Shown here piece after piece: positions 1 through 64,000 of a DNA stretch of 64,000 nucleotides. The stretch's first letter is position 1; every line of letters begins with the position of its first letter. The notes beneath the pieces are model-generated. The model worked only from the letters and a program-made list of their open reading frames with translations, was not told the origin of the DNA and ran no database searches. Source of the stretch: Symbiodinium sp. CCMP2592 (taxonomy: Eukaryota; Sar; Dinophyceae; Suessiales; Symbiodiniaceae); NCBI GenBank assembly GCA_905221615.1, contig CAJNDT010000328.1:62001-126000 (forward strand), written 5' to 3'. The position numbers and the translations under genes are program-made.

Positions 1-100
1 TACTCCCAGTTCCCAAGCAGCCCTGCAAGCAAGCGCAAGTGAGTCCTTCGTCCTTTTGGTCCGTTTTGAAGCGGAACCCCGAAGCAAAAACTGAAGAATT

Positions 101-176
101 AACCCTAAACCCCTAAACCCCTAAACCCTAAACCCCCAAACCCCAAACCCCAAGCCCTAAACCCTAACCCTAAACC
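101..176 (-). repeat. Interstitial telomere-type repeat, CCCTAAA orientation
   Basis: Run of CCCTAAA with CCCCTAAA and CCCCAAA variants. A second, looser block lies at about 298-395. The window does not begin at a chromosome end, because unique sequence precedes and follows the block. Confidence 0.85.
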
Positions 177-936
177 GTGTGGAACCGAGACCCAGGCCCT
201 CCTATCTGGGTCTCTGGACCCTTTTACCCTAATACCCTCAACTCCTGCAGCCCCAATCCACTACCGGTAGCCTTGTACAAACAGGAACCGCGCAGACACC
301 CTAAACCTGAACCCTGAACCCTCAACCCTCCACCCTAAACCCTAAACCTGAACCCTAAACCCTAAACCCTAAACCCTGAACCCTCACCCCTACCCTACAC
401 GCCAAAAACCGAAACCCCAAACCTAAACCTGGAGCCCAGGGCGCGACTTCAGGAGACCCACCCGCATGATGAAAGGATCCCCACCGGTGATGAGGACGTC
501 GCTGAGCTCCTGGGGTAATTGGGGATTGAGGTTTGGGGCTTGAGGTTCCCTTAAAGGGGTCCTTAAGGGATCTATAAGGGTTCTTTAAAGGGTCTAGGGT
601 TTAGGGGTTTAGCGGGTTTGGGGGTTTAGAGTCTAGGGTCTAGGGGCTTAGGGTCCAGAGCTTAGAGCGTTTCGGGGTTAGGGTTGAGGGTTTAGAATGT
701 CCAGAGACTTCGAAAACTCCCTTGAATGAGGGTTTCTACAGGAATTGATCAGTGTTGTGTTGGATTAATTGTGGTGTTCATAAGAAATTTGTCTGAAATG
801 TTAAGGATCCTTGTGATGAAACGTAAGGTACCCTAAACCCTAAACCCCTAAACCTTAAACACCCTGCCCTTAACCTTAAAAACCCTCACCCCGAAACCCT
901 AAACACCTAAACCATAAACCTCCCTGAACCCTGAAC

Positions 937-1050
937 CCTACTTGTCGGGTATCATGGGGAACTAAAGGTTAACCTTTTTGGTTATATAAGGGTTATAAAG
1001 GGACTATACTACCCAAAAAAGGTTAAAGGTTACCTACTCTACTACTAGGG
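937..1050. repeat. Family O repeat, copy 1
   Basis: A sequence beginning CTACTTGTCGGGTA, followed by AAAGGTTAACCTTTTTGGT, is repeated at 21004. The segment contains a facing, imperfect inverted copy near 1010-1033 (ACCCAAAAAAGGTTAAAGG), so it can fold. Outer ends are uncertain. Confidence 0.5.
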
Positions 1051-1760
1051 AACCCTAGTAAGACTTTGGGAGTTTCCGGGAGGCAGGCAGTCTCAAACTC
1101 CCGGTGTCGACATCTCGAGATGTTTTTATGAGGTTGGGCTTTGGCGGTTAGGCTTTCGGGTTTAGGCTTCGGGTCCACGGTGGGTCTAAGATTTGCCAGG
1201 GTTTTGGGGTGTTGCGGTCGTCTACAGCGATTTCACTGGCGTCAAGCATTTTTCGGAGATTCTTGGACGATTAAAGCCTTAGTGGTCTCGCTGCTTCAGG
1301 CCTCTAAAGCTTTGAGGTTTAGGGCTTAGGGTTCAGGGACTTTGGGGTTTAGGGTTTAGGGACTAGCAGCAAGAGCGCATCGGCGCTAGTAGAAGGCTCC
1401 GACATGGGCAACAGAACCAAAGCGACACCAATCTCTACCGTATTCCTACGATTGCGAACATTAATCAATATCCAAGCCCTAAACCCTAGAGCCTAAACCG
1501 AAAGCCTAAAGCCTAAACCTTAATACCATCAACATGGGATCCATGAGACAAGAAAAGCTGGAACCCACTGCGATCAGTTGCAGACTAAGCGCATTAAGAG
1601 ACGGAAAATCCCCGGAAACCCGAAGCCCAAACCGTCCTCAAACCCTGAAGCCGCAAAACCTGAAAGGTTAAGGGTTTAGGGCTTAGGGTTGAGTGCTTAG
1701 GGTCCAGGGTTTAGGGTTTAGAGTGTACCCCAACCTCTAGTCATGCTCAGGTATGGAGCG

Positions 1761-1870
1761 CTTGGAAGTTCATGGCTACTTGTAAGTAGAGATATTAGTA
1801 AGGTAACTATACTTATAACCCATATTAGGGGACTCATAACCCCACTTATAACTACCCCTAAAAGTTCAAG
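1761..1870. mobile_element. Family G MITE-like element, copy 1 (degenerate)
   Basis: Starts CTTGGAAGTTCATGG and ends in the inverted ...TTCAAG. The arms contain ACTTGTAAGTA and ACTTATAAC, matching copies at 24270, 26426 and 49025. The more diverged arms suggest an old insertion. Confidence 0.6.
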
Positions 1871-2116
1871 CAGTGCAGTTTAGGCGCAGGGTGCTCCCCC
1901 AGATATCTCAGGAAGGCTACAGAGTCCTGCGCACGGGACAGAGCCGAATGGGGCTTCCGGGCTTAGTAGCTTCGGGTTTCAGGACTTAGGGCTTCGGGGC
2001 GTTCAGCTTTAGGGTTGTGGGCTCAGGGGCTTCGGCATTTTGGGTTTTGGGTGTTCGGCTTCAGAGGCTTTGGACTAGGAGTCCCAGGCGGCTCTTCAGT
2101 GTGCTCTTCTAACGGC

Positions 2117-2180
2117 CTTAGGGTTTAGGGTTTAGGGTTTAGGGTTTTGGGTTTAGGGTTTAGGGTTTAGGGTTTAGGGT
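2117..2180 (+). repeat. Interstitial telomere-type array, TTTAGGG orientation
   Basis: About nine TTTAGGG units with one GGGTTTTGGG variant. Confidence 0.9.
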
Positions 2181-2334
2181 GTTGTTTCTAAACATCTCTG
2201 GCCATCACACTCGTGCATTTTGCTTTTGGTCGGCAGGCAGTGTGCAAGTTACCGTGTTCAGACAAACAAAAAACGAAGAGTATAATATGCTCACAATCTA
2301 GTCACAATTTATTCAGAAACTGATCGCATTGATC

Positions 2335-2433
2335 ACGATGCTCATCTTGATGATGGTGATGGTCAGCATCGACACCGTGGCCATGCTTCATGATGATAAT
2401 GGTGACGATGATGATGATGATGGTGATGGAAAA
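2335..2433. repeat. GATGAT-type microsatellite
   Basis: Imperfect GATGAT/GATGGT/GACGAT triplet repeat. It makes spurious Asp/His/Met-rich open frames. Confidence 0.8.
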
Positions 2434-2919
2434 CTCATCAGGGCAAGAGATACATAAATGCTAGCTGCTAGCTCCGGCCGAATCCAACGATGCAAGGACG
2501 GTTCTTCCCCAAGCCCCCACCCAGCTGCTTGAACTAAAACTCCTGGTCAAAGCACAGAAACCTGAACACTACTTCATTCCCAACCCAATTTGACATGCTG
2601 CCGTACCCCTGCACAGATGCAAATCCCTTGGGACTAGTCAACAAGAGCCCTAAACCCTTAACCCTACACCTTTGAAGCCCCTTCCACTGTTAAACTGTCA
2701 CCCTTAAGACCCGAAACCTAACCTACAATTCCAAAACCCAAACATCCAGGCCTAAACCCTAAACCCATACCTTGCGCGGCCTTGACCCCTAACATAACTG
2801 CATACCGCTAAGTCCCTCACGTGTTCAGAGCCCTTGCAGGAACCCTAAGCAAAACAACACCTAAAGCCCTGAAAGGCAACCCGTAGCACCAAACGAAGTG
2901 CACCCTGAGCCCTAAACTC

Positions 2920-2983
2920 GGGTTTAGGGTTTAGGGCTTAGGGTTAAGGGTTTAGGGTTTAGGGTTTAGGGTTTAGGGTTTAG
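2920..2983 (+). repeat. Interstitial telomere-type array, TTTAGGG orientation
   Basis: About nine units, two with single-base changes. Opposite-orientation units lie immediately upstream at about 2910. Confidence 0.88.
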
Positions 2984-3099
2984 CAAACCCTCCTTCTGCG
3001 CCAATCGAACATCGTCATCTCCGATGAACTGCGCCCAACGGAAGCCTGTTGCTTCGTTCTTGTACCCAATATCCCTCAATTAAGGAATATACCCCTAAG

Positions 3100-3252
3100 G
3101 GTTCCTTTAAAGGGATCCTTAAAGGGAGCTATAGGGTTGAGGGTTTAGGGGATTCGAACATCCCTTAATTAAGGAATATACCGTAAATTATAGTAGGATC
3201 CTTAATATGATTTAAGGTATATTCCTTAATTAAAGGATATTGGAGGCTCTGG
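3100..3252. mobile_element. Family C palindrome (copy 1) with its upstream module
   Basis: The palindrome (3157-3252) has arms ATCCCTTAATTAAGGAATAT facing their inverse around a GGATCC core, and ends GGCTCTGGG. The sequence before it, from GGTTCCTTTAAAGGGATCC through GGGGATTCGAA, recurs before the copies at 7179 and 7327. The module therefore appears to have been copied with the palindrome. A half-palindrome also lies at 3068-3091. Confidence 0.75.
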
Positions 3253-3366
3253 GTAGGGCTCAGGCTATGAGGTACACGGCCCTAGCCCTATTTCAGGGTT
3301 CCTTTGATCTTGCAGGGCTTTGTCTTGCTTGTCCAAAAGGGTTGATAGAGCCTTATAGATTAGAAG

Positions 3367-3443
3367 GGGCCCTCACCCTGTTATAATGGGAATAGAATAG
3401 GGCCCTAATATAATCCTTATAGTCACTATCACAGGGTGGGGGC
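3367..3443. mobile_element. Family N palindrome, copy 1
   Basis: Arms GGCCCTCACCCTGTTATA and TATCACAGGGTGGGGGCC face each other across about 40 bases. The interior is shared with 9387-9493 (TAATCCTTATAGTCAC). Confidence 0.65.
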
Positions 3444-3771
3444 CATGGATTTTCGGATCTGAGCCTCGTAGGGTTTCATAGGATTCAGATTGCTTTTGAG
3501 ACCTCAAGAATCGGTCGAGCCCTTCGAGGTGCACAGGTATAGGAACAGTATCTTGGACTTTACGGACCTGCTTAGAGTTTAGTGCAGGGGCCTTGAAAAT
3601 AAGAACAAAGAGTTGAGCTCCTTTAGCGTATGGAATACGATTGGGTACTAACTGATCCTTAATAGTTAGAATAGGGTTCCCTTTAAAGGGGTCTATATAG
3701 GGGCTACTATACAGGGTCCATAATAGGGTTCTTCACAACAGAGCCTTGTGGGGTTGAGGAGCCTTCATTAA

Positions 3772-3850
3772 CTAGGTTCCTGAGTGGCCCCATGACAATA
3801 AGGCTACCCTTTTTCCTACTTTTCGCTTTTAATAAAGGTACCCCGACAAC
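3772..3850. mobile_element. Family B-prime MITE-like element, partial
   Basis: Left end CTAGGTTCCTGAGT and interior ACAATAAGGCTACCCTTTTTCC resemble the copies at 19646 and 59372. The right end (...ACCTAG) is missing. Confidence 0.5.
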
Positions 3851-4080
3851 CTGAGCCCTAAAACCCTAAACCCTAAACCGCTAAACCCCTAAAACCCCTG
3901 CAGACTTGACTCACCGACGCATCTCCCCTCACTAGAAGCTCAGGGCCTCATACCCACTGCTCTCGCTACCAGCTCCGTGGATGATATAAACCCTGGGGTT
4001 CCTTTAATATTATCTAGAAGGGTACCGTTTAAGGGGTTCCTTTAAGAGATCCATAGGGGTTTTAGGGTTTAGGGTTTAGG

Positions 4081-4171
4081 GATATAAATCCTGTAATGCC
4101 CATAAAAAGGAATATACCATAATTCCCATAGTTTAGCGTCCCTAAGGTAATGCAAGATTTATATCATCAAC
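4081..4171. mobile_element. Family A MITE-like palindrome, copy 1
   Basis: GATATAAATCCTG at the left faces GCAAGATTTATATCATCAAC at the right. The interior has AATATACCATAATTCCCATAG. The left outer bases GTTGAT seen in other copies are replaced by telomere-type sequence. A second left-end-like GATGATATAAACCCTG lies at 3980. Confidence 0.65.
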
Positions 4172-4544
4172 AGCTCCCTGTTGCTGAGCTCCCGGCAGTA
4201 AGTGCAGTAGGCATGGCACGTCTGGCCAGCGCTGGGGAAAAGCAGACAAGTCTCTGCATACCTGGATGGCAACAACAAGATGCTGCCAAGACAACAGCAC
4301 CCCAAAATGCTACAGTATAGCGAAAACGGTCAGGATAAGCGAAGAGCAAGTTGTAGCACGACAACATCTTAAAACCCAAACAACTCACAGCCCCGAACCT
4401 CCATTCTGGCATCTGGCGCTCAAAACTCTGTCAACGATTCGTATTTCGCCCTTAGACCGTTTAGAGCACCACCAACAGATTACCAGGAGCCCACCAGGAG
4501 ACCACCACAACACAACGGCCAACATGCTTGCCCCCCTTTGTACT

Positions 4545-4655
4545 CTAGGATACCCAGTAACCTAAGAAAAAAAGGCCTCTCTTTTTGGTATTGGGTAACT
4601 TTTTAAGGAACCTAGGACTACAAAAAGGGAATAAGGGTACTACTGGGCATCCTAG
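4545..4655. mobile_element. Family B MITE-like element, copy 1, with 4-bp target duplication
   Basis: CTAGGATACCCAGTAACC at the left faces TACTGGGCATCCTAG at the right, 111 bp apart. The flanks on both sides are TACT, a probable 4-bp target-site duplication. The interior (AAAAGGCCTCTCTTTTTGGT, then AAGGAACCTAGGACTAC) matches four other copies. No coding capacity. Confidence 0.85.
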
Positions 4656-5017
4656 TACTGGCGGAACTCAGAAACACCTCACCACGTAGTTGGCTGAACC
4701 TTCCGCGTGCTCCTCGGGATACGCCCACGCAACAATGTACTGGCGTGATATGCGTGCAGAGTGGCTGGCAGAACCTTCCGCGTGCGCCTCGCTCGAACAC
4801 TAACCAGTCCTCTTTACTCCTCATGCAAAAAACCCGATGGTACGTACCACACCGCTTGGGAAACAAATAACGACAGAGTCTGGTAAATACCAAAATAGAA
4901 CTGATTGATCACATCAAAACAAATAACCCTAAACCCCGCTAAAATGACTCTAAACCCTAAACCTGCTGAGACCCAAGACACCTAAACCCCGGAACCCGCA
5001 AAAAAAATAGCCCTGCA

Positions 5018-5067
5018 CCCTAAACCCTAAACCCTAAAACCTAAACCCTAAACCCTAAACCCTAAAC
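5018..5067 (-). repeat. Interstitial telomere-type array, CCCTAAA orientation
   Basis: About seven CCCTAAA units. From about 5160 the orientation flips to TTTAGGG-like blocks mixed with GGCTTTTGTTTGGGG units repeated four or five times to 5500. Confidence 0.88.
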
Positions 5068-5169
5068 AAGAAGAACAAGAAAGGCCCGGCGGCTTGTGTT
5101 GGATCCCCTGGAGGGCAGCACTTTTCGGCCGATTCAGCGTCAGTTGCCCGGCGGGCTGCGGGTTCCTTT

Positions 5170-5520
5170 GAGGCTTGGTTTAGGGTTTAAGGCTTAGGGC
5201 TTTTGTTTGGGGAGGTTTCGGGTTTAGGGGTTTAAGCCTTAAGGCTTTTGTTTGGGGGGTTTAGGGCTTAAGGCTTAAATCTTTGGAGAGGTTTAGGGTT
5301 TAAGCAGTTTAAGGCTTAGGGCTTTTGTTTGGGGGGGTTCTAGGGTGTAGGGTTTTGGGGTTTGGGGTTTAAGGCTTAGGGCCTTTGCTTGGGGGGGGGT
5401 TTAGGGTTTAGGGTGTACGGCTTGGTTTAGGGTTTTAGGGTTTAGGGCTTAAGGCTTTTGGCTTTTGTTTGGGGGGGTTTAGGGTTTTAGGATTTAGGGC
5501 TTTTAGGACTTTAAAGGGAG
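5170..5520 (+). repeat. Tandem G/T-rich repeat with TTTAGGG and CTTTTGTTTGGGG units
   Basis: A higher-order unit of roughly 65-75 bases (TTTAAGGCTTAGGGC, then TTTTGTTTGGGGGG, then TTTAGGG) occurs about five times with variation. It looks like a telomere-like repeat that acquired a new spacer and was amplified locally. Confidence 0.65.
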
Positions 5521-5719
5521 TTGGGGGGCGGGGGAGCGGGGGGCGGGGGGGGAATGGGAGTGTTTTCAGGGTTCCGTTGAGGGGTTGAGGGTTGCTAAAG
5601 CGGTTCTTGTGAGGTTTCCTGTCGGGGTCAGGAGTTTAAGGCTTCAGGGCTTGAGTTTGGGTTTAAGTGGTCCTTGTTATCAGGATTCTCAAGGATTCGA
5701 CAGCGCGTGATAGAGTCTT

Positions 5720-5887
5720 CCCAGAGACTCCAACATCCCTTAATTAAGGAATATACCGTAAATCATATGGGAGTTTCCGAAATGGGGAGCCTAATATAGT
5801 ACCCTAAATACTAGGATCTTATTATAAGGACCCCAAAACAAGGTACCCCTGATTTTCGGAAACTCCCACATTAGAGATCCTACTACG
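5720..5887. mobile_element. Family C palindrome, copy 4, interrupted by a family D element
   Basis: The left half (CCAGAGACTCCAACATCCC... to AAATCATAT) runs to 5768. The right half resumes after the insertion as TTAGAGATCCTACTA. Removing the insert with one 4-bp duplicate rejoins AAATCATAT to TAGAGATCC as in intact family C copies. The far right arm is lost. Confidence 0.75.
5769..5867. mobile_element. Family D MITE-like element, copy 1 (nested in family C)
   Basis: GGGAGTTTCCGAAA faces TTTTCGGAAACTCCC. The flanks are ATAT on the left and ACAT on the right, read as a 4-bp target duplication with one later change. Interior GTACCCTAAATA and GGATC match the copies at 24040, 25092 and 60604. Confidence 0.85.
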
Positions 5888-6343
5888 GTTCATGCACGCG
5901 TTCCGCACGGGTCACAAACCACGGAGCCCAGTGACAGCAAATCAGGGAGCTGCCTCTGCAGGGCATACACCTTTTAAGGTTTAGGTTTTAGGGTTTAGGG
6001 GTTTAGGGTTTAGGGTTTAAGGGGATTCAAAGTATGGTTTTAGCAGGGCGACACACAACCCCAAGAGACTGCTTGCAGGAGTTTAGGGCTTTTTGGGGTT
6101 TAGGGTTTAGTTTAGGGTTTAGGGTTTAAGGTTTTTGGGTAAAGGGTATAGCTGAAAAGTCGTGTTGAAACCGAACAACTTTCAAGCCGAAAGCCCGCAC
6201 AGCCGTGCACATCCTATGAAGGCCCGACATGACCGTACAAGGCATAAATCCCGCATCCCTCACCCCAACCTTGAGAATCCTAAAACTCCCAAAACGAACC
6301 CTGAATAAAGAAACCCTAAACCCTACAAGCCCAAAGCCCGAGA

Positions 6344-6720
6344 GATCCCTTATAGATCCCTTTAAGGGAACCTCTATATCCCTTAAAGGATTTAAAAGGA
6401 GCCCCTAAGAAGAAAGACCCACCTATATATCCCTTTCAACGACCCCCTCTATATCCCTTTAAAAGAACGCCCCTACACAGATCCCCTTAAGAGGAGCCCC
6501 TAAGAAGAAAGACCCTCCTACATATCCCTTTGAAAGAACGCCCCTATATATATCCCTTGAAAAGAACCCCTACATATCCCTTTAAAAGAACCCCTATATA
6601 GTCCCTTTAAAAAACCCCTATAGATCCCCTTTAAAGGAGCCCCTACAGCCCTATAGATCCCTTTAAAGGAGCCCCTATAGCCCTGTAGATCCCTTTAAAG
6701 GAGCCCCTGACAAGAAAGAC
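6344..6720 (-). repeat. Degenerate tandem array of CCCTTTAAAGGAGCCCCTATA units
   Basis: About 15 units of roughly 20-27 bases built from GATCCCTTTAAAGGA and GCCCCTATA, with a larger duplicated block containing AAGAAGAAAGACCC. The same CCTTTAAAGGGATCTATAGGG unit, mostly inverted, occurs singly or in pairs at about 540-600, 3100, 7740-7830, 21690-21930, 46440, 47670, 48950 and 59940-60000. Confidence 0.75.
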
Positions 6721-6992
6721 TCCCTTCCTGGCCGAAGTGGCACCCTAAACCCTAAACCCCAAACCCGAAACCCTGAACCCTTAAAGGGAGCCCCTAAGAA
6801 GAAAGACTCCCCTTCCTGGCCGAAGCTTCAAGTCGCTACGGATGGCTTTCACCGCCGCTTCCAGCGCAAAAGGATCCTCCAAGGGAGCCCAGGGACTCCC
6901 ATACGGTTTAATCGGATCTATAAGGGTACCTTGAAGGGGCTCCTTTAAGGGATCTATAGGGCTCATACAGGGTTGAAGGTTTAGGGTTTAGG

Positions 6993-7089
6993 GTTGATGA
7001 TATAAATCCTGCAAAACCCTAAGGACTCTAGACTATGGGAGTTATGGTGTGTTCCCTACTATGGGTAATGCAAGATTTATATCATCAAC
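6993..7089. mobile_element. Family A MITE-like palindrome, copy 2 (intact)
   Basis: Termini GTTGATGATATAAATCCTGC and GCAAGATTTATATCATCAAC are near-perfect inverted repeats over 20 bases, 97 bp end to end. The interior carries ACTATGGGAGTTATGG. Confidence 0.85.
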
Positions 7090-7122
7090 AGTATCCCTTA
7101 GTAATGAATACCTAGGGATCTG

Positions 7123-7265
7123 GAGTTCCTTTAAAGGGATCCTTAAAGGGACCTATGGGGTTGAGGGCTTAGGGGATTCGAATATGCCTTCATTAAGGAA
7201 TATTCCTTAAATCATATCAGGGATCCTATTGTGATTTAAGGAATATCCCTCAACTAAGGGATATT
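7123..7265. mobile_element. Family C palindrome with upstream module, copy 2
   Basis: The module GGAGTTCCTTTAAAGGGATCC...GGGGATTCGAA runs from 7123. The palindrome follows (about 7179-7265) with arms around GGATCC. It is directly followed by a third module-palindrome unit, making a tandem pair. Confidence 0.7.
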
Positions 7266-7428
7266 CCCTAGGGTTCCTTTAAAGGGATCCTTGAAGGAAG
7301 CTGTAGGGTTGAGGGTTTAGGGGATTCGAATATCCCTTAATTAAGGAATATACCTTAAATCATACCAGGGATCCTATTACGATTTTCCCTGTATATCCCT
7401 TCATTAAGGGATATTGGAGTCTCTGGGA
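7266..7428. mobile_element. Family C palindrome with upstream module, copy 3
   Basis: The same module from 7270, then the palindrome at 7327-7428, ending GATATTGGAGTCTCTGGG. The right arm has local changes (GATTTTCCCTGTATATCCC). Confidence 0.7.
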
Positions 7429-7537
7429 GGGGTCCGCCAGGGCGGTCTTCTAATCTAGGGGCCTCAATAGTTATAGGGTCCCTTTAAAGGGGTCTGTGTA
7501 AGGGTTACTATAAGGGATCTACAAGGGTACGTTAATA

Positions 7538-7622
7538 TAGGAGCCTTAATATTTGAATAGGGTATCGGGGCTATCATTACAATAAGGAACCCCCAAAATA
7601 GTGTTGGTAGGTATTTAGCCCC
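7538..7622. mobile_element. Family M element, copy 1 (degenerate)
   Basis: GAGCCTTAATATTTGAATAGGG at the left and CCCCCAAAATAGTGTTGG at the right with an ATCATTACAATAAGG interior, as in the better copies at 26633 and 51286. Confidence 0.5.
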
Positions 7623-8994
7623 TAAAGTATTCAAAGTTTCTTGGTCAGGGTTGCTTTACTGAGGTCTCACAGATGACCCTGTCCTCTGAAGCCCTCGCAT
7701 CCAGAAGCCTCAGCCGATGTCTTAGCGCTTTTTCGCGTTTTAGGGAGGTTCCTTAAAGGGATCTATGAGGGTTCCTTTAACGGGATCTATAGGGGTTCCT
7801 TCAAGGGGATCCATAAGGGATCTATATAACATAGGGCTTTCGGGGTTTGAGGGCTCAAGGGCTTAGGGTTCAGGGTTTAGGGTTCAGAAGTTTTGGGTTT
7901 GGGGGTTGCGGGGTTTAAAGCTTAGTTTAGGGGCTCAGGGGTCTGGGCATTTGGGTTCGGGGTTTAGGGCCTAGAGGTTTAGGGGTTTAGGGTTTTACGC
8001 TAGGGTTTAGGGGTTCAATGTTTCATGTTTTTGAGGGTTCGTGCAAGAGAAGCTATCTGGGAAGTGCACAAAGACCCGTTGTGCCGGGGCTTCAAGGTAA
8101 GGCTTCTTCAACACCCGTAACGTAAAATCCGACAAACCCTAGACATCACTAAACCTGGGCATTGGAACATGCCGCCGAAAAGGCCACAGGGCGCCTCAAA
8201 ATTCAACATGATTATGCAATACTCCCCATAACATAAACCCTGATAGCAGGATCCTACACCCCTAAGCCTAAACCCGCAACCCTAGATCCTACACCCCAAA
8301 GCCTACAACCCAAACCCTACATCCTGAACCCCAAATCCTGAAACAGAAACCAAATCCTAAACCAGAAACCCCAAACCCTGAACGCGAAACCCCAAATCCT
8401 AAGCCAATTCCAAACCAGACACCCCAAATCTTAAACCCCAATCATTCAGCCATAGAAACCCTAAATCCTAAACCCCCGAGCCCCAAACCCTAAATCCCAA
8501 CAAGCCCCAAGCACTACTGGAGACAAGCCTTTCGGGACTTGAAGAGAAGCTAGGCTCATGGCTTTATGGCTTGAGGGTTTAGGGTTTAAAGGGTTTAGGG
8601 CTTTGGGGGGGGGCGTTTTTTGCCAATGTGCAAGGGCCTAGATTTAGGGTTTAGAGTCTTAAGGCTCCCTAAACGTGTTTCTTCAAGGGCTCCTTGTGAG
8701 GCCTTATTCAAAGGTTTTCGGGTGCAAGGCTTGGGGTCTACGTAGGTTCGGATGAAGACTGTTGGTGTGTTGGCTGGCAGGTTTCGCGGGGGTATTGATC
8801 TGTTTGTTCTGGTATTCCGGCCGGTCGTGGCTATGAGAATTACCATCAAAATCTTAGAAACGACCAGCAACAGTATTCTCCAGCTTATACCTTCAATGAT
8901 GACCAGCCATCTTGCTACATGCGGCTACCCTCAACCCCACTTTGAGTTCAGCGTCGACACTGCACCCTGATGATCCAACCCTATACGCCATCAA

Positions 8995-9145
8995 CCCCTA
9001 AACCCGAAACCCTAAACCCCTAAATCCATAAACCCTAAACCCTAAATCCGAAACCCTAAACCCCTGAACCCCTAAACCCATAAACCCCTAAACCCCTGAA
9101 CCCCTAAACCCCTGAACCCCTAAAGCCCTAAACCCCTAACCGTAG
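8995..9145 (-). repeat. Interstitial telomere-type block with CCCCTAAA/CCCCTGAA variants
   Basis: About 18 variant units. CCCCTGAACCCCTAAAC is itself repeated, suggesting local unequal exchange after divergence. Confidence 0.85.
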
Positions 9146-9225
9146 AGCTCCAAGCTTAGGGACACAGGAAGAGACCCTTGGAGCCGGCTGTGAATGAAGG
9201 CAAAAACCCTGAAATCATCCCCAAT

Positions 9226-9353
9226 CAAAGGGGAAAAGGAGGGACCCTTAATGGGGACCCCTACCCTATAATGGGCTATATAGTGGGTATATAATAGCTA
9301 TATTCAGGGTGTATACCTAGGGGTCCTGATTACGGGACCCTCCTTTTACCCTC
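9226..9353. mobile_element. Family J MITE-like palindrome, copy 1
   Basis: CAAAGGGGAAAAGGAGGGACCC faces GGGACCCTCCTTTTACCCT, about 128 bp apart. The interior has CCCTACCCTATAATGGGCTATA. Related copies lie at 27724 and 60829. Confidence 0.8.
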
Positions 9354-9386
9354 GGACCCAAATCCGTCTAGAAGTTGAGGCCTACA

Positions 9387-9493
9387 ACTTAGAAGGGGCC
9401 CCCCCACCCTGTAATGGTGGGATAATAGGAATATAATGGGGTCCTAAAATTATCCTTATAGTCACGATTAAGGGTGAAGGCAGCTTCTAATCT
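9387..9493. mobile_element. Family N palindrome, copy 2
   Basis: ACTTAGAAGGGGCCCCCCC faces AAGGCAGCTTCTAATCT. The interior TATCCTTATAGTCAC is shared with 3367-3443. Confidence 0.6.
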
Positions 9494-9727
9494 ATAATAT
9501 ACCCTAAGGCTCCTAAGAGGGTCTTGGGCTTTCTGGGGGGGCTAGGGTTCGGGACCTCACTACAAGGGTCCAGGAGCCTTAAGGTAGGATTAGACTAGGG
9601 TTTTGGGGATATCTTATATACTGCAATTATCACAAGGAAACCCCGACAATAATGTAGGGTACTCGTTCAGGCCCGTATATTACTCCAGCGGTTCTGAGTC
9701 TCTGCTGTCAAGATCCTTCTAGACCTT

Positions 9728-9915
9728 GAATCCCAAACCCTAAAACCCTAAATCCCTAAAACCCTAGACCCTAAACTCCTAAGCCCCTAACATCCTCAAC
9801 CCTAAACCTTAAATCCCTAAAACCCTAAACCCTAAATCCCTTAAACCCTAAATCCCTAAATCCCTAAAACCCTTAATCCCTAAATCCCTAAAACCCTAAA
9901 ATCCTAAATCCCTAG
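9728..9915 (-). repeat. Telomere-like block with CCCTAAAT/CCCTAAAA units
   Basis: About 22 units, many reading AAATCCCT or AAAACCCT rather than canonical AAACCCT. A variant was evidently amplified. Confidence 0.85.
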
Positions 9916-10048
9916 CTTAAGGGGGCCGGAGTCTCTGGGGAGAGCCGGGAGGCTGCTGCTGATGCCGCCGGGACAGCATCTGGAGCGTCGGAAAGAGGAG
10001 CCTCCGAGGCAGCCAGGCGTTTCGGAGCTAGGGTTTGGTGTTTTTAAA

Positions 10049-10145
10049 GTTTAGGGTTTAGGGTTTAGGGTTTAGGGTTTAGGGTTTAGGGTTGAGGGTT
10101 TTTTTTTTTAAGGGTTTAGGGTTTAGGGTTTAGGGTTTAGGGTTC
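10049..10145 (+). repeat. Interstitial telomere-type arrays split by a T tract
   Basis: Two runs of five to seven TTTAGGG units separated by GGGTTTTTTTTTTAA. Confidence 0.9.
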
Positions 10146-10329
10146 GGTGTTTTTTAAGTTAGGTTGATGGCCTTCTTTGTTCGCTTGCCCGAGTCGGCTC
10201 CTAACCAGGTTTGGGGCATAGGGTACAGGGTGTAGGGTTTAGGGGAGCCTCCGAAGCAGCAAGTAAAGTCCACTTCATGTAGAGGCCTAATCATTAGAAT
10301 AGGGTTTCGAGGTGCATTATAGTATACTT

Positions 10330-10386
10330 ATGATGATGGCGATGACGATGACGATGACGATGATGATGATGATGATGATGACGATG
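10330..10386 (+). repeat. GATGAC/GATGAT microsatellite
   Basis: GATGACGATGACGATGATGAT-type triplets. The minus-strand open frames with His or Ile runs here are products of the repeat. Confidence 0.9.
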
Positions 10387-12426
10387 CAGAAGCAACACAA
10401 GTAGACACGAGCAGACGGAGGATGAAGAAAAGGAGAAATGCCAGAAGCCACAACTCGAAGCAAGCACTGGCGATTCTTTGCCCGTCTTCGGACGAGCCCA
10501 CAGTCCACTTTGAACCCCAAACAGTAACTCGGGTAACGTCCTAAGCAAAACACTCTGAATACCCCACCCAAAACTCTGAAACAGCCCAAACAGTAACCGT
10601 ATGGCCCCTTTTGGCACCCTTCTAGTTCCCTAAGCCTTGAACCATAAATGCAAAACCCCCCTCAACCCTCAAGCCCTACACCCTAAACCCTAAACCTCTA
10701 AACCCTCAAACCTGAACCCTGAAACCCTAAACCCCTAAACCCTCAAACCTGTACATCGGATCTTGGTCCAAGTCTTCCGGGTCCCAGTTGATAAGGTGCT
10801 CCATGACATAAGAAGAGCCTGGGCTAACGGCTTCGGGTTTAGGGTTTACGATTTAGGGTGTAGGGTTTAGGGCTTACGGGTGCTCCATGACTCCATGACA
10901 TACAAAGAGCTTTGCTGCTTTAGGGTTTTGGGTTTGGGGTTTAGGTTTGGGGCTGTTGGGTTTGTAAGGCTTAATAAATTGTACCTCTCTAGCTTGTAGG
11001 GGTTGCTAGAGGCTTTGGGTCTGACGGCTTAAGAATCTAAACTGTTGGGGCATTACACTCAACAAAAAGCCCTAACCCCAAGCCCTTAACCCTAAATCCT
11101 AAACCTTAAAAACCCAGAACCCGCTGTGGGGGCCCAGAAGCAGCGAAAGGGAAAAACCAGCGCGGCCAGCTGTATGTCCTGTGCTCAAGTGTTGGGAGTT
11201 CAGGACTGCAATATGTAAGTCAGAACTCAAAGTATAAGTACTGAGGATAACTATGATCCTGCATGTATTAAATCCTAAACGCTAAACCCTAACGTCCACT
11301 CATCCTCTAACTGCGATCTGGGCAGTCAGGCGCCCTTAGACCTTTAAGAGTCAGCGTTTAGGATCAACGCTTGAGGTTTGAGGGATAAGAGTTAGGGTTT
11401 AGGGGCTAGGGTTTAGGGTATAGGGGTTTAGGATCGAGGCTTGGGATTCACAGGCGAGTGGGACCCAAAGCTTTCTGTGCTCAACTGCAGAAACTTTGGA
11501 AGCGTTACTATGTAGGTTTGAGGGCTCCTATGAAAGCTCCCATAAAGGTCTTTCTTGCGTGTAGGATTCCCATTCCGGTTCCGATATCGGTTCCTTTAAC
11601 GGGAGCCCTTGAAGGAGCCCTCAAACCCCAAACCCTGAACTCCCCATAGGTTCCTTAAAGGAACGCTTGAACCCTAAACTCCTACCGACTCCCATCAAGT
11701 CCCTAGAAGAAGTCCTGCAAACGCTGTGCGAGCTTGAGCTTCTTCTCCCCAGTGGACGCATCGATGCGCTCTTTGAGGAAGCTTTCCACCTTCGCTAAAT
11801 GGGTGCAGGGTTTAAGACTTTAAGGTTGTTTTTGAGCTCCCTTTTCCAGTCGCCTGAACGGATCCCGGGAGGCCAAAAAGGCCAGGAAACGGTATAGGGT
11901 GAAAGGTTTAGGGTTTAGGTTTTAGGGGCTTAGTGCTATTCAAGCCCCTACACCCCTAAACCCTAAAACCCCTTAACTCCCGGCCCCTAAAGACCATGAC
12001 ATAATGGGGCCTTTATCATTAGAATAGGGTTAAGGGTTCATGGTTCAGAGTCTAGGCTTGTTGAAGTGGTTTGCCAGCGGCATGCCAGAGATCCGGGTTG
12101 GGAGAGCTTTGGGTTTTGGGGCTTTGGGGTTTTTAGGGCTCAAGGTATTGGGTTTAGGGTATAGGGCTTTAGGGTTTAGGGTTTTGGGGTGCATTTTACA
12201 AGTGTTGTAAGGTGGAACTCCTAAGGAACACTATTAGTCTTCGTAATTCTTCAGGCTCCTACAGTAGCCCGTCATGCTCTTGGGCGTTCGGTTTAGGCCC
12301 TGCTTCGAACCCAAAGGTCTAAACCCCCTAGAACCCTAACACCCTAAGCCCTAAACCCTGAACACCCTAAACAAAAACCTAACATCCTAATCCCTAAGCC
12401 CTAAGCCCTAAACCCGAACCCCCCCC

Positions 12427-12427
<1 letters not shown>

Positions 12428-12470
<43 letters not shown>
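12428..12470. repeat. Poly(A) and (AT)n tract
   Basis: A run of A is followed by about 17 AT units, then TAATAATAC-type triplets to about 12525. Confidence 0.9.
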
Positions 12471-12472
<2 letters not shown>

Positions 12473-13394
12473 ATAATACAAATACTAATACTAATACTAA
12501 TAATAGTAAAAATAATAATAATACACCCAAAAAAACAAAAAAAAACTAAAAAAAACTAAGCAACACAACAACAGAAAGACTGAAACCACTGGGCCGAGCC
12601 ACGTTCTTCGAGGTGATGGCCCGGAACTTCTCCTCAGGTCGTCGCATTTCAGGTTTAGGGTTTGGGGTTTAGGGCTTTGGGCTTGGGGTTTGGGGCTTGG
12701 GGGTTTGGGGTGCAGGGTTTAGGGGTTTAGCACTCTGAACATCCACCGGAACACCCAACCCTTCGGGTGGGGTTTCAGGTTCGGGTTCGGGTGACGCTCG
12801 TTCTGGCTTTTGTCGCCCCCTGCTGCTTGAAAAAGTCTGGTGACTTAGGCTTCCCTGGACTAGGGTTTCGAGTCGCAGTGTTCCACGATTTAGGGTTTGG
12901 GGGTTTAGGGTCGTTCCTTCTATTGCTGGTGATGTTCTAAATTTGCTTGCAGACCTTAGCATGTTCTGTTCATGGTATAGTATAAAAAAAACAAAACTCC
13001 GGTATACTATCTTTAGTAAACCATAACTCTAACCTTCCAGTCTTGCTTGCATACATGCTGTGACTGTTCCTATTGCTGCCCATGACCAGGGACTGACAAC
13101 CCAGAAACCAGTAGCTCTGGGTCAGGCGGTTTAGGGCTTTAGGGTTTAGGGTTTAAGCTCGGGCTTAGGGTTTAGGGTTTAGGCTCTCGGCTAGGGTTGA
13201 GGGTTAAGGTTTAGGAATACACCTGAAAAAGGTTTAAAGTTCCCTCGCAGTCTCAGGAATAATCCTTAACCACGTGCTTTGGGGGACTTCTAAACCCCGA
13301 CAAAGCCTATCACTAAAGCATCAACAACCATTCTTAGATCCCTGGAACTCCCTGTCAAAAGCATTCAACAGCCAAGGTGTGCTGGGCACTTTGG

Positions 13395-13482
13395 TAATGC
13401 ACGGGCCTTATTATTAGAATACGGTTTTGCCGGATACTAAAATCAGAATAAGGCACCCCCAAAATGAGAGTGGTAATGATCA
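13395..13482. mobile_element. Family M element, copy 2 (degenerate)
   Basis: GGGCCTTATTATTAGAATA at the left and GCACCCCCAAAATGAGAGTGG at the right. Confidence 0.45.
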
Positions 13483-14290
13483 AGTGCCCTACCTTCTAGA
13501 GCCCTTCTAGAGCCCTTATGATATCCCTTATAGATCCCCTTTAAACGACCCTTTAAAGATTGAGGCTCCTACAGTAACTCGAAGGACACTGCCGCCGTGC
13601 GTCCATCGCAGGCGCGGCCACGGCCACATCCTCGAGCACTGCACCGGCAATAGACCTGTGCAAGGGTCAGGGGTTTGGGTTTAGGGGTTGAGGGTTTAGG
13701 GTTTACCGTTTGGGGTTTGGGATTGGGGATGTAGGGCGTCAGGGTGGGATTTAGAGCTTTTGGGTTTTGGGCATTTCTGCCTTGAGGCTTGGGGTTCCTG
13801 ATGTTCTGAAACTCGCCTTGCGAAATGCAGGAGTGCAGCCTTAAACTCAGGGAATGCTCAATTGCGCCTGAACCCTAAACCCGAAAAACCGTACACTGAA
13901 GTTCGCTTCAAAGAGTCTTTTGGGGTCCTCGCGACCCCTAAACCCAAACCCCTAACCTCTAAACCCTAAACCCATAAACCCTCAACCCCTAAACCCTAAA
14001 CTCTAAACCCTAAACCCTAAACCCCTGAACCCCTAACCAAAGTGAGGGGTCGCTTCCGTCGAGCGACAGTTCCCGAACGCTTGGCCGAGGGCCTGACAGC
14101 CCAAGCGCCCATGCGAAAAGAGAGACGGAAAGGTGAGGGTAAAGCCTCACTGTCTGTCCTGGACAGGCCAACGAAACTGCACTTTCTTACGACAACGTCC
14201 GTATTCCATAAAGGGATGGCCGTATCCAGACCTCCTTTAGCATAGCTCAAGATCTACCCCAAACCCGGAACCATTTGCTCTGGTGGTGGT

Positions 14291-14430
14291 TTTTCCGGGA
14301 CACTTGTACCGGCTTTCCCGGACAAGTGTCTCGGGCTCCCCCCGGGACGCCCCAGGACCGGAGTCCCAGGCCCTCCCCGGGACGCCCCGGGACCCCCCCG
14401 GGACACTGTCCCGGGGCCGCCCCGGGACGC
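14291..14430. repeat. CCGGGAC/GGGACGCC-rich palindromic tract
   Basis: CCCCGGGACGCCCC, CCCCGGGACCCCCC and GACACTGTCCCGGGG recur within 140 bases together with partly facing GGGACACTTGT and GGACAAGTGTC. The tract can form strong hairpins and lies just inside the left edge of the island. Confidence 0.7.
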
Positions 14431-15199
14431 CAATTTAGGATATTGGAGTGACTGCACGTTTTCGTTTTCTTGCTTTTGTTGGGTTTTGCTTCATTTTTCA
14501 AAAACTCACGCGGGCACCGACAGCCGCAGCGGGCTTCCAACACCAGCTCCGCTCGCTTTTTTTGTGCGCTCCGGGTGGCCGCCTTTCGCGGTCATTAGTG
14601 ACTGCTATATAAAAAACAATTTTGGATTCTGGCCCCTGGGCCCTCCCAGCGGAAATGGCGTCACTTTTCACCCCTGCGCCCGTTTTTTGGCTATCTACTT
14701 TTGGCTCGTCCTTGCTATTTTTTGCTTTCCCTTTACGGTTGGGACGCAGTCTCCCTACAAAACCTTCTGCGGTTAGTCACCTACATGTTTCTGCGTAAAT
14801 CGGTTTGGGTTTTTGCCTTAGGACTTTAGTGCCTGCCGCACAAGGTTTTGGACGAACAAAAAATTCACTTATTTTCTTCGCCTCTGGGCTGCACCTATCC
14901 ATACCCTGACATGTCTCGAGGTCACTTGCGCGTGGTCATACGTGTGTGCACTTCCTGACACTGTGCTGGGCTGAACTGAGGTGCGCTTCCGTCCAAGGCA
15001 AAGACACGGCGCTGAACGGAGGTGCGCTTCCGTCCAAGGCAACGAAACATGGCCTGTGCCACTGCTTGCTTCTGAGCGGTGTGCCATGGCCTTTCTTGCA
15101 CGCTTCCACGCCAAGACCCGTGGATGCTGCCCTTTTCGGCTCAGTGCTTCCTTTCTTTGTTCCTGCGCCGCTACGCGTCCGCACACTCTTGGAGTGACA

Positions 15200-17300
15200 T
15201 TCATGGCTGGAGGTCCGCGTAAAACTAAGACCGCCAAGAAACCCAGTATGTCCGGCGGCAAGGGGGGGAGCAAGAGCGGGGCCAACATCCCCAAGTACAT
15301 GTACTTCCCGAAACACGCCCTGGCTCCGTATCCAAATGAGTGCGGCAATCCCTCGCTCCTCTGCCAGAGCAGCCATGCCGAAGTCGACTTCCTGCAGACC
15401 CAACAATATCGGCACGCTGCTGCCCACTGCAGACATCCAGACTTGACCTACAGCGGCGATGTTGACATCACGTTCCCTCGCCCGCCGGGCCTCGTCCAGA
15501 ATGGGGCGCTTCGCTAGCTGCTCCATGTCCTTGCGAAGAGCCTCGCGGGCCTGCGCGACGGAGAACTTCCGTCAAAGGCACCATGTTGGCGCTTCGAACC
15601 TTTACATACGTGCTGCTGCACGTGGCCTCTGCCTTCTCCTTCGCCGCGCGCGCCTTCTTATTTTGTTTGTCTCGCCAGTCCGCTTTGCGGGCTTTATCCT
15701 TGGAGCGGATGTCCTCCAGCTTGGCCTTCGCCTTAGCTTTGGCCTCCGCACCAGTCGGACTCAAGCTCGGATGTCTGCGGCTCGCACTGCCCGCCTCTGC
15801 CGAGCCCTCCGACACTGCTCCCTTGAGCGTTGTCCGGGCCGACTTCTTGTTCGCGTTCTCGTTTCTTTTCTTGGAGCGTCGGGCCTGGCTGTGCCCACCC
15901 CAACGCACACATGCAAAGCGTCCACGAGCGCACGCACGCTGCACTTGAATTTTGTTGCTGCCTCGAGGGCCTTTTTGGCTTTGGCCGCTTCCTCCTCTCT
16001 CCGCTGCTTCTCTTTCCTTGCGGTGGCCTTTGCCCGGGCCTCGCGCGCCTTTGCCTCCTTTCGCTCCGCTTTGCTCTGAGGCAAGGCTGCACCTTTGCCG
16101 GAGTTGACGCCGGCCTGCCAGCCGCGGGCACGATAACGTGACTGCAGATTGTTTCTCGGACAAAGGCTAAACTCTCAAGATTTCTTGTGGTGGCCTTGCG
16201 CAACTCTGCATGGAAGCTCAGCCACCCGTCGATGAGGCTGCGGAAGGCATGGAGGGCTTCGCCTGCATGTGCCATGTGCAGCATGAGATCGACGCGCATC
16301 TGCACCTGAGACCTAAGGGCTGCACGAGAAGGGAGTAGAGCTCTGCACAAGTGGTGTCCGTCAGTTCTGCCGGATCGAGGCCCGGTGTGATCATGTCGAA
16401 GATGCCTCAGCGAATATATGCCTGTGCCTTTTCTGTCGTCGCGCCATGTAGGCTGCCCGCGTTTCAGCTCCTTTCGAATCTCCCTCCAAGAGATGCCTCA
16501 CAAGGCACGACTCGGTCCGTGTGTCGTGGACGGCACTGCCGGGCAAGCCTCGAAAAGGTGCGGGCGCCGCGGGCGCGGGCGCCTCCTTTGTCTTTCTACC
16601 TTTGCAAACATCACTTGCACTGGCTATCCAACGAACAACAGCGGCCCTGCACTTTTCTGCCCGAGCCCTGGAGGGTGCCCATCGCGCCCTGATCACGTCC
16701 ATCGCTTCTTTGCATGCACGAGACTCAGGACGAGGATTTGCGCAGTGTCTTTTAGACTTCAACAGCGCCGGCGCACTTGGTTGCCAAGGCACTTGCCTCC
16801 CGTGAGCGCGCGCAGAGAGCGTTTTGCGGAGATCCGTGCGTCCTGTCATAAAAAAAATCTGCTGACAACGGCCGCGACCCGAGTCCTCCCGTCAAGCTCC
16901 TGCGCCTCCGCTCTTTCTTCCCGCGCCTCCTCTTCCTGGAAGCACGCCGCGATAGCGGCTTCACTTGCCGGCGCCGTGCCCTCCCAGTCCGTAAACAAGT
17001 CTTTGTGCCTCACATGTGGGACGGTCTCCTTCGCCGTCGCCTTCAGGCCGAGGCCATGTGCTTCCATGGTTGCGTACTGTCACTTGCCAAGCCTCCTTCT
17101 TCGCAGGCCTTGGCCGCGCACGCCTCCGCACTCACATTGGCACCTGACGGTGTCGTGCATTGTTGAGAACATATTTTCCCTGCGCCCCTGCCTGCTTCGC
17201 CCTCGCGTGCTTCCTCCTGCGGGGAATCGAGATCACAAACCGCCGGCCGACATTGCCCCGACCTCCTGCGAAGGCGGGGCCTCGTCCTCCGCTGCCTCAA
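15200..17300 (-). pseudogene. Broken Lys/Glu/Ala-rich coiled-coil coding remnant
   Basis: I do not recognise this gene. On the minus strand, coding-like stretches appear one after another but in different frames. They are an acidic helix (17067-16850, with AACFQEEEAREERAEAQEL); a helical segment (about 16330-16130, QVQMRVDLMLHMAHAGEALH); a Lys/Ala/Glu-rich coiled coil (16084-15960, KAERKEAKAREARAKATARK); another (about 15750-15610, DIRSKDKARKADWRDKQNKK); and EQLAKRPILDEARRARERDV (about 15525-15465). Each is interrupted by stops or frame changes within 100-400 bases. Either introns or frameshifts could explain this, and the many changes make decay likelier. Long plus-strand frames over the same DNA look like GC-driven shadows. 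Confidence 0.4.
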
Positions 17301-18529
17301 GCTATTGGACTTGCTCCCCCTTCTAGGCCTGTGCTGGGCCTACGACTGTGTCTGCAACTACTTCAGTACCTCCGCAGGAGCCTCCTTTCCCTTGTCGCCG
17401 CCGTGTCCGCTGCGGACACCTTCTGCTCTGCCATGTCTGCATAAGTATTTATTCCTGTTGCTTTGGAAGATTGCCAAAGACAAGTAAGTCTAGAGACCTT
17501 GCACGTATGCCTTCCAGTGCGACCACCAGGCCTCGTATCAGCATAGCTCAGTGTCCAGAGAAAGAGCTTCAAGGATCCGAGCATCCGACACAGCAGTAGA
17601 GCCCCCTGCGGCTTCATGCTCGCACCGAGGCGTGGGGTCGGGCTGGGTGTGTGCGAGAGCTTGAGTCAGCTTGAGTGTTTGCGGCTGCGCCCGTCGCGCT
17701 GACTTCGTGCACTTGTAACTTCTAGCGGCCAGCCGGCCGTCGGGATTGTTTCACACCCCCTTCACAATTGAAGAAGAAATCTGAAGGGTCTGGTCCAAAA
17801 CGAAAAGAGACGAATTTGGATGCACCCGAAGAAGAGGAAGGAAAGGGTCTGGATACCCCACGCACACTCAAAGACAAGAAGATGCCGAGAGTGGGTCGTC
17901 AGAGAGATCCCGTGGTTCGGAAAGCTCTTCTGGACTACATCGTCGGTACAGACACGAAGGTTGCCACACCAAAAGTGCGTTTCCTTGCTCTGTCGCTACT
18001 ACTACGACTACAGCAACCACAACTACGACGACGACGAAGAACTCCTGCTAAGCATAGCACTACGTTGCGAGCCCCTCGCCGTTACCTTGCTCGACAGCAA
18101 TGCCCCGGGACTTGGGACCCCGAGAGTAGGTTTACCTCGCAATAGAATCAGAACATGTGCACCAGTTGCCTCCCAGGATTGCATCATTGGCTCGATCCAC
18201 GATTCGCTCAATTTCTTGATTCTTGGACTTCGGGGCCTCCCTGTGCTCTCTTCAAGATGGTTTCGCTGTTCCGGGGCTTTTCGGAGCTTCTCCGAGGACT
18301 CTGCAGCTTTATCTCTGGATAAATCGACGCCTGTACGAGCCCCGGGCCCCTGTCCGTCAACACAACCTTCATATATAACCTTGACCAAAGCATCGGCATG
18401 CAAGGAAAAACAATTGCATAAACCCTAAACCCTAATAGAGTATAGTTTGGGTGGCCGGGGTGGGTTGACAAGCGACGCGAGCGCGCGGCCCGGGGTGCTT
18501 CACACCCGAGCGCGCGCCCTCCTGGGCAC

Positions 18530-18629
18530 ACCCTAAACCCCTAAACCCTAAACCCTAAACCCTAAACCCCTAAACCCTAACCCCTAAACCCCTAAACCCC
18601 TAAACCCTAAACCCCTAAACCCCAAAACC
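18530..18629 (-). repeat. Interstitial telomere-type array, CCCTAAA/CCCCTAAA
   Basis: About 13 units marking the return of telomere-like background after the GC-rich island. Confidence 0.9.
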
Positions 18630-18707
18630 CGAAGCCCGCTTTGAAGGGTCCTCTTGCCGAGGGCTCTTGAGAAAGGCTTAGGGCAACCAGGGCACTGGGC
18701 TTTTGTG

Positions 18708-18784
18708 GTTTAGGGGTTTAGGGGTTTAGGGGTTTAGGGGTTTAGGGTTTAGGGTTTAGGGTTTAAGGTTTAGGGTTTAGGGGC
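18708..18784 (+). repeat. Interstitial telomere-type array, TTTAGGG/TTTAGGGG
   Basis: About ten units, opposite in orientation to the array 80 bases upstream, so C-rich and G-rich arrays face each other around a short unique spacer. Confidence 0.9.
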
Positions 18785-18865
18785 TTGGGGTTCAGGGTTA
18801 GGGGTTTCGGGTTTAGGGTTTAGAGTTTAGAATTTTGTGGTTTAGGGTTTAGGGGCGTCGGGTGT

Positions 18866-18966
18866 GGGTAGTTGTCAAAATTAAGGTACCTTTGTGGGTA
18901 CCCTAAATATTAGGTGCCGTATTCTATTAGGGACCCAAAAAGGGACCATAATTTTGACAACCACCC
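18866..18966. mobile_element. Family E MITE-like element, copy 1
   Basis: GGGTAGTTGTCAAAATTA faces ATTTTGACAACCACCC, 101 bp. Flanks GTGT and GCGT are compatible with a 4-bp duplication bearing one change. The interior has TAGGTGCCGTAT. Confidence 0.85.
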
Positions 18967-19398
18967 GCGTAGTGTTTAAGGGTTTGGGGTTTGGGGTTTA
19001 GGGTTTACGGCTTCGGGTGTAGAGTTTACTGCTTCTGGTTTTCGGTTGAGGTTAAGATTTGGAGCATAGGGCATCGGGTTTAGGTCTCAAGACTCACAAC
19101 CTGTAGGAATGAGGATTCAAGTGCGCTGCTTGCCACCTAGCCACGCGGCAGCCACCTCCCTGATATGCGCTTTGCTGGATTTCGGTGACGTGTGGTGATC
19201 CCCTGCCGGAATCGGTGTGTTCAAGACGTGCGGTTCAGAATTGTAGTTTTACAGTACAGTGCAGTATTTTGAACTTGGTATTATGACCTAAATCCTAGGC
19301 CCTAGACCCTGAACCCATAAACCCCAAACCCAGAAACCCTACTTATTGTAACGATCCTGAAACCCAAGACCTTCAAACCACGCCAAAATTGAGATTTC

Positions 19399-19510
19399 CT
19401 AGGATACCCAGTAACCGAAGAATAAAAAGGCCTCTCTTTTTGGTATTGGGTAACTTTATAAGGAACCTAGGACTACAAAAAGGGAATAAGGGTACTGCTG
19501 GGCATCCTAG
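19399..19510. mobile_element. Family B MITE-like element, copy 2, with TTTC target duplication
   Basis: CTAGGATACCCAGTAACC at the left, CTGGGCATCCTAG at the right, 112 bp. Both flanks read TTTC. Confidence 0.88.
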
Positions 19511-19645
19511 TTTCGGGGCGGCCCTGTGGCTTACAGGGGAAAGTTCGGATCAAATCGCCGCACCCGCTCGGGAAAGCCCTCCGAACCAAGAAAAAAGGCC
19601 CTCAACGAGAAACCCTCAGCCCTCAACACCCCCCAACCCTAAATC

Positions 19646-19757
19646 CTAGGTTCTTCAATAACCCCTTTACAATAAGGGTACCCTTTTCCCTACCATTCGG
19701 TCTGAATAAGGGGACCCTGAAACAAAAAAAGGCAAGAGAGTACTACCCAGGACCTAG
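19646..19757. mobile_element. Family B-prime MITE-like element
   Basis: CTAGGTTCTTCAATAACCCC faces ACTACCCAGGACCTAG. The interior is ACAATAAGGGTACCCTTTTCCC. It shares CTAG termini and length with family B but has a different interior. Confidence 0.7.
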
Positions 19758-20587
19758 AACCCTGTCCCTAATGTAACTCCAAGCCTTCCCCCAGGTCCCC
19801 CAAGCCCCTTAGCACCAGAAGCCTGGCAATCTCAAGCCGAATCATGAAAGTCAGCTTAGGGTTTAGGGTATAAGACCTTCCCCGGTAGCCTACTGCGTCA
19901 AACCCTATTCTCATTACACCAAGGCCCCCTTTTTTTGCCATGAATCCCAGACTTTCAAGGCGCTGAAACCCCTGAAGCCCCTAAAACCAATTCTCAAGAA
20001 ACGATAAACTGCGGAAGAATGACCGCCTAAAACTCCCACCCCTACTGCATCTCCCGAAAGGCCCTTCAAACAAGCATAGAAAAAACGGATGCCTATGATC
20101 TCCGACAACAAGCTGACATTTTGTGAGAACCCAAACATAGCTGGGTGGTCCTCCATGGAAGCCCCGTCCCACCTTGCACGGCTCTTGTCCCTAAGCCCCG
20201 ACCCTGAAACCCAACAACGTTACGCGCTAGTTTAGGGGTGCCTTAATATTTAGACGAGGGTTTGATGAAGAACATATGCAAAGAATCAATCTACTAAGGA
20301 AACCCAAGGAAAAAACGTTGGCAATCGTTAGCACTTTGAGTAATAGCAGTGTAATCTAGTCGTTAAGTAATCGGATCACTATACTATGGCATAGCAACAT
20401 AGTAATACAGAAAAGCCGTAATATAGTAGCATTTGAAACCCTAGCCCTAAACCCAAAGCCGCAAAGTGCCAGAGCTTGCATGCCCCTGTGAAGTCTCTAG
20501 AACGCGCACCCTGAACCCTCACCCCTACAAACTACATCAACCGGCAGATCCGGAGCCATACACACCAAAGCCTCCACCCACAAACTG

Positions 20588-20675
20588 ACCTTTGGTTAGT
20601 AGGGAATGGAAGAATGGGGCACAATTATAACTACTACTATTACTACCATTCTTCCATTCCCTACCAACCAAAGGT
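20588..20675. mobile_element. Family I palindrome, copy 1
   Basis: ACCTTTGGTTAGTAGGGAAT faces ATTCCCTACCAACCAAAGGT, 88 bp, with a near-perfect 30-base stem (continuing GGAAGAATGG). The loop is ACTACTACTATTACTA. Confidence 0.88.
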
Positions 20676-20794
20676 AAGCATGCAAAAATCAACCGACTTG
20701 GGGTCGAAAGCTCGGAAACTTAATTACGTCCTGATAAGACAAAAACCCACAAGAAAACCTGCAGAGCCGTCAAAAAGAAGTCCATAGCACCCTT

Positions 20795-20926
20795 CTTGGA
20801 GGGTCGGGGGACTTAGTAAGCAGGTAGTAAGTAGACTTATAAGTACCCTAAAGGGGACCCTAATTGGGGTTGTGGTACTTATAAGTCCCTAAAACAACCA
20901 GTTGCTAAGTCCCCCGACCCTCCAAG
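20795..20926. mobile_element. Family F MITE-like element, copy 1
   Basis: CTTGGAGGGTCGGGGGACTT faces its inverse ending CCTCCAAG, 132 bp. Subterminal ACTTATAAGTACCC is shared with family G. Flanks are TT on both sides, a possible 2-bp target duplication. The terminal CTTGGA matches the large element at 30352. Confidence 0.85.
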
Positions 20927-21003
20927 TTGATGGGGACCATGCAACAGGATGCTACAGACCTGGCTCCAATGAACCCGCAAAGAACCCTTGTAAAACCCAT
21001 GTC

Positions 21004-21065
21004 CTACTTGTCGGGTAACATGGGGAACTAAAGGTTAACCTTTTTGGTTATATAGGGATTATATA
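21004..21065. repeat. Family O repeat, copy 2 (partial)
   Basis: CTACTTGTCGGGTAACATGG and the following 40 bases match 937-1003 with few changes. The match stops after GGGATTATA. Confidence 0.7.
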
Positions 21066-21569
21066 GGCTAAATGCTCAAAACTTGATGCCTTCAAAACCC
21101 AACAGAACCTTTAAAAGGAAGCCTGTTGAGGACCCTTAGACAGAAACCCTGGAAACGAACCCTTAAGGTGAACTCCTTAGGAACCCTCTACTATACTTAA
21201 AGAAGCCCTGTAAACCCTAAACCTAAACCCCTAAACGAATCTGAATGAGAAACGTCGAATAAAATCCGTAAAGGAGCGCCCTAAACCAAAAAACCCTGAA
21301 AAAGGGAGCCCAAACGGGCAGGACAACCCTCAACCCTAAACCTTAAACCCTTAAGACCCTTAAACCCTTAACCCTTAAAACCCTAAACCCTTAAACCCTT
21401 AGCCCTCAAAACCTTAAACCCTCAGAACCTTAAACCCTCAGCCCTAAACCCCTAGAATCCAAAAAACGCCGGGACACCAGGGAGAAGGTCCCGCCAGCCC
21501 GGTCCGTCAAGGGCGCCGCCACGAGGGCAAGGAGCGCCAGCCGCCGAAGAACAGCCGACCTAGAGCTTC

Positions 21570-21652
21570 GGGTTTAGGGTTTAGGGTTTAGGGTTTGGGG
21601 TTTAGGGTTTAGGGTTTAGGGTTTAGGGTTTAGGGTTTAGGGTTTGGGGTTT
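21570..21652 (+). repeat. Interstitial telomere-type array
   Basis: About 12 TTTAGGG units with two TTTGGGG variants, followed at 21660-21930 by CCTTTAAAGGGATCTATA units. Confidence 0.9.
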
Positions 21653-22945
21653 GCTTTGGGTTCCTCAAGGGGATCAAAAAAAGGGTTCCGTTAAGGGGAT
21701 CTATAGGGGTTCCTTTAAAGGGATCTATAACGGGGCTTCTTGGGATGTATTTGGTGTGTTTGGTTCGATTGGTCTCTTGGGGTTTTTTTGTTGTTTGACT
21801 CCCGCATGGCTCTGGATCTGTTGCTGTTTCGTTTGGGGGTTCCTTGAAGGGATCCATAAAGGGGCTCCTTTAAATTAAAGGGATCCATAGGGGCTCCTTC
21901 GATGGAATCTTTCGGGGTTCCTCTAAAGGGATCCCTAAGGGATCTATAGAGTTTAGGAGGTAGGGGTTTCGGGTTTCGGGGTTAGGGGGTTAGTCAGGGG
22001 TTGAGGCTTAGGGTTTAGGGTTTGGGGGTTTAGGGTGCTTCGGCTTATTTTGGTTTATATAGGGCTTCCCGTTACAATAGGGTTGTGCGTTTGGGGTTTA
22101 GGGTTGGTTTGTAGGATTTGGTACGTTTTCTTGCTGTGCTTAGGCTTGACGGCTACCCGTAAAGCACGCCAACCCTCTGGGCCCCTACAGTGCTCTACAA
22201 GCCTTAGGCCCCAAACTCAACTCTTGGTGAGTTCAGGGTTTCGGAGTTTAGCATTTGGGGGTTTGGGGGTTTAGGCGTTTTAGGGGTTTTAGTGTCCAAG
22301 GTATCCTACAACCCATAAGACCCCACCAGCCCTACAGAACTCTTCCAGACCCTGCGGAGCTCGCCTCTTCCCCGAGCACTTGCCGGGGGAAGCCATGGCG
22401 TCGAAACGGCGTTGCGCGGAGGTCCGAACTACGAGCCAAATGCTCTTTGTGCAACACAGACGGCTTGGGTTTAGCGGCTTTGGGTTGAGGGTTTAGGGTT
22501 TGAGGAGATAGGGTTGAGATTTAGTTCAGGTAAATTCAAGGATGTAGGGTTTGGGGTGCAGGGATTTCGGGACGAGCGCTTCTATGCAGGGGCGTGAGAG
22601 GGTGCCGTGTCATAGTGTGTATACAAAACGAATCTTCATACAGGGGTCTGAACCTGTAAGGTAAGGTTTTGCATGTTCTAGTGTAGATACTAGTCCCTAC
22701 ATTGGTTCTCCAAGCTAGGCACTCTCTTGTGAAGGATCGCCAACCAAGTAAAGACTTAAAGAGAGAGTAAACCACACTTCGCCGCCATAGGAACCGCAAT
22801 CATCAAGATCACCGTCAGTAAGGTTTGGGATTAGGAGAACAGGATTGATGGCTTGAGGGTCAGGGTTCCACGCAGTCGACGTATACAGAGGTCACAGAGG
22901 TATTGTATACTAGCTATAGGTACTGCAACTCCCACATAGCCATCT

Positions 22946-23046
22946 GGGTGGTTGTCAAAACTAGGGTCCCTTTTTGGGTCCTTGTTATAATACGGCACCT
23001 AATATTTAGGGTACCCACAAAGGTACCTTAATTTTGACAACTACCC
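22946..23046. mobile_element. Family E MITE-like element, copy 2, with ATCT target duplication
   Basis: GGGTGGTTGTCAAAACTAGG faces TTAATTTTGACAACTACCC, 101 bp. ATCT lies on both flanks. It is in opposite internal orientation to the copy at 18866. Confidence 0.9.
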
Positions 23047-23189
23047 ATCTACACCCCAACGCGGCCCTTCAAATTCGACCGGGTCCCAAGCGTCACTAAT
23101 GATAGATCTAAAGCATAACCCAAGTGCTAGGCCTGACCGCCTCCGTGCAGTGCATAAACGAATCCGAACAGCCCCACACGTTATAGGAT

Positions 23190-23321
23190 CCTTAAGGGAG
23201 GGTGGTTCAAGGGGGGAGGGTACTAGGGAGCTTTGGGGAACCTTAGGGAAGCTTAGGGAGTATTGGGGAATAATGGGGATTACTAGGTTACCTACCCCCC
23301 TTGGACCACCCCCACTTAAGG
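23190..23321. mobile_element. Family Q palindrome (single copy in window)
   Basis: CCTTAAGGGAGGGTGGTTCA faces TGGACCACCCCCACTTAAGG. The stem of about 33 bases has a few mismatches. Between the arms GGGGAACCTTAGGGAAGC and TTAGGGAGTATTGGGG are partly repetitive. Confidence 0.75.
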
Positions 23322-24039
23322 ACATCCTAAACACGAGATGCGACTTTGAAAAAAAGCATGAAGGGCGTTGATTTGAAGCTTGTGTTTTGTTAGTGCGTCG
23401 CTATAGACGGCCTTGCTACGGATTCCTCAAACCCGTGACTCCATCCGTAACCTGAAACCCGCACCCCAAAGCCAAAACCCCTACGCACCGGGACTCTCAG
23501 AGAGGGCCTTATTCACTAGAAGAGGGTTTTGTGGTAGATCGCACTATTTATTACTATGGCTACAATGAGGATTCAGGCTGCTAATGGGTCCAGCCGCGCC
23601 CTAAGCCCTAAACCCTACCCCAAACCCTAACCCCCTGACCCAAACAAAACCCCCAACCACTAAACTCTGAACCCTATAAACCTCTAAACCTATAAACCCT
23701 TATGAAAACAACACCCAAACTACCTCGAAGAAGGAGGCCGAAATGGGCCACACGAAGAGGTCGGTGGGGTTGCCGTCCGAGACTGTCACAACCTTCCCGG
23801 AGTTCAGTGTTTAGGGTTCGGGTTGTGGGTTTTGAGGATTCCAAAATGTTTGACAGATCCGGAGGGCTCTATGATTTGTAAGGCTTGTTCAGAAGGGTCA
23901 CTTAGGGTTTAGGGTTTATAATGTTTAAGGCACGATTTAAGGCTTAGTCAGTTTAGGAGCACCTCCCATGCTTCAAAGAATCCTCTATGTTTTGTTATCT
24001 AGGATAGAACTGAGCTGCAGTACTGTACAGAATATATTT

Positions 24040-24143
24040 GGGAGTTTCTGAAAATTCGGGGGATCCTAATATAGTACGCTAAATAGCAGGATCCCTGTTA
24101 CAAGGACACCTAAATAAGGTACCCCTAATTTTCGGAAACTCCC
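24040..24143. mobile_element. Family D MITE-like element, copy 2, with ATTT target duplication
   Basis: GGGAGTTTCTGAAAATTC faces AATTTTCGGAAACTCCC, with ATTT on both flanks. The interior has GGATCC-like and GTACGCTAAATA motifs. Confidence 0.9.
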
Positions 24144-24269
24144 ATTTCTGTGGTAACTGCCCCGAACCCCACGGCGGGGGCTAGGATCCGGACGCAGCAC
24201 CCTCACAGCGAGTCTACGGCCAATGAACAACAGCCTGCTCTAGCCATACCGAGGAATGTAGTACAGTTC

Positions 24270-24337
24270 CTTGAGGGTTCCTATTTGGGGTTAGGCTTAT
24301 AAGCCCATTTATAACTAATTACCCATGAACCTCCAAG
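24270..24337. mobile_element. Family G element, copy 2 (internally deleted), between 23-bp direct repeats
   Basis: CTTGAGGGTTC at the left and ATGAACCTCCAAG at the right with TTATAAGCCC inside, only 68 bp. TAGCCATACC-GAGGAATGTA on the left (24241-24263) recurs at 24338-24360 with one change, immediately outside the right end. Confidence 0.65.
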
Positions 24338-24472
24338 TAGCCATACCAAGGAATGTAGTAAAGGGGCCTGAACAACCAGAAAAACTCTGCAAAATCATGG
24401 ACCAATCCATCCCACGCCTAAAGCAGCACAGTTCCTATCAACTGAAGGTCTCGCTGCGCTTGGTCTTCATAT

Positions 24473-24552
24473 TACCTTATTTGGGGGTCCTTACAATAAG
24501 GATCCTACTATTTAGGGTACAATATTAGGGTCCCCTATTTTGGGAAATCCCC
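24473..24552. mobile_element. Family D element, copy 3 (left end missing)
   Basis: Interior CCTTACAATAAGGATCCTAC and right end TATTTTGGGAAATCCCC match family D. The left terminal bases are not present. Confidence 0.65.
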
Positions 24553-24772
24553 ATATGGGCTCCTCAGTGAGAAACGCGAGCCATCCACACCAAAACAAAA
24601 ATCGTACTCGTGGAGTGGCTTTGATTTCGTGTTGGTTTAAGGAATTAGGGTTTGATGGTTGAGGGAAGCAGGCCTGCATACGACTTCTCATCTGGTCGTA
24701 CTCAATGACCCAGTCTGGCAAATCGCCCAGTGGTCGCCACATGTGCACGAGATACCTGGGAGTCAGGTAGAT

Positions 24773-24859
24773 CCTAAAACCCTAAACCCTAAACCCTAAA
24801 CCCTAAACCCTAAACCCTAAACCCTAAACCCTAAACCCTAAACCCTAAACCCTAAACCC
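24773..24859 (-). repeat. Interstitial telomere-type array, CCCTAAA
   Basis: About 12 consecutive, nearly all perfect CCCTAAA units, one of the two most homogeneous arrays in the window. Confidence 0.95.
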
Positions 24860-25091
24860 ACGGCACTTAACATGAAACCCCTAGACCCGCATACTAAAAC
24901 CTATATCCTCGATTTCCATCGTATCGAGACGACTAAACCCTGAACCCTAAACCATAAAGCCCGGGCGCCTAAGAGTACCTGCTTGCATCATACACCCTGA
25001 ATCATCACGGCTAAGCGTGAGGGTTCATCAAGGGACTCTTGATGTCTTTAAGGAGTCAGGCCTTGCGTGGGGGTTTTGGGCTAAAACATAT

Positions 25092-25193
25092 GGGGATTTC
25101 CGAAAATAGGGGACCCGAATATAATACCCTAAATGGTAGGATCCCTATTATAAGGATCCCTAAATAAGGTGCCCCTAATTTGCGGCAACACCC
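25092..25193. mobile_element. Family D MITE-like element, copy 4, with ATAT target duplication
   Basis: GGGGATTTCCGAAAATAGG faces TTTGCGGCAACACCC. Both flanks are ATAT. Confidence 0.85.
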
Positions 25194-25506
25194 ATATACA
25201 CGGTAGGGTGTCTGCTTAAGGTGCCCTGAACCGTGTGTGTCAGGATTGCACTTCTCTGGGAACGAGAAGATGTTAACAAACGTTTCAGGGTCTAGGGTTC
25301 GGGCTTAGGGCTTTAGCGCTTCCGGGTTTAGGATTCAACCAGGGTTTGCGCGTTTAGGGTTTCTTTTAGGGTTTCATTTTTCCAAAGACAACTGAGGACT
25401 GAACACCAACGGTTACCGGCGCCTGCCCTCTTTAGGGCAACATCTTCTGAACACCCCCGGGCGGTGAACAGGTCTTCTTTTAGGGTTTCTGAAGCCATCC
25501 CACCTT

Positions 25507-25615
25507 CCCAGAGCCTCCAAAACCCCTTAATTAAGGAATATACCTTAAATCATATTAGGGATCCTATTATAATTTAAGGTAGATTCCTTAATTAAGGGGT
25601 TTTGGAGGCTCTGGG
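25507..25615. mobile_element. Family C palindrome, copy 5 (near-perfect, intact)
   Basis: 109 bp from CCCAGAGCCTCC to its inverse. Each arm is about 44 bases with one mismatch around a GGATCC core. The flanking dinucleotide TT is present on both sides. Best-preserved member of the family. Confidence 0.9.
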
Positions 25616-26135
25616 TTCACACTCTATGATACATACTCGAAGGTGCATTCCACGAAGGAAGCTGGATCTCTGGGTCCGCCTTAACCCCGTGTCTTTGCAG
25701 AAGCCCTAAACCCGAACCCTAAACCCTAACCCTAAAACCCGACATGTAGCCTTTAAAGAGCCTTGAAAGAACCTGAAGCCAATCATGTTAGAGGGTTTTG
25801 AGCTGTAGGGCTGTAGGGTGCTGTGTGCCTTTTCGGCTCTAGGCGCCATCGCTAGGCGGCCTTACGGTATGCAACAAAACCTATCTTTAGGGGAGACACC
25901 TCAAGAAGACAAACTCAGAAAGCTCAGAAGTGATGTTCGTCATCCAGTGAACACGCGGAGAGCGGTTTTTGTGTGGGTGTTCGGGTTCATCTGCTTCAAG
26001 CCCGATAGACGTCTCTTCACTGCTCAGGAAACCCTTTAAGTATTCCCCCCTTGGCCACACAAGCATCTGGCCGTTCTCTGCAACAACATGTCTGCCCGCG
26101 CAAATCCTGTTGGTAAACCTCCGGATCCCCAAACC

Positions 26136-26279
26136 CTAAACCCTAAACCCTAAACCCCAAACCCTAAACCCTAAACCCCAAACCCCAAACCCTAAACCCT
26201 AAACCCTAAACCCTAAACCCCAAACCCCAAACCCTAAACCCTAAACCCCAAACCCCAAACCCCAAACCCTAAACCCTAA
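26136..26279 (-). repeat. Interstitial telomere-type block, CCCTAAA and CCCCAAA units
   Basis: About 20 units in which CCCTAAA and CCCCAAA alternate in duplicated sub-blocks. Confidence 0.93.
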
Positions 26280-26425
26280 GCAATAGCTTGAACAATTGCG
26301 AATGGAGGAGGAACGACTGCCTCGAAGTTGACAAAAGTAGGGGTGATCAAATGGGCTGACATCAATACCATCACTGACATCCCTGTAGAGAAGATTAACA
26401 GACAATGCCTGTAAGACAGCTGATA

Positions 26426-26535
26426 CTTGGAGGTTCAAGGGTAGTTATAAGTGGGCTTACAAGTCCCCTAATATGGGTTATATGTATAGTTATCCTACTT
26501 AGAACCCTACTTATAAGTACCCATGAACCTCCAAG
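26426..26535. mobile_element. Family G MITE-like element, copy 3
   Basis: CTTGGAGGTTCAAGGGTAG faces ACTTATAAGTACCCATGAAC CTCCAAG, 110 bp. TA lies on both flanks. Ends and the subterminal TTATAAGT resemble the terminal repeat of the element at 30352. Confidence 0.85.
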
Positions 26536-26632
26536 TATCTCCTTCGACAAAACAGTAGCCACGTCAATGGCAACAAGGCTCTCCAACCTGACGTCCGAAG
26601 AAACCGAAAAAAAAACGGAACCCCGTAAAACG

Positions 26633-26729
26633 GTAATATAGGGGCCTGAATAATTAGAGTAGGGTTTTGGGGCCCATTATACTATAACTATAGAAGGTGC
26701 CCCCAAAATAGTATAGGTAATTACTAAAC
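26633..26729. mobile_element. Family M element, copy 3
   Basis: GGGGCCTGAATAATTAGAGT at the left and AGGTAATTACTAAACCC at the right. The inner arms GGGTTTTGGGG and CCCCAAAATAGT face each other. Confidence 0.6.
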
Positions 26730-27057
26730 CCTATATTAAACCTGAACCCCAACCTGCAAACTTAAACCCTGAAAAGCCAGGGAACGTGCACAGAACCCTA
26801 CCCCTAAAGCCTACATCCCAATCAATCCCTAATTCCCTGAAAAAAGCCTCAGAAAACCCTGTAGAAGCCTCAGAAGAACCCTTCAAAATCAGTATGAAAC
26901 ATTAGAACAACACCCCCCAAAAAAGGACCCTAAAGCCTAAACCCTAAACTCTATAAAAATTAAAAAAAAAAAACTCATCCCAACTGGTCCTCTCCAGGCG
27001 AGGGGCTCCGTCACACTCTCGTCCGTGCTCGCAAGGTCTTGGGATGGCGCGCTGGGC

Positions 27058-27176
27058 TTAAGGTTTAGGGTTTAGGGTTCAGGGTTCAGGGTTTAGGGTT
27101 TAGGGTTTAGGGTTTAGGGTTCAGGGTTTAGGGTTTAGGGTTCAGGGTTTAGGGTTTAGGGTTTAGGGTTTAGGGA
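27058..27176 (+). repeat. Interstitial telomere-type array with TTCAGGG variants
   Basis: About 17 units. TTTAGGG is interspersed with TTCAGGG at regular intervals, indicating block duplication. Confidence 0.93.
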
Positions 27177-27723
27177 CTCTTAGTTGCTGAGTTCATAAGC
27201 CCCAAACAGTGTACATTTTCAGTTTTATAGTGGGTGATATTATCCCAAAATGTGTGAAGTGTATCCACTCCACTGCTAAGGATCCTTTCAAAGACCCATA
27301 GGGGTTCCATAAGCGATCTGTGAAAGCAAGCTAAGGGCATATAATTTAGAGTTTTGCATTTACGGCTCAAGGTTTGGCGTTGAGGGTTTAGGTTTCGGGG
27401 TTTGGGAGTTTAGGGTTTAGGGGGTTTGGGCTGCGGGCTTAGGACTTGAGGGTTCAGGGCTCCGCTCAACAAGGATCTTTGGCTTAGGGCTTTAGGGTTC
27501 AGGGCTAAGGGGCTTAGGGGCTGTAGGGCTTTCGAGTTCAGGGCTTTAGGGTTTAGGGTTAACAACCCTAAACCCTAAACCGCTTGAGGGCTCTTTTCTT
27601 AAAGGTGGGTTTTGAGTGTGGGGCTTGGGGGCGCTCTCTCTGCTTAGGAGGATCGCGGGCTTTTTTTTGGCTTTGGTATGTTAAGGGCTTGGGTTTTGGG
27701 GTTTTGGGCTTGAGGTTTATGTC

Positions 27724-27852
27724 CAAGGGTAAAAGGAGGGACCCTTAGTAAGGACCCCTAGGTATATACCCTTAAAATAGCTATTCTATACCCATTTTAT
27801 AGCCCATTATAGGGTAGGGGTCCCCATTAAGGGTCCCTCCTTTTCCCCTTTG
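27724..27852. mobile_element. Family J MITE-like palindrome, copy 2
   Basis: CAAGGGTAAAAGGAGGGACC faces GGGTCCCTCCTTTTCCCCTT. Interior TATACCCATTTTATAGCCC is shared with copies at 9226 and 60829. Confidence 0.85.
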
Positions 27853-27881
27853 ACTATGGCATGTTAGGGCGTTATGAGTTC

Positions 27882-27966
27882 GGGGAGGGGGGTAGGGGAC
27901 TATACTTCCTTAAATAGGCCTTATTTAGCCCTTGTTATAGGTATGAAGGCCTAGCCCCCTCCCCCC
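27882..27966. repeat. Family R inverted repeat (single copy)
   Basis: GGGGAGGGGGGTAGGGGACT partly faces GAAGGCCTAGCCCCCTCCCC. The stem is imperfect. Confidence 0.5.
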
Positions 27967-28975
27967 TATCTCACTAAGGGTCCCCATGATCTACTGTTGC
28001 CTTCCCAGGAAATCTACATTGAATAGGGAGGGGCGGTTTGCTGTGCCTTGGGTTCCATTCCTGACTGCTTGGTATTGTGGTGCATGGCTACTGCACCAGG
28101 TGTCTATCTTCCGTAGAGAGTGGAGATCCACACCGAAAGTACATAAGTTAAAGTTAAAGCTTACCGTAAACCCTACACCCTTTATATCCGATTTGGAAAA
28201 CCGTATGCTGACGGCAGAAACTGCTCAATCCCCGTATCCAGACCATGACGCTTAACCTCCTCGACCCTAAACACTAAACCCTAAACCCGCTTGCAACCCA
28301 CTTGGCACAGTCCTCAATGACTCAACTGGCCCTATGTGAATTAGCATGTCATTGCTGGTGTCCAAAGACCCTATCAAACACCAAAACCCCAAACACTCAA
28401 ACCTTGACCCGCATAGAACCCTTATGGCACCCTTCTTGCACCCCTATACAACCCATACAGAACTCCTATATAGAACCCTTTAAACAAGAGCTCTGGTAAA
28501 GAACTAATACATATATATATAACCCTTTAAACAAGAGCTCTGGGGCACCCAACTGTATTGTTGCATCCACCAGACATCAGAGTGAACTTGTGTACCCGAA
28601 GGCATCACCATGTTATTGAGAGCTTCCGCGATCTGGGTGTCAAACGGCTTCGTTGGGGTTTTAGGCCGCAGGGGTTTAGGATTTAGGGTTTAGGCGCTTT
28701 GTTTAAAAAGGAGCTTTTTGGGTTTCGTATGGGGTTTTAGAGCGTAGGGGTTGAGGATTGAGGGTTTAGGTGCCTTACAGAGTTTCAATAAGTGTTATAT
28801 GGGTTCGAGGCTTATGGGGGCTCGATGATGGTTGTAGAGTTGTGGGTTTCGGGCGGTGGTTTTGGCTGTAGGGCTTTGGATTTGGGGTTTAGGGTTTTGG
28901 GATCGGGGTTTTGGGTTTCGGAGATGGGTGCAGAGTTGTTGTTGCGGATGATTTCGAGACAATTTCTAGGATACC

Positions 28976-28994
28976 CAGTAACATCCGGGTGGAG
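28976..28994. mobile_element. Family B solo left end
   Basis: CTAGGATACCCAGTAAC matches the left terminus of family B. The remaining interior is replaced by a T-rich tract from 28995. Confidence 0.55.
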
Positions 28995-29945
28995 AATTTT
29001 TTTTTGCCCTTTTTTTTTTTTTTTTTTGGCCCTTTTTTTTTTTTCCCCTGCCCTGGGCTCCTGGGTTCTCTGTATTTGCACAGGAAAAACAGCTCTTCTC
29101 TCGGGATTTTCTGTATTTCCACAGGAATCTCCAAGGGAAAACACTGCTTTCCTATGGATTTCTTTCGTTTCCTAAGGATTTGCTTGGTTTTTTCTGGGGA
29201 AAACACGATTTTCCTACGGATTCCGTTGTATTTCTCTAAGTTTTCTTTGGTTTTTCCTAGGAAAAAAACTTATTTTCCTATTACCTACGGCGTTCGTGGC
29301 ATTTCTTCAGGTTTTCCGAAGGAAAACATACGTTACCTAGCTTATTCCTCGGGAAAATCAAATTTTTCCTACAATTTCGCATTTAGGACGGATTTCGTGG
29401 TGTAGTTGTTGCTAGTAGTGTTGTTGTTGTTGGCGTTGTGGTTGTAGGTGTAGTATGTTGTAGTTTTAGTTCTAGTTGTAGGGATAAAAAAACCCGAGGG
29501 TCAAACAAAAATCAAAGAAGGATCAAAAAATGAAAATACGGCAATTGCAGCCATTCAGCGTGATTGTTCTGTCTTTCTTACTGTGTTGTTCTTATTCCCT
29601 TGTGTTTTTTTGGGTTTGCGTTCTGTATTTCGTTCGATCATTCCTTGTCTGTCTTTCTGTGGTTGGTTCTTTCCGTTTATCTTTCTATTTTTCGATTTGT
29701 TCGTGATTTATTTCTTCCTGTCTTCCTTCCCTTGGCTAGTAGTGTTGTTGTTGGTGGCGTTGTAGTTGTAGGTGTTCTGTCTTTCTCTCCTTCTTTTTTC
29801 CTTTCTGGGTTTCTTTGTTTATGTATCTATATAGCTCTTTTTTTTGCATCTTCTTTTTTATCTGCATATCTTTGTTTCTGCCTTGCTTTCTTCCTTTGTT
29901 TGTTCCTGTCCCTGTCTCTTTCTAGCTCTTTCTCTCTCTTTTTTT

Positions 29946-29984
<39 letters not shown>

Positions 29985-30351
29985 TCGTGTCTTAAGTCCA
30001 AACCAAAAGCCGCGCATCGGACTTTTCGCCAGTCGCCGAGGCACTGAGCTGCTACCCTACACGTCCCTAGACCGTCTACGAACAGCCCTGCAGCTTACGT
30101 TGTACCTCTCGAAACAGGAACGTAACGAACACGAGTACTTGTAGATTGTAGTTTGCAAGTATGGCCGCATGTTACGTTTCTGCGTCTGCATGCGGGAGGA
30201 AGCGCTCCAAACAGCAACATGCTGTAGTTTCTACGTTTTCGTTTGTGTACTCGTGTTCTTTCTGTTCTTCCTTCGCTGTTTCTTCCGGGGCGACGTTAGT
30301 TCTCGCTGAAACTGCGTCAAGCCGATTTAAGCGTCGCACCCCTAGGACCCA
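28995..30351. other. Pyrimidine-rich low-complexity tract left of the large element
   Basis: Poly(T) with GCCC/GGCCC interruptions (28995-29056) is followed by an imperfect tandem repeat (29066-29370), a G/T triplet-like stretch, and long CT/TTC-rich sequence with a pure (TC)n run at 29946-29983. From about 30000 to 30351 the composition is mixed and unique-looking. A 75-codon plus-strand frame there runs into the terminal repeat and is not convincing. An approximately 37-base stretch starting CTAGTAGTGTTGTTGTTG occurs at 29411 and again at 29737. Confidence 0.7.
29066..29370 (+). repeat. Imperfect tandem repeat, units of roughly 50-65 bases
   Basis: Five or six diverged units share TTTCCACAGGAA/TTTCTCTAAG/TTTCTTCAGG, then GGAAAAC, then TTTTCCTA-GGATT. 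The unit length drifts, so the array is old. Confidence 0.6.
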
Positions 30352-30394
30352 CTTGGAATCCTGGTTGTTTTATAAGTGGTTAACATAGTTATGT
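30352..30394 (+). repeat. Left terminal inverted repeat of the large element
   Basis: 43 bases starting CTTGGAATCCTGG and containing TTTATAAGTGG; the exact inverse of 44075-44117. The outside flank ends ...CCCA. Confidence 0.93.
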
Positions 30395-30691
30395 TAGTTA
30401 GCTAAAAAGTTAGGTGGAGTTAGCTTATGTTATAGACATCAAAATTGTAGAAGTAACTTGTGTGTTTTGGCATTGAGGTTTAGGCTAGGGACTCTGATAT
30501 GAGAAGACACTTCATGGAGCATAAACACTGGTATCGGAAATGAAATATATAAAACATGTAGCTTGTCAAACAAATTTAAAGCAAAAATACATGTCAATGG
30601 CCTGCATGGACAGGCTGTCGTGCATGGCCTATGGCTAAAAATGTCATGTGCATGTGGTACAGCCTTGTGGCGGATTGAGAAGCACTGTTTT

Positions 30692-32770
30692 TCAAAGCCT
30701 GTGGTACAGCTGGTACGGTAGCAGCACAGTGGCCTCCCTCTCTGTGGTCTTGCTGTACACCATTGGGTACAGCAAGGAGTCCATGGACACGAAGCCTTGC
30801 TCGTTGGTGATGGAGCACTTGGCGAACTGCTTTGTCTTCTGTGTCTCTGTTGGCCTCCAACGTTGGACGAGTGTGGCTTTGTCGCCTCCAAGCTCCAAAT
30901 GGAAAAGCACTTGGCCCATGTCCCATCTTCCGTCTTCCTGGTGGAACACCACGACGTCGTTGGCATGGATGGCACCACCCCTTGCGAGCCTCGCGATAGA
31001 GGCAACCATGGCTTCAGTTGCTGAGCAATCCACAAACTGGTTGAGGAATTGCAGCTGGTGCTTGTTGGGCTTCTTTGGCTTCACCAACTGGCAGGAGTCT
31101 GGAAACAGCCCGGCCTGTGTCAAAGTGGTGATCTCGGTGGCGAGCACCTGGTTGAGCAAGTGGATCTCGAAGGCGGCTGTTTTCTGGAGCCTTGTGGCGA
31201 AAGCAGATATGGTTTTGTGCTTTCGTTCGCTCGTAAATGTCGATGGCAGGCACCCATGCCGTTGGAGAATATCAGGCAAGTGGAGCAGCCAGTGCCACTT
31301 CCGCATCAGTGGCACGTCGAAGTTGGCCTGTTGGAAGGTCTCGATGGATTCTTCCGCAGCCCTGAGAAGGCTGGCTCTGGTGGTGGCTCCATACATGACC
31401 CCTTGGTGAACCTGGTCGATCAAGCAGGCCTGGCTCAAGAAAGCTTGGCAAGCCTCTGGGCAGATTCCGCTTGACACAACAACAGAATGCAAAAAATGGC
31501 GAATGATTGGATAAAGCCCTAGGAGGTCCGAAGCTTGGCAACTGAACTTCTGGCTGCTCTTGTACTTGGCGACCTTGCTTGTGTCGAACAAACCAGCCAA
31601 GTGACCGGCCTTGGAAGCACCTGGAAAGTTCCACATCCTTATGTATGGGCCCATGGCCTCCCAAATGTTGTAGTGCTCGGAGATGGCTTGGAAGCTCTGG
31701 AACAGCACGACTGGGGCCGTTCCTTGCAGAATGCCGTGCATCCAGTCATGGCAGAACTGGCTGACTGGCTTCACTTGGTTCTTCGCCAACAAAGTCTGGT
31801 TCAGGAGCAAGGCCTGGGGATTCCAGGTCCAACCGGTGGCTTGTTGCCATTGCGAGAATTCTGCTTTGGTCCTGCACGTGGCTCGCCTTTCGTCTAATCT
31901 GCGGTAGGACTGGATGACGTCTTCATCAGTGGTCAAAACCAATTGGCTGTATTTGGTCGTGCGGTGGTCCATGATGTCGTCGTTGTCGCCTGTGGGTGGT
32001 CCTGAGTGGATGTTGGCGCATAATATGCAAAATTTGGTACCAGAATCACCTTTGGAAGACCAAATCTGCTTATGGGCACCGCCGTCTGCCAGACATATGG
32101 CCCACCGGAAATGGAGCCGGACATCGGAACCTGGGCCATGTGGGGATTTCAACACAAACCCTGCCAATGGTTCCACGTGGGCATTGGCGAAAATGGTTTC
32201 CAAGATCTTGGACATGATCTGGCAGATGCCGCCCTGGACATGGCTCACGAAGTTGGACCTTTCAAGAGAGATGGTCAGCCAGAGGTCCTCGTGGTGGAGG
32301 AATTGGTCCATCTCCCTGAAGCTGGCATAAATGGCCCAAAATTTACGTTGGGCAGGTCCTAAGACGTTTCCTGGTATCACCTCATCTGCATAAAGTATAA
32401 GTTGCCATGGCTTGGAGACGGATGATGGGTTGGCTCGGTGCTTCCTTTGGATCAGATCATGGAAGCTTCCACCCATCTGGAAAAGACTGGCCAGGTAAAC
32501 CAAGAGGTTGGCAAAGTACATGGTGACTTTGGCACCATCATCGGTGGTGACCTCTGCTTCTTGGATCAAAGGACCCAGTAGCCCACCATGGCAGCTCTGT
32601 AGAAGCTCCTCCCTGGCTTTCCGCTGGTCATTGGAAGAGCTCTTCTCTGGGAGGCCTTGTTCCTTGGCGACTTCCACAAAAGCAGCCAGTGCACTTTGGG
32701 AGTGACCTGGCAAAGCAGCTTTGAAGGTCAGCAGCTGCTGCAGTTTGCTCTTCTTCTGTGGAGGTTCCAT
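30692..32770 (-). CDS. DDE-type transposase, CACTA/Plavaka-like (gene T)
   Basis: Single open frame of 692 codons from ATG at 32770 (context GGCCATGGA); the frame is open two codons further but without ATG. Predicted to cut and join the element ends. Landmarks: Asp129 in LILYADEVIPGN; Asp229 in AICLADGGAHKQ, followed by a C-x2-C pair (Cys248, Cys251); a D-x2-H motif (Asp342-His345) in CHDWMHGIL; LHLPDIL near 497-503, then Glu515 in TSERKHK. This order (D, D, C-x2-C, D-x2-H, HL...ER-K) is what I know from CACTA/EnSpm and Plavaka transposases, where Asp129, Asp229 and a late Glu would form the catalytic triad. Which acidic residue is third is my inference. The C-terminal 95 residues (DVVVFHQEDGRWDMGQVLFH) resemble a small SH3/Tudor-like barrel. 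The N-terminus is basic. No stop or frameshift is visible, so it may be functional. Confidence 0.82.
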   Translation of the reverse strand: MEPPQKKSKLQQLLTFKAALPGHSQSALAAFVEVAKEQGLPEKSSSNDQRKAREELLQSCHGGLLGPLIQEAEVTTDDGAKVTMYFANLLVYLASLFQMGGSFHDLIQRKHRANPSSVSKPWQLILYADEVIPGNVLGPAQRKFWAIYASFREMDQFLHHEDLWLTISLERSNFVSHVQGGICQIMSKILETIFANAHVEPLAGFVLKSPHGPGSDVRLHFRWAICLADGGAHKQIWSSKGDSGTKFCILCANIHSGPPTGDNDDIMDHRTTKYSQLVLTTDEDVIQSYRRLDERRATCRTKAEFSQWQQATGWTWNPQALLLNQTLLAKNQVKPVSQFCHDWMHGILQGTAPVVLFQSFQAISEHYNIWEAMGPYIRMWNFPGASKAGHLAGLFDTSKVAKYKSSQKFSCQASDLLGLYPIIRHFLHSVVVSSGICPEACQAFLSQACLIDQVHQGVMYGATTRASLLRAAEESIETFQQANFDVPLMRKWHWLLHLPDILQRHGCLPSTFTSERKHKTISAFATRLQKTAAFEIHLLNQVLATEITTLTQAGLFPDSCQLVKPKKPNKHQLQFLNQFVDCSATEAMVASIARLARGGAIHANDVVVFHQEDGRWDMGQVLFHLELGGDKATLVQRWRPTETQKTKQFAKCSITNEQGFVSMDSLLYPMVYSKTTEREATVLLPYQLYHRL

Positions 32771-33200
32771 GGCCAAAAATGGCTGAGAGTGGGTTTGGGG
32801 GCAAGGGCAGTGGCAATGTGCTTTGCTTCACATGGGAATCAATGGTATGTGTGCTATATGGATGAAGGCTGCATCCCTGTCTATATAGGCTGTGGATGTC
32901 AGACTCACATGCATGGACCTCTTCGTGGGAGAAGTCTGGAACCTTCGTTGCTGAAGCGATGGCGGGCACAGTGCGTCAACAAAGACCTCGGAAGTGCATA
33001 TATACACAGAAACAGCATGCTGCAGGATGGCCACGGCATGGCTTCAAAGAATCACTTTGTCCAAAGACATGCAGGCGGTCTTTTTGCTCGTGTCGGCACG
33101 GTGCACCCTGCCTGGGCTGTTGTGGCTTCTTGCTACCCTGCACCTGGGCCCCTTGGTGCTGCCCTGCAAGAAAACAAACTGCCTGGAACCATGCCTGGCA
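32771..33200 (-). promoter_or_regulatory. Gap between genes Z and T, possible 5-prime leader of the transposase
   Basis: About 430 bases without a good open frame. Immediately before the transposase ATG the minus strand reads CTCAGCCATTTTTGGCC. This resembles the core of the dinoflagellate spliced leader (AGCCATTTTGGC) with one extra T. It could be chance. No TATA-like box stands out. Confidence 0.3.
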
Positions 33201-36200
33201 CTACTTCTTGGGAGCCTTCTTCATGGCCTTGTTGGCTTTGTGGGCCTCGATGTACTCCCTCCAAGCTTGGCGGCCGTGGAGACGGGTGCCCCGAAAGTTT
33301 GGGTCCCAACAACTGGAGCATCCCTTAACATTACCACGACAGCGGATACATCCGTAGAGGATCTTTGTGCTGCCGCCTTTGGCGGCGGTGGCACCTTTGC
33401 CAGCCTCATGGCCGTTGCAGGTGGTGCCCTGGTTCGCCGAGCTTTGTCGGGTAGACATGGCTGCTGCTGGCCGCTTCATATGCTGTTTCTTGGGCTTCTG
33501 GTCGGCCTGGCCGTCCTCCTTGGCCTTCTTCTTCTTGTCGGCCTTGGCATCCAGCAGCTTCTGGAACTGCTCCTGCTCGTACTCCTGCAATGTCTTGGCG
33601 TCCTTGCAGGGTGAAATGCTGCAGAACAACCCCGAATAAGCAGTATGGAAGGAAACTAAACAAAAATATACACGTGTCCTGCTTGGCACTGTCTTCCTTG
33701 GCAGTCGTCTCCGTGGGAGCTGCTTCGACTCTGGTCGTGGCTTCAGGAGGCGGGCTTGCCGGAGGAAGTGGCAAAGCAGCGGCAGATGCTGTGCTCTGGC
33801 CAAAGACCTGGCCAGGGGCAGTTGTGCTGGCAGCACTCTGGCTGTGGGACTGGACCATGCTTCGCGGCGACAGCCAAGGCAACACTGCTGTTGCTGCGGC
33901 GGTGCACATGGGCCCTTGGCTTCCCTGCAGAGTGGCTGTGCCTTGTGTGGCTGCTTGGGCTTGGATGCCATGCCGCAGCTTCAGCATTTCCAGCTCCTGG
34001 TCGAAGTAAGGTGGAGCCCTGAGGTGTCGCTGGAGGCCGCTTGGACCTGCACCTGGTGCCGCCGGCCAATGAAGCATGGGTGCTTCGAAGAGGCACCTCG
34101 GGGACGAAGACGTAGAAATGTCTACATGCATGCAAGAAACAAATGCAACACGGAACAGATCCAAGTTATGCAACCAAGGGGCTTTCTTCAAAAATGGAGC
34201 CAGGCATGGGTCCTGCAGATCTGGCTGGTCGCCTGGACCATAGGCCTTGGAGAGCCAAAGCTGGCCCATCTCTGATGGATGGTCTGGATATCTGCTGGCG
34301 CCGGGGCAATTGCTGCTTGGCAGGGACTGGAAGATGATTCCGAAGTCCTGGACTGCCGAGTTGATGGCAGCTGCCGAAAGGCTTGGCTTGCCTTGCGAAG
34401 CTTGCACCATCAAGACAATGGCGACCGCTTGGCCCTTGGTGCATTCTTTTAAAGAATGCAGTCCCATGGCTCGGAGTCTTTTGGCTAAGAGCTCCAGCTG
34501 GTCCGTTTGGCTCGTGAGGGTGGACAAAGCGACCCAGTCTGGCCTGGTCAAGTATGGACACAGCCGCTGGACGGACTGGCCAGTGTTCACCAACTTGAGC
34601 TGGGAGCCGGTGTTCATGGACAAATTCTGGATGGTGTCCAGAATCTTTGCTTTCATGGCCTCTGGCAGTTTGGAAGCTTCGCCGGCCTTGGCAAGCATTT
34701 GGCAGATGCTCTCCGAGGACCAGGACTGGAATCCCTGGATCTTAGCCATGAAGGTGTTGGCCATGCTCTCGGTGACTGGTGAGTCTGGCAGCATCTCGGC
34801 CAGCTTCTGGAGATGAGCAATCTCCTCGAGGAAGTCTTGGCACCCGTACCGCTGCATGGCCCTGAGAAGCACTGGCTGCTCACACTGGCCTGGTCGGGTT
34901 GAATGGCCTAAAAGGCTGCAATGAAGAAAGCATGGGAAACAAACACAAAGGAATGCGACTTGAAATGAAGTTCAGAGAGAGATATATATATATATATAGT
35001 ATAAATATGTGTTCATGGCCAGTTGGCTGCTTCGAAAAATAGGGTGCTGGCCACATGGCTCGCAAAGCATGGTATGGCCGATTGGCTTGCATGCAGATCA
35101 TGGCAGAGCACTGAAAGCTTTCTTTTTGGCAGCGACCACTGTGGCAGCTGTGGTTTCACGTGGTTTGTCTGGAAGAAGCCAGGGTCGTCCTTGGTCCTGG
35201 CAGGAGCAAACTGCATGGGTCATCTTTGTGAATGGACACACTGGCCTTGTGGTCACTGGAGACTTCTCTGGCATGGCCGTTGGACTGGTGGCCCCAGATC
35301 TCTCCATCTGGTCCAGTTGGTCCTGGACCCAGGCCCCGAACTTGGGCTCCCCCATGTACCTTGGGCCAAGTGGTTGGCAGGCTTTACCACTGAATGGCTT
35401 AAATGGCAACAAAAAAGATTGGGAGGTTTCCGGATCAAGCCTATGCTGCATGCTGTTATTGTTATTGTAGAATGAAAACTATGGAATCTATATCTGGTCG
35501 AGCTGCCACTGGATTTGTCTCTGGGCTCGTCCATGGTCGTCCCTGGTAATGGCTCTGGAAAGCCAAAGGCACTTCTGGCACCATGTTGGCGAACCACTGG
35601 CAGCCTCCAGTTGGGTTGCCCCGGTGGCGACTTGCTCGTTGGCCTCTTGGATGAAAACACTGGCCAGCTCTTGGGCCCTGGTCCATCTCTGGTTGTGGAG
35701 CAAGATGGCTAGCCAGCCAACCTTGTTTCCAGCCCGTGCTCTTGGTCTTGCTGTGGCTGGTTCCTGAAATGCCTTGGCTCCACGGAACTGGCTCTGCTGG
35801 TGGTGTCTTGGGTTGTGGGATGGCCCACTTTGGTGTCAGCATGAGAGGTTTGGCTTTTGGTGCACTGGAGCTGGACCTGGCCTCTGATTGTGGCGGTGAT
35901 CTTGGTGGGGTTTGGGCTCGTTGGAGCAGGTCGATCCCTCCCACTGGTGGGGTTGTTGGCGGCGGTGGTGTGGGTGGTGTCTTGGGTTGTGGGATTGGGG
36001 TTGGAGGGGTGCTGAAAGGGGTGGAAATGGTGGACTTGGCTGGGGGTGGTGTTATTGGAACCTCCTCATGCACTGTCTGTGGCCTTCGGGTGGGTGGGTA
36101 TTTGAGCTTGGGTTTGGGTGGCATGAAGGTGCTGCCTGCTGGCGGTGTGATGGGTGTGGTGCCGTCTGGCGGCGGTGTGCCGGGTGTGGTGCCGTCTGGT

Positions 36201-37020
36201 GCCGGTGTGTTGGGTGTGGTGCTGCCTGGTGGCGGTGTCATGGCTGTGGTGCGGTGGAGTGTGTGGGAGGGGCTCTGCTGGTGTGTGGGTGGCGCTTTGG
36301 ACGGCAGCTTGGGGCCCATGTCTGGGCCACTGACAGGGGCTTTGGGCTGGATGGTTTGGATGTATTGGGCGGTTGGTTGAAGCTGCTGTGGGGCAAAGGA
36401 CACTGGGAGGCCACTGCTGGCGGGACACTGGACTGGTGGTTTGGGTGCTGTGGGTGCGGTGGCAGCATGGCAAGCGGGGATTGGCCATGTTGCGGGCGAA
36501 GTGGCGGGGGGGTGGAAGGGGATCCTTGGTAGGAGTGGATTGGTGGTGGGGAGAAGAGGCATGCACATGGGAGCTGGTGTTGGCCAGGTGCATGGTGCTA
36601 TGGGTGCTGTGGATGCCATGGGCAGTGTGGCGGTGGCCTGAAAGGATGGCTGTGCCAGTGCTGGCACAAGTGGCCTGGGCGGAGCATAGCCAGTGCATGG
36701 GTTGGGGATTGGGCATGGGTTGGGGATTGGGACGTGGAAGGGCCATGGCATTGGGGGGACGGGTTGGGCCATGGGGGGTTTGAGTTTGGGCGGAGGTTGG
36801 GCTGTGGTCTGCTCGTCGAAAGGTGTGACGGGTGATGGCGGGGCTCCTGGCGGTGTGGGGCTGGCTTCGGTGGCAGCCTCCGGGGATGGGCTTCGCAGGG
36901 GGATCTGGACCGTTGGTTGCCCTGGTGTTCTGGCAAGGTTGGGTCGGCCAGCTCCACTGTGGGCACCTCGGTGGGGTGGTCGCTGGGGCTCGTTGGCACC
37001 TCCGTCGGCGACGTGGCCAT
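33201..37020 (-). CDS. Proline-rich protein with C-terminal cysteine motif, multi-exon (gene Z)
   Basis: Function unknown. Proposed start is ATG at 37020 (MATSPTEVPTSPSDHPTEVP). A Pro/Thr-rich part follows (about 36910-35800) with repeated DGTTPxTPPP units, then a helical part in another frame (about 35790-35490, RAQELASVFIQEANEQVATG), an exon at about 35451-35100 (ending VVAAKKKAFSALP or spliced before it), a long segment (34872-33674), and a last exon 33618-33201 ending KKAPKK-stop. The last exon has EYEQEQFQKLLDAKADKKKK, MKRPAAAM and the cysteine motif YGCIRCRGNVKGCSSCW, probably zinc-binding. A canonical GT-AG intron of 55 bases (33673-33619) joins the last two parts in frame. Other junctions are unresolved, and a frame change near 36920 could be an intron or a mutation. 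A (TA)n tract lies in a gap at 34982-34999. It may be an accessory DNA- or protein-binding partner of the transposase. Confidence 0.55.
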
Positions 37021-37103
37021 GGCTGGCACTCTGGATGACGACTGAGTTTATGTGGAAATATTTGATGATGTTTATATGGTGGCTGTTATGTATGTAAAAT
37101 ACC

Positions 37104-37234
37104 TAGATTCAGAATTTGAATCTAAATGCGGATATCTGGTAGTAAGATTCAACTTCTGAATCTTGGAAAATCTTAGATTCAAAATTTGAATCTAACTGCC
37201 AGAATCTGTGAATTAGATTCAGATTCTGATTCTA
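37104..37234. promoter_or_regulatory. Four helically phased palindromes (TAGATTCA-type iterons)
   Basis: Palindromes at 37104-37124, 37144-37164, 37173-37195 and 37213-37234 have arms TAGATTCA/TGAATCTA (AAGATTCA/TGAATCTT in the second) around 3-7 bases. Centres are at 37114, 37154, 37184 and 37224, spacings of 40, 30 and 40 bases, all near whole turns of B-DNA. The set looks like a binding array for a dimeric protein. The motif was not noticed elsewhere in the window. Confidence 0.7.
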
Positions 37235-37386
37235 CTGTATTTGTTACTTTGGCAGTATGGTGACATACAAAACTTCTGTCTGTGGCTTCCTACACTGGTT
37301 CGAGCACTCTGGGCTGCTCCGAAGAGCAAAGATTCTGGCAACAACTGTGGTCACATACCTACCTGGGCTGACAAAAGGGACGGTGT

Positions 37387-37698
37387 GGTATGGCCAATTG
37401 GCTCCCTACAATGGTGGTGCAAACAGTCTGGCATGGCCACATGGCTCCCTACAATGGCTTGGCTTGCTGCTACGAAGCTTGGGTGTTCTTGCAGAAAGTT
37501 GGCTGTTTCAGGAGTTGGATTTGGTGGCTTTTGCTTCAGGGCCTGGCATAGGAATGGCGCTTGGAGCTCTCGGGTTTCGCAGGTTTCGGCTTTGGGGTTC
37601 ATGGGTACATCGTTCTGGGTTTATATGGGGTCTGGGGTTTGGGGTCTACTGAAGTGAACCGGCACTATGGATCTCCACTTCTATTTCAGACCCTAAAC
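37387..37698. repeat. 300-base direct repeat inside the large element, copy 1
   Basis: From GGTATGGCCAATTGGCTCCC to CTATTTCAGACCCTAAAC. It matches 39096-39395 over its whole length with moderate divergence (for example ACGAAGCTTGGG, GCTTCAGGGCCTGGC, GCTCTCGGGTTT shared). Its end contains telomere-like GGGTTT and CCCTAAAC, unlike the rest of the element. Confidence 0.85.
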
Positions 37699-37737
37699 CA
37701 TGAAGCTTATAGACCCCTATCGGAATGGATGCTGGTC

Positions 37738-38695
37738 TCAAGCTTGGTGCCCCTGTTGCTGCTGCTGTGGCCGTGGCCAGCTGTCCTTCTTGGTCTTCCA
37801 GTGTGCAGCTGCTGCTTGCTCTGGTTGTGACTGCTCATGCTGCTGTTCTTCTTCTGCCTGTTTCTGTTGGTGCTGAGTATATGATACATGGCTTACAAAG
37901 ATATCTTCATTACAATCAGAATGTAATATACAAACAAGTTACTCCAGACAAATCATTTCTATATATGTCTCTATATCTGTACAAAACATGTATGTGTCCT
38001 TCCATGGATGTTCACCCAAATGGTCTTCTGAACATATAGAAAAAAGCATACATCTGTGCAGATATAAATATATAACCGACAAAAAAATAACACATGTGAT
38101 GGCCTTTGTGGCTTGGCATGTGACAACCTGCTGCTGGTATGGCCATGGAAGGCTTCTGGAGTTCAAGCACCCTTTTTTTGGCACGGCTTGGAGATGCTGC
38201 TGCTGGCCTGCATGGTGCAGGCTGGGTCCTTCAAAAAAACCAATGGCCTCCATACCTTTGCAGCCATGGCCGACCTGGGCCGTCTGGAGAAAGGCCCTGG
38301 TGGCATGGAAGAAAGTGGCCCATGGTGCCTGGTTGCTGGTGGTGGGTGGCCCCTCACCACCTGTAGACGAGGCCTGCTCCTCCCGCCAAGCTGGTGATCC
38401 ATGGGGAATCACACTGGGTGCAGTTGGCATTGTGGTAGAGCTTCCACAGAAAGATAGTGGAGCGGTGGCATACCACACACCGCAGCATTACGTGTGGCCC
38501 GATGGGCTCCTCTGGTGGAACCATGGCACTGCTTGGGAGGGCCGTCACTGTCCCCTGTGGTGGAGGCTGGACGGGCTTGGAAGAGACGGCCGTGGAGTCC
38601 GTGGAGTCGTGCTTTGCTGCCGGCTTCTTGGCCCTGGGCTTGGTCCTCCTCGTGGCCTCCTTGGCAGCCGCTGGCTTTTTGACTCCTTTGACCAT
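37738..38695 (-). CDS. KKPAA basic, zinc-ribbon and Gln-rich protein (gene W)
   Basis: Function unknown. Starts at ATG 38695 with MVKGVKKPAAAKEATRRTKP, a lysine/proline/alanine-rich basic tail likely to bind nucleic acid. A C-x2-C-x15-C-x2-C zinc-ribbon-like motif follows (CVVCHRS...NANCTQC). After about residue 95 the frame changes. The adjacent frame gives a coherent segment (WREEQASSTGGEGPP..., HATRAFLQTAQVGHGCKG) down to about 38165, so a splice or frameshift lies near 38390. A last exon at 37872-37738, preceded by ACTCAG, encodes a Gln-rich end (EEEQQHEQSQPEQ ... QQQQQGHQA-stop). Exon joins are inferred. The gap at 38160-37873 is AT-richer and intron-like. It may be co-expressed with X, whose tail ends 163 bases upstream. 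Confidence 0.5.
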
Positions 38696-38858
38696 GGCGG
38701 CACTGGAGTGGAGGCTTTGGCTAGCTGTGGGCAGCTCGCTATATGGCCAAAAGAGGCTGCAGCGGAACGAAAAAGAGAGACGAACATGTGTGCCATGGCA
38801 TGCCTGGCCACTTGGCTTTCAAACAACAAACTCAATGGCCTGGCATGGCCACAACGGC

Positions 38859-40138
38859 TCAGGCAATCGAAACTGGAGGCGTTTTTTTTGGCCGCTGGTG
38901 CACAGCTGCTGTGCTTGGGTTTCCGGCAGCCTTCGTGGTCTTCTTGGTCTTCTTGGTCTTGATGGCACCCTCAGCAATGCTGCCGTGGAGATACCTGGTG
39001 GCTTGGCAGCTGCTGTTGCTGCGAATGGTCTGTGTTTTGGCAAAAGCTGTGCTCCTGCAGCATGGACCTGCCTTGCATGGCTCTGCACACAGTCTGGTAT
39101 GGCCATTTGGCTCCCTAGAATGGAAGTGCAAACAGTCTGGCATGGCCACTTGGCTCCCTGCAAAGGCTTGGCTTCACCCTACGAAGCTTGGGGGTTCTAG
39201 AAGAAAGTTGGCGGTTGGAGGACTTGGATGGTGTTGGCTTTGCTTCAGGGCCTGGCTTAGAAATGGCGCTTCGAGCTCTCGGGTTTGGGAGGTTATGCTT
39301 TGGGATGTATTCTTGTGGGTTTAGGGTCCAGGGTTTAGAGTCTCTTAAGGTCAAACTGCACTATGCATTTCCACTTCTATTTCCGACCCTAAACCCAAAA
39401 TGCTGAGACGTGACGGCATGGCATGGTCCTATGTACACTTGGCTTTCGCACAACACAGCAACTTGCCTGGCATGGCCACAGTGGCTACATGTCCCTCGTA
39501 TATAGAAACAGGACAAAGCTCTGGATTTTCTGCTCTGGGCCTGCAACTCTGGCTGCTGTGCAGCGAGTTCATGTGGCCTGCATTGACCTCACATATGCGG
39601 TCCGTCTTGAAGAGCCTGGGCCTGTGATGGCCATGTTTGGCTTTAGCAATCACGACAAATCCCTGGCATGGCCATGCAGGCTGGGATGTGCATGCACTCG
39701 TCGAACTTGGCATGAAGTATAACAAAGCAAGCATGACATGGCCCCTGAAGGCTCACTTGCTCCAGGAGAGTCCTGCTACATGTACTTTTCCTCGCAAACA
39801 AGCAGAGTGCATGGAAGTCTGCATCAACTGGTGCGGTACCTTCTATGGAAATCCTTGGGCAGAGCACATTGGCCCCCCCATGGCTCGTAGTTGGGGTCCG
39901 CCGACATCATCTCCCACTCCTCCCACCCACCACCGTACTCCCAGGGTTCTAGAGGCGGAAGATCTGGCTTCTCGGTCGTCTTGGAGTTGGCTGCTGGCTT
40001 CTTCTGGGCTTTCGCCTTGCACACAGGTGCTGGCTTCTTCTTGGCCTTCGCCTTCCTGCTCTGGGCAGCTGCCTTGTGGACCACCTTCATGGCTTTCATG
40101 GGGGCAGCAGGCTTCTTGAAGACCATGGCTTTGGGCAT
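38859..40138 (-). CDS. Lysine/alanine/proline-rich basic protein, multi-exon (gene X)
   Basis: Function unknown. ATG at 40138 opens MPKAMVFKKPAAPMKAMKVV followed by KAKAKKKPAPVCKAKAQKKP, a histone-tail-like basic region. An acidic, tryptophan-rich stretch follows (LPPLEPWEYGGGWEEWEMM). A canonical-looking donor GAAG-GTACC sits near 39842. Downstream candidates are an exon around 39640-39480 (RLFKTDRICEVNAGHMNSLH) and a last exon at about 39070-38859 ending in IKTKKTKKTTKAAGNPSTA...KKTPPVSIA-stop. The 300-base repeat (39096-39395) lies between them as intron. Middle exon limits are uncertain, and the two ends might belong to separate genes. The basic ends suggest a DNA-binding role with the transposase. 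Confidence 0.45.
39096..39395. repeat. 300-base direct repeat inside the large element, copy 2
   Basis: Second copy of 37387-37698, here within a probable intron of gene X. Ends CTATTTCCGACCCTAAAC and has TTTAGGG-type bases in its last third. Confidence 0.85.
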
Positions 40139-40407
40139 GGTGCAGGCGGAGGAAGCTCTTGGGAAGAAGTGGCTGGATCAAGCAGACAATTACAGACATG
40201 GTATAGCCATGGTGGCAGGCTAGAAAGCAGAATCGGTGCTGGGACAGCCACAGGAGGCTTGCTCAAGTCACCTGGATCCAAGAAGGTGCTTCTTTTTGCC
40301 GCAACAGCCTGGTCCCTGCAGCTCTGCAAAACTTGGAACCCTCAAAACTCCTGCAGCTCTGCATGGTGCAAGGATGGATCCCATGTGCATGGCCCATAGA
40401 GGCTGGG

Positions 40408-43400
40408 TCAGCCCTTCCTGGGCTTTTTCTTGGCTGAAGCCGACGTGGCTGCTTCCTCCTCGACCTTCTGCAAGATTTGCTCATTGGCTTGGATCTTCGC
40501 AGGGTTATGGAGGATGGGCACGGTGCATGGCCCCTGCTTGATCGTAGTCAAGACCATGTTGCCCTCATCCTCGCCCTCTGCTGTCCTGCACCAGAAAAAT
40601 GGCACGATGGTGCCCTCTGCCTGGAACTGGAGGTCCTGCTTCCAGCTTCCAATGGCCCAGTCATGGCCGAAGGCCTGAATGGCCAGCTTGGGCGGCTTCT
40701 GGCCTGTCTTCACTTTGCTGATGGAACCCAATGGAACCAGCTTGAGCTTTTTGCTGGCAATGGCTTTCTTGGCATACAGTGCCTGGGGACTGGAAGCCAT
40801 GCAAAGGAGTTCCAAGTCCTCGACCGACTGCTCCTGGTAGCATTGGTGGAGTGCCGTGACCACAGCTGCCTTTTGGAAGTCCTCCTGGGCCATGGCATGG
40901 CTGGATGGGAGTCCCCTGGTTATGATGTCGGCTGGGCCGATGGCTGGCATGGAGTGGCGGGAGACCCGCCACTTCCCCAGCCCCGCCAGCGGCACAAAAA
41001 CTGTCTCCGGTGCCTGGAGCACTGGCCTGTGCTCCATGGTCCCACCCTCGTTGCTGATTTGCAGGAGCTGGTAGACCTTGGCTCCGTGCTCCTTTGGCAA
41101 GGTGTACCTTGGTTTGTGTATGGAATGTATCTACAGCAGAATCTTATGAGGGAACAGACATTAAAACAGCAAAACTCCTATGTGCAATCATGGGCACTGG
41201 TCGCCCACCTTGATGTGGGTGTTCTGGAGCAAGGTGGCTTCCCATGGCTGGGCAGAGACTGCATCCTTGATGGTCTTTGCCTCTGCAGCTGGGGTGGCCT
41301 GCTTGACCTTGGAAACGTCCTGGGTGAAAAGGTCGAGAATCTGGGCCAGGGACTCCAGCTTCTGCTGGGCATCAGGGCCAAGCTTTTCCTTTTTGGTCAG
41401 AAACAAGATGGCTCTGACGCAAAACTTGCCGAAACACTTGTAAAGATGGTTGCTGCCGGCATTGGTGCTGGTGCCTTCTGGAAGCTGGCTCTGGACCAGT
41501 TTCCAGGAATCCGAAAGCATGGACTCCGCCGTCCTGACGGACTCCATGTTCTGTGGCGACGACAGTCTCTGGACGTCGGCTCTGGTGAGGAGTCGTGCGA
41601 AGCCGTCTTGCTGTTTGGTGGATGTGCACTGGGTTGCCCATAGAGCTGTGCGGAGCAATGGGTAAAGGTTGCCAGGGTCTGGGAAGGTGGTGTGCGACAA
41701 CGCCTCCATGAAATCCTGGCCCATCATGCACGTGGTGCCGTAGGTGGAGGAGAAGTGGGAAAGGAATTTCAGCAATGGAAAGCTTGTGCCTCCAGAATAT
41801 CTCGAGACATAATGCCCTATGGCTGGGAGGCTCTGCCTGCAGGCAACTTCGCCGCTGGCAACGGACTGGATTGCCGACTCCAGACTGGCTCCCATTTGCA
41901 CTTGAATGGCTATTTGGCAGGCTGCTTCCAACTCGCTGGTGGCTCTGCCAATGGCATTGCCAGAGTTGGCTCCGACTTGGAAGAACTGTGGAAGGCTTGG
42001 CATGGCTTCTTCCACACTGGAGGCCACCACATGCCACCGCCACCCGGTCTGGATGGCGGACCAGACTGGGTCTGTCTTGGGCACGGAGATGGCTTTGCCA
42101 CTGGGATCCGTGGTCCCATGCTCCAGGCATCTCAAGAATGCCGTGGTGTGGCTGCTGGCAAGGGATAGGTATCCTCAGTGGCCAATGTATGTCTACAATA
42201 TACATTTATCCGCAAATTGTAAATGGATTGGATATATAGAGAAAAGGAAACCAATTCTATGTGTCATCTGAGTGGCCCTCTGCTCCACTGACTGGGGCCA
42301 GGGAGCCCTTGCTCTCCTGGACCAGCTGCTGGTTCCTCCAAACCTGCTGCTGGCGCTTTTGGGGGTCCGTGGACATCTGGAGACAAATGGACCCTTGGAG
42401 CAGATGCACTTGCAGGCCAACTGCCAAGAGTTGGTGTCCCTTGGCCCAAACGTCAAAGTGGGACACCATCTGCCCTCCCCGGTTGGAGGGGTGGCAAAGA
42501 ACTTGGCTTGGAACCAAGGTCTGCTGCTGGCAGAGGCCATGGTGCTCCAGCACCTGCAAGACCTTGGTGACTCTGGTGTTCACTGGCTCGCGGCCATTCA
42601 CAATGGCCTCCACCTCTTGGACCACAGCTGGAGGGACAGCCATGGCTTCTGGCTTCTGTGCGGCTGTGGCCTTGTCTGGTATATCCTATCTGGAATTCAA
42701 GTGTGGCTGTGCCGGGCAACTTCTTTCTGCTCGTCTGGAACTGCTGGATTCTAACCACCTGCATATATATCTGTCGGGTTCAACAGTGGCATGGTTCTGC
42801 GACCATGGATATGCATGGATGGCCTATACTGGCTGCAGGCAGACGATAAAGCAAACAAAACTGTATGCATCCCTTCAACACTTGACACTTGCAAAACTGT
42901 TCTGCAGCAAGCCTTTTCCTGCGAAGGCCTGGCAGAGTCTGGAAGAGTCACTCCTGGACTGGTCGTGGCTACTACCTGGCTTTCTTCTTGTAGCTTCTTT
43001 TGGCCTGGCCGAGGACTTGGGCCGTATCCTCATCATTGCGAATGGTCTTGATGCTGGTCTCGATCTGGTGCTGTTCGAGTTGGATGGTGAGATCGCACTT
43101 CCTTGGCCTCTTGCCACTCATCAAGCAGGTGACTTTGGAACCATTGATGTCCATGGTAACTTCTTCTTCTTGGTTGTCTGGAAGAGACCTCTTTCTGGTC
43201 GACTTCTTTCCTGAGCCTGGCTCTGGAGCATCGAAAAGTTGCTCTGCTGGTGTTGCTGGTTGGTCGAAGCTCTGGTTCCTCTTCTTGATGAGATTGGCCA
43301 TGGCCGTAGAACCCGACAGACTAGCATTCTTGTCGGGTCTCTGGCCTGTGAGCAACTCAATTATGGGTTGGGAAGTGGGCCGAAGTTGGAGCCACTGCTT

Positions 43401-43490
43401 GTCCTTGGACAGCTTCACCAGATCCTTGGGGATGAGGATTGGCCTCTCCGACTCGTACTTTATCTGGATGGCCGCACGAATTTCCACCAT
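40408..43490 (-). CDS. Large unrecognised protein, multi-exon (gene Y)
   Basis: I do not recognise this gene. It is the first of the co-directional set, about 580 bases inside the right terminal repeat. Segment 1, from ATG 43490 to 42976, is MVEIRAAIQIKYESERP... with a basic patch KKSTRKRSLP and end SYKKKAR; a CCAG-GTAG donor follows. Segment 2 (about 42660-42280) has PPAVVQEVEAIVNGREPVNT and Gln-rich QKRQQQVWRNQQLVQ. Segment 3 (about 42155-41209) is about 315 residues, mostly helical (FVSRYSGG-like GHYVSRYSGGTSFPLLKFLS). Segment 4 (41091-40408) has VPFFWCRTAEGEDEGNM and ends EEEAATSASAKKKPRKG-stop. The join of 3 and 4 is supported by an in-phase GT-AG intron of 117 bases (41208-41092). The other two joins were not resolved. 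The total is roughly 850 residues. It could be the second protein of a two-component transposition system, analogous in position only to TnpA-type proteins of CACTA elements. Confidence 0.5.
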
Positions 43491-44074
43491 GCTTGGAAGC
43501 TATGGTGGACGTGGAAAGCTGTAGCTGGCACTCGCTATGGCCGGGTGGCTGCAGCAAACATACCATGCAATACAAAGACATGAGCACACTGCTATGGCCG
43601 TCTGGCTCCCATGATCACACACATGCAATGCCAAATACAAAAAATCGAACAACAACTCTGATAAATTATTTGCTAAAAGCAAACAACATATATCTCTGGC
43701 AGTCCATACTATAATCTTCAAAATCAATGATAACATTCAGCAAAAACTTCGATTCCATTCTAAAACCCATGATTTCTTATCTTATACCTTCAGTGCACTC
43801 GACGAATTATGCACCACAAATCAGAATACATGTCATTGAAATATTACATCTCCATGTATGAATTTCGTATTCTTAAAGCCTATATTTCAACATCCATAAC
43901 TCCATGTAACTCACCCTAACTTTTATAAAAGGTTAAGTTAATTATGTTACTTAGCTAACAAAATATTAACTTTAGTAACATAACATAAAAGATATAAGTA
44001 TTATAGGAACATGTAATCACTTAATAGACGGTTAACACTCACTTATAACAGTTTAATAACTAGGGTACAACTCC
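43491..44074. other. Right subterminal non-coding region of the large element
   Basis: AT-rich, about 580 bases, no open frame. It contains TTATGTTACTTAGCTAAC, mirrored as TTATGTTAGTTAGCTAAA at the left end, and several GTTAA/TTAAC pairs that could be transposase sites. A promoter for the minus-strand cluster would be expected here; no specific box is evident. Confidence 0.55.
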
Positions 44075-44117
44075 ACATAACTATGTTAACCACTTATAAA
44101 ACAACCAGGATTCCAAG
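44075..44117 (-). repeat. Right terminal inverted repeat of the large element
   Basis: Exact inverse of 30352-30394. The outside flank begins CAGGG, so CA is shared with the left flank. Confidence 0.93.
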
Positions 44118-44489
44118 CAGGGCAAAAAAAGCACAATGAAGCGATAGTCTTACGTATCGTTCTTCTTTATTTTCCGCGTCTTTCTTGTTCCTTTAACTAT
44201 TTCTGATTGTCTTTATTAATTTATGGCCTTCCGTATGTCTTTATCTCTCTGTTTTTGTTCTTTGGTTATTTCTTCATTGTTTGTTTTGTTTTTGTTTCTA
44301 ACTCTCTTTGGTTCTTTCCCTTGTGTTTTCTTTGTTCTTACCTTATAGCTTTCTTTATTTACTTAGTTCTCTATTCTTGTTTTCTTTTTTACTTGTAGCA
44401 TCCTTTATTTGTTTATTTCTCTAGTTCTTGCATGGCTCTCTTTCTTTCTTTCTTTATTGATTTCTTTCTTTCGTTCCTTCCTTCTTATT
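44118..44489. other. Pyrimidine-rich tract right of the large element
   Basis: T/C-rich sequence with TTTCTTTC runs, no gene. Similar in character to 29560-29985 on the other side. Confidence 0.75.
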
Positions 44490-45029
44490 TACTATATATA
44501 CCATATTGATTATATATACTATATATACTATATATACTATATATACTATATATAGTATATATACTATATATACTATATATATATATATTATATATACTAT
44601 ATATACTATATATACTTTTTATAGTATATTTGCTATATATACTATATACATACTTTATATACTATATATACTATATATATTATATATACTACTTATACTA
44701 TATATATATATATATACTATATATACACACTATATACATTATATATACATATTATATATAGACTATATATATATATAATATATAAAAATACCGTATATGC
44801 TATATATACGATATATATACCAGACATATACATATATATATATATATATATACTATATACATATATACTTTATATACTATATATATATACTATATATATA
44901 CTATATATATACTATATATATACTATGTATTTATATATATGTACTATATCTACTACATCTACCATACATACTGTATACACCGTTTATACTACACATACTG
45001 TATATACTATATATAAATATATATATATA
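44490..45029. repeat. 540-base TA-rich tandem tract
   Basis: TATATACTA units with occasional C or G changes. Self-complementary over long stretches, so it can extrude cruciforms. Tyr/Ile-rich frames here are artefacts. Confidence 0.92.
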
Positions 45030-45035
45030 CACACT

Positions 45036-45250
45036 CCGTCCTTCCTTCCTTCCTTCCTTCCTTCCTTCCCGCGGCAGGGCCCCTCTCTCCCTGCCTGCCT
45101 GCCTCCTTTACTTCCTTCCTTCCTTTCTTCCCTCCTTCCCTCCTTCTTCCTTCCCTCCTTCCTTCCTTCCTTCCTTCCTTCCCGCGGCGGGGCCAACAAA
45201 AAAAAAAAAAGGGCAAAAACAAAAAAAAAAAAAGGGCTAAAAAAAATAGG
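45036..45250. repeat. CCTT microsatellite with duplicated CCCGCGGC core, then poly(A)
   Basis: (CCTT)n twice runs into CCTTCCCGCGGCRGGGCC (about 45062 and 45175), a block duplication of about 115 bases. An A tract with GGGC spacers follows to 45250. Confidence 0.85.
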
Positions 45251-45256
45251 GTCCCC

Positions 45257-45354
45257 CCCAGTAACCTAAGAATAGACAGGCCTCTCTTTTTGGTATTGTG
45301 TAACTTTATAAGGAACCTAGGACTACAAAAAGGGAAAACTACTGGGCATCCTAG
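45257..45354. mobile_element. Family B MITE-like element, copy 3 (left end truncated)
   Basis: Begins at CCCAGTAACCTAAG, lacking the terminal CTAGGATA. The right end TACTGGGCATCCTAG is intact. The interior has lost ATAAGGGT near the right end. Confidence 0.8.
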
Positions 45355-45415
45355 TAGTTAGTTCGGCGTAGGATTTCAAGTGTCGCCGGTCGTTCGAGCT
45401 AGATGGTCTCAAATC

Positions 45416-45529
45416 ATGTCGGAACCTGATTAAGAAATCCGGTGCTTATAACTTATGACCCCAAAATATTGAGATCCATATGAAGAATCTCAAAGAGGAA
45501 CCCAAAGCTTCTTAATCAGGCTCCTACAT
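45416..45529. mobile_element. Family L MITE-like element, copy 1
   Basis: ATGTCGGAACCTGATTAAGA faces CTTAATCAGGCTCCTACAT. The interior CCCCAAAATATTGAGATCC is partly palindromic. Confidence 0.75.
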
Positions 45530-46120
45530 TAAGCAAACTTTGAGTATTCGGGCTTTCGGGTTTAGGGCTTGTATAAGGTTTTGGAATTTAAGATTCGAAG
45601 TTCAGTGTGGATGTTTTGGGCTTGGGCCAAGGACGTCCATGATCTTAACATTATCCAAGGTTTAGCGCTAGAGGATTTCTGGACTTGGGACCGTGGGGGT
45701 TTAGAAAGCTAGGGATGCTAGACGCATGGTTACGCTAGGTTTATGTTTATCCAGGATACCTAGAGAAACAGTTTTACTAATTATTCAAAACCAAAAAACT
45801 CCCTTCTAACAGCCTAGTCAAAATCTTACAAGAGCCCCTGTAAAGCGTTGACAAAGAATTCCATAGTCAACCCTAAACCCTTTACCCTTAAACGGAATCC
45901 CTTCAAAACCCTTCAAAGCCCAACAGCTCCCAAAGCCCTCGGTCAGCAGAGGCGCGCTGAATTCGTTCGCGTTCCAGGAAATCCTTGGCCGAGCGGCAAG
46001 AATTTAGGATTAAGGCTTTAGTTTTTAGGGTTTAGGGTTTTATGGGAAGCCCTTTCAAAACTTCTTTTAGGGGCTTCTGTAAGGTTCCTTCGTGCTGTTT
46101 TTAGGAGGTCGCGTTGGGGT

Positions 46121-46350
46121 ACAGTAAACCCCAAAAAGTTGGAAACCGGATTAAGGCCAAATAGAGCTGGGATTCCCTATACATTACTCTTACAGTAGAA
46201 GCCAGAAAGTTGGAACATGGCTTTAGGAGGATTAGTGCTAGGATCCCTTATACTTTACCTTAAGGGCATGAGGCCAATGATGTTCCAACTTTCTGGCTTC
46301 TACTGTAAGGATTGAGGCTATTGGGTTTCCAACTTTTTGGCGTATACTGT
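46121..46350. mobile_element. Family K2 palindrome interrupted by a family K element
   Basis: ACAGTAAACCCCAAAAAGTT faces ACTTTTTGGCGTATACTGT, 230 bp including the 115-bp insert at 46192-46306. The ends resemble the insert's own ends (ACAGTA...AAAGTTGGAA), so a family appears to have inserted into a relative. Confidence 0.8.
46192..46306. mobile_element. Family K MITE-like element, copy 1 (nested)
   Basis: ACAGTAGAAGCCAGAAAGTT faces AACTTTCTGGCTTCTACTGT, a perfect stem of more than 25 bases. TA on both sides of CAGTAG...CTACTG is a likely target duplication. Confidence 0.9.
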
Positions 46351-46405
46351 GAAGGAGTTTAGGGGTCAGATCTCGTGTCCCGGCGGGTTTCAGGGTTCCT
46401 TCCAA

Positions 46406-46618
46406 CTTGGAGGGTCGGGGGACTTAGTCACTATAAGGGGTTCCTTAAGGGCCCCTTTAAAGGGATCTATCGGGATTCTGTAGGGGTTTGGGGTTTAGGG
46501 GGACTTAGTAACTGGCTATTTTCGGGACTTATAAGCACCATAACTCCAATGAGAGTCCCTTTTAGGGTACTTATAAGTCTACTTACTGCCTACTTACTAA
46601 GCCCCCCGACCCTCCAAG
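46406..46618. mobile_element. Family F MITE-like element, copy 2, with 81-bp internal insertion
   Basis: CTTGGAGGGTCGGGGGACTT at the left, its inverse ending CCTCCAAG at the right, AA on both flanks. An insert at 46429-46509, made of CCTTTAAAGGGATCTAT and TTTAGGG-like sequence, is flanked by a 12-base direct repeat GGGGGACTTAGT. Confidence 0.82.
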
Positions 46619-46768
46619 AAGGATCCTACGTAGAAGGGATCTATCCCTGTAACGGAATCCTTGTGATCCCTTTAAAGGCTCATGTAGGAACCCGCCCCTC
46701 CTAGAAGGGATCTACAGGGTGGGTTGGGGGATCAGGGTTTAGGGTTTAGCTACAGACATAGTAGGATA

Positions 46769-46875
46769 ATGTAGGAACCTGATTAAGAAACCTTGGGCGT
46801 TTGTTGGGGTTCCTTATATGAATCCTACTATTTTGGCGGCTATCGGCCAAGGGCTTCTTGATCAGGTTCCTACAT
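46769..46875. mobile_element. Family L MITE-like element, copy 2
   Basis: ATGTAGGAACCTGATTAAGA faces CTTGATCAGGTTCCTACAT, 107 bp. Inner CCTTGGGC and GGCCAAGGG also face each other. Confidence 0.85.
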
Positions 46876-46914
46876 CAGAGGGGATCTACAGGGCTGCTGA
46901 TCCGGGTAAGATAC

Positions 46915-47045
46915 TAGGGCCCCAAAAAGCACATAAGCAAAGATAAGGATAGGGATATCCCATGTAAATCCCCTTATAATGGAGCCCAAGAAGGCGGGGA
47001 TATCCCCATAAAATGCTTATGCTTATGTGCTTTTTGGGTCCCTAA
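46915..47045. mobile_element. Family P palindrome with flanking direct repeat (single copy)
   Basis: TAGGGCCCCAAAAAGCACAT faces ATGTGCTTTTTGGGTCCCTA. The flanks share AGATAC (AAGATAC if the terminus is drawn one base shorter), a 6-7 bp target duplication. Its longer duplication separates it from the 2-bp and 4-bp families. Confidence 0.8.
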
Positions 47046-47178
47046 GATACGGGATCCAACAATCCAAGGCTTGGGGCGCTCAAAGCCCTGCAGGATTCAC
47101 GGTTTATTTCCAAGGTTCCTAGAAGGATCTACAGGGCAGGTTTAGGGTTTAGGGTTAAGGGTTTATAGAATCACACTC

Positions 47179-47200
47179 ATGTAGGAATCTGATTAAGAAA
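47179..47200. mobile_element. Family L solo left end
   Basis: ATGTAGGAATCTGATTAAGA without a facing right end. Confidence 0.5.
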
Positions 47201-47376
47201 CATATTATTCACCCCGCGCTTGAGCATGCCTTGGGGCTCTTCCCTGCCCTTGGTTTCAAGTCATCCCCAGCGATCCTTCGGTCTCGCTTAATCACTTCGG
47301 GTGTCAGATGTCAGGGTTTAGGATTTATGGTTCAGGCTTTACGATTTAGGGTTTAGGGTTCACGGTTTAGGATCTA

Positions 47377-47488
47377 CTTGGAGGCCCTTTTGACTTAGTA
47401 AGTCTACTTAGTATCCCCTAGAAACCCTATTATAATCCCCATAACTTACCTTACTAACCCTACTTACTAAGTCAAAAGGGCCTCCAAG
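47377..47488. mobile_element. Family H MITE-like element, copy 1, TA target duplication
   Basis: CTTGGAGGCCCTTTTGACTT faces AAGTCAAAAGGGCCTCCAAG, 112 bp, TA on both flanks. Identical by my reading to the inverse of the copy at 51375; one difference from the copy at 62156. Confidence 0.93.
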
Positions 47489-47909
47489 TAGGGTTCAGGA
47501 TCTACCACACATCAACTGTCTGGTTCGTTATTAGCAGGGATTGGGGCATGGATCCCCATGATAGTCCTTTAAGGTTTTCTCTATAGTAGTCCCAATATCC
47601 CATTCCAGGCCGCGTGCGTGGGCTCCAGGTTCTAGAATGCGCCTGAATGTATCGTAAGCAACGGATCTATATGGGTTCCTTTAAAGGGATCCATAAGGGA
47701 TCTATAGGGTTTAGGGGTTCAGTACCCTAAGCCCTAAACCCTAAACCCTGAACCCTGGCTCAAGAACGGAAGTTTGATTGCACAACCGAGGCCTCATACT
47801 CTCGACCAAGCTCAAAGCAGCTCGCACCCTACGCGTTATGAACACCGAGCCCTATGCCCCGATACATACCTACATGCATTTCAGATGTAGTGTTGCCTTT
47901 GTCTCCCCC

Positions 47910-47973
47910 AAATAGTACGGCACCGTATTGAAAAAAGGACCCCAAAAGGTACCCTTGTTTAGAGAACTCCCCA
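47910..47973. mobile_element. Family S-like element, right half
   Basis: GGCACCGTATTGAAAAAAGG, then GGTACCCTTGTTTAGAGAAC-TCCCC. The end resembles 61251-61374 (TTTAGAGAATTACCC). Left end not found. Confidence 0.45.
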
Positions 47974-47999
47974 TACGTATATTTACCTTTAAAGCCTAA

Positions 48000-48148
48000 A
48001 CCCTCAACCCTAAACCCCTAAACCCTAAAGCTTAAACCCAAACCCTAAACCCACACCTTAAACCCTTAAACCCACACCTTAAACCCCTAAATCCCAAACC
48101 CTAAACCCTAAACCCTGAACCCAAACCCTAAACCCACACCCTAAACCC
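48000..48148 (-). repeat. Degenerate CCCTAAA block with CCCACACCTTAAA units
   Basis: Telomere-like units interspersed with four AAACCCACACC-TTAAA/CTAAA copies, a secondary repeat. Confidence 0.85.
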
Positions 48149-48297
48149 CGAAAGCCCCCCTGTGTCTGATTCTTCTTTCGGCCGGGCGGCCATTCACTGA
48201 AGGTCGGCTCATCGCGGTTTGTCTCGCGGAGGCCAATGCGCCACCTGGGCTTTAGGCCTCTTTAAGGACTCTTCTTTAGGGTTTGGGGTTTAGGGCG

Positions 48298-48368
48298 TAA
48301 TGTACGAGCCTTAGTAATTAGAATAGGGCTTTGGGGCCCATTATACCATAACTATAATAAGAAACCCC
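48298..48368. mobile_element. Family M element, copy 4 (right part lost)
   Basis: GAGCCTTAGTAATTAGAATAGG through TTATACCATAACTATAATAA and AACCCCC, ending exactly where the family I element at 48370 begins. Confidence 0.55.
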
Positions 48369-48369
48369 C

Positions 48370-48458
48370 TTACCTTTGGTTAGTAGGGAATGGAGGAATG
48401 GGGTACAACTATAACTACCATTACTACCATTCTTCCATTTTATACTAAGCAAAGGTAA
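48370..48458. mobile_element. Family I palindrome, copy 2
   Basis: TTACCTTTGGTTAGTAGGGA faces the weaker TTTTATACTAAGCAAAGGTA. The loop is CTACCATTACTACC. Confidence 0.8.
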
Positions 48459-48749
48459 GTTGAGGCCTCCTTTAAGGACTCTTCTTTAGGGTTTGGGGTT
48501 TAGGGCTTAAGGACTGTTCTGTAGGCTTTGTTCCTAGTTATGGTATGGGTTCTGTGTTCAGGATCTAGGGTTGGCTTTGGAAGATTGCCGGGATCCCGGA
48601 TAACGAGCTGCTACCGCGCTTTATGGGGTTTGAGAAAGGCTTGTCTGAGGTTTTTGTAAATTTGTTCCAATAGGTTCTGGGCTGGGTACTGCCCCCATAC
48701 AGTAACAGTCCATCATAGGGCTACCAGAAAGGTCTTAATATAGCTACAT

Positions 48750-48848
48750 GGGTGGTTGTCAAAATTAGGGCCCTTTCTACCCTAAATAATAGGTGCCGTA
48801 CTATAATTATAAGGGACCCAAAAAGGGACCCTGATTTGACAACCACCC
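48750..48848. mobile_element. Family E MITE-like element, copy 3
   Basis: GGGTGGTTGTCAAAATTAGG faces CTGATTTGACAACCACCC. The left flank ACAT and right flank ATAT are not an exact duplication. Confidence 0.83.
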
Positions 48849-49024
48849 ATATCATGAATATTGTCCAACTGTTGCTGAGCGGGGGCAGTACCCAAGTGCT
48901 GGGGTTGCCTTGGTGTTCAAGGCTGAGGATCCACGGGTAGTGAGAGGGGGTTCCTTTAAGGGCGCCTTTAAAGGGATCTATAGGGATTCTATAAGGGTAT
49001 AGGCTGTATAGGGTTTAGGGCCTA

Positions 49025-49159
49025 CTTGGAGGTTCAGGGGTACTTATAAGGTACCCATGAACCCTTAGCCCTCTACCCTTGAAGAGTCCCTATAGATCAC
49101 TTTAAAGGGACCCTTACCCTACTTATGACCCTACTTGTAAGTACCCATGAACCTCCAAG
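49025..49159. mobile_element. Family G MITE-like element, copy 4
   Basis: CTTGGAGGTTCAGGGGTACT faces GTACCCATGAACCTCCAAG, TA on both flanks. The interior contains an extra CACTTTAAAGGGACCC segment and a duplicated GTACCCATGAAC. Confidence 0.85.
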
Positions 49160-49996
49160 TAGAGTTCAGCGGCCTTCCCTTCCGAAGCCCTGAACTACCG
49201 TCGCAATGAGCAAGTCTCCTTAGGAAGGAATTCACCCTAAACCCTAAAACCCTAAAACCCTAAACCTTCAAGGCGTTCCCTCTCCGCTCATGATTCGGTC
49301 AGCAGCGCTGATATCTTGAACAAGAAACTCGACACCTTCAATGCCTCGTGGTCTAGGGCTGAGCGTGGGCCAAGGCCCAAGCCCTGTTTATGGCCCCAGG
49401 ACTACCGTGACGGGTCTTGAAGTTCCCGAAACTGCAAGGACCCTTTCTGTAGAACCACCTTCTCACTTTCAAAGAACCACGAAGCCCCGGCTAGATAACC
49501 CGGCTAGAAAAAACCTGCCTCCTAGACCCTAAACCCGAAACCCAAAACTGCGTTGCCCTCGACCCCAAGCCCAGGATACGAGAACGCTTACGGGCAATCT
49601 GCAACAAAAGCTTTTTGGGGAACTAACCAGCCCCAAAACCTGGTCCGAAACCGAAACCCCCTCGAACCTACACACCTAAATCCTGAACTTATGGACCCAA
49701 CCTTGAAGAAGGGTTCTTTTCCTCTAGCCCGAAGCGCTGATCCCTACTCCCTTCCTCTAACTGCTACAAAGTACTAGGTTCTGGCACCTGAAATATCAGG
49801 CAGTGCCCTGGGCCTTAATAATTAGAATAGGGATTGAGGGGTTTAGGGTTTAGGGGTTAGGGTTTATGGTTTAAGGTTTAGGGTTTGGCTCTACTAGTAT
49901 AGCTATGGCTAGGAACTCTAAGGCATAAGATGGGTGATTAAGTTAGGCTTCCACAGTAGTTGGAGCCAGGTCTTCGTTGCCCCCTAAACCTGTAGC

Positions 49997-50146
49997 CCCG
50001 ATCCCTGACCCCTTCTAGAACCCTGAACCCCTGAACCCCTGAACCTCTAGACCCCTAAACCCCTTAACCCCTAAACCCCTAAACCCCTGAACCCCTGAAC
50101 CCCTCAACCCCAAACACTAAAATTCTACGCCCTAAACCCCAAACCC
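49997..50146 (-). repeat. CCCCTAAA/CCCCTGAA telomere-like block
   Basis: About 16 variant units, similar to 8995-9145. Confidence 0.85.
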
Positions 50147-50239
50147 CTCGAGAGAGGAAGCTCTTTGCCGTCTTGGAGCTGACCGTCGGACTTTGAGATG
50201 ATTTTCCGGACAAGCACCAGCCTCAAAATAGTAGGGTTC

Positions 50240-50290
50240 ATGTAAGGAACCCGAATAAAGGCCCAAGGTTTCTCAATCAGGTTCCTACAT
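50240..50290. mobile_element. Family L element, copy 3 (deleted)
   Basis: ATGTAAGGAACCCGAATAAA faces CTCAATCAGGTTCCTACAT, only 51 bases. Confidence 0.6.
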
Positions 50291-51285
50291 TGAGCTCCAA
50301 ACCCTGAGCCCTGCAGAACTTTGAGATGATCTTGCGGACAAGCACCAACCTTTTCTCGCAATCTCGGGCCATTTACGGGTTTAGGGTCTAGGGTGTATAA
50401 TCTCGATCCACTTATGGGTTTATATCCCTGACAGCTTGGTCGGGTTGTATACGTATACAGTTTAGGGTTTAGGGTTTAGAGTTTAGGGGTTAGGGTTTAG
50501 GCTTGTTGCTAACGGTGTTGGGCTTTGAAATAAAGTCCTGAACAACCTATCAGCGTCACATAAAAGCCCAAGAAAGTTACCATGGGTTTGGCTTCATGCG
50601 GCTTTTTTACATAAGCCGTGGCTGAGTTCTGTTGTAGAAGCCCTTACTACCTTTGTTATTGAATGTTGTAACATCTTCTTTCGTGTTTAGGGAAGCATAG
50701 GGGTGTACAACAGGTCTGAGTATATAGTAAGTATTGTCATGATATCCAAGACCCCGATTCTACTCATTCAAAACCCTGAACACTAAACCCTAACAACAAC
50801 CGTAAAAACACCCCAAAAATCCCTAAACCCTAAACCCTAAACCCTAAACCCTAAACCCCAAACCCAAAAATCCTAAGCCCTAAAAGGCCCTATAAGCCTT
50901 AAAGCCCTTAAACCCTAATCCTTATACCCTAAGGTTTGGGCTTTCGGAAGCTCAGGACCCGAAAAGCTCGACTCGAACCCAGAAGACTAGCAACATAAGA
51001 GCATTCATGAAAAGAACAACACTTTTTCGTAGCGGCAATAGCAATTATATTATCAATAGATAAGAAGAGACTGATTGCAATGCTAGAAATAATTTTTAGC
51101 AACATTAGAAGCCTCTTGTACGGTTCTTGTAGGCTTCTGCTGTCTCGAGGGGCTCACGCCCAAAGCCCTCTGCGCACCTAAAACCAAAGCCATGTATCGC
51201 TGGGACTTGAAATCCGAAATGCTGAAGCTTTTAAACCCTAAAACCTAGACAACTATCCGCAAATATTGGTGCAGAACGTGTAATG

Positions 51286-51496
51286 TGGGGGCCTTAATGA
51301 TTAGAATGGGTTTGGGGAGGTCCTTATTATAACTATATGGTGCAATATACCCCCAAACCCTATTCTGATCATTACTTGGAGGCCCTTTTGACTTAGTAAG
51401 TAGGGTTAGTAAGGTAAGTTATGGGGATTATAATAGGGTTTCTAGGGGATACTAAGTAGACTTACTAAGTCAAAAGGGCCTCCAAGTAAGGCCCCT
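51286..51496. mobile_element. Family M element, copy 5, interrupted by a family H element
   Basis: GGGGGCCTTAATGATTAGAA at the left; CCCAAACCCTATTCTGATCA then TTA, the insert, and TAAGGCCCC at the right. Removing the insert and one TA yields a right arm that is the near-exact inverse of the left arm. Confidence 0.88.
51375..51486. mobile_element. Family H MITE-like element, copy 2 (nested, TA duplication)
   Basis: Same 112-bp sequence as 47377-47488 in the other orientation, inserted at a TA within a family M arm. Confidence 0.95.
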
Positions 51497-51554
51497 GAGG
51501 TAACTTTGCCAGTTTGGGAGTTGGTCCACGCTTGAGGGCGGCTCTGGACCCCTT

Positions 51555-51669
51555 ACAGTAAGAGCCCAGAAAGTTGGAACATCATTCTCCTCATGCCCTT
51601 AAGGTGAAGTATAAGGGATCCTAGCACTAATCCTCCTAAAGCCATGTTCCAACTTTCTGGCTTCTACTA
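51555..51669. mobile_element. Family K MITE-like element, copy 2
   Basis: ACAGTAAGAGCCCAGAAAGT faces CCAACTTTCTGGCTTCTACT; interior inverted relative to 46192. It abuts the next element at 51670. Confidence 0.88.
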
Positions 51670-51780
51670 CTAGGCCTAAGAGTAACCTAGGAATAAAAAG
51701 GGTGCCCTTTTTGGTTTAAAGGGGCTTATAAGAGAAGCTGAACCCTAAAAAAGGGAATAAGGGCCTACTCTAGGTCCTAG
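51670..51780. mobile_element. Family B-second MITE-like element, copy 1
   Basis: CTAGGCCTAAGAGTAACC faces GGCCTACTCTAGGTCCTAG. The interior AATAAAAAGGGTGCCCTTTTTGG is analogous to family B. Near-identical copy at 62539. Confidence 0.82.
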
Positions 51781-51838
51781 TCCCAAATCCCGAAGCCCAG
51801 AGCCTTGATTTGACCCCGAAACGAAGCCAAAAGCCTAT

Positions 51839-52023
51839 GGGGGGGCTTGCGGAAATAAGGATACCGTTTTGGGTTTAGGGTTTAGGGTTTAGGGTTTAGG
51901 GTTTAGGGTTTAGGGTTTAGGGTTTAGGGTTTAGGGTTTAGGGTTTAGGGTTTAGGTCCTTATAGTGAGGATCCTACTATGTAGGCGTACTACATGTGGG
52001 TCCCTATTTTCGGAGAAGCTCCC
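51839..52023. mobile_element. Family D element, copy 5, containing a telomere-type array
   Basis: Left end GGGGGGGCTTGCGGAAATAA and right part TCCTTATAGTGAGGATCCTA to GGAGAAGCTCCC. Between them, where other copies read ATTTAGGGGTCC, about 12 TTTAGGG units occupy 51868-51956. Confidence 0.75.
51868..51956 (+). repeat. Homogeneous TTTAGGG array inside a family D element
   Basis: About 12.5 perfect or nearly perfect units; with 24773-24859, the purest in the window. Confidence 0.95.
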
Positions 52024-52404
52024 ATTTATCAGAAACCCTAGGACCCTAAACACCTAAACCAAAGAAGCCGAAAACTAGAAACCCTAAACCCTAAGGCCAA
52101 AACCCTGAAAACGTGAAACTGCCGAGCTGCTCAGGCCAGCTTTTGCGCGTGCGCAAGAGGTTCTGCCAGATGTTGGTAGTCGGAGTTGCGGGGGATCAAA
52201 GATTTGGGGTTTTGGGCTGTACCCTACACCCTAAACACTAAACCCAAAACCTAAACCCTAAACTTTAGAAGTTTGTGGTTTTGGGCTTGGGGTCTAGAGC
52301 TTCAGGTTTAGGGATTAGCATGGTTTAACGTTTAGGCTTTAAGGACTTGGGCCAAGCTTTGTGGGTAGAAACTCCAAAGCCGCTTAAACAGCCTGGCTCT
52401 TACG

Positions 52405-52490
52405 GTTGATGATATAAATCCTGCATGACCTTAATGACCCTAGACTATGGGAATTATGGTAAATTCCTTATTATGGGTTATGCAGGATTT
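52405..52490. mobile_element. Family A palindrome, copy 3 (right end decayed)
   Basis: GTTGATGATATAAATCCTGC at the left; the right end stops at GCAGGATTT. Confidence 0.75.
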
Positions 52491-52552
52491 TGCCCATCTA
52501 GTAGTCAATGGGGTAATGGCTTCTTGGGTAGAGGGGACCTTGAGGGATTATG

Positions 52553-52648
52553 GTTGATGATATAAATCCTGCATGACCCACAATAAGGAATACACCAGAA
52601 TTCCCATATATTCCTTACTATGGGTAATGCAGGATTTACATCATCAAC
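52553..52648. mobile_element. Family A palindrome, copy 4 (intact)
   Basis: GTTGATGATATAAATCCTGC faces GCAGGATTTACATCATCAAC, 96 bp, 60 bases after copy 3. Confidence 0.88.
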
Positions 52649-52914
52649 TGTATCATAGGGATCCATTCCCCCATTCCCTACTAGGAACCAGACAGCTAAA
52701 TGAAGGTGCTAGTGCTTCGGCTCTAGGGTTTACTTAGGGTTTGGGGCTTAGGCTTTAGGGTATAGGGTTTAGGGTGTAGGATTTAAGGTGTAGGGTGTAG
52801 GGTTTACTTTAAGTTCAGGGACAAGATCTATCCAACAGCAGTGTTCCCTCCATCGTTGTGTCGTCTGCTGCGTGCTGTGCCGTGTCGCGTCCAACGATCT
52901 TCTTCAACTCACAA

Positions 52915-53026
52915 CTAGGATACCCAGTAACCTAAGAATAAAAAGGCCTCTCATTTTGGCATTGGGTAACTTCATAAGGAACCTAGGACTACAAAAAGGG
53001 AATAAGGGTACTACTGGGCATCCTAG
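52915..53026. mobile_element. Family B MITE-like element, copy 4
   Basis: CTAGGATACCCAGTAACC to CTGGGCATCCTAG, 112 bp. Flanks ACAA and CCCC do not match. Confidence 0.85.
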
Positions 53027-53229
53027 CCCCTAATTTTCGGAAGCCCTAAACCCTTTATAGAACCCTTATAGATCCCTTTGAGGAACCCTTTACAGATCCC
53101 TTTAAGGAACCCTTGCATCCTAGTCTATGTGCAGCATTCGGATATAGGGCTCAGGCCTTCACAAGCAAAGCCAAGGGAAAAAGCTTGGGGTTTAGGGTGT
53201 AGAGTAGAATAGCCCACAACACCTTATCG

Positions 53230-53261
53230 GTTTAGGGTTTAGGGTTTAGGGTTTAGGGTTT
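53230..53261 (+). repeat. Short TTTAGGG array
   Basis: Four to five units. Confidence 0.9.
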
Positions 53262-54094
53262 AATATTGAAAACCATGGAGGGAAAAAAACCCGCGATGTT
53301 AACACCTTCTTGAACCCCCTCTCGATAAAAAAATATAGAAGCCACGCTTAATTCGTCCAAGCTGCCCTGGCTTCCCGGGAAAGTTCCTTGGCTCCGTGGG
53401 CTCTTCCGGGCCCCTTTGTTTTAGGGCTCCTTAAGGGTTCCAGTCATGGTTTTACAAGAGTCTTAGTCTTGAAGGGCTCTTCAGCGACTCCTTAAGGCTT
53501 CTAGAATTAGTGGGCTCAAACAATCCCAAACCCTCAAATTTCAGTTGCATATCCTGGACCGTACAGCCTAAACCCAAGACGTCAATCCTAAACTCTGACC
53601 CAAACACCATCATCCCAAACTCCTGAAGCTGGTTCGTCTGTTCTTCCAACTCCCGAACCCTGCAAGACACCGTTCAGGAACCCTTGCCGGAAGCCAACTC
53701 GGCCCCAAACCCCAAAGCTAAAGAGCCCTCAACCTTATAAACCCTAAACTCCAAGGCAGGCGCTGATTCCAAACCCCTTCTGAAGGAACTACAAGTCAGG
53801 GGCCATTCCTGCATTCCTGAGTTGGAGCCTTCTTCAAGAGCACACGAAACCCTCCACCCCGAAACCCTAACCCCTAAACCCCTAAACCCTAAACCCCACA
53901 AGGCTCTTCGAAAGATAACAGCCGGCAGGCGGAGAGGTCCGGGTTCTGGATCCGCAAGCCCGTGGCTTGGTAGGCACGTCCTGAGAGTTTCGAGGTTTCG
54001 AGTTCAGAGTTGGGGGTTTAGGGGTTTGGTGTTTAGGGCCTTGGGAGTTGGGGCATGGAGTAGAGCTTAGAGTCTTAGAGTTTATGTAGGGTTT

Positions 54095-54208
54095 ACAGTA
54101 GAAGCCAGAAAGTTGGAACATGGCTTTAGGAGGATTAGTGCTAGGATCCCTTATACTTTACCTTAAGGGTATGAGGACAATTATGTTCCAACTTTCTGGC
54201 TTCTACTA
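54095..54208. mobile_element. Family K MITE-like element, copy 3
   Basis: ACAGTAGAAGCCAGAAAGTT faces ACTTTCTGGCTTCTACTAT. Nearly identical to 46192-46306. Confidence 0.9.
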
Positions 54209-54384
54209 TAAGGCTTTGGGTTTAGGAGTTTTGGGTCGAGGATTTAGGTATAGACTGGTTGCTTTGAGCTTTGGGGGTTCGGGCGTCGCTTGTCCGATCT
54301 TTTGCCGGAGAGCCCGGGGATCGGCTGGGTGAAGGCATGCCGTCAGCTCTAGACCCCAAGCCCTACATACATCCATAAACAAAT

Positions 54385-54486
54385 GGGTGGCTTTTAAACA
54401 TTATGGTCCTTGCTTGGACCCTTGATATTCGACGGCATCTGATATTTAGGATACCCAAAAAGGAGCCATAATTCTGACAACTAACC
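54385..54486. mobile_element. Family E MITE-like element, copy 4, with AAAT target duplication
   Basis: GGGTGGCTTTTAAACATTAT faces TAATTCTGACAACTAACC; AAAT on both flanks although the arms have diverged. Confidence 0.8.
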
Positions 54487-54848
54487 AAATAGATACAGAA
54501 ATGCATACATGGTTTTGGGGTTTAGGGTTATACATACATAGAGGAAGACAGCAAGACCCAGAGACAGACAATCCGACAAAAGGAAAGACCGAGAGAGAGT
54601 GAATGAGAGACACGGACCCGACAGCCATGCCCGTAGAACTCCCGAATGACCCACGTGCGAAAAACCCAACCCAACCCCAAACCCTAAACCCCAAACCCTA
54701 AACCTCTAAACCGTAAACCCTAAACACCAAAGCCCACGGAAATCCCAGGATTGCGCTTAGGGATTTGGTCAGAAAGCGCGAACGACTAGTCTGAGGTCCC
54801 ACCCTAAACCCCAATGAATACACCTTCAACATGTTAAACACTAATTTC

Positions 54849-54961
54849 CTAGGAGACCCGGTAACCTAAGAATAAAAAAGGCCTCTCTTTTTGGTATTGG
54901 GTAACTTTACAAGGAACCTAGGACTACAAAAAGGGAATAAGGGAACTACTGGGCATCCTAG
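54849..54961. mobile_element. Family B MITE-like element, copy 5
   Basis: CTAGGAGACCCGGTAACC to CTGGGCATCCTAG. Its last CTAG is shared with the following B-prime element. Confidence 0.85.
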
Positions 54962-55057
54962 AGTAGCCCCTTTATAATAGGGGTTACCTTTTCCCTACTA
55001 GTCGGTTGTAATGACGGCACACTTAAGTAAAAATGGCAACAGGGTACTGCCCAGGGG
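54958..55057. mobile_element. Family B-prime element abutting a family B element
   Basis: CTAGAGTAGCCCCTTTATAA, TACCTTTTCCCTAC, then GGGTACTGCCCAGGG. Adjacent to copy 5 of family B with the CTAG in common, so one probably inserted at the end of the other. Confidence 0.65.
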
Positions 55058-55279
55058 GTTCGCCTTCAACATGCTAAACACAAACTAAGCACTTAAAGTG
55101 AACCAAAATCCCAAACTAAACCCTAAACCACAAGCCGGACACCTCAAACCCCATCTCGGAATCTGACGGGTTCTACCAAGAAACTCTGACAGTCTGGGTT
55201 CTTATACTGCACCTGCATTAGACTCGAAGATCAAATCGTTAAACCCCCAAATCCTTGGCTACCCTTAACACTAATGTCA

Positions 55280-55345
55280 ATGTAGGAACCTGGTTAAGGA
55301 ACCTTGGGCCTGTATAGGCCAAAGGTTTCTTAATCAGAACCCTGC
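55280..55345. mobile_element. Family L element, copy 4 (deleted)
   Basis: ATGTAGGAACCTGGTTAAGG faces GGTTTCTTAATCAGAACCC; inner CTTGGGCC/GGCCAAAGG. Confidence 0.65.
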
Positions 55346-55546
55346 AACCCTAAACACAGGCACGAGAGCCTAGAACCCGAAACCCTAAACCCTAGACCCT
55401 AAACCCTAAAGCATCCCCAAACCCTGTAACTATAAAGCCTAAGCCCTCATGAAATCCTCTGAACACCGTGCCCGGCCCTGAAACCTAAACCCCTAACCCC
55501 TCAGGCACATTCAAGAGTTGTGTGTTTACATCTTTCTGTACATAAT

Positions 55547-55603
55547 TAGATAGATAGATAGATAGATAGACAATAGATAGATAGGCAAATGGATAGATAA
55601 ATA
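55547..55603 (+). repeat. GATA microsatellite
   Basis: About 11 GATA units with interruptions. Confidence 0.92.
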
Positions 55604-56339
55604 GTTAGAGTAAGGTTGCACATAAAAAGATATACAGGTTATGCAAATGTATGTATGCGCAGCTTATGTCAAGACACGTCGGTTGCTCGTATCGTGGCCT
55701 GGGGCGCCCACCCGTGGAGCTTCGGTTTTTGGGGGTTCAGGGTTACTAAAATTCTTCAGAGGTCTCTGAGGGTCGCTGGAGTTTGGGGTTCAGGTTTTGT
55801 TTTTTTTGGCTGGGTTTTAGGGGTTGGGGATGAGGGTTCCTGGGAAGTTCGACCCTTCGGGGTCGAGGTCCCATCAGACATATTCTTTCAGTTTGCGGCT
55901 CGGTTTAGGGTTTAGGGTTTTTTTTTTTTTAAGTTTGGGGTTTAGGGTTTCAAGGGGGGGGGGGCTGTGGCAAAGGCGGCTCGGGGTGCGAGGCTTTCCC
56001 TCTTCCATCTGAGGGTTTCGGGTTTAGGGCTGAATCTGTCGAAGACACACCCGAATGGGTTCTCCCTAAACTGGGGTTTGAGGTAACCAGGGAGAAAAAA
56101 ATATAAACTCTCTATCTCACGTTGGTTCCTTTCAGGAACAAGTCCTTAAAAACGTATTACAGTATGGTAAGTACCTTACTACCCCGATAAGCCACAGAAC
56201 AGAAAGGTTAAACTTGCCGATTCCTACTAAACTACAAGAACCCCACAAGTTTAAAGGTTGGGTATCGGGGATCGAGGGTACTCCAGAAGCCAGTACAAGA
56301 GGAACCGCACTCCCCCTGAAGCCCCTTCCGAAGTCAAGA

Positions 56340-56475
56340 AACCCCTGAGCCCCTCCCACAAAACCGACCCTAAACCCTTAAATCCTAGACCCTAAACCCT
56401 AAACCCTTTAGGGTTTAGTGGGTTTAAGGTCTAGTGTCTAGGATTTTGGGGTTTAGGGTTTAGGGTTCCAAACCC
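56340..56475. repeat. Head-to-head telomere-type inverted repeat
   Basis: CCCTAAACCC units run into TTTAGGGTTTAG at 56402. CCTAGACCCTAA and GTCTAGGATTTTGGGG also face each other. The stem is imperfect. Confidence 0.7.
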
Positions 56476-56626
56476 TGAACCCCAGACCCTAGACTAAGCC
56501 CTTTGAACGCTCAAGCTCCTTTTCGATCAGAAAGATTCCCAAGCCAAAGCGGCCCAGACGGTCGTCGTCTTCGGGCAGCGCCACGCGCTTGAGGAAGAAT
56601 CGGCGTTCTCCTGGAGAGGCTCCAAA

Positions 56627-56788
56627 CCCAGAGACTCCAATATCCCTTAATTACGGAATATGCCTTAAATTGTAGCAGGATCCCTAATATGATTTAAGGA
56701 ATATTCCTTAATTATTCCTTAAATCATATTAGGGATCCTACCATAATTTGATGCATATTCCTAATTAAGGGATATCGGAGTCTCTGGG
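56627..56788. mobile_element. Family C palindrome, copy 6 (expanded)
   Basis: 162 bp from CCCAGAGACTCC to GGAGTCTCTGGG. Two palindromic cores with GGATCC follow each other, as if half a family C copy had been duplicated inside. Confidence 0.82.
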
Positions 56789-57492
56789 TCCCTTGGGAAC
56801 GGTCTTATCAGGGTTCAGGGTTTAGGGTTTTTCGGAACGGTCTTATTAGGGTTCTAAGAGGGCGTTAAGCGTCTTGACAGGACGCTGGCTCATGGAGTTT
56901 ATGGTCTCTCAGGCGTTGAAACTAAGATCATGTTGCGGTTTACACACTCCTAACCCGACGGGTTCTGGATGTAGACAAGCCAATGCAGTACACAGGGCCT
57001 TCACGACTAGAACCGGTGTTGCAGCACGTACATGGATTTGTCGCTCGGAAAACTTGCTAAGCCCGAAACCGCAGAATCTCCAAGCCTCCTGGCTTGTCTG
57101 TGGCATTCAGCTCTGCGGGAAAGCAACGTCAGCAGCTCCAGCACACAAAACCCAACACCTCGCTCTCCCACTGGAAGCCACGCTGGTGGGCTCCAACACA
57201 AGCCAAAGGTCGAGGTTGACTTAGGGCTTACGGTTTGGGGACTTTCCGAAAAGTCGAGTCATCGTTGCCCTAAACTCCAACCTCAAAGCAACCATACGGG
57301 AAAATGACCAACCGTTCAGACCGCTATATCTTCACGGGGTAGTATAAGGACCTGGATTATCAGAATAGGTTCTTGGTGTCTGGGTGTCTTGCAGGAAGAG
57401 TACTAACAACTATACCGACCCCTCTGTCAAGGCCTCAAGCTTCAAAACTAATGACCAACAGAACCTGATTCTGAGAGTGCATGCACCTATAT

Positions 57493-57592
57493 GAGTGGTT
57501 GTCAAAATTAGGGTCCCCTTTTGGGTATCTTAAAGATTCGGTGCCGTATTATATTAAGGACCCAAAAGGGACCCTAATTTTGACAACTACCC
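57493..57592. mobile_element. Family E MITE-like element, copy 5
   Basis: GAGTGGTTGTCAAAATTAGG faces CCTAATTTTGACAACTACCC, 100 bp. Flanks ATAT and ATAC. Confidence 0.88.
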
Positions 57593-58155
57593 ATACTACA
57601 ACCCTACAAAACACTACACAAACCTTCCGGAGGCCTTGTAGACCTCACTTGTGTCTGGGTGTTCCGGAACTCACCCCAAACCCTAAACCCTCAACCCCAA
57701 ACCCTAAAACCCCTGAACCCTAAACCGGTTGAGGGATTAGAGATTAGTGGCCTTGAGCTGATCCGGAAACCCTAAACCCTAAACCGGAACAGTCTCCTTT
57801 CTGCAGGCGTACCGCCTTCTCCGAGGGTGTGCGGATTCCCAGTCGGTCGGAGATGTTGGAGCCCACGTGTGCCTTGGGAAAGAGGGCTGTCTAGGGGTTT
57901 AGGGTTGAGGGTTTAGGGTTTAGGGGTTTAGAGCTTTGGGTTTAGGGTTCCACTAAGGGGATCCATAAGGGTTTAGGGCCGTTTTGAAGGGCTTTGGGGT
58001 GGAGGGCTTTATAGAGCTGTGGGGCTGGCTTTGGGATTTAGGGTTTAAGGTTCCCCTTTTAAGGGGATCCCATAAGGGTTTAGGGAACTCCGTCGTCAGC
58101 TAACAGACACTAGTCTCTAATCCCTCAACCCACACCCTAAACCTTAAACCCTAAA

Positions 58156-58230
58156 GTTTAGGGGTTTATAGGTTTAGGGTTTAAAGTTTAGGGCCTAAAC
58201 TCTAAACCCTAAACCTATAAACCCCTAAAC
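58156..58230. repeat. 75-bp near-perfect palindrome made of TTTAGGG-type units
   Basis: Arms of 37 bases (58156-58192 and 58194-58230) differ at one position and are separated by a single base. Each arm contains TTTAGGGG, TTTATAGG and TTTAGGG. Confidence 0.92.
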
Positions 58231-59371
58231 CCTAAACCCTAATTGTTCACCAATATTCTTGTTGGGAGTATAGTATCATGGGCCACAAAACCCGACTCGA
58301 ATTATTCAGGCCCCTATATTAAACTCTCCAAACTGTAAAGCCCTAAACCCTGCACCCACAGCCGCGGATCCTAAAAGCTCCAAAACCCAACCGGAAAATC
58401 CTGGCCGTCAGGGGCACTCGTTGCGGGTCCGAGTGGTCCCGGTAGTTGTAAAAGATGGAGCAGCCGGTGTAGACGTTCCGTCTGCGACCGCCGGACCTTT
58501 CAACGAAGCTTACATTCGGGTCGTAGCGGCTTTGTGCTGAAATTCTTAAACCCTGTACCTAAGCCCCTAAATTTTAGACCCTAAATCCTAAGCCCAAACC
58601 CTGTTGGGGGCCTAGTATAGTTATCACGCGGAACTTTCCATGTTCCCTTCTTCAATCCCAACCCCTTGACTCCCTAGACCCCGAAACCCCAAGCACAAAC
58701 ACAAAACCAATGAAAATCCTTGTCGACCCCTCCCCACAAGCCATATGAAAAATCTAACCCACCTCCTCCCCACCCCCTCTCCGTGATTGATAAAACAACA
58801 GCCAGAGACAGAACCTCGAAACGTACTCAAGCCGATCTAAAGCCACCAAAACCTCAAAGAGAATCCGCTGTCTTGGCCCGAGGGGCCTGTAAGGCTGTTC
58901 TTGGGATCCCCTATTACAACTATGCCCTAAGACGCCTCAAAATAGCTTGGCCCTACTCTTTTTCTGAGGTTTATGCCTAGATCAGAAAAAGCTATAAGAG
59001 CCTTATGACACCCGCATTAGAACCCCTTGTATAAATCCCACCTAAAACCTTTCACATTGACCCCTGTAGAAAGTTTTTATGGAACGCTTCATAATATCAC
59101 CCTCATGAAACCCTTACAGAACCAGAGCTTTCTCTTACTTGAACCCCTACTGTAGACACTGGATAGAACCCTCTACATTGAACAGACAACCCACCAGCTG
59201 ACCTGCACGAGGTGGAGTCCAACCTCTTCGCCACGCGCTCGACCTTGATACTGGGTGACTATTTAGGTCTTGGGCTTTGGATTGCTTAGGCATTGGTTTA
59301 GGATGGAGGTTTAGGATTAAGGCTGTGGGTCGTGATTTTCGACTCAGGACGGTTTAGGGTCTCATGAAGCC

Positions 59372-59486
59372 CTAGGTTCCTGAGTAACCCCTCCTTGAAA
59401 AGGGTAGCCTTTTCCCGAAGGGGAACCCAAAACAAGAAAGGCACAAGAGTAGAAAGGCACAAGAGTACTAACTACCAGCAACCTAG
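59372..59486. mobile_element. Family B-prime MITE-like element
   Basis: CTAGGTTCCTGAGTAACCCC to ACTACCAGCAACCTAG. GAAAGGCACAAGAGTA is tandemly duplicated inside. Confidence 0.75.
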
Positions 59487-60009
59487 TAGACCCTAAGCCC
59501 TTTCCTTTCAGGATCCCTTTAAGGAACCCTTTTACCCAGGAGCCCCTCGAGGAACCCTTTTACCCAGGAGCCTAAAACCGCAAAAGGACAAACTCAGGGA
59601 GCCGCGTCCTTTGGATCCTCGGAAGTACTGAGCCACACTTCCTGCAAGGTCCGGCTGAGGATTCGAGTCTCTTAGGGTCTTCAGGGCCTTCAAGCGTCAG
59701 TGCTTTTCGGGGAGTGTTTTGGGTTTTCGGGGTGACAAAGTTGGAATTTCGTAGCGTTTCATACTCCAGGGGTTCACAGTTGCATTGTTAGCAACCCTAA
59801 ACCCTCAACCCTAAACCCTTAACCCTAAACCCTCAACCGGTATTCGGAGGATTGAACTCTTCGGGCTCTGGGTTCAGGGCTTCTGGGCCTCCGGGTTGAG
59901 GCTTGAGGCTTGAACTTACCTTGGGTTAGGGAGTGGGGCTCCTTTAAAGGGATCTATAGGGTTCCTTTGAAGGGATCTATAGGGTTCCTAGGGTTCTTTA
60001 AAAGGGTTT

Positions 60010-60104
60010 CTTACCTTTTGTTAGTAGGGAAATGGAGGAATGGGGTACAACTATAATAACTACTATTACTACCATTCTTCCGTTCCCTACTAACCAAGGC
60101 TAAG
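60010..60104. mobile_element. Family I palindrome, copy 3
   Basis: CTTACCTTTTGTTAGTAGGG faces CCCTACTAACCAAGGCTAAG. Confidence 0.83.
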
Positions 60105-60174
60105 TGAAGGCCTATGGTTCAGGGCTTCGGGCTCAGGCATGCAGGACATAGGCCGTTGGGTCTGGATCTCAGGG

Positions 60175-60290
60175 CTAAACCCTAAACCCTAAACCCTAAA
60201 ACCCTAAACCCCTTAACCCTAAGCCCTAAACCCTAAAACGCTAAAACGCTAAACCCTAAACCCCAAAACCCTAAACCCTAAACCCCGAAT
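60175..60290 (-). repeat. Interstitial telomere-type block, CCCTAAA
   Basis: About 15 units with extra A or C and two ACGCTAAA variants. Confidence 0.9.
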
Positions 60291-60603
60291 ATTCGCTACC
60301 CCGGCACAAAAGCATCTTCGAAAGCGCCTGTCTGGGAGTTTAGGGCCCAGGGTCTCGGTAACTCTGCTGCTTTTAGAATGTTAGTTTAGGGCTTAGGGTT
60401 TAGAGTTCAGGGGTTTAGAGGTGTCGGTAAGTCTGCTGCGTTTAGAATGGTAGTTTAGGGTTTAGGGTTCGGGGGTTTAGGGGTTTTAGGGTTTAGCGTT
60501 GATGGTAGTTGGGCTCTCTTGTGGTTACTTGCTTTGGGCCACAGCACTAACGATCGATCCGACGGTTGTGCGTGATCTTGCACACTCCCTGCTGCCTTCA
60601 CAA

Positions 60604-60706
60604 GGGAGTTCCCGAAAATTAGGGGAGTACCTTAGTTCCGGGTCCGTATGGTAAGGATCCTACTATCTAAGGTACTATAGTAGGGTCCCCTATTTTCGGA
60701 AACTCT
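60604..60706. mobile_element. Family D MITE-like element, copy 6, with ACAA target duplication
   Basis: GGGAGTTCCCGAAAATTAGG faces CCTATTTTCGGAAACTCT; ACAA on both flanks. Confidence 0.88.
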
Positions 60707-60828
60707 ACAAGAATGGAGCCAAGGATAACGACATTCGTTGGAAGAAGCTTGGGTTTCAATGTGGCAAAGTCCCCAACCCATTGCAAAACTTTCGCTGCCC
60801 TTGGCAGAGCCATCTATCCAAGGTAAAA

Positions 60829-60933
60829 GGAAGGACCCTTAGGTATATACCCTTAATATAGCCATTATATACCCATTATATAGCCCCTTATAGGGTAGGG
60901 GTCCCCATTAAGGGTCCCTCCTTTTCCCCTTTG
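60829..60933. mobile_element. Family J palindrome, copy 3 (left arm shortened)
   Basis: CAAGGTAAAAGGAAGGACCC faces GGGTCCCTCCTTTTCCCCTT. Confidence 0.82.
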
Positions 60934-61250
60934 AATCTAGAGACTCTAGCTGTGCCCCATCCGCCGCCCCACTAGACTATTCTGTAGAATAGTTACTGAC
61001 AATATCTACTGGGGCTTGCACACTCTTGCATTTAACACCCCAAGCAATCAAGCTGGAATCCCAAAGCCGTCGTGACTGGAAGGTGTACTTAAGGGACCTT
61101 ACTGATAAAAATGGGTTTTGGCGGTGTTTAGATACTGTGTTTGCAATGAGGAACCCTGATAAAAATCACTTTGGTAATAGATCAAGCTCCTTTCCTATGG
61201 AACTCGACAGGGGTGCCACGTTCTCCAGGGTTGTTACGCCACCAGCGTGA

Positions 61251-61374
61251 GGGTAGCTCTCTAAATTAGGTTCCCCTTTTGGGGAGCCCAGAACAAGGCG
61301 GCACCCCCCCCCCCCCCAAAAAAAAAAAAAAAAAAACTACCCCCAAAAACTAACTATACTTTAGAGAATTACCC
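61251..61374. mobile_element. Family S MITE-like element with C and A tracts
   Basis: GGGTAGCTCTCTAAATTAGG faces ACTTTAGAGAATTACCC. Flanks GTGA and ATGA fit a 4-bp duplication with one change. The middle has pure C and A runs. Confidence 0.72.
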
Positions 61375-61859
61375 ATGAGATAATAAGGAAGCTGTGTTGA
61401 GATTTGCTGGCTCATGGTGTCCGGTGCATACTGGCCAAGTACCGAAACACACTCGTGATCATCATCTTCACAGCAATGACACTGCTTCGGGCACCCAATA
61501 GGACTCGCTATGATCTTGGCAACCAGAAAAGACAACACAAAAACAAGGCTCTAAACTTTAAACCCCAACCCTACACCCCTAAACCCTAAAATCTCAACTC
61601 TCAACCCCCCAAAACCAACACCCTCAAGCTCTAAACCCCCAAAAAACCCTTATACTGCTCTTGAGAATGCGGCTTCCAGGAACCCTCAAAGCCCTAAACT
61701 CTTATAGCGAGCCTAAAGGAACCCTAAGAAGAACGCTTGATGCGCGCCTGATGCAGCTGACCCCAGGTGAGGAATGAGTACCAGCCCGAGACAGGGGCGA
61801 CGAAGAAGCCCATGATCTCCTCCACCACGCCTTGGGCTCTAAGTGATGGTTTAGGGTTC

Positions 61860-61960
61860 AGGATTTGGGGGTTTAGGGGTTTAGGGTTTAGGGTTTAAGG
61901 TTTAAGGTTTAGGGGTTTAGGTTCAGGGTTTAGGGGTTTAGGGTTCAGGGTTTAGGGATC
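61860..61960 (+). repeat. TTTAGGG/TTTAGGGG block
   Basis: About 13 variant units including TTTAAGG. Confidence 0.88.
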
Positions 61961-62155
61961 TCCTCTACCACGCCTTGGCTTTGGTGGCGTTCCTTCAGGG
62001 TTCCAAAAGCCCCTTCAATGGTCCGTAAGCGTTGCCAGCCGAAAACCCCGAAACCCCAAAAACCCTAAAACTGTCATTGAAGTCGTCGCCCGGACACCTT
62101 GAGCCCTATCTTGGAAGATCTTTAAACCCCGAAACCGTTCAGTGTAAAGGGTGTA

Positions 62156-62267
62156 CTTGGAGGCCCTTTTGACTTAGTAAGTCTACTTAGTATCCCCTAG
62201 AACCCCTATTATAATCCCCATAACTTACCTTACTAACCCTACTTACTAAGTCAAAAGGGCCTCCAAG
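62156..62267. mobile_element. Family H MITE-like element, copy 3, TA target duplication
   Basis: 112 bp, TA on both flanks, one base different from 47377-47488. Confidence 0.94.
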
Positions 62268-62538
62268 TAAGCCCTACACTCCGAAACCCCAAACCCTAAA
62301 CTCATAAAACCCAAAAACCACCAAAAATCCTAGAAACGGTTCAGTGTAAAGGGTGTAGGGACCAGGGGCCGACACCCTAAAGCGTAAACGGTCTGGGACT
62401 TGGGGCTCGAGATTCCTCTAAGGCCCTAAACCCCAATCCCAAAACGGTTTATGCAGTGTTTATGAGGGTTTAAGGTTTAGGAATTAAGGTTTAGGGATTA
62501 GGGTTTAGGTTTATAAGGGTTTAGGGTTTAGGAATTAA

Positions 62539-62649
62539 CTAGACCCAAGAGTAGCCTAGGAATAAAAAGGTTGCCCTTTTTGGTTTAAAGGGGGTTATAA
62601 GGGAACCTGAACCCTAACAAAGGGAATAAGGGCCTACTCTAGGTCCTAG
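62539..62649. mobile_element. Family B-second MITE-like element, copy 2
   Basis: CTAGACCCAAGAGTAGCC to GGCCTACTCTAGGTCCTAG, close match to 51670-51780. Confidence 0.82.
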
Positions 62650-63255
62650 TCTAAGGCCCCTAAACCCCAATTCCCAAAAGGGCTTAGGGTGTAGAGGGCT
62701 CAGGGTTTCTGCTTGGGGCTTAGGGTGTGCTAAGAAGGTTCTTGTACAAGTTCTACCTTCTATAAGGTTTAGGGTTTAGTGTAGGGTTCGTGTAAGGGTT
62801 CTAGAAGGCTTCTACAAAGGTTTTGCAAGGTCCAACTTAGATTTCAATCCACGCCAAACGGTGGCTCCTTAAGGATGTAGAAGTTCGGATTGGGCATTAC
62901 GATGTGTTGATTGAATCGCCTTCAACCGCGAATGCAAAACGCGAAAACGAAACATTGTAATTTATGGCGTACATTAAGATTTTAGGGTTCAGGTTTTAGG
63001 CCTCGGGGTTTAGGGTTTAGGCTTAAGGGCTGTGAGGTGGAGAGTGATGATGAGATGCACGAAGAGACAGTATTCAGGCCCTAAAACCTAAACCCTAATC
63101 CCTAAACCCTAATTCCTAAACACTAAACCCTTATAAACACTGCAGCACATAGACCCAAGCAGTAGATGAGGATCCCGCTTCTAAAGCCCGAAAAGGGTAG
63201 GACAACAACTTCATTCCGACCCTCAAGCTCAGAAACCCTCTTTCAAAACAAAGAC

Positions 63256-63300
63256 GTAGTTGTTGTTGTCGTAGAAGTAGAAGTAGAAGTAGAAGTAGAA

Positions 63301-63349
<49 letters not shown>

Positions 63350-63405
63350 TGGTAGTAATAGCAGTAGTCGTCGTCGCTTTAGTAGTAGTAAGTATAGAAA
63401 TGGAA
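63256..63405 (+). repeat. GTAGAA/GTAGTA triplet microsatellite
   Basis: GTAGAAGTAGAA runs into GTAGTAGTA and then GTGGTAGTAATA. Val-, Leu- and Thr-run open frames here are artefacts. Confidence 0.95.
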
Positions 63406-63770
63406 GTGATATTGATGCGAACCATAGCAATAAACAATGCAACAAAAAACGATGGCATCTACCCTAGGAAACTGCCCAGTATTCTCAACCCAGCCGGGGC
63501 ACCGTGACTTCCGGAGATGTCGGCCAGCGTGGCATAGGGGGACTGCGTTTCAGACCAGTTTATCAGGGCTTTGCCGGTGCTTCTCTGAGTGTAGGGTCTG
63601 GAGCGTAGAAAGGCTCCTTTGCTGTTGTGATCTAGACTAGAGGACTTGTTACATGGGTTTTGTATGGGTTTATGTGGGTGCACAAGTTCTGCGCAACGTT
63701 TGAGTTTGAGGGGCGTCTAGTTCTAAGTGCCCATGCTGTCTATGCTTCGTTGTTGCTGGCTGCGCCCACT

Positions 63771-63879
63771 CCCTAAGACTCCAATATCCCTTGATTATGG
63801 AATATTCCTGAAATCTTAGTAGGGATCCTATTGAAAATGAACGTATATTCCTTAATCAAAGGATATTTGAGTCTCTGGG
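63771..63879. mobile_element. Family C palindrome, copy 7
   Basis: CCCTAAGACTCCAATATCCC faces AGGATATTTGAGTCTCTGGG, core GGATCC, 109 bp. Confidence 0.82.
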
Positions 63880-64000
63880 TTCACTGCTGTTCCTGCTCCT
63901 CCCACTCCTCGCTCTCCCTACTGGAGCCATTGAATGTCCTGGTTTTGAAACAACTTTATAAGGGAAACCCTATCACCCATTCGAGACTCTTAGCCCGAAA

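Follow-up and report, generated by a model that had tools for sequence, protein, structure and literature searches.

The window analysed here, a 64,000-nucleotide stretch of the genome of Symbiodinium sp. CCMP2592, contains a segment of 13,766 bp (positions 30352-44117) bounded by a perfect 43-bp inverted repeat, and poses two questions: whether this segment is a mobile element, and whether the several genes within it take part in its movement or are simply carried along. The inverted ends had been noticed in a preliminary description and are confirmed at 30352-30394 (plus strand) and 44075-44117 (minus strand, a perfect match to the left repeat). With up to three mismatches allowed, the first 20 bp of the repeat occur in the window only at the two ends of the element, with 0.02 occurrences expected by chance, and the termini read CTTGG..CCAAG. 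The flanks are dominated by TTTAGGG-type repeats, and the earlier observation that such telomere-type repeats are almost lacking inside is also correct; among the Tandem Repeats Finder rows, which run by position up to 55369, four fall within the element, none of them a TTTAGGG-type repeat, and there are only single TTTAGGG words near 37730 and 39390. Elsewhere in the window, candidate host genes amount to three open frames of at least 220 aa at 15.5-17.3 kb, and one simple-repeat frame of at least 180 aa to the right of the element.

Copies elsewhere in the genome answer the first question. In 18 of 20 copies the inverted repeat has no mismatch at either end, and in all 20 for which both ends were read the 2-bp flanks are identical, TA in 18 and CA in two (C328 and C5174). 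The window copy has CA on both sides (30350-30351 and 44118-44119), as the preliminary description had noted, but this is the minority target, and CA as a target rule is ruled out by the 18 TA copies. Neither can the TA be a part of the inverted repeat, because the CA dinucleotides that flank C328 and C5174 are direct and not inverted repeats of each other. Eleven copies are complete, differing pairwise by 11-96 substitutions with identity of up to 99.9%, a closeness that could also be expected of segmental or assembly duplicates, and artefacts are possible in a 1.1-Gb draft assembly. However, the borders are common to all copies, each copy has its own 2-bp duplication, and the flanks of the eleven complete copies have only short repeat matches in common. 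One copy, C4922, moreover has an empty site: 40 places were scored among 916 candidates, the joined flanks matched over all 118 bases at 99% in all 40, and in the three places that were read the junction is exact with one TA. Duplication without transposition is already contradicted by these observations, and we give it almost no credence. The preliminary description had proposed looking for several copies that share their borders but differ in their flanks, each with a 2-bp duplication; such copies exist, together with the empty site, and the element is a real, recently mobile transposon.

What kind of transposon it is can be approached through the gene nearest its left end, which encodes a protein of about 692 aa in one exon (30692-32770, minus strand; stop and start by inspection) with the motif order D..D..C(2)C..H(3)H..E. 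Residues D135, D235, C254/C257, H499/H503 and E521 are invariant among six aligned transposases, the five others being 30-66% identical to that of the window, and from this invariance in six sequences we infer that D135, D235 and E521 are the catalytic DDE residues. The same genome contains relatives at 97, 66, 60, 47, 44, 34 and 32% identity, and a further family at 31%. Of 67 matched stretches, 62 are without a stop; with ten rows left out, mostly second pieces of one place, these represent 57 places, and a further search added 47, after rows already counted and second pieces had been merged or dropped. Comparison of the window transposase with the 66% family gives a dN/dS of 0.14 at a dS of 1.81, and dS is saturated in the other two comparisons. 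None of the six transposases matches any Pfam family at E values up to 10, a profile search of the PDB with the transposase returned no solved structure, and neither family libraries nor solved structures contain a credible match to any characterised transposase; no relatives were found in viral contigs and prokaryote genomes.

Repeated words near the ends provide a second character. GTTA words form a left subterminal array in helical phase at 30379-30432 (plus strand) and a right subterminal array at 43897-44090 (minus strand), as defined by word count and period analysis. Each of five tips has five to seven such words within its first 110 nt, as against at most two in any of 1286 overlapping stretches from the interior of the window element. 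The best period in common is 10.5 bp across the tips of four families, a spacing of about the DNA helical repeat.

CACTA elements have a D-x2-H landmark after the C(2)C pair as well as subterminal repeat arrays, and Tc1/mariner elements duplicate TA. The present transposon has the TA duplication, but its transposase is not matched by any DDE family model in Pfam. According to the extract of PMC12730594 used here, the CMCT clade comprises EnSpm/CACTA, Mirage, Chapaev, Transib, Plavaka, ESTA and Lanisha, with the motif order D..D..C(2)C..H(3-4)H..E, duplications of 2 to 5 bp and mostly 5'-CA..TG-3' termini. The element resembles this clade in its motif order, a D-x2-H after C(2)C, its subterminal arrays and its short target duplication (2 bp in every one of the 20 copies), but differs in showing no sequence similarity by HMM, CTTGG..CCAAG in place of CA..TG, the partner proteins P2 and P6 described below, and helically spaced GTTA words. 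In the 34% family, the single tip that was read, CTTTGATG, is likewise unlike CA..TG. EnSpm/CACTA elements are described in the same extract as having CAC..GTG termini and a 3-bp duplication (PMC12730594), neither of which is found here, and no Pfam transposase model was matched. Plavaka elements as they are presented there have TGT..ACA termini with a 2-bp duplication (PlavakaA) or CATCA..TGATG termini with 2-3 bp (PlavakaB), and ESTA elements are EnSpm-like elements of rust fungi with TA duplications, TET/JBP genes occurring in both (PMC12730594). The 2-bp duplication and the C(2)C and H(3-4)H motifs are shared with Plavaka as so described, and the predominant TA duplication (18 TA, 2 CA) and the CMCT motifs with ESTA, which could make the element a member of one or the other. 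Against this, neither CTTGG..CCAAG nor the tip of the 34% family corresponds to TGT..ACA, CATCA..TGATG or CA..TG, there is no Pfam match, ESTA (compared by description only) is fungal, and the genes added in ESTA and Plavaka are, in the extract, TET/JBP genes and no set like P2 plus P6. We regard membership in ESTA or Plavaka as unlikely. The CACTA/Plavaka label of the preliminary description is not supported: the wider CMCT motif order fits, but the published termini are not those found and no Pfam family matched.

A virus-like origin, as a Polinton or a relative, might be considered in view of the large size, the several genes and the inverted repeats. No frame tested matches polymerase, capsid, packaging ATPase or integrase families, though, and the element has instead a 43-bp inverted repeat, a 2-bp duplication and a DDE-type motif order; the probability of such an origin is in our estimate close to nil.

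The second question concerns the remaining genes of the transposon. About seven units are recognised, where five had been counted initially; the co-orientation then reported holds, in that all frames conserved in other elements lie on the minus strand. Upstream of the transposase is P6 (33201-34857, probably three exons), which has a zinc-ribbon-like C-terminus, followed by the proline-rich P5 (35098-37020), whose gene model is uncertain and whose C-terminal segment is also present in the 66% family. P4 (38354-38692) and P3 (39824-40135), likewise on the minus strand, are open reading frames for KKPAA proteins, P4 with two C-x2-C pairs. P2 (40408-42649) is split into three pieces, collinear with a single 657-aa frame in another family. 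Both P2 and P6 probably contain introns, and P1 (42972-43490, 172 aa) is weakly alignable to P2-adjoining proteins in two other families. Family libraries contain no credible domain for P2, P6 or P1; the best match there, PAPA-1 to the 33201-33980 frame (E 0.0029), scores 18.8 bits, below the cut-off of 25, and the best solved-structure match in any of the searches is one PDB chain at E 2.4.

Pack-type CACTA elements carry captured host genes, and P1-P6 might similarly be cargo, with the transposase alone mattering for movement; the lack of a credible domain match in P2, P6 and P1, the weak conservation of P1, and the fact that no recurrence in other families was demonstrated for P3 and P4 would all agree with this. 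The distribution of P2 and P6 argues otherwise. P2 is found at 123 places (133 rows less ten, mostly second pieces of one place), and at 76 of these a transposase follows on the same strand within 25 kb downstream, where 0.15 are expected; 47 have no transposase match. Outside the window's own family the pair occurs at 54 places, and at 40 of these the transposase identity is only 31-34%, the lowest identity in P2-bearing families being about 31%. Of 57 transposases, 51 have P6 upstream, as do 29 of the 34 outside the family (ten of 126 rows were left out of the P6 count, four being separate weak places). Chance capture would not yield the same genes at similar spacing, and we consider cargo for all of P1-P6 quite improbable. 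The association has exceptions: P6 is absent at six of the 57 transposase places and an upstream P2 at 12, C4013 being without either, and gene order and P6 are not fixed everywhere, because in C497 a P6-like protein follows the transposase (a weak match, 24%, E 2e-8). P2 and P6 look like core parts and not cargo, and at least these two of the proteins previously termed unusual accessories are better described as conserved transposase partners.

Not all complete copies are intact, the transposase frame being shifted in three of the eleven (C890, C5362 and C3292) and P2 containing indels not divisible by three in four (C3292, C4944, C4922 and C4667). Transposase variants within the family comprise one synonymous and six non-synonymous changes, a depth at which purifying selection is not visible. 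No short non-autonomous derivatives were identified among the 40 of 49 candidates scored in each end search, with end matches in C3557, C5059, C472, C5252, C181, C660 and C3454 (several) left unpaired or unread. Overall, the element is very likely a DNA transposon that moves autonomously by cut and paste and has been active recently, and one family of a larger dinoflagellate superfamily in the same genome; the earlier proposal of a large, possibly complete autonomous element with CTTGG termini is upheld, the element being complete and probably autonomous.

How might such an element work? Unidirectional transcription and spliced-leader trans-splicing have been described for dinoflagellate gene arrays, and the host genome contains 429 exact dinoflagellate spliced leaders, compared with none of the reversed controls. 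The genes could be read as a single unidirectional transcript and resolved by trans-splicing into mRNAs, and one promoter could therefore serve about seven genes. The transposase, a partner or both may bind along one helical face, at the GTTA words, and bring the two tips together, after which the transposase would cut at CTTGG and join the ends to TA with a 2-bp stagger, CTAG being preferred. P2, P6 and perhaps P1 might be parts of the transposition complex, or targeting or regulatory subunits, and the zinc-ribbon-like tail of P6 possibly holds DNA or chromatin.

Tn7-like bacterial transposons encode several proteins including an ATPase and an endonuclease, and make a 5-bp duplication. The elements described here may be analogous in keeping several element-encoded proteins together across divergent families, possibly as one complex, but no homology was found, no ATPase or endonuclease was recognised in them, and the duplication is 2 bp. 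We tentatively suggest, as a possibility on which we would not yet insist, that they are eukaryotic multi-subunit machines in which a CMCT-type transposase acts with P2 and P6 (perhaps also P1), partners retained even where transposase identity falls to about 30%, on phased GTTA ends, all encoded in one operon-like unit processed by spliced leaders, and that they form a dinoflagellate superfamily of their own, parallel in function to Tn7 and not to single-transposase eukaryotic elements.

Dinoflagellate genomes are large, and in the literature searched we found no account of a DNA transposon of this kind, complete and autonomous, in dinoflagellates. Because the element is young and complete and occurs in multiple copies with exact ends, its mobility is testable and it is a candidate gene-delivery tool, and its phased GTTA arrays offer a model of end recognition that can be tested directly. 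If P2 and P6 are necessary, cut-and-paste transposition in a eukaryote can require several proteins encoded by the element itself, a requirement that would be made possible by operon-like, trans-spliced transcription.

The perfect 43-bp inverted repeat lies exactly where the preliminary description had placed the two ends of the element (30352-44117; 13,766 bp, with ends CTTGG..CCAAG), and its first 20 bp are confined to those ends within the window. The CA dinucleotide is next to both ends, as claimed, and the reported scarcity of telomere-type repeat inside is also borne out, with no arrays of the TTTAGGG type (the dinoflagellate telomere repeat according to a passage of PMC11453091) listed within the element and many in its flanks. 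Coding on the minus strand holds for the frames that are conserved in other elements. Outside the element, the segment at 14300-18500 is GC-rich (up to 60%), unlike most of the remaining sequence, and no clear gene was recognised there.

Searches of the host genome (1.098 Gb, 5383 contigs) with each of the two ends, with 40 of 49 candidates scored in each, recovered matching end pairs mostly ∼13.7 kb apart. It had been proposed that copies with the same borders but different flanks, each with its own 2-bp duplication, would support a transposon, and this is what we find: all 20 copies read at both ends have equal 2-bp flanks, TA in 18 and CA in two, the window copy and C5174 (contig orientation for C5174). 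Eighteen of the 20 have a perfect inverted repeat at each end; C926 has one mismatch at one end, and C247 has three and one at its two ends. The duplication is preceded by C in 11 of the 20 copies and followed by G in 11, which adds up to 22 of 40 sides against an expectation of 10 (P = 5e-5), and the preferred target therefore resembles CTAG; this test mixes element and contig orientation, to no effect on the combined count since the motif is self-complementary. Eleven copies are complete (13,639-13,772 bp), with pairwise differences of 11-96 substitutions, and matches common to their flanks are limited to short repeats.

An empty site, lying within a repeat, is also present. When the flanks of copy C4922 were joined with a single TA, all 40 scored places (from 916 candidates) matched the entire 118-base query at 99%, and the three that were read differ from it at base 6 alone, well away from the junction. 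The window element is a mobile element, and its integration is precise, with a 2-bp duplication. Some copies differ internally: one (C335:1529816-1548738) reaches 18.9 kb through an additional ∼5 kb between P2 and P6, and there are 8-bp indels at window positions 35266, where the window copy alone of the eleven lacks the 8 bp, and 39307, where three of the eleven lack them; small insertions or excisions may have left these as footprints.

The transposase is encoded in one exon of ∼692 codons ending at 30692. A genome search with it (64 of 773 candidates scored, giving 67 matched stretches) revealed relatives at about 100, 97, 66, 60, 47, 44, 34 and 32% identity; no internal stop is present in 62 of the 67 stretches, and some copies are truncated or split. 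A further family, typified by C497, has a transposase at 31% identity; the 67 stretches matched in its own search include 44 places 93-100% identical to it. Columns invariant across six aligned transposases include D135, D235, C254, C257, D348, H351, H499, H503 and E521, among which the putative catalytic residues are assigned from sequence. None of the six matches a Pfam family at E values up to 10, and no PDB chain was found with the transposase profile. Comparison with the 66% family gives dN 0.25 and dS 1.81 (ratio 0.14); in two other comparisons dS is saturated and yields no ratio. The eleven copies show one synonymous and six non-synonymous variants in the transposase, and three of them have a frameshift in it.

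Six further units, P1, P2, P3, P4, P5 and P6, accompany the transposase, and searches of Pfam, NCBIfam and PHROGs gave no credible match to any of their proteins. Two of them recur with the transposase at many places in the genome. We counted 123 P2 and 116 P6 places, some rows having been left out beforehand. A same-strand transposase, C497 type included, lies within 25 kb downstream of 76 of the 123 P2 places (chance expectation 0.15) and an opposite-strand one at a single place; the 76 comprise 22 of the window's family, 24 of other families from the window-transposase search and 30 of the C497 type. Viewed from the 57 transposase places of that search, P6 is upstream at 51 and P2 at 45; for P6 this amounts to 22 of 23 places within the window's family and 29 of 34 in other families. 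P6 follows within 25 kb downstream at 62 of the 123 P2 places. At some of the 47 P2 places outside the 76 with a transposase (C1247, C2075 and C4190 among them), P6 is found at a constant 5-6 kb, and these places therefore may belong to families whose transposase went unscored. The gene order in C497 is P2, a P1-like protein, a zinc-finger protein, the transposase and a P6-like protein, the last a weak match (24% over 198 aa, E 2e-8). The transposase, P2 and P6 are co-conserved.

P2 in the window consists of three pieces collinear with one 657-aa open frame in C800, the first two also aligning to a 677-aa frame in C497, and because the pieces align in order to these single frames two introns are likely. 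The first of these separates the GAE part from the YLSL part and on inspection looks like a GC-AG type. Inspection also shows near repeats of GGCCACT on either side of a probable P2 intron at 42278-42171 that relatives lack, an arrangement in keeping with an introner-type insertion. A single 564-aa frame in C3312 aligns with P6, whose C-terminal end is a conserved GCIRCRG..GCSxC..DPxFxGxRL segment. A 74-aa segment of P5 recurs in the 66% family at 30% identity, P1 aligns weakly to P2 neighbours in C3312 and C497, and P3 and P4, seen in the window element, are not shown to recur elsewhere. In C1280 (167500-187500) segments matching P5 and P6 are each present twice, at a distance of ∼7.3 kb, which looks like a tandem duplication of part of the element. 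In a 34%-family copy in C3312, pieces of P2 are separated by an opposite-strand frame of 946 aa (stretch L070, 1907-4747) that is Gag-like and contains a zinc knuckle, apparently a nested retroelement.

GTTA arrays are present at the tips of four families. The first 110 nt contain seven GTTA words at the left end of the window element and five at the right, and seven, six and five at the transposase-side tips of the 66%, 47% and 34% families, compared with at most two in any of 1286 overlapping stretches of the window element's interior. Phase coherence is above random placement in every tip (P 0.007, 0.009, 0.0005, 0.0005 and 0.003; periods of 9.8-11.2 bp scanned), although these tests are not independent since the families are related, and 10.5 bp is the period that best fits the four left tips together (6-16 scanned). 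The 34%-family tip is just 29% identical to the window left tip without gaps and yet is phased; thus the GTTA spacing is kept and the sequence is not. The other families were read at a single end, at which the duplication is not readable, and are flanked by TA in C5273, C1735, C771, C3312, C190 and C800, TT in C1280 and CA in C1034. Three 34%-family copies (C3312, C190 and C800) have the read end in different GC-rich tandem repeats, which suggests a target preference.

The literature searched yielded no account of a dinoflagellate element of this kind, and Repbase or subscription papers, which lay outside its scope, may already contain a consensus. DNA transposons that are little diverged and possibly still active are noted for some Symbiodiniaceae assemblies in a section of PMC8045281. 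The invariant transposase residues follow the motif order D..D..C(2)C..H(3-4)H..E that PMC12730594 gives for the CMCT clade (which includes CACTA, Mirage, Chapaev, Transib and Plavaka). The element probably works like a cut-and-paste transposon of this clade, its membership in a named lineage being unproven: DDE chemistry would excise and insert it, the ends would be recognised through the GTTA arrays, and P2 and P6 would act jointly. The dinoflagellate spliced leader, a sequence given in papers on dinoflagellates, has 429 exact occurrences in the genome (217 and 212 by strand; none for the reversed control), and PMC11453091 describes trans-splicing of this leader in tandem gene arrays of dinoflagellates. 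One unidirectional transcript could similarly carry all of the element's genes and be processed by spliced-leader trans-splicing.
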